From: a virus
Length of the DNA: 27,820 nt
Virus record (IMG/VR): IMGVR_UViG_3300031566_000294
Location: 1-27,820 of that record
Strand: one strand, 5' to 3'
How positions within the stretch are numbered: position 1 is the first letter of the stretch; every line of letters begins with the position of its first letter. The translations under genes were made by a program, and so were the position numbers. The notes below the pieces were generated by a model. The model did no database searches. It was not told the DNA's origin and saw nothing but the letters and a program-made list of their open reading frames with translations. Below, piece after piece: positions 1 to 27,820 of the stretch.

Positions 1-240
1 AAGGTTTTCATATGCATTAATTCTTATATCCCAACAATTATCTTTCATTGCTTCTTTTGTATATCCAAGGTTTTTGTATGCATTAATTCTTATATCCCAA
101 CAATTATCTTTCATTGCTTCTTTTGTGTAACCAAGGGTTTCGTATGCTCTGAGTCTTATATAATAATCTCTATCATTCATTGCTTCTTTTGTATATCCGA
201 ATTGCTTATATGCTCTGAATCTTTCCCAATCATCTTTTAT
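1..240 (-). repeat. Tandem 66-bp coding repeats
   Basis: Units lie at 1-66, 67-132 and 133-198, with a more diverged fourth from 199. The first two differ at only a few positions, which implies recent duplication. The third shares mainly the segment coding for GYTKEAM. The period of 66 bp is exactly 22 codons, so copy number can change without a frameshift. Confidence 0.85.
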
Positions 241-387
241 TTCTGCGATGTTCATTTCGCTCTCCTTTTGTTTTGTTTTTGCTTCAAACCAACTCACAAA
301 AACCCCTTTGCTACAAATTCTTATAAAAATATAAAAACATAGTAAAATACAAAACCCAACTCCACCATAAAAAAACATATCTGTCAT
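1..387 (-). CDS. Membrane-anchored 22-aa-repeat protein, partial (C-terminus off the left edge)
   Basis: The frame is open from an ATG at 387 to the window edge. The first ATG (387-385) overlaps the TGA of the upstream gene as ATGA and has a GGAG about 9 nt upstream. Residues 5-24 form one hydrophobic segment (FCILLCFYIFI core), so the long form is probably inner-membrane anchored. A second in-frame ATG at 255 has its own AAAGGAG site, so a soluble short form beginning MNIAEIK is possible. From about residue 56 the protein is made of 22-residue repeats with core AYxxLGYTKEAMKD, each followed by a variable segment ending IR. The short helical unit resembles HEAT-like or leucine-rich-variant repeats, which usually bind proteins. 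I do not recognise a function. The repeat layout is seen directly; the membrane topology and binding role are inference. Confidence 0.7.
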   Translation of the reverse strand, partial: MTDMFFYGGVGFCILLCFYIFIRICSKGVFVSWFEAKTKQKESEMNIAEIKDDWERFRAYKQFGYTKEAMNDRDYYIRLRAYETLGYTKEAMKDNCWDIRINAYKNLGYTKEAMKDNCWDIRINAYENL

Positions 388-872
388 TTTTTTCTTCTCC
401 TCATACTTATTTTAAGATTTTCATTCTGTTCTGTTTTAACGGTTTCTAAAGACTGTTTTTCTAAACTTTTAGGAATATTCGGCCTTGAGTAATAATTGTT
501 TAAAAATAATTCACATAACTTTTCGAGTGCTTTTTTCTTATGATCGAATGATTTTACTACAGCTAGCAAAACTTTCGCTTCTTTTGACGCTTCAAAATAC
601 TTATTATTCGCCTCGATTATTTTATCATTGATTACAATCTCAGCTTTTATTGCTGATTCTGTTGGCTTACCTATAATCCCAAATTCCTCTGGATTATTTC
701 TAATTTTTTTTTCTAATATTGCTTTTTCAGTTTCTACCAAATCTTTTAATTTGTCCCTCGTGTACTCGGCATCTGCTTGAGACTTTGAGTAATCATAATA
801 AAGTTTTGCTTGTTTCTCCCACTCTTCATCAAGAGCGTATTTATCAGGGAACAAATCTTTTTCGTAAGTCAT
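384..872 (-). CDS. Coiled-coil phage protein, possibly a UvsY-like recombination mediator
   Basis: A 162-aa charged, almost wholly helical protein. It begins MTYEKDLFPDKYALDEEWEKQ and has long heptad-like stretches (about residues 25-65 and 80-125). It keeps a pattern I associate with a widespread small phage family near replication genes: an ALDEEW-Q-LYYDYSK N-terminus, a central NPEEFGI segment, then VKSFDHKKKALEKL and a Y-x-RP-x-IP end. That family is sometimes labelled UvsY-like, meaning a loader of recombinase onto single-stranded DNA. The assignment is from memory of the pattern, not a search. The basic tail (MRRRKK) could contact nucleic acid. The start has a GGAG about 10 nt upstream and overlaps a 13-codon mini-ORF by 4 nt. 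It is the first complete gene after the DnaE gene and has a good promoter upstream (943-971). Confidence 0.7.
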   Translation of the reverse strand: MTYEKDLFPDKYALDEEWEKQAKLYYDYSKSQADAEYTRDKLKDLVETEKAILEKKIRNNPEEFGIIGKPTESAIKAEIVINDKIIEANNKYFEASKEAKVLLAVVKSFDHKKKALEKLCELFLNNYYSRPNIPKSLEKQSLETVKTEQNENLKISMRRRKK

Positions 873-910
873 TTCACTCTCCTTTTATTTTTTATTTCTG
901 CAATGTTCAT
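869..910 (-). CDS. 13-codon mini-ORF made of a duplicated gene leader
   Basis: ATG at 910-908 is preceded by a GGCGAG-like site. The product begins MNIAEIK, identical to the short form of the left-edge repeat protein, then runs into the ribosome site of the next gene and stops at TGA overlapping its ATG (ATGA). Most likely it is a remnant of a duplicated start region that now works as a translationally coupled leader. That it is translated is inference. Confidence 0.35.
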   Translation of the reverse strand: MNIAEIKNKRRVK

Positions 911-932
911 TTCACTCGCCTTTTGTTTTGTT
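890..932 (-). repeat. Second copy of a ribosome-site-plus-start cassette (first copy at 235-277)
   Basis: About 43 bp around an ATG match 235-277 with only a few differences. The match covers the AAAACAAAAG leader, the Shine-Dalgarno stretch, the ATG and the codons for NIAEIK. Both copies sit at the start of adjacent genes, so this is a local duplication rather than a general motif. Confidence 0.75.
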
Positions 933-942
933 GATTAACTTT

Positions 943-971
943 ATTATAAACCAAAATCATTTTTTTCTTAA
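943..971 (-). promoter_or_regulatory. Sigma70-type promoter candidate for the left-end genes
   Basis: On the minus strand TTAAGA (971-966), a 17-nt spacer, then a perfect TATAAT (948-943). It lies immediately after the DnaE stop codon in the only gap of the left end, and would drive the mini-ORF, the coiled-coil gene and the repeat gene. Confidence 0.5.
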
Positions 972-973
972 TT

Positions 974-3900
974 TTATTTTGGTTTCACACCGAATAATTT
1001 CAAAGTTTTTACAAAGTTTGATATTCCGTGATTGAATTTGATTTTATTTGATGCATCCACAAGCACCATATTTGGCGAAATGCACCAACATATCCAAGAT
1101 TTATAAGTTTCATTCCAAGTTGTAGTTGCATTCAACTTTAAAATTCCACTTTGCTCTCCTGTAAAAAAATTAACAGAAGAGTTCCCGATCCCCAAAATTA
1201 TTCTGCAATCGAGATTACTCAATTCTTGGTCAATCCATTTACTACATATTTCAATCTGTTTTTGTGATGGGTTTTTTGTTTGCTTAGGAAAACATTTAAA
1301 ACTTGTTGTGATATGGAACAGGCTTTTGCTGTATCCTGTCTTTTTTAATTGGCTCCATAATAACTCTCCTTGTGCACCTGTTAATGAATCGCATTTTATA
1401 TCATTATAATTGTTCGGTATCTCACAGACTATCGCAACATTGTACAATCCCATCGTTGGTATAATTGGCGCTTTACATTCGTTTCTTATCACGCATAATT
1501 TACATTTTGATAATTCTTGGTTCTGATAGCTTACTTTCTCAATTAAGATAGGAAAACCGACTTTTCCTTCTAAAATTTTTTCGATATCATGAGGAGATCC
1601 GTTGCAAATAATTTTTGTTAAATTTGGGTAAAGTACTTCACTATCATTCGAAATTTGGAATTTAAAGTACTCTTGTGCCTTTGAGTTTGGTTTAAAATCA
1701 ATATCCCAAGCTCCTATATCATCTGCGATTTTTTCTAATTTTGTCTTTTTTTCTTCAATTGTCTTTAGGCTCTTTTTTCTCTTAAAAAAACCATCATTAA
1801 CTTTTTCTTTTTTTTGCTCCATATTGTACATAACAAGTGCCGATTTCGGGCCAACTGTTTCGATATTTGAAAAAGGAATAAATAATTTCTTATCTTTTGC
1901 TATCCATTTACTATGATGCGAGATCCCAATTTTTGGCAATACAACTGATAACCCCATTTTATGGGCTTCTTCAATTATATCTTTTGCATTATCCTTATTC
2001 CCGAAAGTTAGATTGGCACAAAAAAATTCAGTCGGGTAATGATATTTGAGATAAGCGCACCAAAAAACAATTTGAGCATATCTAACAGCGTGTGCTTTTG
2101 GAAAACCATATTTTGCCCACTCTAGAAAACCATTCCAAACATTTTGTGCTTCAGATTTTGTTAACGTTTTTTGTTTTACACAGCCACCAATAAACATCTG
2201 TTCGTACTGGCTGAATTCCTTTATGTCTCGTTTTTTTCCAATTATTTTCCTGATTTTATCAGCAGTACTAAACGGTAGTCCGGCAACCTTATTGATAACA
2301 AACATTACGTCTTCTTGAAAAACAATAAGACCGTAAGTGTCTTTCAAAACTTCCTCATAAATATCATTAACTTTTAACCATTTTTTCCCTTTTTTTCTTT
2401 TAATATAATTTTCAGTCATTTTTGATTGAAACGGGCCAGGTCGTCCAAGTGCTAATATCGCTGTTATATCATGGAAACTTTCAACACCCAAATCTTTTGT
2501 TACATTTCTAGCCATATAGCCGTTGAATTGGAAAATCCCGGCTGTATTTTTTCCATTAAGAGTTTTTAAAACATCTTTATCATTAAGTTCAATTTTATTG
2601 AAATTTATTACTACATCGTGATTTTTTTTTATTAAATTTTTAGTTTCATTCAAAACGGTTAAGGTATTAAGGCCAAGGACATCAAGCTTCATTAATCCCA
2701 TTCTTTCTGCGTCGTTCTTATCCCAATTGACAACTAATGCGCCTTTGCGATGTGCAAGTGTGCTGTTTGCACTTTCAGTTAGGCTTATAGGGGCTACTAT
2801 AAGTGCTGAGGCATGTTGGCCACTATTTCTAACAGTACCCTCTAAATTGAGCATTAACTTGACTTCTTCAGGGTAACTTTGTTGAAAAGAATTATCAATC
2901 TTAATAGCATCCTCTAAACTTTCTTCTATCGTTTCACAAAAAGCATTGACTTCTTTTAATGGGATTTCAAAAACTCTTGAGACATCCCTGACACACCCTT
3001 TTGCTTTCATCTTTGAAAAAGTAGAGACACCAGCGATATTTTTTTCTCCGTACATATCCATCAAATGTAGTTTTATTTCAGATCTTCTAACGTCCTCAAA
3101 GTCTAAATCAATGTCAGGATAGTCACCACGTTCTTCATCGATAAATCTTTCAAATAGCAAATTAAATTTTATCGGGTCAGTTGTAGTAATCCCCATTAAA
3201 AAAGCAACTAATGAACCGCCAACAGACCCTCTTGAGCCAAACATAATATCATTCTTAACACACCATGTTACTAGCTCATCTACTATGATAAAATAAGTAA
3301 TAAAGTCTTTATTTTTTAAAAGATTAAACTCCCTTTCAAATCTTTGAGTATAATCAGCCGGTTGATTTTGAGGAAACATCTCAGATAATTTTTTTATACA
3401 TTTATCTTTTAAAAATTTCTCTTCATTTATCACGCCCTTTATTCTAGGTAATTTTATTTGTTTTTGTTCAATTCTGTAACTACTGCATTTTTTTGCAATT
3501 TCAACTGTGTTTCTTAAAGAATTTAAGTATTGTTTTTCAGTAAGTTGTGACTGAATTTTAAAACTATCAATCATTTCGTCTGCTGATTTTAAATACAAAT
3601 CTCTGAAATCAAACGCCCATCTTTTTGGGTCATTCCACGTTGTTTTCGAATTCACAGCCAATAAAACATCTTGGGATTTCGCATCTTCTCTATTTATATA
3701 GTGGCTATCATTTGTAGCTATTAGTTTAATACCAGGAAACTCTTCATGAATGTCTAAGCAAATATTATTGATTTCATATTGCAATTCGTGATCGTGTGGC
3801 ATAACTTCAAGATATATATCATCACTAATAATGTCATCAAGTTTCCAAAATAACTCTTCACCGCCTGGTAAATTTAAAAAAGAACTAACGCAAGCGGTTG

Positions 3901-4297
3901 TTATTACAAGACCTTCACAATGACTCAACAAACTTTCATAGTCTATCCTTGGCCTCCTATAAAAACCGTCCATATTTGATATACTAATCAATCTGCAAAG
4001 ATTACTGAACCCCTTTTGGTTTTTAACTAGTAAAATGATATGTGCTCTTTTTTCTTTTTTCTTAATTTTTAAATTAGGAACTATATAGCATTCGCAACCA
4101 AAAATTGGTTTAATTCCATACTTATCGCAAGCATCTTGAAATTTTAAAAAACCATCAATATTCCCGTGGTCAGTTATTGCTAAGTACTCAAAACCCATTT
4201 CTTTTGCTCGTTTCGCATAAGCTTCGCAAGAACCAACACCATCAAGAATCGAGTATTCTGTATGAGTATGTAGATGACAAAAATCTTTATTTTCCAT
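974..4297 (-). CDS. dnaE: DNA polymerase III alpha (DnaE, C family) with C-terminal uracil-DNA-glycosylase-like domain
   Basis: Replicative DNA polymerase of 1107 aa. The N-terminal PHP domain keeps what look like all the metal ligands of an active PHP site: H10 and H12 in HLHTHTEYS, D43-H44 in TDHGN, E69, H86, C136, D197 and H199. It may therefore proofread, unlike E. coli DnaE. The palm has GSRGSVGGSLVAF (354-366), catalytic D395/D397 in PDIDLDF, and D539 in MKLDVLGL. The usual beta-clamp and OB-fold C-terminus is not evident. Instead residues from about 929 form a family 4/5-type UDG-like domain: Cys 932 and 935 (CKLC), 1002 (KCFP) and 1018 (CSKW) fit a 4Fe-4S site, followed by GIGNSSVNFF. 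The catalytic motifs are changed: GEAPG is CEIPN (958-962) and the usual HP is SP (1074-1075). The fusion is seen directly; loss of glycosylase activity is inference. It ends in LFGVKPK, a possible clamp-binding tail. Confidence 0.95.
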   Translation of the reverse strand: MENKDFCHLHTHTEYSILDGVGSCEAYAKRAKEMGFEYLAITDHGNIDGFLKFQDACDKYGIKPIFGCECYIVPNLKIKKKEKRAHIILLVKNQKGFSNLCRLISISNMDGFYRRPRIDYESLLSHCEGLVITTACVSSFLNLPGGEELFWKLDDIISDDIYLEVMPHDHELQYEINNICLDIHEEFPGIKLIATNDSHYINREDAKSQDVLLAVNSKTTWNDPKRWAFDFRDLYLKSADEMIDSFKIQSQLTEKQYLNSLRNTVEIAKKCSSYRIEQKQIKLPRIKGVINEEKFLKDKCIKKLSEMFPQNQPADYTQRFEREFNLLKNKDFITYFIIVDELVTWCVKNDIMFGSRGSVGGSLVAFLMGITTTDPIKFNLLFERFIDEERGDYPDIDLDFEDVRRSEIKLHLMDMYGEKNIAGVSTFSKMKAKGCVRDVSRVFEIPLKEVNAFCETIEESLEDAIKIDNSFQQSYPEEVKLMLNLEGTVRNSGQHASALIVAPISLTESANSTLAHRKGALVVNWDKNDAERMGLMKLDVLGLNTLTVLNETKNLIKKNHDVVINFNKIELNDKDVLKTLNGKNTAGIFQFNGYMARNVTKDLGVESFHDITAILALGRPGPFQSKMTENYIKRKKGKKWLKVNDIYEEVLKDTYGLIVFQEDVMFVINKVAGLPFSTADKIRKIIGKKRDIKEFSQYEQMFIGGCVKQKTLTKSEAQNVWNGFLEWAKYGFPKAHAVRYAQIVFWCAYLKYHYPTEFFCANLTFGNKDNAKDIIEEAHKMGLSVVLPKIGISHHSKWIAKDKKLFIPFSNIETVGPKSALVMYNMEQKKEKVNDGFFKRKKSLKTIEEKKTKLEKIADDIGAWDIDFKPNSKAQEYFKFQISNDSEVLYPNLTKIICNGSPHDIEKILEGKVGFPILIEKVSYQNQELSKCKLCVIRNECKAPIIPTMGLYNVAIVCEIPNNYNDIKCDSLTGAQGELLWSQLKKTGYSKSLFHITTSFKCFPKQTKNPSQKQIEICSKWIDQELSNLDCRIILGIGNSSVNFFTGEQSGILKLNATTTWNETYKSWICWCISPNMVLVDASNKIKFNHGISNFVKTLKLFGVKPK

Positions 4298-4310
4298 TAA
4301 AAAAACCTTT

Positions 4311-4535
4311 TTAGTGAGTTGTTTTTTTGTTTTGAAGCGATATAAGCTTTTTCTCCAAAATACTGTTCAATTGGTTTAGGCCCGAGATATTTTTCATCAA
4401 GGTATCTTTTGTTACATCTTTAAACTCTTTATTAAATTTTTCAATAACTTTTGTTTCTCTAACGTCATTATTTACGAATTCATCCAACACTCCTAGACTA
4501 CGTCCTAAAGGACGTAGTAGTTGACTTAACCCCAC
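4311..4535 (-). CDS. Small hypothetical protein between clamp loader and polymerase
   Basis: A 74-aa ORF with a GTG start at 4535 and an AAGGGGAG site 6 nt upstream, 13 nt before the polymerase start. It begins MGLSQLLRPLGRSLGVLDEF and continues as charged helices (KVIEKFNKEFKDVTKD, then a leucine-rich end). I do not recognise it. Codons 6-13 are made of a perfect inverted repeat (4497-4518), so the N-terminus may be partly a by-product of that element. The ribosome site and its place in the operon support a real gene; a role in the replisome is a guess from position. Confidence 0.5.
   Translation of the reverse strand: MGLSQLLRPLGRSLGVLDEFVNNDVRETKVIEKFNKEFKDVTKDTLMKNISGLNQLNSILEKKLISLQNKKTTH
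4497..4518. repeat. Perfect 10-bp-arm inverted repeat inside a coding region
   Basis: ACTACGTCCT, then AA, then AGGACGTAGT. It is GC-rich for this genome and begins about 17 nt after the start codon of the 74-aa ORF. In mRNA it would form a strong, tight-looped hairpin just after initiation, so it could dampen translation. It could also be an inserted palindromic unit. Confidence 0.7.
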
Positions 4536-4553
4536 AATCTCCCCTTATTTTAA

Positions 4554-4922
4554 TTATTTTAATCCGAATATATGTTTTGGATTTTTTCCTTCAGCTTTCA
4601 GAACTTCAATAATCTCTTCACCATGCCTTTCATTGCAGCAAAATCCCTTGCAAACTTTTTCTAAAAGAATTTTATCAACTTTCTTTTTACTATCTTTTTT
4701 TTTAATATATTTTATAAAAGGAGCTTGGTTTTCTTTCCCTACTATAGAATATAACAAAATATTAAATAACTTGTTAGGAATTTTTCCTAAATAATTATTT
4801 ACGCAGACAGAATCAGTAAAAGTTGAGACGTACATTGATAAATATCTGTTCAACATAAACCCATTGTTACTATCAACTATAGGTTCTTTTTTCTCAAATA
4901 AATTTTTCAATTCGTCAAACAT
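4554..4922 (-). CDS. Putative clamp-loader small subunit (T4 gp62-like)
   Basis: A 122-aa protein starting MFDELKNLF at an ATG that shares one base with the TAA of the clamp-loader large subunit (TAATG). A longer reading with 16 more residues begins inside the upstream gene and is less likely. The pattern NRYLSM, then SVCVNNYLGKIPNKL and PFIKYIKKK recalls the small gp62-type subunits that partner gp44 in T4-like phages. The position directly after the gp44/RFC-like ATPase fits. The C-terminal part has a Cys pair (CKGFCC) and ends HIFGLK, similar to the LFGVKPK end of the polymerase. The resemblance is weak and from memory, so the call rests mostly on gene order. Confidence 0.55.
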   Translation of the reverse strand: MFDELKNLFEKKEPIVDSNNGFMLNRYLSMYVSTFTDSVCVNNYLGKIPNKLFNILLYSIVGKENQAPFIKYIKKKDSKKKVDKILLEKVCKGFCCNERHGEEIIEVLKAEGKNPKHIFGLK

Positions 4923-5629
4923 TAGAATTTTACCGCCACATTTAATTCTTGCATTATTGATACAATACACCCTGATACGTTAATTTCTTTGTCTGCTACC
5001 GTAGCGTCTCTGAACAGATATTCAGCAATATTAATTGCTACTTGTGACCTATCTTTCTCATTAATTTCAAAAATAAATGTATTAAATAAGAAATTGTATA
5101 CCCAGTCAAAAGAACCTGCACCTGCCCACGATTCTCTTAACTTCTTAAGTTCTCCTTTTTTTATTAATTTTATAATTTCAGATTCCTCAATGTTAAAAAC
5201 CATTAAATCGGAGGAGTTTAGTTCACCTGTGATGGAACATTTTTGTAAATTATTAAAAATGCTTCTAATATCTGGATATAACCGTTCAACTATTGTTTTG
5301 ACATCTTTCCTACTGTATTTTATATTTTCTGCTATAAGCGTATCAGTACAATAATTGATTAATTCTATTTTATCAAATGCTGAAAATTCAAATGGTGTGC
5401 ATCTACTTCTTAATGCTGGTATTATTTTACTCACACTATTTGCAGTTAAAATAAATCGACATGTATTGCTATACATTTCAATTGTATTCCTAAGAGCTTT
5501 TTGAGCGTCTGCTGTATTATGCGTTAAAATTCCATTTGCTAATAAAAAATTAGAATTCTTTTTAACACAAATATTATAAGCTTTTTCTTTTTTTTTACGT
5601 GTTATTTTTTTTATTTTTATTAATTTCAT
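4922..5629 (-). CDS. Clamp-loader ATPase, C-terminal part, preceded by a C-intein
   Basis: 235 aa. Residues 1-38 look like a C-intein: a lysine-rich start (MKLIKIKKITRKKKEKAYNI), then block F/G ending NFLLANGILTHN, with Thr39 as the +1 residue. The extein then continues exactly where the partner gene stops: TADAQKALRNTIEMYSN is the RFC/gp44 sequence that follows Walker B DEAD. Sensor 1 LTAN (61-64) and the SRC arginine-finger motif (75-77) follow, then an all-helical collar. Only together with the product of 5626-6504 would it make a full AAA+ loader that opens the clamp on primed DNA. The ATG overlaps the partner's TGA as ATGA with no strong ribosome site, so translation is probably coupled. 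In this frame TAA lies directly before the ATG, so it is not a read-in from further upstream. Confidence 0.9.
   Translation of the reverse strand: MKLIKIKKITRKKKEKAYNICVKKNSNFLLANGILTHNTADAQKALRNTIEMYSNTCRFILTANSVSKIIPALRSRCTPFEFSAFDKIELINYCTDTLIAENIKYSRKDVKTIVERLYPDIRSIFNNLQKCSITGELNSSDLMVFNIEESEIIKLIKKGELKKLRESWAGAGSFDWVYNFLFNTFIFEINEKDRSQVAINIAEYLFRDATVADKEINVSGCIVSIMQELNVAVKF
5516..5629 (-). other. C-intein (38 aa)
   Basis: Codons 1-38 of the downstream half-gene, ending in the splice-site dipeptide His-Asn (CAT AAT at 5521-5516) followed by Thr. Size, basic start and ending closely match the C-halves of known natural split inteins such as gp41-1 (established family knowledge). Trans-splicing itself is not shown by sequence. 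Confidence 0.85.
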
Positions 5630-6504
5630 TTATTTATTTCACCATAACACGCCTGTTTCGCAACTCTTTTATCAGTATCTTTTGATAAACCATTATTCCA
5701 AGCTTTTTTACCAAAATTTGGATTGTTTTTGCCGGTCATTGATTGTGAATGACTTTTATTTGCACAACTAATACTACAAAATTTTTGATTAAAGGTTTTA
5801 TTTTTACAAATAGGGCATTCCTTATATATTTCATCTTCAAGAGAAACAATACTATCACCAACATTTAGGTCTTTAACTTTTATTTCTTTTAATTCTTTAT
5901 TAAAAAATGGGTGATTTGCGCTCGCTTCGATAATACTCCCATCTTCTAATTCAATTTCGTAAAAAATAGTTTCACCACTATCAAGTAAATACCCTTTATC
6001 ATTCTCCATTCCTCTTGTTTCAGTATTAAATGAAGGTATTTTAATTTCTTTTCCAATCTTTACATTTTCCGCCCCATTTAATTTATGAGGGGTTTTTAAT
6101 AAAGGAAGATCTTTAATTTTAATAACTCTTGGGCTTTCTAAACTACCTACAATAATTTCTGTTTCACCTGTTAAGCAAAACCCATCCGCTTCATCAAGGA
6201 ACACTATCTTTATTTTTTTTCCATATTCTATTTGACTAGATGCGAAATCTTTAATTTTCCCTTTTACAGTGTCAATCCCTCTATCCTTTGAACTTGCGTT
6301 CAACGGCAGAACACTACAAGGGATACCATCAATAAGGATTTTTGAGATAGTTGTTTTCCCAGACCCTGGGGGGCCATAAAACAAGAGGTGTGGGATATCT
6401 TGATTTTGAATATAAATATTAAAAGTGGTGTATAAAGAATCAGATAGTACCATATCTTCAAGGTTTTTTGGCCTGTATTTCTCGAACCAAATGTAATTAG
6501 ACAT
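5626..6504 (-). CDS. Clamp-loader ATPase (gp44/RFC-like), N-terminal part, followed by an N-intein
   Basis: 292 aa from the ATG at 6504, which shares a base with the clamp gene's TAA and has a strong AGGAGG site inside that gene. An upstream ATG at 6537 inside the clamp gene is less likely. Residues 1-109 are the start of an RFC/gp44 AAA+ ATPase: WFEKYRPKNLEDMV, Walker A GPPGSGKT (44-51) and Walker B FLDEAD (102-107). At Cys110 an intein begins: block A CLTGETEI and block B GSIIEASANHPFF (Ser in place of the usual Thr of TxxH), then KVKDLNVGDSIV. After about residue 228 come a Cys4 zinc ribbon (CPIC...FCSISC) and a NUMOD3-like segment (TGKNNPNFGKKAWNNGL), a part usually found with HNH or GIY-YIG homing endonucleases. 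No endonuclease core follows; the frame ends at TGA overlapping the next ATG. Confidence 0.92.
   Translation of the reverse strand: MSNYIWFEKYRPKNLEDMVLSDSLYTTFNIYIQNQDIPHLLFYGPPGSGKTTISKILIDGIPCSVLPLNASSKDRGIDTVKGKIKDFASSQIEYGKKIKIVFLDEADGFCLTGETEIIVGSLESPRVIKIKDLPLLKTPHKLNGAENVKIGKEIKIPSFNTETRGMENDKGYLLDSGETIFYEIELEDGSIIEASANHPFFNKELKEIKVKDLNVGDSIVSLEDEIYKECPICKNKTFNQKFCSISCANKSHSQSMTGKNNPNFGKKAWNNGLSKDTDKRVAKQACYGEINK
5629..6177 (-). other. N-intein with zinc-ribbon/NUMOD3 remnant
   Basis: Starts with Cys (TGC at 6177-6175) directly after LDEADGF. The first 115 or so residues carry the N-terminal intein fold blocks. The last 65 or so carry a zinc ribbon and a NUMOD3-like piece, probably what is left of a homing endonuclease. 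The C-half lies in the next ORF. Confidence 0.85.
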
Positions 6505-7235
6505 TAATCCTCCTGAGTAACAATATTTATTGCCCAAATATTTTTTTCATCCTGCTTAACTACAAGAGGTACATCTTTTGCGAATAGTAAAGTTGGGGTA
6601 CCTTCTGCAACCAGCAAAGCGTTTAAAAAAGCTATGCCGTCTATTAATAGCTCAAAATCATCCGTAATATCTTCATTGAAATCTTTTACATTCCCTATTG
6701 ATAGTGATATTTGTGTTTCATTCTGACCACCAATACTGAAAATAACTTCTCCTTTTTTAAATATCAATTTTATCAACTTAGATTTCAATACGCTCATATT
6801 AGAAATTAAATTGGTACGTAAGTCTGCTGTCAATTTAATTTCCAGATTAACAGCGGATAGTATTTTATCTAATGGAGATTTATCGTTTTCAATTTCAAAT
6901 TGTGTAGAAATGAAATCAATATCCTGTAATAGGTATTTTAACGTTCCTTTCCCTTTACTTTTTAAAACTAATCTGTTATCTTTTTTACTAACTTCAATTT
7001 CATCATTACTAACTATTGACAACCATTTGATTAACGTTGAGATATCACCTATCCCTAAATCCCAGTCTTCTGCCGTTTTAAATTCTTCTTGACAAGATAA
7101 AAGGATAGACGTTTTTTCATCTATTGCCTCTACAAGCCAAATTCCATCATCATAAGTTGTAATTTTGCAATTATTAACCGTTCCACCAAGGTGAACTTTT
7201 TTTAAAAACTTAACTAAAGCACTTGCATTACCCAT
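6504..7235 (-). CDS. Sliding clamp (T4 gp45/PCNA-like processivity factor)
   Basis: 243 aa. Directly upstream of, and overlapping, the RFC-like loader gene. It shows the alternating strand-rich pattern of two or more clamp repeats and a typical C-terminal segment with DFELLIDGIAFLNALL and PLVVKQDEKNIWAIN. T4 gp45 is 228 aa, a bacterial beta clamp about 366, so the length fits a trimeric gp45/PCNA-type ring. It would tether the DnaE polymerase to DNA. The start has an AAAGGAGAG site. Identity rests on fold-like pattern plus gene order; I see no diagnostic short motif. Confidence 0.8.
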   Translation of the reverse strand: MGNASALVKFLKKVHLGGTVNNCKITTYDDGIWLVEAIDEKTSILLSCQEEFKTAEDWDLGIGDISTLIKWLSIVSNDEIEVSKKDNRLVLKSKGKGTLKYLLQDIDFISTQFEIENDKSPLDKILSAVNLEIKLTADLRTNLISNMSVLKSKLIKLIFKKGEVIFSIGGQNETQISLSIGNVKDFNEDITDDFELLIDGIAFLNALLVAEGTPTLLFAKDVPLVVKQDEKNIWAINIVTQED

Positions 7236-7238
7236 TTT

Positions 7239-7424
7239 TTACTCTCCTTTATTGCTGTTAAAATAATTTTCTATATCCATACAAAAAGCTACAATTTGTT
7301 CATCTGAGCCACCTAAAAAAGATAGCTTTTTACTAAAAACATCTGATGCTTCCCAATCAATTTGTAAATCGTATTTTTCAGCAAGATTTTTTATAAAATT
7401 CAGTTGTGTTGCCAATTCTTCCAT
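7239..7424 (-). CDS. Small hypothetical protein upstream of the clamp
   Basis: 61 aa, acidic and helical (MEELATQLNFIKNLAEKYDL start, DIENYFNSNKGE end). It has an excellent AAAGGAGGAG ribosome site and lies 3 nt from the clamp gene, so it is very likely expressed with it. I do not recognise a family. It has no cysteine pair, membrane segment or clear nucleic-acid motif. Confidence 0.65.
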   Translation of the reverse strand: MEELATQLNFIKNLAEKYDLQIDWEASDVFSKKLSFLGGSDEQIVAFCMDIENYFNSNKGE

Positions 7425-7466
7425 TTCTTTTGCTCCTCCTTTGTGTTTACAAAAATGTTTGTTTTT

Positions 7467-7530
7467 ATTATAAACGTGAATGCTCCCCCACCTTCGCTTC
7501 GCTCAGAAAGGGGACTTCTCGGCAGAAAGT
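7467..7530 (-). promoter_or_regulatory. Gap with a TATAAT box and a GC-rich, hairpin-prone block
   Basis: The 113-nt gap holds a GC-rich patch (about 7480-7520) in which TCCCC and GGGGA arms enclose CTTCGCTTCGCTCAG. It may fold after the 108-aa gene and act as a terminator or attenuator. A minus-strand TATAAT sits at 7472-7467, but I see no good -35 box at 17 nt. This may be where transcription of the clamp/loader/polymerase operon restarts. Confidence 0.3.
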
Positions 7531-7537
7531 TAAGTAA

Positions 7538-7864
7538 TTATAATCGGTAGTTGCCATATAGACGTTTTGTAAATTTTAAATCCACAGAATCAGGCACTGA
7601 AAAGTTAGGGACACTGTAAACAGATAAGATTTCATTTACAAAATCGGACGTTTCTTTGTTATTGACTATGTCAACACTTTTTACTGTCCCGTCTGAAGTA
7701 TATGAGCGTGTACATATACCGACGCTAAACCCGGATTTTACAGATAATAAATATAAGTCATTTACTATTTTATCAAATGATCGTTGATCGCACTGAAAAA
7801 ATATTTGATAAAATGGTGCTGGTGTGACTAAACTTGTAAATTTCGGTATAACTGTTTTGTTCAT
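7538..7864 (-). CDS. Hypothetical protein
   Basis: 108 aa with a good AAAGGAGAA ribosome site before the ATG at 7864. The sequence looks like a small alpha/beta domain (FYQIFFQCDQRSFDKIVNDL, then VGICTRSYTSDGTVKSVDIV). The end is basic (KRLYGNYRL). I do not recognise a family. It lies 27 nt after the methyltransferase gene and is probably on the same transcript. Confidence 0.6.
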   Translation of the reverse strand: MNKTVIPKFTSLVTPAPFYQIFFQCDQRSFDKIVNDLYLLSVKSGFSVGICTRSYTSDGTVKSVDIVNNKETSDFVNEILSVYSVPNFSVPDSVDLKFTKRLYGNYRL

Positions 7865-7891
7865 TTTTATTCTCCTTTTATATCTCTTTAT

Positions 7892-9526
7892 TTAATTGGT
7901 AATTAATTCAATCAGTTTTTGTGGATTTTCAAGATCAATTTTCTTATGAAGATTAAAATATTTTTCAACTACGCCATTTTCAATTTCCATTTCTTCTGCG
8001 GCATGTTCCGGGTCTTTAAGCCATCCATTCAATTTACCAGCTTCAATATTTAGCATTAAAATAAAACTCTGACTAAATTTTGCGTGAAGATTCCCGTTTT
8101 TATAAGGCCTTAATTCAGCAAATACTTCACCATCATCGTCTAAAAATACATTTTGTTTGCCCATACTCCACTGTCTTGTTTTTAGATCACTGCCATTTAA
8201 TTTCACCCCTAAAGTTTTTGCTATTGTAAAAATATCATTAACAAAATCAAAACCATATTGCGACACTCCATTTTTATTGTCAGAATGCCATTGTCTAGGC
8301 TCCATACTACATTTGAAAACTAACCTATATTCCAATCTGTATTTCGAAATTTCTTCTTTAAAATTATACCTCCATTTATCGCAAACAAAATGTTTGTTGG
8401 ATTTGTATAAATTGATATTTTCAGGTTCGGTCATCGTTTTATACGTATCGATTAGTTGTTCGTCTTGATAAATGTTTGAATTTTTAATAACCCACAAAAC
8501 CACACTATATAAGTTATCGGAATTGAAATCAATTGAAACAGTATTTAATAACTTATTAAGAATAATTTTTCTATATTTTGTGGTTAACCTGTCTGTTATT
8601 TTATCTAGATTATTAAAAAGTTCGTGCCAATATTTGTCTTTAAGCCCTGTAATTTTTTTTTGCAAGCCATCCCGGATAATTAACTTATCCACCCCCAATT
8701 CATCTAACAAAGAGGCGTCGATTTCCTGAAGATTTTTATAATTTTTAAACAAAATGCTTAATTCATTTTCATACAGCCCAACAAGCCTTTCGATTAAATT
8801 TTTGCCAGTAACAATATCACCGGTTTTTGGTTTATTTTCTTTTTCTGTGAATTTAATATCCTCTGTTTTGATTTTAAAATGCTCATCAAACCAAATATTA
8901 AAAGGGGAATCCTGAAACGATAAATTGATTTTCAAGATATCGATTTTCGCTCTTGCTTTGCGATACTCAGAATCCAAAAAATCAAACGAACCGAGAACGT
9001 TCACATACTTATTATCACCGCATCTTTTTTTAATCGCATTAGCAATTTTCTCACTTTCTTTCCATCTTTGCGGAACCACTAAATATAAATTGGTACAATT
9101 AGATTCTTTTATCAATTTAGCTGCCCATTTTTCATACTCGGAATAAGGTGGATTTGAAAAAATAAAGTTCATTTTTTTATCAATTAATGTATTTGTTTCA
9201 AAATCGCAACCAACAATAATAACGTCTTCACTAAGATTTTTAATCAGAGTTTTTGATTTTTCTATACCGAATTTTTTGATATAGATATTATTATTCAACG
9301 GGTTTCCATATTCATCAATTTTATTATTTAGGCAATCTTGTAAAAGATTTAAAGCGTTGCCATTTCCACAACCAACATCGAGAACCTCAACATTACCGGA
9401 TCTTGACCGGTTGCAGCTACTCTTAATATCATCAGCGACTACTTGGATCATTTTCTTCGTAGATGGATAAAATTCAAAATCTTCACCAGCTTCTTTGTTT
9501 TCTTTTATGAGTTTTTTAATTGTCAT
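7892..9526 (-). CDS. N6-adenine DNA methyltransferase with DUF4942-type domain
   Basis: 544 aa. The N-terminal part is a class I methyltransferase: FYPST (19-23), motif I DVGCGNGNAL (50-59) for S-adenosylmethionine, and motif IV SNPPY (124-128), the amino-methyltransferase catalytic loop. The C-terminal part (from about 235) has the long helical-then-beta organisation typical of DUF4942 phage methyltransferases, including WRYNFKEEISKYRLEYRLVFK, QWHSDNKNG and FDFVNDIF. No restriction enzyme gene is adjacent. It is therefore probably an orphan phage methylase that protects its DNA from host restriction or times replication or packaging; that role is inference. It has its own promoter candidate at 9567-9595. 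Confidence 0.85.
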   Translation of the reverse strand: MTIKKLIKENKEAGEDFEFYPSTKKMIQVVADDIKSSCNRSRSGNVEVLDVGCGNGNALNLLQDCLNNKIDEYGNPLNNNIYIKKFGIEKSKTLIKNLSEDVIIVGCDFETNTLIDKKMNFIFSNPPYSEYEKWAAKLIKESNCTNLYLVVPQRWKESEKIANAIKKRCGDNKYVNVLGSFDFLDSEYRKARAKIDILKINLSFQDSPFNIWFDEHFKIKTEDIKFTEKENKPKTGDIVTGKNLIERLVGLYENELSILFKNYKNLQEIDASLLDELGVDKLIIRDGLQKKITGLKDKYWHELFNNLDKITDRLTTKYRKIILNKLLNTVSIDFNSDNLYSVVLWVIKNSNIYQDEQLIDTYKTMTEPENINLYKSNKHFVCDKWRYNFKEEISKYRLEYRLVFKCSMEPRQWHSDNKNGVSQYGFDFVNDIFTIAKTLGVKLNGSDLKTRQWSMGKQNVFLDDDGEVFAELRPYKNGNLHAKFSQSFILMLNIEAGKLNGWLKDPEHAAEEMEIENGVVEKYFNLHKKIDLENPQKLIELITN

Positions 9527-9566
9527 GTAAAGCCCTTATATTATCTATTGAAATAATTATGATAAA

Positions 9567-9595
9567 AAAATAACATCTATTTTAATTATTTTCAA
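9567..9595 (-). promoter_or_regulatory. Leftward promoter P3 (shared-motif promoter)
   Basis: Minus strand TTGAAA (9595-9590), 17-nt spacer, TATTTT (9572-9567), with an extended -10 TG. The spacer contains TTAAAATA at the same offset as in promoters at 9755-9783 and 23396-23424. It would drive the methyltransferase gene 41 nt downstream. Confidence 0.6.
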
Positions 9596-9626
9596 ATGAA
9601 GTTATTTTCAATTTTATTTAAAAAAA

Positions 9627-9704
9627 TCAATAACTTCTGTGTTGCCCGATGTTATGATAAAATGTCTTGATGGTGTGTGTGTTAAGTGCACTGTATTCAA
9701 ACAT
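9627..9704 (-). CDS. 25-aa His-rich small ORF
   Basis: ATG at 9704 with a strong AAAGGAG site 7 nt upstream and a promoter plus palindrome just before it. The product begins MFEYSALNTHTIKTFYHNIG and ends HRSY; it has four His. It is too short for family assignment. The full set of expression signals in front of it argues that something is expressed here; whether it is the peptide or an RNA is open. Confidence 0.45.
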   Translation of the reverse strand: MFEYSALNTHTIKTFYHNIGQHRSY

Positions 9705-9724
9705 TTTAATCTCCTTTATCCTAT

Positions 9725-9744
9725 TTTGTGTATTAATACACAAA
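9725..9744. promoter_or_regulatory. Perfect 20-bp palindrome, operator candidate
   Basis: TTTGTGTATT followed by AATACACAAA. It begins about 10 nt after the -10 box of the promoter at 9755-9783, where a repressor would block early transcription. The palindrome is seen directly; the regulator is unknown. Confidence 0.55.
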
Positions 9745-9754
9745 TCATGTACCT

Positions 9755-9783
9755 AATTTACACCATATTTTAATCTTTGTAAA
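9755..9783 (-). promoter_or_regulatory. Leftward promoter P1 (shared-motif promoter)
   Basis: Minus strand TTTACA (9783-9778), 17-nt spacer, TAAATT (9760-9755). The upstream AAAATAATCC and the spacer TTAAAATA match the promoter at 23396-23424. It sits after the helicase gene and before the 25-aa ORF. Confidence 0.6.
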
Positions 9784-9813
9784 GGATTATTTTAAATAAA
9801 ACTAAATAAAACT

Positions 9814-12576
9814 TCAATTAATCCATTCGCTGTCCAGGTATGTTTGCCCCAATTCCAAACACTGTAGAACCATAACCTCTCTACTTGTGACTGCCTTACC
9901 CATCCTGCGATATAAAACATTGATCCGCATAATGCCTCTCTGTTTTTCTTTATCAGTCTGATTCAAACCGATTCTAAAATCAAGAATCCCATCCTTTCTT
10001 TTATCATCTGAAAAATTATTCTGTTTCAACGACTCTTGGTTTCTTGCCTGCGAATTTGCTTGATCAGCGGTTATATGTACGCAATTGTACTCAGCCGTTA
10101 ACCTTTTGGCATTTTGCCACAATTTATAAATTCCCTCACGTTCGCTTGATGACGGCTCTTTTTGTTGAATATCAATGTAGTCGTTAATAATGACATCGGG
10201 CACAAAATCATCAGCAATTAATAACTTCAAAACGTTTTCCATATCTTTTGCGCCTGCCGAAAAAGATGGATAGTTAACAATTCTAAGATTTTCACTTCCA
10301 AACATTGTAGCATAACCTTTTATTTTTTTAGATAAATTTGTATATGTCAATTTTTTTATTTTATCTTGTTTTTTGTGCCATACAGCAACTTTAAAATCTC
10401 TTGTTCCTCTGCAAACTGTACATTCTTGATATTTTGGGAAATCATCAAATCTTGGGAATTCATCATCAGCTAATCCATACAAAAGATTATTAACTTTATT
10501 TTCTCTTTTTTTTGAATTACACTCTCCTGTCTGGTTATATTCACAATCGAAAACAGGATAAGTTACAGGTTCTTCAGTATTTAGTTTCATGCCGCTTAAC
10601 TGTGCATAATACCTATCTAAAGTTTGCTCTTTGTTCATTTCAAAAGAAAAAATAATTACTTTTAATCTACTACTTATAGCTTGTTTTACTAGTTCTTGTA
10701 GCCACCATGTATTATGAACAATAATATCTTCAGCTACAAAATTATGATGTTTTTCAACCTCAATATCATATGTTGGTCTTTTCCCTATAAAATTTATTGA
10801 TTCAATTTTATCCCAAATGATATCAGAATATAAATATTTATTGATTAGTGGAGATTTTTCAACAACTTTATCATAAGATATTTTCATCACGTCATTGCCT
10901 TTATTTAACTCATAATTAATTGCTCTCCACTTACTTTTTCCAAAATTTTCATAAATTTTTAAACCTTGTTTCTTACAAAATATTTCAAAATCAATTCTTA
11001 ATTGTTTACCAATGTTGTTTGGAACTTTATCTAAGAATGATTTTTGATTTTTAGATTCCGCTATTTTAATAATTTTATCAGCTATTGGTTTTTTATAAGC
11101 TATAAAGCCAATTTTTTTACAGAACATTATAATATTTTTAGAGTCTCTGATTTCTACTGTCCAAGCACCAGCACATTTGTTATTTTTATATCTAAGTTTA
11201 GATATAATTCCAAATTTAAGGAGTAAACTTTGAACAGATTTTGAGAGTTGTTTACTTGCGGATGTATAATCAATTCCAAAATCAAATATTGAACCATCGC
11301 AAGTAAACAATATTTTTAAAAATTCAATTAATTGTCGCTTTGGGAAGTTAAAAACACAATCTGGAATTTTTCGATCTTTTGATAGAACATTATTTAGCTC
11401 GCATTCATTTATAAATGTTTTGATTCTACTACCATGTTTCCCAATCCGATCTTTTCCATTTACAATAAGGCAATCTCCATGGCGCATTTTGTCCTTACTC
11501 CAGGTAACTGAATCCCCCATCTTAATCACACAATATTCAAAATCTTTTTGAATATCCTTATCAATGTTGGTAAACCCTATCGAATGATTACGAAAACACC
11601 CTTCTGCTATCAAATAGGATAGTAATCGTACTTGATGTAAAGGCATTGCTTGAGTCCCAAAAAAACTAAGAGTTTGTGGAACAGCTATAAAATCACCAAC
11701 TTTTATATCTTCTAACTTTTTCCATTTTCCTGTATCCACTAAAAGTGGGTGGTTAATAGTTAGGTTAACTGACCTGCCTGTTTTTGTTATAACTTCATAA
11801 ACGTCTTGTTCACCTTGATATAGCCAATCAGTGATTTGTGTTTTTTCTAATTTATAATTATCTAAATTAAGACTCATTGTATGGCTATCTTTATCACTAA
11901 CAACATCTTCAATGCGTTTATAACTTCCATTAGGTAGTAGTATTTTGCAATCCCCGTCAACGCACTTTCCTCGCTTTTCTGGGCCAGTTATAGCCACTAG
12001 ATTATTTCTTTCAAAGCCCCCAACAAGCTCCCCAAGAGCGCCTTCAAAATTCAATATTACTCTTTTTTCATTTTGAGTAAAATACGCTTTAATTTCTTCG
12101 TCTGATAATGGGTTGTACCAAGGTGTAAGGTTTTCCTCAATAATAACTGAGGATGCTTCTATTTGTACCGCCTCATCTATTTTTCCAGCATCTAGTAATT
12201 TTTCAACCTTCTGATTCCTTAACCTCATCGCACGTTCTTTAAAATATTCTTTTGCAAGATCGATCTGGAATCTGGAATTAAAAACTGTTGTTTCATGTTC
12301 TTGCGAAACTTTATCAAGAAATATTTCTATAATTTCCACAAGAGTTTTATCAATTGATTTTTTATTTTTTTCGAATAAATCATACATGTTCTTGCCTGGG
12401 GAACTATCATACTTTTCATAATATTCATTAACCCATCTAATAATTAATCTTGCGTATTCTAGTTTAAAATATTCTGGCTTTGCTAATTTTATACATTGTG
12501 AGCAAAAAAGATCATCAATTATCAAACCGGTAATAATTTTTTTTTCAACAGTTGTATCTATTTTTTTAATTTTCAT
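9814..12576 (-). CDS. dnaB: DnaB-like replicative helicase with an intein in Walker A
   Basis: 920 aa from the ATG at 12576, which follows the ParB-like gene by 4 nt; an ATG at 12606 inside that gene lacks a ribosome site. The helicase is about 500 aa after removal of a 418-aa intein (residues 205-622). Exteins join as GPEKRGK plus TWWLQEL to make a P-loop (GPxKRGKT). The N-terminal DnaB-type helical domain is followed by a linker (FEGALGELVGGFERNNLVAITG). The C-terminal RecA domain has FSFEMNKEQ, Walker B VIINDYIDI, HITADQAN and a GILDFRIGLNQ segment. A possible zinc-binding insertion (Cys 678, 686, 719, 722) lies after FEM, which is unusual for DnaB but seen in phage relatives. It would unwind the fork and recruit the phage primase. 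Confidence 0.92.
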   Translation of the reverse strand: MKIKKIDTTVEKKIITGLIIDDLFCSQCIKLAKPEYFKLEYARLIIRWVNEYYEKYDSSPGKNMYDLFEKNKKSIDKTLVEIIEIFLDKVSQEHETTVFNSRFQIDLAKEYFKERAMRLRNQKVEKLLDAGKIDEAVQIEASSVIIEENLTPWYNPLSDEEIKAYFTQNEKRVILNFEGALGELVGGFERNNLVAITGPEKRGKCVDGDCKILLPNGSYKRIEDVVSDKDSHTMSLNLDNYKLEKTQITDWLYQGEQDVYEVITKTGRSVNLTINHPLLVDTGKWKKLEDIKVGDFIAVPQTLSFFGTQAMPLHQVRLLSYLIAEGCFRNHSIGFTNIDKDIQKDFEYCVIKMGDSVTWSKDKMRHGDCLIVNGKDRIGKHGSRIKTFINECELNNVLSKDRKIPDCVFNFPKRQLIEFLKILFTCDGSIFDFGIDYTSASKQLSKSVQSLLLKFGIISKLRYKNNKCAGAWTVEIRDSKNIIMFCKKIGFIAYKKPIADKIIKIAESKNQKSFLDKVPNNIGKQLRIDFEIFCKKQGLKIYENFGKSKWRAINYELNKGNDVMKISYDKVVEKSPLINKYLYSDIIWDKIESINFIGKRPTYDIEVEKHHNFVAEDIIVHNTWWLQELVKQAISSRLKVIIFSFEMNKEQTLDRYYAQLSGMKLNTEEPVTYPVFDCEYNQTGECNSKKRENKVNNLLYGLADDEFPRFDDFPKYQECTVCRGTRDFKVAVWHKKQDKIKKLTYTNLSKKIKGYATMFGSENLRIVNYPSFSAGAKDMENVLKLLIADDFVPDVIINDYIDIQQKEPSSSEREGIYKLWQNAKRLTAEYNCVHITADQANSQARNQESLKQNNFSDDKRKDGILDFRIGLNQTDKEKQRGIMRINVLYRRMGKAVTSREVMVLQCLELGQTYLDSEWIN
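10711..11964 (-). other. LAGLIDADG intein (418 aa) in the helicase P-loop
   Basis: Starts Cys (TGC at 11964-11962; CVDGDCKILLPNG) and ends HNFVAEDIIVHN before Thr. Block B is RSVNLTINHPLL (TxNH). The endonuclease domain shows two LAGLIDADG helices, LLSYLIAEGCF and LKILFTCDGSI, each with an acidic residue, so it may be active. Insertion exactly at GK/T of the P-loop is a known hot spot for inteins. Confidence 0.92.
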
Positions 12577-12580
12577 TACT

Positions 12581-13066
12581 TTATTCCCATGATTTTGAAT
12601 ATTCATGACTTTTAAAAGAATGGGCTATACCGAGTTGTTGTTTAAGCCTTAAATATTCTTCTGTTTCCATTCCTAAGTTTTTACAAATCTCATCATCCAT
12701 CAAGCCTAAATCTTCTAAGTTAACTAATAGGTCACTCATTAGTTCAACTTGATGCATTCCTTTAATCCTGTTCATTAATACGGTTAATTGTATTGCGTCA
12801 TGGTGTGTTAAGTTAAGATTGATAATTGATACTCTTTTTGCACCTATTTTTTTTAAAGTCTCATATCTATGATAACCGTCTATTATTCTAAACTTACCCT
12901 TTTCCTTATTATATGCAACAATAATTGGGAATAAAAACCCATACTTTATTATACAATCAGAGAGCAGTTTCATTTCTGTTTGTGGCATTCTATTCGGGTT
13001 ATATTCATTTGCATAGATATCTTCAATATCCACTATCCTTTGGCCCCTTATAATAATTTCATCCAT
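12581..13066 (-). CDS. ParB/sulfiredoxin-fold protein (IbrB-like)
   Basis: 161 aa. The N-terminal ParB-like fold has EYNPNRMP (21-28), the helix LSDCIIKYGFLFPIIV, and the hallmark DGYHRY (63-68), equivalent to DG-HR motifs in ParB and IbrB. The C-terminal helices lack an obvious ParB helix-turn-helix for centromere binding, so it is not a standard partition protein. It overlaps the PAPS-reductase-like gene by 19 nt, the same pairing as IbrA-IbrB of E. coli prophage-like elements, where the pair acts on gene expression (established for that pair). The fold can be a nucleotide-using enzyme or nuclease; its activity here is unknown. Confidence 0.8.
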   Translation of the reverse strand: MDEIIIRGQRIVDIEDIYANEYNPNRMPQTEMKLLSDCIIKYGFLFPIIVAYNKEKGKFRIIDGYHRYETLKKIGAKRVSIINLNLTHHDAIQLTVLMNRIKGMHQVELMSDLLVNLEDLGLMDDEICKNLGMETEEYLRLKQQLGIAHSFKSHEYSKSWE

Positions 13067-14121
13067 TTTCTCTTTATCCTTTCGATATTTTCATCTTTTT
13101 TATTATTTACAGGCTTGCTGTTTTCATAATCATTTATTAACAATTGCCCCACCTGTTGCCTATATACATCCTCTGTGTTTTTTTGTTTTAAAAATCGTTC
13201 CTCAAATTTCTTTTTGTGCTCTTCATTAGTGATGCTGTTAAATAAAAAATCTCTAAATTGGAGCCACGTTTTATAATGTTTTGGTAATTTTTTATTACTA
13301 AAAACAAGCTTTTCACTTGCGTATCTACTTGCGGTAGCTATCCCGCCAATTCTTTTGCACAACTTATCGTATGTGTCAGGTTCATATTTTGGTAAATCGA
13401 CTAAACATTTAAAAGATTTCTCATGTATTAAATTAGATATCCTCATGTTTTTATATATTCCATAACCATCTAAAAACATATAATCGTAAATTTTGTTATA
13501 TTTAATCCCAAAATCATAAATAAATTTCCAAACATCATAAATAGTCCAATCGTAAATTGGATAAAATTTATTTATTTTACCTTTTACAGTACTCCATTTT
13601 ATACCATTCCACCCCGAATATTTAGTCACCGCTCTATACCTTGTGAGGCTTTCATCAGCTCTTAGTCCAACAAGGTATGCTGCGTTTGGGTTAAGATTTT
13701 CATACCAATCGAAGAATTCATAAAATCTTTTTTTATACGGAACATCAATTCTTTTAATCGCATTAGAGTCTTTTTCTCTCATCCACTCTTCACCTTCTCC
13801 CCACGCATATAAAAAATAATCTGAATAACTTGTAGCATTTGTCATATAAATAGGCACCTGATACCATGCTGGTATAACATTAGGATGGTTCATCATTTTT
13901 TTTATTACTATTATTGAATTTGCATATTCCGCCTCTTGATCTTGAAAAAAAGCTATTATTTTCCTATCTCTTTTTATTGCCTCTTGTAAACATAAATAAT
14001 ATAAAACACTACTATCTTTACCTGAAGATATAGAGACGTTGATATCTTCAAAATTATCAAATAGCATGGATATTCTTTCTTTTGCAGTTGTAAAAACATC
14101 TTTATTAAGATATGTTTTCAT
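13048..14121 (-). CDS. PAPS-reductase-family protein (IbrA/DUF3440-like)
   Basis: 357 aa. PP-loop SGKDSS (33-38) near the N-terminus for ATP or PAPS binding; FFQDQEAEY (58-66) follows the first strand. The LRADES motif (153-158) plus R161 is the signature of this branch. The sequence FYPIYDWTIYDVWKFI is the typical WTxxDVW segment of the adenine-nucleotide-hydrolase/PAPS-reductase superfamily. Real sulfate-assimilation reductases have a C-terminal ECGLH-type motif, which is missing, so it is probably not assimilatory. Related PP-loop proteins include DndC of DNA phosphorothioation. It overlaps both neighbours. Function in the phage is unknown; nucleic-acid or nucleotide modification is an inference. 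Confidence 0.82.
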   Translation of the reverse strand: MKTYLNKDVFTTAKERISMLFDNFEDINVSISSGKDSSVLYYLCLQEAIKRDRKIIAFFQDQEAEYANSIIVIKKMMNHPNVIPAWYQVPIYMTNATSYSDYFLYAWGEGEEWMREKDSNAIKRIDVPYKKRFYEFFDWYENLNPNAAYLVGLRADESLTRYRAVTKYSGWNGIKWSTVKGKINKFYPIYDWTIYDVWKFIYDFGIKYNKIYDYMFLDGYGIYKNMRISNLIHEKSFKCLVDLPKYEPDTYDKLCKRIGGIATASRYASEKLVFSNKKLPKHYKTWLQFRDFLFNSITNEEHKKKFEERFLKQKNTEDVYRQQVGQLLINDYENSKPVNNKKDENIERIKRKWMKLL

Positions 14122-14857
14122 TTTTTATAACCTCATTATATATTTCTTTTCGCCTTATACATTCTTCAGACATAAATCTATATATACCAAGATCCGGTAA
14201 AATATTTTTATTGTTGTTTTTAAAAGAATCATAAGTTATATTTCTATTATATTTTTTATTTGTCATTTTTAATAAATTATTAATAATTAATTTGGGAGTA
14301 TCATAACGATTAAAAACATCTTCCTTGGCTTTGTTATACCATTCTAAATCAACTGGTTTAAAATCAAATGTTGTTACTAATGGGTCAAGATTTGAATAAG
14401 TATCAGATAAAACCAATTTAATATTACCCTTCTCTAATCTACATGTATTTATATCCCTATAAAACCAATGTTTCCATTCAGTTTCTATAATATAACTATA
14501 TGTTATGTTAAAATTACCACAATTAGCTATAGAATAATGGAACCATAGCCTCCAAGGCTCCCCAATAAATGGTGAGTTATCAATGCTAATTTTTGGAATA
14601 TGAGCTGTCATTGTTTGTAAAAACTCATTTATAAAATCACATCTGTTCGAAGGGGTAATTATCCTGTTCAGCCCTACCATAATAACCATGTTTGGTTCAA
14701 AATATGTGTATTTTTTCTTATATTCCAAAAACTCTATATACTCAACACCTGAAATTTTCGGCAAATCATAATTAAACCCATCACGATAAATTAAAATTGT
14801 TTGTTCTGGTGCATCAATAATTGCTTTTGATGTATCTTTTAGGAATTGTATTTTCAT
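14105..14857 (-). CDS. Unknown protein linked to the IbrA/IbrB-like pair
   Basis: 250 aa, ends overlapping the start of the PAPS-reductase-like gene by 17 nt, so probably translated in step with it. It is rich in aromatic residues (GEPWRLWFHYSIANCGN, ETEWKHWFYRDI) and looks like a mixed alpha/beta enzyme-like domain with a basic helical C-terminus. I do not recognise a family, and there is no P-loop or zinc cluster. The tight coupling suggests it is a third member of that module. The ribosome site is weak (AAAGG about 14 nt away). Confidence 0.65.
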   Translation of the reverse strand: MKIQFLKDTSKAIIDAPEQTILIYRDGFNYDLPKISGVEYIEFLEYKKKYTYFEPNMVIMVGLNRIITPSNRCDFINEFLQTMTAHIPKISIDNSPFIGEPWRLWFHYSIANCGNFNITYSYIIETEWKHWFYRDINTCRLEKGNIKLVLSDTYSNLDPLVTTFDFKPVDLEWYNKAKEDVFNRYDTPKLIINNLLKMTNKKYNRNITYDSFKNNNKNILPDLGIYRFMSEECIRRKEIYNEVIKNENIS

Positions 14858-14875
14858 ATTGACATTATAAACCTT

Positions 14876-16231
14876 TTAAAGTTTTTTAATAAATTTTTTA
14901 ATATTATTTTTATTTAATTCTTTTTTAAACTCGTCCGCAATAGATTTTTTATTATGAATGCACTGTTGTATTCTTTCATCTATTGTATTATTACATATTA
15001 TATCAATATATGTAACTTTATTGGTCTGACCTATTCTATGGTTCCTGTCTTCGGCCTGTATCCTTTCACTATATTTAAAACTATTATTATAAAAAATAAC
15101 AAATGATGATTCATTAAGAGTTAGTCCGTGCCCTCCACAAGATTGTGTTGTGATAAAAAAACGCTTTTCATTTTTAAACTCTTCAATAGATTTCTCTCTA
15201 TCCTTTATATTGAGTTTGCCATAAAATTTTGAAACTTTATACTCACTAAGATAATTAGAAACAGCATTAATATCATATTCATATTTACACCATATTATTA
15301 TTTTTTCTTGGACAGGTATACTTTTAATTATATCATCTAATAAACTTATTCTTTCATGTTTGAAAGAAATTTTTTTATAATTAAGAAAGCCACATGTAAT
15401 TTGTTGTAATCTTGAAAATAATTGAAATATAGTATATGAATCCCAGCTTTCGCAATTTTCCAATGCTTCATTTTTTACCATCTCATACACTTCACGCTGT
15501 TCAGTGGTCAAATTAAAATAAAAAGTTTCGTATAACTTATCAGGCAAATCAACACAGTCCTTTTTGTTAATTTGATATATGTATGGTTTTATTTTTGTTG
15601 CTATCCATTCTACGTTATGAGACTTGACTAACATCCCTGGAAATTTTTCAGAATATTCTAAATGATTAGCAGCAAAAGAATAAAAAGATGAATACCCAAG
15701 TATTTTTGGACTTAGAAATCTAAATTGGGAATATAAATCAACTACACCCTGTGTTATCGGTGTCCCTGTCATTATAAACCTATATTTAGCTTTCATTGAA
15801 ATTTCAGTAATCCATTTTGTTCTTATAGAATTATGGCCCTTAATATATGTTGACTCATCAACTATCACAAAGGTGTCTTTATTTATTAAATTATTCACTG
15901 TTAATATCACTCTTGAAGAATTTGACATTGACTCTATTCCGACGATATAAACAAATGATGCTACGATATTTTTATTATTAGTTTTGCTATCAAACACAAA
16001 AATATTAGTAATATCGCTATGTTTAATAATCTCTTTCTTTATTGTTTCTTTTATTGAAACTGGACAAAAGTAAATAACGTTTGATATTTTATTTTTTCTT
16101 TTACTAATTATTTCCAAAATAGTTCTAGTTTTCCCTGTACCCATTTCCATAAAAAGAGCACCAACTTTAGTAGTCATCATTTTTTTGACGGCTAAGATTT
16201 GGTGCGGCATAAGACTAGTCTTTAAATTCAT
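14876..16231 (-). CDS. SNF2-type superfamily 2 ATPase/helicase
   Basis: 451 aa. Compact two-RecA-domain ATPase: Q-motif-like region LMPHQILAV (7-15), Walker A MGTGKT (30-35), Walker B VDEST (124-128; a DESx box as in phage SNF2 proteins), motif III TGTP (155-158), and motif VI QAEDRNHRIGQ near residue 390, which is strongly SNF2-like. SNF2 proteins translocate on double-stranded DNA and remodel protein-DNA complexes; in phages they may clear roadblocks or aid recombination. The ATG overlaps the upstream gene by 17 nt and has a GAGG site. Confidence 0.9.
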   Translation of the reverse strand: MNLKTSLMPHQILAVKKMMTTKVGALFMEMGTGKTRTILEIISKRKNKISNVIYFCPVSIKETIKKEIIKHSDITNIFVFDSKTNNKNIVASFVYIVGIESMSNSSRVILTVNNLINKDTFVIVDESTYIKGHNSIRTKWITEISMKAKYRFIMTGTPITQGVVDLYSQFRFLSPKILGYSSFYSFAANHLEYSEKFPGMLVKSHNVEWIATKIKPYIYQINKKDCVDLPDKLYETFYFNLTTEQREVYEMVKNEALENCESWDSYTIFQLFSRLQQITCGFLNYKKISFKHERISLLDDIIKSIPVQEKIIIWCKYEYDINAVSNYLSEYKVSKFYGKLNIKDREKSIEEFKNEKRFFITTQSCGGHGLTLNESSFVIFYNNSFKYSERIQAEDRNHRIGQTNKVTYIDIICNNTIDERIQQCIHNKKSIADEFKKELNKNNIKKFIKKL

Positions 16232-16970
16232 TTAAAACCTCAACTTTTAATGGAATCTCCAATTTTTGGTTGCGGTTTAATTGGGGTAATGTTACCTTCG
16301 TTTTTTCTTGTAACAAAACAATTGTAGCAATAGATTCATTTAGTTTTCCTCTTTCAATTAATTTTTCTGCTGTTTGTGAAAACCTAAATTTGTATGTTTC
16401 TGCGAAATCCAATACCTCTTCAAAATGTTCTATTGACACTAAAATCCCAGGTTTGTGATAAACAGAACTAGTGATTTGTTTTGCAGCATCATACATATTG
16501 TCTAAATAATTCCACGATATGTAAAAATAGTTAGGCTTATCGCATAGAATACTTATCCATCTAGTGTGCTCTTGTTTAAAATTTCCATCTACTACTTTTT
16601 TTCTTATTACAGAATTCATAATACGGACAGAAAACCCAGCAAATAAAAGAGAGTGCCCTATTTCAGCTATTCTATCCTCTATATTTTCTGTTTTAAAAGA
16701 TATGTTTTTAACCCAAATTGAGTCCCACCTATAACCATAATCCTTAACTATTTTTTTAAACTTATCGTTTTTTTCTCTAAATGAAATTGTTATAGTTTTT
16801 TTATTTTGTTTTATATCAGCAATAGTTTTAGATATGGGGTTCAAAACCCTCATAACCGCACTAGCTTCTATAGCTGCTTGCAATTCGCATTTAATTATTG
16901 TTAAATCTTTTTCATAACCCATTTCATTGTACTTATTTTCTTTAAATTGTTTCATATTAATAACACCCAT
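16215..16970 (-). CDS. SNF2-associated phage protein
   Basis: 251 aa (or 246 from the ATG at 16955). A central segment YGYRWDSIWVKNI, followed by ENIEDRIAEIGHSLLFAGFSVRI and HTRWI, recalls HARP-like and helicase-accessory sequences that commonly sit next to phage SNF2 genes. The N-terminal part has a helix with CELQAAIEASAVMRV. It overlaps the SNF2 gene by 17 nt, so it may be a separate accessory or DNA-binding subunit of that ATPase. No enzyme motif is visible; the HARP likeness is tentative. Confidence 0.65.
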   Translation of the reverse strand: MGVINMKQFKENKYNEMGYEKDLTIIKCELQAAIEASAVMRVLNPISKTIADIKQNKKTITISFREKNDKFKKIVKDYGYRWDSIWVKNISFKTENIEDRIAEIGHSLLFAGFSVRIMNSVIRKKVVDGNFKQEHTRWISILCDKPNYFYISWNYLDNMYDAAKQITSSVYHKPGILVSIEHFEEVLDFAETYKFRFSQTAEKLIERGKLNESIATIVLLQEKTKVTLPQLNRNQKLEIPLKVEVLNEFKD

Positions 16971-17005
16971 TTATTTTTAATTTTATAATTTTTTATATAA
17001 ACTGG

Positions 17006-17029
17006 TTTGAATATTACGTATTATTCAAA
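17006..17029. promoter_or_regulatory. Near-perfect 24-bp palindrome
   Basis: Arms TTTGAATA and TATTCAAA flank TTACGTAT; one symmetric pair is mismatched. It lies in the gap between the initiator gene and the 251-aa gene, downstream of the promoter candidate at 17074-17102, and is an operator candidate. Confidence 0.45.
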
Positions 17030-17073
17030 AACAAAGCATCAAATCTTTCGCACAGTTAATTATTTAAACTATC

Positions 17074-17102
17074 AGTATACTTGCCTATATGATTTAAGTT
17101 AA
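17074..17102 (-). promoter_or_regulatory. Leftward promoter candidate for the SNF2-helicase operon
   Basis: Minus strand TTAACT (17102-17097), 17-nt spacer, TATACT (17079-17074). It is in the 159-nt gap after the initiator gene. It lacks the TTAAAATA spacer element of the other leftward promoters. Confidence 0.45.
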
Positions 17103-17129
17103 GTGCTCTTAAGAAACGAATTAGATGCA

Positions 17130-18368
17130 TTAAATATAATATCCTTCTTTTTTCAACAAATTTAAAAATTCTGAATCCCACAAATTTTTCGATCTTAAAA
17201 AATGGGACTGTAATGACGCATCGTATTTTTTAAGCTTAAAAAGCACCCCAACATAACCGTTCACACTGCGTTGGTCTGGTAATTTCTTCAATCTCTTTCC
17301 GTATTTTTTATGAAAAATATTGTATAATTTAGCAGCATGAATTATATTGTTCTCGTCTGTTCCAATGATTTTATTTCTATCTTTTCCAGTCACTTTAGCA
17401 AAATGGTATTTGAAATTAAAAGTTGTGTCCGTGAATTCATCAATAATTCTACAAACATACTTATCTAATAATAATTCAACTGTCTTATCAACTGAATTAT
17501 TAGGTAAGTACACAGTTCGAATAATATCAAACCAAGATTTTTCGCCAATTAGCGGGTTATTCTTTTCAAGATTGATATTTTTTTCTGTTCTAATATCAAA
17601 ATCAAAAAATTCATTAAAACCGACTATCAAACCTTGGAATACTTTTTGAGTAATATTGTATCTCGAAATAAAAGATATATATATATCAACAACTGTGTTG
17701 ATTTCATCTGATTCGATATGATTGTTATATCTCAACTTTAGTTTTTTTGCAATTTGCTGTATAGTTTTGTTTTGTTCAACAATTGGCTTGTTTTGTATCA
17801 ATCTGTGTATTCGACAATTAATTTCTTTTGATTCAATTGTTTTAGCCTTCTTGTTCCAATACTTAATTTGTTCAGTCAATTTGTTATTTAATTTTATTTC
17901 ATCACGTTTCAAAACTTTATGATTTGAATTTAACGTTTCGCCAGAAACGTCTATTCTTTCTTTAGAAAGAATAGTATTATTAATATTGTTATTATTATCC
18001 TTTAATATATTAAAGGGGGTATTTAATATATTAAAGGGGGTCGGCGGTGTTAAATTAATGATTTTTATTGTTCTTTTTAATACCTCTTTGCTATCTTTTT
18101 TATAAAATAATTCTGTTTTAATATAACCTTTTTGCTCTAGTCCAGAAATTATTTGAGAGCACCTACTTTTTGATAAATTAAAAAAAGTAGAGAAATAATA
18201 ATTATTTGCAATACACCCATTTTTTAAATGACTAAGCGATTCAATTTCCACAAGAAACACTTTTTCATGTATTGATAGATCTCGATTAAGCCAAACGTCT
18301 TTTTTAATCCAAATCCCTAAAAAATTCCTTTTGTATTCAGGAATTTCATTTTTCAATTCATTTCCCAT
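17130..18368 (-). CDS. Winged-helix replication initiator protein
   Basis: 412 aa. Residues 15-100 form a winged-helix DNA-binding domain of the phage replication-protein kind: GIWIKKDVWLNRDLSIHEKVFL, then GCIANNYYFSTFFNLSKSRCSQIISGLEQKGYI. A low-complexity linker (TPFNIL repeats, then DNNNNINN) leads to a second, helical domain of about 230 aa. It is in the same block as primase and helicase genes, as in phages where the initiator binds repeats inside its own gene. The linker-coding DNA holds two exact direct repeats and several inverted repeats (17933-18041). Role as origin binder and helicase recruiter is inference from fold, position and these repeats. Confidence 0.75.
   Translation of the reverse strand: MGNELKNEIPEYKRNFLGIWIKKDVWLNRDLSIHEKVFLVEIESLSHLKNGCIANNYYFSTFFNLSKSRCSQIISGLEQKGYIKTELFYKKDSKEVLKRTIKIINLTPPTPFNILNTPFNILKDNNNNINNTILSKERIDVSGETLNSNHKVLKRDEIKLNNKLTEQIKYWNKKAKTIESKEINCRIHRLIQNKPIVEQNKTIQQIAKKLKLRYNNHIESDEINTVVDIYISFISRYNITQKVFQGLIVGFNEFFDFDIRTEKNINLEKNNPLIGEKSWFDIIRTVYLPNNSVDKTVELLLDKYVCRIIDEFTDTTFNFKYHFAKVTGKDRNKIIGTDENNIIHAAKLYNIFHKKYGKRLKKLPDQRSVNGYVGVLFKLKKYDASLQSHFLRSKNLWDSEFLNLLKKEGYYI
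17933..18041. other. Origin-like cluster of direct and inverted repeats in the initiator gene
   Basis: Two identical 20-mers TTTAATATATTAAAGGGGGT at 18001-18020 and 18022-18041 (period 21 bp, two helical turns), each with the palindrome TTTAATATATTAAA. Next to them are an AT-only stretch (17973-17998), an 11-bp-stem inverted repeat with arm CTATTCTTTCT at 17951-17974, and a 7-bp stem ACGTTTC/GAAACGT at 17933-17950. Iteron-like repeats with an AT-rich segment fit a replication origin. Confidence 0.5.
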
Positions 18369-18386
18369 TATTTACGACCTCAATTT

Positions 18387-18857
18387 TTAAATATATTTCT
18401 GCAAAATATCTTTTACTTCATTCCATTTTTCTTTATTATTATCAACCATCGACTCGATAAATAACCAAAGATGCGAATAACCTGTTTCAATACTAATATC
18501 ATTTTCAATTATGAACATTTCAGTTAAAGATTCAAAATGAACAGTCCCTTTCTTGACATCTTTTATTGTTTTAATATCTTCTTTATCATATGATGTTTTT
18601 TTAATTTTACTTTTCAAATGGATTAAAAATAAATCAGAAATATCCATAAAAAATTCTTTATAATCCTTGATTTTTTGAGTTCTTAGCGCCCATACAGCGA
18701 ATTCAATTCCGTTAGTTTCTAAAATTGTTTTAAAATCAACTTCTGTTGATAGTTTTTTAGTTTTTAATGTTTTTGTGAGTAGATCCCATCCAGTATTACT
18801 ATATTTTTTAATACCGGATGGGTTATGCTTTAGAATTTCACTTAAAGTTGTTTTCAT
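18387..18857 (-). CDS. Hypothetical protein between primase and initiator
   Basis: 156 aa, helical, with an AAAAGGAA site before the ATG at 18857. It has segments GIEFAVWALRTQKIKDYKEF and GYSHLWLFIESMVDNNKEKW. No recognised motif. Placement in a run of replication genes suggests a loader or accessory, but nothing in the sequence shows it. A 7+5-bp stem (18785-18822) lies close to the 5' end of the gene. Confidence 0.6.
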   Translation of the reverse strand: MKTTLSEILKHNPSGIKKYSNTGWDLLTKTLKTKKLSTEVDFKTILETNGIEFAVWALRTQKIKDYKEFFMDISDLFLIHLKSKIKKTSYDKEDIKTIKDVKKGTVHFESLTEMFIIENDISIETGYSHLWLFIESMVDNNKEKWNEVKDILQKYI

Positions 18858-18869
18858 TTCATTTTCCTT

Positions 18870-19766
18870 TTATTTTAAGTCTAATTTTATTAATAACTCA
18901 TTTACTTCTTTTGTAGTCAAATCAGCAGGATCGCCTTGTTGTAAAATAACTAATTCTACATCATCAATAATACCAGATAGTAATTCTGCTGTTCTGTATC
19001 CAGCGTTAATCGCATCACTATCAGGAATGATAATTGCTCTAGTGACTTCTTTTTTAAGTAACATAACGACTTGGTTTTTTGTCATTACTTTACCGAATGT
19101 AGATATGGAATTTTCTCCTATTCTCCAAACATCTGTAACACCTTCACATATGATTACCTCAGATTTTATACTATCAGCGCCATATAAACAACTATTAATT
19201 GGCATAATAGATTTTTTGTTAGACGCAAACAAATATGGAACATCTGCTTTGTTCGACGCATCACATGCAACAAAATTAACTACTTGATTATCAACTATGA
19301 CTGGTGCAATTATTCTGAACTTGTATTTCCCAACAGTGTGAACTGATTGTAATTTCCAACGTTTAATAAGTTCGTGTGGATTAAAATTCCTATTTTTTAA
19401 GTAATTTAAATGAATATTAAGAAACTTTTCAGAACATTCCGGAGGTAACACTTTACCTATATATTTTTTTATCTCAATTTCTTTTACATATGAAACATTT
19501 TCATAGTCATATTTTTTTGCAATATTCTTCGCTTCGTAATAAGAACAGTTTTCAATTTTTTTAACTAAATTTATAAAATTCCCATTTTCACTGCATAACC
19601 AACATGTAAAATAACCGTTTGTTTTATTTATGCCAAGATGTTCAGCATGGTCGCCGCAAAAAAGACAGCTTATCCCAATCCACCCATCAGAAATATTTTT
19701 ACCATCTGTTTTATATTCGATTTCTTTATCTTTTAAATAATTTTCCACATCCATGATTAGATCCAT
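18870..19766 (-). CDS. DnaG-type DNA primase
   Basis: 298 aa; alternative start at 19754, just after the helicase stop. The N-terminal zinc-binding domain has CLFCGDH (34-40) with the second pair CWLC (55-58) and HLGINKTNGYF. The TOPRIM domain has VIICEGVTD with Glu208, then IIPDSD (247-251) and QQGDPAD (277-282). These are the acidic residues that bind the catalytic Mg2+. At under 300 aa it lacks the DnaB-binding C-terminal domain of bacterial DnaG (about 600 aa), a common phage short form. It makes RNA primers for the DnaE polymerase. Confidence 0.92.
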   Translation of the reverse strand: MDLIMDVENYLKDKEIEYKTDGKNISDGWIGISCLFCGDHAEHLGINKTNGYFTCWLCSENGNFINLVKKIENCSYYEAKNIAKKYDYENVSYVKEIEIKKYIGKVLPPECSEKFLNIHLNYLKNRNFNPHELIKRWKLQSVHTVGKYKFRIIAPVIVDNQVVNFVACDASNKADVPYLFASNKKSIMPINSCLYGADSIKSEVIICEGVTDVWRIGENSISTFGKVMTKNQVVMLLKKEVTRAIIIPDSDAINAGYRTAELLSGIIDDVELVILQQGDPADLTTKEVNELLIKLDLK

Positions 19767-21112
19767 TTTTCATCTAAATAAATTGATAACCTCTCGCAAA
19801 AATGTTGAGATAAATATTTATATTTATCAACAAAATCAATGATTTCAACAGAAGTTTTACCTTCAGATATTCTTGTTGTTCTTCCAATAGTTTGTAACAC
19901 CTGAATCGCTGATTTCCCACTCATAGCAAAAATTAAAGAATTTAAACTTTTGATATTTATTCCTTCTCTCCAAATTGCTGTAGCAATTACTACCTTTATC
20001 TCTTTATTTTCAAATGAATCTTTTACTTTTTCCCTAACATCCGTGTCCGTACTTCCTTGTATGAAAAGAAAGTTATCGGCATATTCGCTAAATTTTTCAC
20101 ACACAATTTCAATGATATTTTCACCGTGTTTAATGTCTTTGACCATAATTAAACAGGTCATATTATTATCAATTTGCCTTATTGCATTTTTAACTATCAG
20201 TGTGTTTCTAATTTTAGACTCAACAACGGCCTCCCTATAAATATCCGGGTATTTAAATAGTTTCCCCACAGAATCTTGAAAAGGAACATTAACAAGAGTT
20301 ATTTTTGGTTTAACAAAAATACCTTTTTTTATTCCATCCTGAATTGTTACATTCCCAATCATTGGCCCCAATAATCCCTCCATTGATAATATTTTTTCTC
20401 TACCACTTGGCATTGTTGCGGTGAGTCCAATTTTTATCGGTGATAGCATATTTTGTAAAATTTTACCGTAATTTGATGTTTTGGACGTGACATGATGGGC
20501 TTCATCGATTATTGTTAAGTCAAAATGGGTGTCGTATTTATCAGAATCAATATTTGCTAAGCTTTTATCTATAGCCAAAGTTATTCCGTCTTTTATTTCT
20601 TTTGACCCGTTTTTCCCGCCAATAAAATTACATTCAAAACCAAATTTTATTAGCTCGGCTCTCATTTGTTCTAGAATGGAGATTGAGTGGCAAAGAAAAA
20701 GTATATTGTCATTGGGGTAACAACTCATAATACCCATCGCTAATATACTTTTCCCCGTTCCGGTTGCTGAGACAATTATTCCCCTTTGATTTTTTATAGC
20801 TGCCTCTATAAGTGTTATTTGATCATCTCTAAATGTTATTCCTTTTAAGTTTGGTTTGAATTTTGGTTCAAAACGTTCAAGATTATCTGTATTTATCTCT
20901 CCCGTATAAATTTTTTTGACTCTTGGTAGTAATCCGGTCAAAAAAATACCTGTCCTCCCATCAATAAAATATGCTTCAGCTTCAATTTGTTTTTTACCAA
21001 AATTACTTTTTTTCCAAAATGTTTTTTTATATGACAGCACTTTTTTTAATTCTAAAATTGTTTTCTTATCTGTTGCCTGACTGTGTACAGAATCGAGAAC
21101 ATTAACCCCCAT
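19757..21112 (-). CDS. DEAH-box superfamily 2 helicase (UvsW/RecG-like role)
   Basis: 451 aa. Motifs: ATGTGKS (116-122), DEAH (203-206), TAT (231-233), IATAIWREGI, and motif VI QTIGRTTR. The first 100 residues, before FRDDQ, look like a small N-terminal domain as in T4 UvsW. UvsW-like helicases unwind R-loops and branched DNA and help switch from origin- to recombination-primed replication (family knowledge). The start has a GGGGA site. It ends within the start of the primase gene, so the two are translated together. Confidence 0.9.
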   Translation of the reverse strand: MGVNVLDSVHSQATDKKTILELKKVLSYKKTFWKKSNFGKKQIEAEAYFIDGRTGIFLTGLLPRVKKIYTGEINTDNLERFEPKFKPNLKGITFRDDQITLIEAAIKNQRGIIVSATGTGKSILAMGIMSCYPNDNILFLCHSISILEQMRAELIKFGFECNFIGGKNGSKEIKDGITLAIDKSLANIDSDKYDTHFDLTIIDEAHHVTSKTSNYGKILQNMLSPIKIGLTATMPSGREKILSMEGLLGPMIGNVTIQDGIKKGIFVKPKITLVNVPFQDSVGKLFKYPDIYREAVVESKIRNTLIVKNAIRQIDNNMTCLIMVKDIKHGENIIEIVCEKFSEYADNFLFIQGSTDTDVREKVKDSFENKEIKVVIATAIWREGINIKSLNSLIFAMSGKSAIQVLQTIGRTTRISEGKTSVEIIDFVDKYKYLSQHFCERLSIYLDEKWI

Positions 21113-21127
21113 GATATTTCCCCTTTT

Positions 21128-21670
21128 TTATTCAAAATTTTTTACAAATTTTTTCAATTCTCTATCTATTTTTGAAAACTTGTCAAATCCAAATCTTTTT
21201 TTAATATATTTTTTAATCTTGGAGTATTGAAAAACTTTTGTAACTGGTGAAGTTAGTGTGCTAATAACTTCATACGGGCCGTTTAAAATTATATTTATAA
21301 CGTCTTTTGCTTCAATTGATAATTTTTCAAATGCATCAACTTTCGAAACTGCATTATACTGCGAATTCCTAACTTTACAAGCTTCACGAAAAAAAATATA
21401 AAGCCCAACACTACCATCAAAAGAGTCGAATGTGTTTTTATTTACTTTATTTTCTAGCCGTATCATATTCTTATAATGCCCAGACAAGCACATATAAAAA
21501 TAAGTTGAAAATTTACATTTATCGGGATCAAATGTTTGACAACATTTCGCAAATATCAAATTGCCTTCGGAAAACAAGTCTTCTTGTTCGAAATTTGAAC
21601 GCAGTGAGTATGCCCATGAAAGTTTAGTAATTATTCTTTTGTAGTTGTCATATTTTATTTCGTTATTCAT
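21128..21670 (-). CDS. Phage RNA polymerase sigma-like factor
   Basis: 180 aa from the ATG at 21670, which has a GAGGA site and overlaps the upstream 46-aa gene by 8 nt; a longer reading with 16 more residues lacks support. Residues 21-71 match sigma70 region 2: QEDLFSEGNLIFAKCCQTFDPDKCKFSTYFYM, the segment that binds core enzyme and the -10 element. The C-terminal half (LSIEAKDVINIIL, then IKKYIKKRFGFDKF) could be a diverged region 4 but has no clear helix-turn-helix. It is placed among early leftward genes, so it might direct host polymerase to middle or late promoters, such as the shared-motif promoters found here. That link is inference. Confidence 0.75.
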   Translation of the reverse strand: MNNEIKYDNYKRIITKLSWAYSLRSNFEQEDLFSEGNLIFAKCCQTFDPDKCKFSTYFYMCLSGHYKNMIRLENKVNKNTFDSFDGSVGLYIFFREACKVRNSQYNAVSKVDAFEKLSIEAKDVINIILNGPYEVISTLTSPVTKVFQYSKIKKYIKKRFGFDKFSKIDRELKKFVKNFE

Positions 21671-21803
21671 CTTTAAAATCCTCTTCATTTTCGTCTTCAA
21701 TCTCGTCATCGCTTGCAAAACAATTACATGAATCGTCTTTTACTATTTTACGATATAAACAATCACCTTCATAATTTTCATATATACACCCGCATTGACA
21801 CAT
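21663..21803 (-). CDS. 46-aa Cys-rich, acidic-tailed small protein
   Basis: ATG at 21803 to TAA at 21663, overlapping the sigma-like gene by 8 nt. Begins MCQCGCIYENYEGDC, contains SCNCF, and ends with a strongly acidic tail (DDEIEDENEEDF). Six Cys in pairs suggest a small metal-binding knot. Its ribosome site is a run of nine G. No family is recognised. Coupling to the sigma gene raises the idea that it modulates it. Confidence 0.55.
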   Translation of the reverse strand: MCQCGCIYENYEGDCLYRKIVKDDSCNCFASDDEIEDENEEDFKDE

Positions 21804-21811
21804 AAGAAAAT

Positions 21812-21820
21812 CCCCCCCCC
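21812..21820 (-). promoter_or_regulatory. G9 homopolymer used as ribosome binding site
   Basis: Nine consecutive G (minus strand) directly after the TAA of the winged-helix gene and 8 nt before the ATG of the 46-aa gene. Such runs are rare in this AT-rich sequence and slip easily, so length changes could tune translation of the 46-aa protein and the coupled sigma-like gene. Confidence 0.5.
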
Positions 21821-22069
21821 TTATCTATTAAGCCAATTCTTTATAACGTCTTTCCAATTTACTAGGATCGGGCCAGATTTAAATTGTATGCTTCCGATGA
21901 TATCGTTTTTATATAGAAACCGCAGCATCATCGAAGTATACCCAGTCAAAAGCGAAGCTATTGAAATCGGAAGCCAATCACAATTTTCAGGAGCTTCTGA
22001 GACTTCTTTTACTTTATATTCCAATTTAGCGTCATAGTTTAGCCCTCTTTTTTTTCTTTCGATTTTCAT
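21821..22069 (-). CDS. Small winged-helix DNA-binding protein (excisionase/MerR-like)
   Basis: 82 aa. After a basic start (MKIERKKRGLNY), residues 33-79 read as a MerR/excisionase-type HTH: LPISIASLLTGYTSMMLRFLYKN, then SIQFKSGPILVNWKDVIKNW, with turn and wing in the expected places. A good GGGAGAG site precedes the ATG. Probable transcription regulator or recombination directionality-type protein; no integrase is in the window, so regulator is more likely. Confidence 0.65.
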   Translation of the reverse strand: MKIERKKRGLNYDAKLEYKVKEVSEAPENCDWLPISIASLLTGYTSMMLRFLYKNDIIGSIQFKSGPILVNWKDVIKNWLNR

Positions 22070-22129
22070 TTTTTACTCTCCCTTTAATTAATTTTTATTT
22101 ATTAAGAATTACTTATATTACATCTTCTC

Positions 22130-22191
22130 TGTCAATTTTCTTGTGCAGCTTCTTTGATGAATTTGATAATTTTTTGGTTCAAAATGCTCAC
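22130..22191 (-). other. Possible 19-aa ORF and isolated TTGACA box in the 139-nt gap
   Basis: A GTG at 22191 opens a 19-codon frame (SILNQKIIKFIKEAAQEN after the first residue) with an AGG about 9 nt upstream; TGA is at 22134-22132. A perfect minus-strand TTGACA lies at 22135-22130 but no good -10 follows at 16-18 nt. Both signals are weak; I give the gap no firm function. Confidence 0.25.
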
Positions 22192-22208
22192 TAATACAAC
22201 CTGAGATT

Positions 22209-22643
22209 TTACCACAACTTCCTGAATCTTACTTTGCCACCGCTGTAAATATCACGCTCAGTTGCTATTTTTACAGCTTCAATTGCTGTTGCTCCAGCGT
22301 CCATTGCACCGATAGCTAATTCATTCCCACTACCAACAGAATAATGACTTTTAATATCCCATTCCTCTATAAGTCCTGTCTTATACTCACTTACTACAAA
22401 TGTGCATATTTCTTTTACACCTTTATTTATTACAACTGCTCCAACTTCTCTATGCCATCTTTGCGGCTTGAGATTCCCAAAAAATATTTGTGCCAATTCA
22501 TCAAAATAGGGCACTTCACCATAAAATACAAATATGATCCCTTTGATTTTTTTGATTTTGTTGAAATCATATTTTTTCAAGTTGGCTTTTGTGCCTTGCG
22601 AATCGCACGCTATAATGCCATCTTTATAAGCTATCGTCGTCAT
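22209..22643 (-). CDS. Proteasome/HslV-like Ntn-hydrolase peptidase
   Basis: 144 aa from the ATG at 22643 (AAGGAG site); a longer start adding 9 residues is unlikely because removal of Met from MTTIAYKDG exposes an N-terminal Thr, the nucleophile of this family. The TTI start, IIACDSQ (9-15), a Lys-rich segment in the place of Lys33, and a late GSGNELAIGAMDAG-TAIEAVKIATERD match the HslV/20S beta fold. HslV is about 175 aa, so it is slightly short. No HslU-type ATPase is in the window. Phage versions may trim capsid or tail proteins or act with a host unfoldase; that is inference. Confidence 0.85.
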   Translation of the reverse strand: MTTIAYKDGIIACDSQGTKANLKKYDFNKIKKIKGIIFVFYGEVPYFDELAQIFFGNLKPQRWHREVGAVVINKGVKEICTFVVSEYKTGLIEEWDIKSHYSVGSGNELAIGAMDAGATAIEAVKIATERDIYSGGKVRFRKLW

Positions 22644-22659
22644 TTTGTTCTCCTTTTTT

Positions 22660-23115
22660 TTAAAATTCACTTTTTAAAATATCTTGCCATTTACTATTTA
22701 TATCTTCCCAAAATATGCGCTCATTTTCTTGTAAATATGGGAACGCACCAGTTATATAATATTTATCTGTGACAGTCCACTCATATTGCCTGTCAGATTT
22801 TTTACAGAAGTTCCGATAGCCTTTTACTTTAAAAAAATATAAGTAAACGATATTTTCACTTCTCAGAAATTCAAAAAATCTCTGCATTTTTGGCCTGTTT
22901 TTATAATTCTTGATGAATTCGAATGCTGAAGAGTCTTCTTTAAACTTGTTATGGAATAACTCCCCTTCCAATCTTGCCCTTACAGCTTCAATTTTTGTTT
23001 TATAACTCCCAATATGGTTATTTTTACCATCTAACCATATCTGCGCTCTCCAGCGCCCCCTTTTTTTGCTAAAGAACACACCCGTCGTTTTTTGATAGTT
23101 AATAAGACTTGCCAT
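22660..23115 (-). CDS. AP2-domain DNA-binding protein
   Basis: 151 aa. Residues 11-51 form an AP2/ERF domain: TGVFFSKKRGRWRAQIWLDG followed by NNHIGSYKTKIEAVRARLEGE, with the conserved Gly-Val, Trp-Arg-Ala and Gly-x-Tyr positions. In phages such domains usually belong to HNH homing endonucleases, but no HNH motif follows. The remaining 90 aa (FFEFLRSENIVYLYF, YITGAFPYLQENERIFW) are unrecognised. It has an AAAGGAGAAAGAG site. It is either a free regulator or a decayed endonuclease. Confidence 0.75.
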   Translation of the reverse strand: MASLINYQKTTGVFFSKKRGRWRAQIWLDGKNNHIGSYKTKIEAVRARLEGELFHNKFKEDSSAFEFIKNYKNRPKMQRFFEFLRSENIVYLYFFKVKGYRNFCKKSDRQYEWTVTDKYYITGAFPYLQENERIFWEDINSKWQDILKSEF

Positions 23116-23138
23116 CTCTTTCTCCTTTTGTTTTTTAT

Positions 23139-23181
23139 AAAATCATTAAAAAAGTAACCATTGTAGTTTTTTAATGATTTT
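23139..23181 (-). terminator. 15-bp perfect inverted repeat between two leftward genes
   Basis: Arms AAAATCATTAAAAAA and TTTTTTAATGATTTT around a 13-nt loop, spanning the stop codon of the 59-aa gene. In RNA it forms an all-AT stem without a U-run, so it is a weak terminator or attenuator, or an mRNA end/processing site, before the AP2 gene. Confidence 0.45.
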
Positions 23182-23350
23182 CCTGTTCTGCCAACTGTTT
23201 TTTTATCTTTTCGATTTCTTTCATATTTTTTGCAATATCTTTTTCAAGTTTTGATATCTCTACAATTAGTTCATATTGTAGAGTTCCACAATCTACTATT
23301 TCATTTATTAGCCCGTCTGCAAAAAGGTTATTCATATTTGTATTATGCAT
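23171..23350 (-). CDS. 59-aa coiled-coil protein, first leftward gene
   Basis: ATG at 23350 with an AAAGGGGAA site; TAA at 23173-23171. After a polar start (MHNTNMNNLFADGLINEIV), residues 27-55 form a heptad-like amphipathic helix (ISKLEKDIAKNMKEIEKIKKQ). It is directly behind the main leftward promoter and its palindrome, a place typical of early regulators. No DNA-binding motif is visible. Function unknown. Confidence 0.65.
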   Translation of the reverse strand: MHNTNMNNLFADGLINEIVDCGTLQYELIVEISKLEKDIAKNMKEIEKIKKQLAEQENH

Positions 23351-23375
23351 TTTTATTCCCCTTTGTTTATTTTGT

Positions 23376-23399
23376 TTTTGTTAATCATGATTAACAAAA
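23376..23399. promoter_or_regulatory. Perfect 24-bp palindrome overlapping the leftward -10 box
   Basis: Arms TTTTGTTAATCA and TGATTAACAAAA. It overlaps the -10 element of the leftward promoter (23396-23401) and its start point, so a bound dimer would block it. Operator candidate. Confidence 0.65.
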
Positions 23400-23424
23400 T
23401 AACAGATATTTTAAATAATGTAAA
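23396..23424 (-). promoter_or_regulatory. Leftward early promoter P2 (shared-motif promoter)
   Basis: Minus strand TTTACA (23424-23419), 17-nt spacer, TATTTT (23401-23396) with extended-10 TG. It has the AAAATAACCC upstream block and TTAAAATA spacer in common with the promoter at 9755-9783. It would start the long leftward operon at the 59-aa gene. Confidence 0.65.
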
Positions 23425-23499
23425 GGGTTATTTTCATTATTTTTAAATTATTATTTTATTTAAAAATAACTATTTGAAATCATTGAATAAATAATATTA

Positions 23500-23528
23500 T
23501 TTAAAAAAAGTACGGAATGTTATATAAT
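23500..23528 (+). promoter_or_regulatory. Rightward promoter for the terminase-like gene
   Basis: TTTAAA (23500-23505), 17-nt spacer, TATAAT (23523-23528). The expected start is near 23535, inside the 26-bp palindrome. Between this and the leftward promoter (23425-23499) the DNA is almost pure AT with no gene. Confidence 0.55.
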
Positions 23529-23552
23529 ATAATAGATGCGCATCTATTATAT
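23527..23552. promoter_or_regulatory. Perfect 26-bp palindrome at the rightward start site
   Basis: Arm ATATAATAGATGC followed by its exact reverse complement, ending 2 nt before the AAAGGA ribosome site of the terminase-like gene. It may be an operator, and in RNA a 5' stem-loop that could protect the message or hide the ribosome site. It differs in sequence from the leftward operator. Confidence 0.6.
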
Positions 23553-23566
23553 AAAGGACAATAACA

Positions 23567-24346
23567 ATGGCAAAAATTAAAAAAACAGAAAAAAAAACAA
23601 GACAAAAAAAAATAACACACAAGCAAATGAAAATGATTCACCTTTTTTGCAGCTATAGTGACGATTCAGACACAAGCAAATACACTGCTTTCATCGAGGC
23701 TGGGTACATTGGTTCAAAAAACAAAATCCTTGCAACTTTCAAAATTCCACACATCGCAGATGCCATCAAGGACTATAACGAAAAACACAACGTAATTGAA
23801 AATACAACAGGGAGACTGAATGAAAAGATAACTCAACAACTTGAGGAGTGTTTTAGAATCGGGCTTAGCATCAACAAGGCTTGTGATTGTTGCTCACTAA
23901 CACGCTCAACATATCACGATTGGATCAAAAAAGGAAAAGAGAAGATGGATGAAGGGGAAATTAATCATCATTTTGCTCTTTTTTGCTATCGCATGAAAAA
24001 AGCTCAGGCAGAAGGCCCACTTTTCCTTGTAAGAAACATTATAAAATCTGCTAATATTGACTGCACTCCTGAAATTACAGAGCTGAAAGATAAAGAGGGG
24101 AATATAATCACAACAACAACAAAAACCAAATCAATTGATTCAAAACCACTAATCAGTTTGCTGAACAACATTCATCTACGGGCATTTTTAGAGCAACCGG
24201 ATGATGAATTATCGCAAGAGGAGATAGAAGCAAGACTTGCAGACGCTGCAATGATGCTTACGACAACAATTAGGCCTCGGATAAAAGATGAAACTGGCGG
24301 TTTCTACACAGAAGATGAAAAAATAAAATTGAAAATTGTAAAATAA
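23567..24346 (+). CDS. Terminase small subunit-like HTH protein
   Basis: 259 aa, read rightward. A highly basic start (MAKIKKTEKKTRQKK) is followed by a TerS-like N-terminal helix set (KITHKQMKMIHLFCSYS, FIEAGYIGSKNK, HIADAIKDY). A second helix-turn-helix follows at about 94-125 (FRIGLSINKACDCCSLTRSTYHDWIKKGKE), then a helical FCYRMKKAQAEGPLFLVRNI segment. TerS proteins bind the packaging site and hand DNA to the large terminase. No large terminase gene is next to it, and it is opposite in strand to the tail genes, so a regulatory HTH protein is an alternative. The ATG has an AAAGGA site. Confidence 0.65.
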   Translation: MAKIKKTEKKTRQKKITHKQMKMIHLFCSYSDDSDTSKYTAFIEAGYIGSKNKILATFKIPHIADAIKDYNEKHNVIENTTGRLNEKITQQLEECFRIGLSINKACDCCSLTRSTYHDWIKKGKEKMDEGEINHHFALFCYRMKKAQAEGPLFLVRNIIKSANIDCTPEITELKDKEGNIITTTTKTKSIDSKPLISLLNNIHLRAFLEQPDDELSQEEIEARLADAAMMLTTTIRPRIKDETGGFYTEDEKIKLKIVK

Positions 24347-24389
24347 AAACAACATAAATACAAGCAAAATAAACAAAGGGGAATGAAAA

Positions 24390-24653
24390 ATGGAACAAGA
24401 AAAGTATGATGAAGAAGTTATATACGGCTTGTTAAATAAGAAATGTGACGAATGCCATATTTCTAATCAAAAAATATTTGGCATGAGTTTCCAGGAGATA
24501 ATTGAATTGCGTAAAATGAAACTAAAATCTGATAACCATGTTATTTATCTATTAGATAGGGTCATTGAATTAAAAAATGAAAATATAGAATATGAAAGAA
24601 AAATAAACCAATTTAAGGAAATTGGGTACAAAATGCAGTCTTTTGTTTTTTAA
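24390..24653 (+). CDS. Hypothetical protein, rightward
   Basis: 87 aa with an AAAGGGGAA site before the ATG. It contains a CDECH pair (18-22) and a C-terminal coiled coil (ELKNENIEYERKINQFKEI). The helical start MEQEKYDEEVIYGLL gives no family. It follows the terminase-like gene by 43 nt and is probably co-transcribed; transcription should end at the hairpins just downstream. Confidence 0.6.
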   Translation: MEQEKYDEEVIYGLLNKKCDECHISNQKIFGMSFQEIIELRKMKLKSDNHVIYLLDRVIELKNENIEYERKINQFKEIGYKMQSFVF

Positions 24654-24658
24654 AAATG

Positions 24659-24696
24659 AAGCAACTTCTTATCTTGGAGGAAATAAGAAGTTGCTT
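24659..24696. terminator. Strong hairpin between convergent genes (leftward terminator)
   Basis: 14-bp perfect stem (arm AAGCAACTTCTTAT) with a 10-nt loop. Read leftward it is followed by TTCATTTTT, so it resembles an intrinsic terminator for the tail module; rightward it has no U-run. Confidence 0.7.
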
Positions 24697-24725
24697 ATTC
24701 TAATCATTTACTACATGATTAGAAT
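24697..24725. terminator. Second hairpin, back to back with the first
   Basis: 11-bp perfect stem (arm ATTCTAATCAT) with a 7-nt loop, starting at the base after the first hairpin. Followed rightward by TTATTAG. Probably stops rightward transcription or backs up the first. Confidence 0.6.
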
Positions 24726-24728
24726 TTA

Positions 24729-25121
24729 TTAGTCATCTAAAACACCATTACCTCCGGTTGTTCTAAGCTCCGTAAGCAGCGCATTTAATTGCGTTCTTAA
24801 TTCAGCTATATCAGCTCTTGCCGCTTCAAGTTCCTTTGTTAATGATGACAAATTATTATTGATATCTGTGTCAGCGCCGGATCCTGAAATTGCAGCGATT
24901 GTGGCGGAGGGTGTTCCTCCAGAGGAATCAGTTAATGCTATTTGTGTTGCGGCTGCGGCATTAATAACGGCACGTTCTCCTAATGCATATGTAGCGATAA
25001 TAGGCCCCCACAGGGCTGTCAAATATGTATTTAAGAGTTGCATATTAGATGAGCTAATTGCGTTCCATCCTTGCTGCCTATAAGACGTTGTCTCTAAACT
25101 ACTTGGTGATAATACTGTCAT
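24729..25121 (-). CDS. Phage tail/virion-associated protein with C-terminal coiled coil
   Basis: 130 aa, last gene of the tail module. Its start MTVLSPSSLETTSYRQQGWN is typical of small proteins that follow lambda-J-like tail tips. It has a TALWGP segment, a Gly/Ser/Ala-rich middle, and a C-terminal heptad helix (LTKELEAARADIAELRTQLNAL) that may trimerise. Composition is less AT-driven than that of the replication genes (more Ala, Gly, Thr). No enzyme motif. It is a structural protein or fibre/chaperone by context. Confidence 0.65.
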   Translation of the reverse strand: MTVLSPSSLETTSYRQQGWNAISSSNMQLLNTYLTALWGPIIATYALGERAVINAAAATQIALTDSSGGTPSATIAAISGSGADTDINNNLSSLTKELEAARADIAELRTQLNALLTELRTTGGNGVLDD

Positions 25122-25132
25122 TTTTTACTCCT

Positions 25133-25714
25133 TTATATTTTATATGTCCCATCACTTACACCAATCACTAAAGTTGTTATTGCTCCAGTAACACCTTCAA
25201 CAACCTCCCTTACTCTAAAACTGAACCCCAATGCATTATTGATTATAACATCTGTTGCAGAAAGATCAATCCAGGTTGACCCGTCTGTGCTGTACTGAAA
25301 AGCTCCATCAAAAAGCATTGGGTAATTATCACTTAAAGGCCAAGTTGAATCAACTGTACTGCCAGGGTCGAATGTCCCAGCTCCATCACTATATTTTGTT
25401 ATTGGCCACCATTCCATACTGACATTTACTCCCGATCTAATTCCCACAACTCTTGGGATAGTGATTGGAATTTTTGCTTTATTTGTCCCCATAACGTGTA
25501 TTGGTGTTACTAGCGCTGGATCATAAATAGATGACCCAGCAATAGGAATCATTTTTACATAAAAATCTAAAGAAGGGATACCAGCTAAAATATTATAAGA
25601 CAATGAGAATATCCATATAGGCGAGCTAATTGCATGGGTTGCGATAGTGGTGTTAAACAGCCCTCTAACTACCCCCGTTAATCTATAATCGGCAATTCCT
25701 TCAGGGGTAATATC
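25133..25714 (-). CDS. Tail tip protein, C-terminal part after an in-frame stop
   Basis: 194 codons (193 aa plus stop) in the same frame as the gene at 25715-27433, separated from it only by TAA (25717-25715). The first residues, DITPEGIADYRLTGVVRGLF, then a THA segment, are the YRLxGVVRGxxxT...H motif that in J-like tail proteins directly follows the DDEIM segment ending the upstream part. There is no good start codon near the stop; a TTG at 25603 (SYNILAG) lacks a ribosome site. The remainder is beta-rich (FYVKMIPIAG, WPITKYSDGAG, a fibronectin-like strand pattern). Either the gene is disrupted by a nonsense change, probably GAA, CAA or AAA to TAA, or the stop is read through. Confidence 0.75.
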   Translation of the reverse strand, partial: DITPEGIADYRLTGVVRGLFNTTIATHAISSPIWIFSLSYNILAGIPSLDFYVKMIPIAGSSIYDPALVTPIHVMGTNKAKIPITIPRVVGIRSGVNVSMEWWPITKYSDGAGTFDPGSTVDSTWPLSDNYPMLFDGAFQYSTDGSTWIDLSATDVIINNALGFSFRVREVVEGVTGAITTLVIGVSDGTYKI

Positions 25715-27433
25715 TTAAAAATTCATTATTTCATCATCAATCAGAATAAAACGGCTATTTGAAAAGAGATTTGTTCTTGTAACGTCTCCAAAAACTGGGT
25801 ATTCAGCATCCGGAGTAAATAAAATTCCACCTGCTGGGTCGTCATCAATCTCATAAGTACTACTTGAATACGCAGCTTGTGTTATTCCGTAAAGGGCATT
25901 ATCACCATAACTCCCCTGATTAGTGTAATCACCCCCCGCAGTTGTAGACGTGTAAACCGCAAAACCAGTTTCAGATGTATTCCCTTTTGTACTAAGCAAT
26001 AAATAACCCGGAGATGTTCCTGATATACTGTTAAAAGGCATTTCAAAAACTCTTTGGTGATCGGGCGCTTGTGGAGCAGTTGCAGGCTCTATCCATTCCC
26101 CCCCAGTTGTTGCAACATAATTGCCGTCAAATATCCTTTCAACTACTTGAGTTGCTGTAAATGACAATTTATTTTCATCAATCAGACCCATACTTTTTGC
26201 AATTATTCTATAGTAAGTTGCTCCAAGCCCATAATCAGAATGTGCAATCGTTACCACACTTCCTATTTCTAATTCTGCCTTGTCCAAAAAGGTAGTAAAA
26301 GAAACGTTTGCTGCCGGATAACTTTGTTCCTTCATAATTTCCCATATTCTTTTCTCAGCAGAGGGGCGGTCTCGAAAAGCAGTTAAATCAACTGACATTG
26401 GTTTTGTATACCCTTGCAAATTCAAATTAGCGACATTTACAGCGCTAACTGTCCGTTTTGTATATTGCATATCTTCATCAATATAGTTCCCGGTAAAGGT
26501 GTTGAATGTATCGTCCCATGATTTTCTTGCAAGCTGAAAAGATATGAAATCGCTTTTTGTGAGAGTATCTACTGCTGCTTCAGAAGGGTCAAAAGCCTTT
26601 ATCCTGAATTTATTTTCTGAATCCTCGCCAAAATAACCTCCGACATAAGAAAGAACCTGTTTAATCTGACTCCTTAAGGTTGTTTGCGCAGTAAAAGTGA
26701 CGTTTAATCCATACCCCTTGGATTCCCAGTATATCGCAGCATCTACAAATGAAGGAATATTTATTTGCGCTGGAATCGCTCCAGCATTGATCAATAGACA
26801 ATAAACAATATAAGCTGGGTTTATCCCATTTGCTATTGTTTTGTTCCCTGAGAAAATAGTTGTGGGAATTCTCTCTATCAAATAATGGAGAGTTTGCACT
26901 TGTGTTGTATTAGTCCCCAACAACTGGCTATGCATATATATCCAGCTTAATCCTTCAAGAGGCTTTATGAACTCATTAGATTGCACATCGACTAGATGGT
27001 TATCTACACCAGAAGCAAACCCGTATCCGCCAACCACTGGCAATTCTTGTTCTTTGTCATTTACCCACGCTGAAATATAAGAAGCTTCCCCTTCGCATAG
27101 CAATTGCCACATTGACAAATAATATCTATATGAAGCGATATATTCTTGCGTGACTGTTTTTGTTGATTTTCCATCTTGTACTTCTGATACTTGTGTTTGA
27201 TAGTTTGGAGTGCTGCGCAAATTACCATACCAAAGTATATTCCCGGTAATTCTTGCCCTACCAAAAATTACAGGAGTTACAACACCTTCAGATACTTTTG
27301 TTACCTGAAAAGCGTCCATAGTATTCGGCTGCATATCTGTCATCACTGGTGGGACACCCTTTATTTGGCTTACCATGTACATCCCATAAGCAATGCTAAC
27401 CACTGCCAAGCCTATAGCAATACCTATAGCCAT
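25715..27433 (-). CDS. Tail tip / host-specificity protein (lambda gpJ-like), N-terminal 572 aa
   Basis: The N-terminus has a hydrophobic stretch (IGIAIGLAVVSIAYGMYMV) followed by PVIFGRARITGNILWYG and a large beta-rich domain, as in gpJ-type tail tip proteins. RSQIKQVLSYVGGYFGEDSENKFRI and the later GSVVTIAHSDYGLGATYYRI are typical hub-domain sequences of the family. It ends SRFILIDDEIMNF at TAA, where relatives continue (see 25133-25714). J-like proteins are usually over 750 aa; this part plus the downstream part would be about 766. It forms the tail tip that contacts the host receptor. The ATG overlaps the upstream NlpC/P60-like gene by 10 nt. Confidence 0.85.
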   Translation of the reverse strand: MAIGIAIGLAVVSIAYGMYMVSQIKGVPPVMTDMQPNTMDAFQVTKVSEGVVTPVIFGRARITGNILWYGNLRSTPNYQTQVSEVQDGKSTKTVTQEYIASYRYYLSMWQLLCEGEASYISAWVNDKEQELPVVGGYGFASGVDNHLVDVQSNEFIKPLEGLSWIYMHSQLLGTNTTQVQTLHYLIERIPTTIFSGNKTIANGINPAYIVYCLLINAGAIPAQINIPSFVDAAIYWESKGYGLNVTFTAQTTLRSQIKQVLSYVGGYFGEDSENKFRIKAFDPSEAAVDTLTKSDFISFQLARKSWDDTFNTFTGNYIDEDMQYTKRTVSAVNVANLNLQGYTKPMSVDLTAFRDRPSAEKRIWEIMKEQSYPAANVSFTTFLDKAELEIGSVVTIAHSDYGLGATYYRIIAKSMGLIDENKLSFTATQVVERIFDGNYVATTGGEWIEPATAPQAPDHQRVFEMPFNSISGTSPGYLLLSTKGNTSETGFAVYTSTTAGGDYTNQGSYGDNALYGITQAAYSSSTYEIDDDPAGGILFTPDAEYPVFGDVTRTNLFSNSRFILIDDEIMNF

Positions 27434-27820
27434 TCTATCACCTCAATTCTGAAAATATCTGTTAATCTTTTTTTAAAAAAATTTCCTAATTGAATTTCAC
27501 CAACGTTTCTTCCTTGAGTACTTTGCGCCATTTTATTACAGCCTGTAAAAATTGAAGCATGGTTTTTTACTGGTGATTTTGGCATCATAGTGAAAATTAA
27601 AATGTCTCCATATACTAATTCAAAATTTTTTTCATAAGGGTATTCAACGCATTCTAATTCAGGAAGCAAGTAGTTATCCCAATGTTCATGAAATTTATCC
27701 ACTAAAAATTGATCATGGGAATGGACATACCAATCTGAAGGACAATAATCATACTTGACCTCTGATAATATACCTAATTCTTTTAAGCAATTCCCGATAA
27801 AAAGAGTACAATCAACACCC
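27424..27820 (-). CDS. NlpC/P60-family tail assembly peptidase, partial (N-terminus off the right edge)
   Basis: The frame is open to the window edge, with first full codons reading GVDCTLFIGNCLKELGIL; DC is the catalytic Cys motif of NlpC/P60 phage peptidases (GxDCxxF). Farther on, KNHASIFTGCNKMAQST supplies the catalytic His. A GTG at 27702 could be mistaken for a start but falls inside the domain. In long-tailed phages this protein lies just before the tail tip assembly genes and may clip the peptidoglycan at injection or act in tail assembly. It overlaps the tail tip gene by 10 nt. Confidence 0.8.
   Translation of the reverse strand, partial: GVDCTLFIGNCLKELGILSEVKYDYCPSDWYVHSHDQFLVDKFHEHWDNYLLPELECVEYPYEKNFELVYGDILIFTMMPKSPVKNHASIFTGCNKMAQSTQGRNVGEIQLGNFFKKRLTDIFRIEVIEWL

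What the first reader, a model, noticed from the sequence alone, without database searches (positions are those of the whole stretch)
4922..6504. Clamp-loader ATPase split inside Walker B by a candidate natural split intein, with the halves coupled by ATGA
Seen: the first ORF runs through Walker A and FLDEADGF, then becomes an N-intein (CLTGETEI...). The second ORF begins with a 38-aa C-intein ending ILTHN and resumes with TADAQKALRNTIE, exactly the RFC continuation. Known natural split inteins in phage replication genes (gp41-1, gp41-8 and related 'fractured genes') have very similar C-halves but are usually separated by other genes or endonucleases. Here the two ORFs touch (ATGA), and the N-half keeps a zinc ribbon and NUMOD3-like tail. 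That looks like an intein recently split by endonuclease decay. Without trans-splicing the phage would have no intact loader.
Basis: partly seen in the sequence, partly recalled or inferred. Interest (0 to 1): 0.88.

Follow-up and report, generated by a model that had tools for sequence, protein, structure and literature searches.

The report
Split intein in phage clamp loader
A phage gene for the ATPase that loads the DNA-replication clamp is broken into two overlapping genes, each carrying half of a self-splicing protein element (intein), and the stump of a lost homing enzyme in the first half suggests the two-piece form arose when a one-piece intein lost that enzyme.

Summary
Two overlapping ORFs (ATGA, 5626-5629, minus strand) encode clamp-loader residues 1-109 plus an N-intein, and a 38-aa C-intein plus the remaining 197 clamp-loader residues. 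Joined, the exteins align without a gap to archaeal RFC (Af Leu114|Thr115). The insertion lies just after the Walker B DEAD box, not inside it. Inteins at the same site turned up in haloarchaea (22 of 194 genomes), Bathyarchaeia, a Thaumarchaeote and two elements binned with a WOR-3 genome: contiguous with a homing endonuclease, contiguous without one, and fractured with an endonuclease ORF between the halves. The window's 70-aa tail on the N-half is a remnant of that endonuclease (zinc ribbon + NUMOD3, E=2e-10 to haloarchaeal ones; best of 200 shuffles 0.12). No catalytic part remains. A contiguous haloarchaeal intein shows nearly the same deletion. Best explanation: a trans-splicing split intein made by endonuclease loss, in a coupled clamp / loader-N / loader-C / loader-small operon. 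Main rival: one missed base (possible only at 5626-5631) hiding a contiguous mini-intein. Splicing itself is not shown. Natural split inteins are known; the clamp-loader host, the stump and the gapless arrangement appear new in what I could search.

The parts
5626..6504 (-). N-half gene: clamp-loader N-extein + N-intein + endonuclease stump, 292 aa, ATG start preceded by GGAGG
6178..6504 (-). N-extein, residues 1-109: Walker A GPPGSGKT and Walker B FLDEADGF
   Evidence: phrog_168 positions 7-112
5839..6177 (-). N-intein splicing part, residues 110-222, nucleophile C110, block B SANHPFF
   Evidence: TIGR01445; A1 invariant columns
5629..5838 (-). endonuclease stump, residues 223-292
   Evidence: E 2e-10 to haloarchaeal same-site inteins; 200 shuffles, best 0.12
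5764..5817 (-). zinc ribbon CPIC-x9-CSISC within the stump
5704..5748 (-). NUMOD3 motif (GKNNPNFG) within the stump
   Evidence: PF07460 E 0.0013; phrog_21964
5639..5643 (-). SD-like GGTGA, 9 nt before the C-half ATG
   Evidence: -7.4 kcal/mol; 8% of random ATGs do as well
5626..5629 (-). ATGA: stop of N-half overlapping start of C-half
4922..5629 (-). C-half gene: C-intein + C-extein, 235 aa
5516..5629 (-). C-intein, residues 1-38, ending ILTHN
   Evidence: (TIGR01443)
4925..5515 (-). C-extein (197 aa), +1 Thr, sensor 1 (FILTAN) and SRC arginine-finger motif intact
   Evidence: (phrog_168 positions 112-312)
6504..7235 (-). sliding clamp (gp45-like), joined to N-half by TAATG
   Evidence: (phrog_223 E 1e-6)
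4554..4922 (-). clamp-loader small subunit (gp62-like), joined to C-half by TAATG
   Evidence: (phrog_225 E 7e-8)

Best explanation
The phage clamp-loader ATPase (T4 gp44/RFC small-subunit type) is made from two genes and joined by protein trans-splicing. Shown by sequence: the N-half carries residues 1-109 followed by a class-1 type N-intein (Cys1, block B Ser-x-x-His), the C-half a 38-aa C-intein ending His-Asn followed by Thr+1 and the rest of the loader, and the genes overlap as ATGA in a coupled clamp / N / C / small-subunit operon. Inferred: the overlap gives near-equal synthesis of both halves by termination-reinitiation; the halves dock, exchange the peptide bond and release a normal loader. 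Origin, inferred from relatives: the ancestor was a contiguous intein with an embedded homing endonuclease at this same RFC site. The catalytic part of the endonuclease was deleted, leaving its zinc ribbon and NUMOD3 stretch on the N-half, and a stop/start arose exactly at the beginning of the C-intein.
For: Both intein halves exceed curated cut-offs. Exteins are exactly complementary and gapless against RFC. The splicing domain is 35-44% identical to same-site inteins, with C1, the block B serine and PFF, and ILTHN-T shared. The C-intein starts with its own ATG at the usual length (35-40 aa is typical, PMC12707363), with an SD-like site 9 nt upstream. The stump is homologous to the start of the embedded endonuclease of haloarchaeal same-site inteins and no catalytic part is left. 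The same site is seen in every neighbouring state: contiguous with endonuclease (L048, L052, L053, L055), contiguous with the endonuclease deleted but zinc ribbon kept (L091, 199 aa), contiguous mini-intein (L047) and fractured with an endonuclease ORF (L073/L093; L041 in part). The fractured L073 case indicates that splitting at this exact place is tolerated in another clamp loader.
Against: No splicing data. One inserted base at 5626-5631 would make one continuous ORF, so an assembly error or a fresh frameshift cannot be excluded without reads or relatives. The SD-like site is only modest (8% of random ATGs match it). No second copy of the arrangement was found in 8 scans of the viral collection or in 50,697 phage records. 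Structure models were too poor to use.
Confidence: 0.77

Rival explanations
1. The gene is really one ORF: a contiguous mini-intein with an endonuclease stump, made to look split by one missed base in the assembly (or split only in the sequenced clone).
For: A single inserted base at any of six adjacent positions (5626-5631) restores one frame. A contiguous haloarchaeal intein at the same site with nearly the same stump exists (L091), so the contiguous product is plausible.
Against: The error would have to fall within six bases, in a run of only three A; the two long A runs nearby (A8, A9) lie inside the C-intein and are read correctly. No other gene in the window is visibly broken. The ATG sits at the start of the C-intein with an SD-like site, and a stop codon of the C-frame lies directly before it.
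Confidence: 0.13
2. The split loader is dead: the break inactivated it and the phage uses a host loader or a second copy outside this fragment.
For: The window is a 27.8-kb fragment, so another copy cannot be excluded; the intein has lower GC3 than the exteins (0.08-0.16 against 0.21-0.33), as expected of foreign DNA.
Against: Catalytic residues of intein and ATPase are intact in both halves, the C-extein has no other lesion, the operon with clamp and small subunit is intact and tightly overlapped, and a second fractured loader at the same site exists.
Confidence: 0.07
3. The two ORFs are joined by ribosomal frameshifting rather than by trans-splicing, giving a contiguous precursor that splices in cis.
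For: The C-frame is reached by a -1 shift and the junction is A-rich.
Against: No X-XXY-YYZ slippery heptamer at the junction (A AAT AAA does not fit), and the C-frame is closed by TAA directly before the ATG, leaving only a few bases for the shift.
Confidence: 0.03

Closest known systems
Contiguous RFC inteins of archaea at the same site (probably the rfc-d allele of Halobacteria, Soucy et al. 2014, PMC4071816)
   Same: Same insertion point (LDEADxx|C...HN|TxDAQ), homologous splicing domain (36-44% identity), homologous zinc ribbon/NUMOD3 start of the endonuclease.
   Different: Those are one ORF in archaeal genes with a full endonuclease of about 300 aa (L091 excepted). That this site is rfc-d is an inference: the described sites a, b, c lie at Af 51/52, 76/77, 138/139 (PMC2814812), ours at 114/115.
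'Fractured genes' of phages (Dassa et al. 2009; not held in the library, known to me) and the split PolB intein of phage MIJ3 (PMC6892783)
   Same: Replication gene of a phage broken at the endonuclease site of an intein, halves carrying IntN and IntC.
   Different: Those have a free-standing endonuclease gene between the halves; here the halves overlap with nothing between them, and the endonuclease remnant is part of the N-half.
Split clamp loader of the huge phage LR756500 (locus L002, unannotated; found here)
   Same: Clamp loader broken by a split intein next to Walker B; splicing domain 39% identical.
   Different: Inserted four residues upstream (LDE|C...HN|CDG), endonuclease ORF of 443 aa (phrog_15427) between the halves.
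Npu DnaE and gp41-1 split inteins
   Same: Same two-part splicing domain by sequence; IntC of similar length.
   Different: Different host genes; no endonuclease stump.

Membership tests
natural split intein (class 1) | IntN with Cys/Ser at position 1 and block B T/SxxH on the first ORF | tested here: met
   TIGR01445 above cut-off; C110 and S-x-x-H (SANHPFF) shared with relatives
natural split intein (class 1) | IntC with penultimate His, terminal Asn and Cys/Ser/Thr at +1 on the second ORF | tested here: met
   TIGR01443 above cut-off; ILTHN|T
natural split intein (class 1) | exteins add up to one complete host protein | tested here: met
   phrog_168 7-112 + 112-312; gapless to RFC
natural split intein (class 1) | break at the usual endonuclease site, IntC of 35-40 aa | tested here: met
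   IntC 38 aa; break inside the place where relatives carry the endonuclease
natural split intein (class 1) | ligation of the exteins in trans | not testable with these tools
   needs co-expression and mass spectrometry
natural split intein (class 1) | the two halves really are separate genes (no missed base) | tested here: inconclusive
   one base at 5626-5631 would join them; no reads or near relatives available
fractured gene with free-standing homing endonuclease | endonuclease ORF between the halves | tested here: not met
   ORFs overlap; no endonuclease catalytic domain of the kinds seen in relatives in the window
RFC intein allele rfc-d | insertion at the allele's site | tested here: inconclusive
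   site is Af 114/115, not a, b or c; same site in 22/194 Halobacteria, in which only rfc-a and rfc-d are reported; the paper's own coordinates for d not seen
intein with embedded homing endonuclease | catalytic endonuclease domain | tested here: not met
   only zinc ribbon and NUMOD3 remain

The most novel reading that the evidence does not exclude
A natural split intein caught soon after its birth: loss of the embedded endonuclease and the split of the gene left a stump, and translational coupling (ATGA) replaced the covalent link, so that the loader is now made only by trans-splicing of two products of one operon.
Probability: 0.55. Interest if true: 0.72.

Novelty: new variant of a known kind. 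Interest (0 to 1): 0.6.

Why it matters
Natural split inteins are thought to come from contiguous ones (PMC12707363), but intermediates are scarce. At one insertion point in clamp loaders, contiguous inteins with endonuclease, contiguous ones without it, fractured ones with a free endonuclease, and now a gapless split one with an endonuclease stump can be compared directly. It also makes the loader of the phage replisome depend on trans-splicing, and offers a new split intein pair for protein engineering. It further shows an intein type otherwise seen here in archaeal RFC inside a phage with bacterial-type replication genes.

Tried and rejected
Peptide-pattern searches of the viral collection with the N-half, C-half and Pol III and DNA patterns for the junctions gave only unrelated hits: no close relative of the phage was found, so dN/dS and a dated split were not possible. 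tblastn in 50,697 phage records found intact loaders and LR756500 only. AlphaFold models of the N-half (pLDDT 49) and of the contiguous relative L047 (pLDDT 55) were too poor to use and were not searched. A tree of splicing domains does not resolve the window's nearest kin. Programmed frameshifting was considered and rejected for lack of a slippery site. Dassa et al. 2009 is not held.

Full report
Observation. On the minus strand, 6504..5626 encodes 292 aa and 5629..4922 encodes 235 aa; they share ATGA. The first ORF holds Walker A and Walker B of a clamp-loader ATPase and then turns into an N-intein at C110; the second starts with a 38-aa C-intein ending ILTHN and goes on as a clamp loader at T39. 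NCBIfam's intein_Nterm and intein_Cterm models both exceed their cut-offs. PHROG 168 is covered at 7-112 and 112-312 by the two halves. The joined exteins match A. fulgidus RFC small subunit at E 4.6e-44 without a gap at the junction (FLDEADGF|TADAQ against FLDEADALTADAQ, Af 114/115). The insertion is therefore two residues past the DEAD box, not inside it.

Context. The clamp (gp45-like, phrog_223), the two loader halves and the loader small subunit (gp62-like, phrog_225) form one chain of overlapping genes: TAATG, ATGA, TAATG. This is the T4 order 45-44-62 (from general knowledge). No other clamp loader lies in the window, but the window is a linear fragment.

Relatives. No near relative of this phage was found. 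A scan of 84,980 genomes with a pattern for DEADx[FLIMV]C..[DE]T gave six RFC inteins at exactly this site. L048, L052 (Bathyarchaeia), L055 (Thaumarchaeota) and L053 (Natronomonas) are contiguous with an embedded endonuclease that begins with a zinc ribbon; L047 (a contig binned with a WOR-3 genome) is a contiguous mini-intein; L041 (uncultured archaeon) is a split N-half whose stop overlaps a zinc-finger ORF, cut by the contig end. Profile searches then found the same intein in 22 of 194 Halobacteria genomes, and a second contig of the WOR-3 bin (L073/L093) where the loader is fractured: N-half, a 355-aa endonuclease ORF (TnsA-like nuclease PF08722 E 9e-9, phrog_15427 E 1.5e-19) and C-half, each overlapping the next. 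That contig carries ERCC4-type nuclease, primase-like and PD-(D/E)XK genes, so it may be an archaeal virus or element; this is not settled.

The stump. After the splicing part the window's N-half goes on for 70 aa with CPIC...FCSISC...MTGKNNPNFG. A profile of the same stretch from eleven haloarchaeal inteins finds it at E 2e-10, while the best of 200 shuffles of the tail reaches 0.12. Profiles of the rest of the endonuclease find nothing in the six frames of the window. One haloarchaeal copy, L091, is contiguous and only 199 aa long: it too keeps the zinc ribbon and the first NUMOD3-like stretch and has lost the rest. The window therefore shows the same kind of decay, with the difference that the product is two genes.

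Is the split real? A single inserted base would fuse the ORFs only at 5626-5631, since the C-frame has a stop directly before the ATG. The bases there are AAATAAATG, no long run; the two long A runs lie inside the C-intein and are read correctly. The ATG has an SD-like GGTGA 9 nt upstream (-7.4 kcal/mol, in the range of other genes of the window; 8% of random ATGs reach this). I judge a real split much more likely than an error, but reads would decide.

Mechanism. By analogy with characterised split inteins (Npu DnaE, gp41-1), the halves should bind and splice in trans: Cys110 starts the reaction, block B His and the C-terminal His-Asn complete it, Thr+1 is the acceptor. These residues are present; the reaction is inferred. 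Translational coupling through ATGA would give balanced amounts; also inferred.

Known and new. Natural split inteins and fractured phage genes are known, including one in the PolB of phage MIJ3 with an endonuclease between. RFC inteins at sites a, b, c and d are known in archaea; ours is none of a-c and is probably d. Full-text searches for a split intein in a clamp loader returned nothing relevant, within an open-access library. New here: a phage clamp loader as host, halves that overlap with no gene between them, and an endonuclease stump on the N-half. A second split clamp loader, with its intein four residues upstream, lies unannotated in LR756500.

Limits. Structure predictions failed, the tree is unresolved, and no selection test was possible.

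Noticed in passing
window 9814-12606 (-): DnaB-like helicase carries a second, contiguous intein with LAGLIDADG endonuclease at Walker A (GPEKRGK|C...HN|T).
   Followed up: partly
window 974-4297 (-): DNA polymerase III alpha ends in a uracil-DNA glycosylase superfamily domain (residues 958-1084, PF03167 E 4e-8).
   Followed up: no
window 22660-23115 (-): Small AP2-domain protein (PF00847 E 7e-4, below cut-off), perhaps a remnant of an HNH-AP2 homing endonuclease.
   Followed up: no
L002 2995-5740 (LR756500.1, about 208.1-210.9 kb): Unannotated split clamp loader in a 462-kb phage, intein at LDE|C..HN|CDG with a 443-aa endonuclease ORF between the halves; further intein-like ORFs in the same record.
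   Followed up: partly
L093 8552-10960: Fractured RFC gene at the same site as the window's, in an element with archaeal-type replication genes binned with a WOR-3 genome; another contig of the same bin (L094/L047) has a contiguous mini-intein at this site.
   Followed up: partly
L041 1-940: Split RFC N-half followed by a zinc-finger ORF; an IS200-like transposase ORF (2-595) lies next to it, C-half beyond the contig end.
   Followed up: no
L091 (whole locus): Haloarchaeal RFC intein, contiguous, endonuclease deleted but zinc ribbon kept (199 aa).
   Followed up: yes
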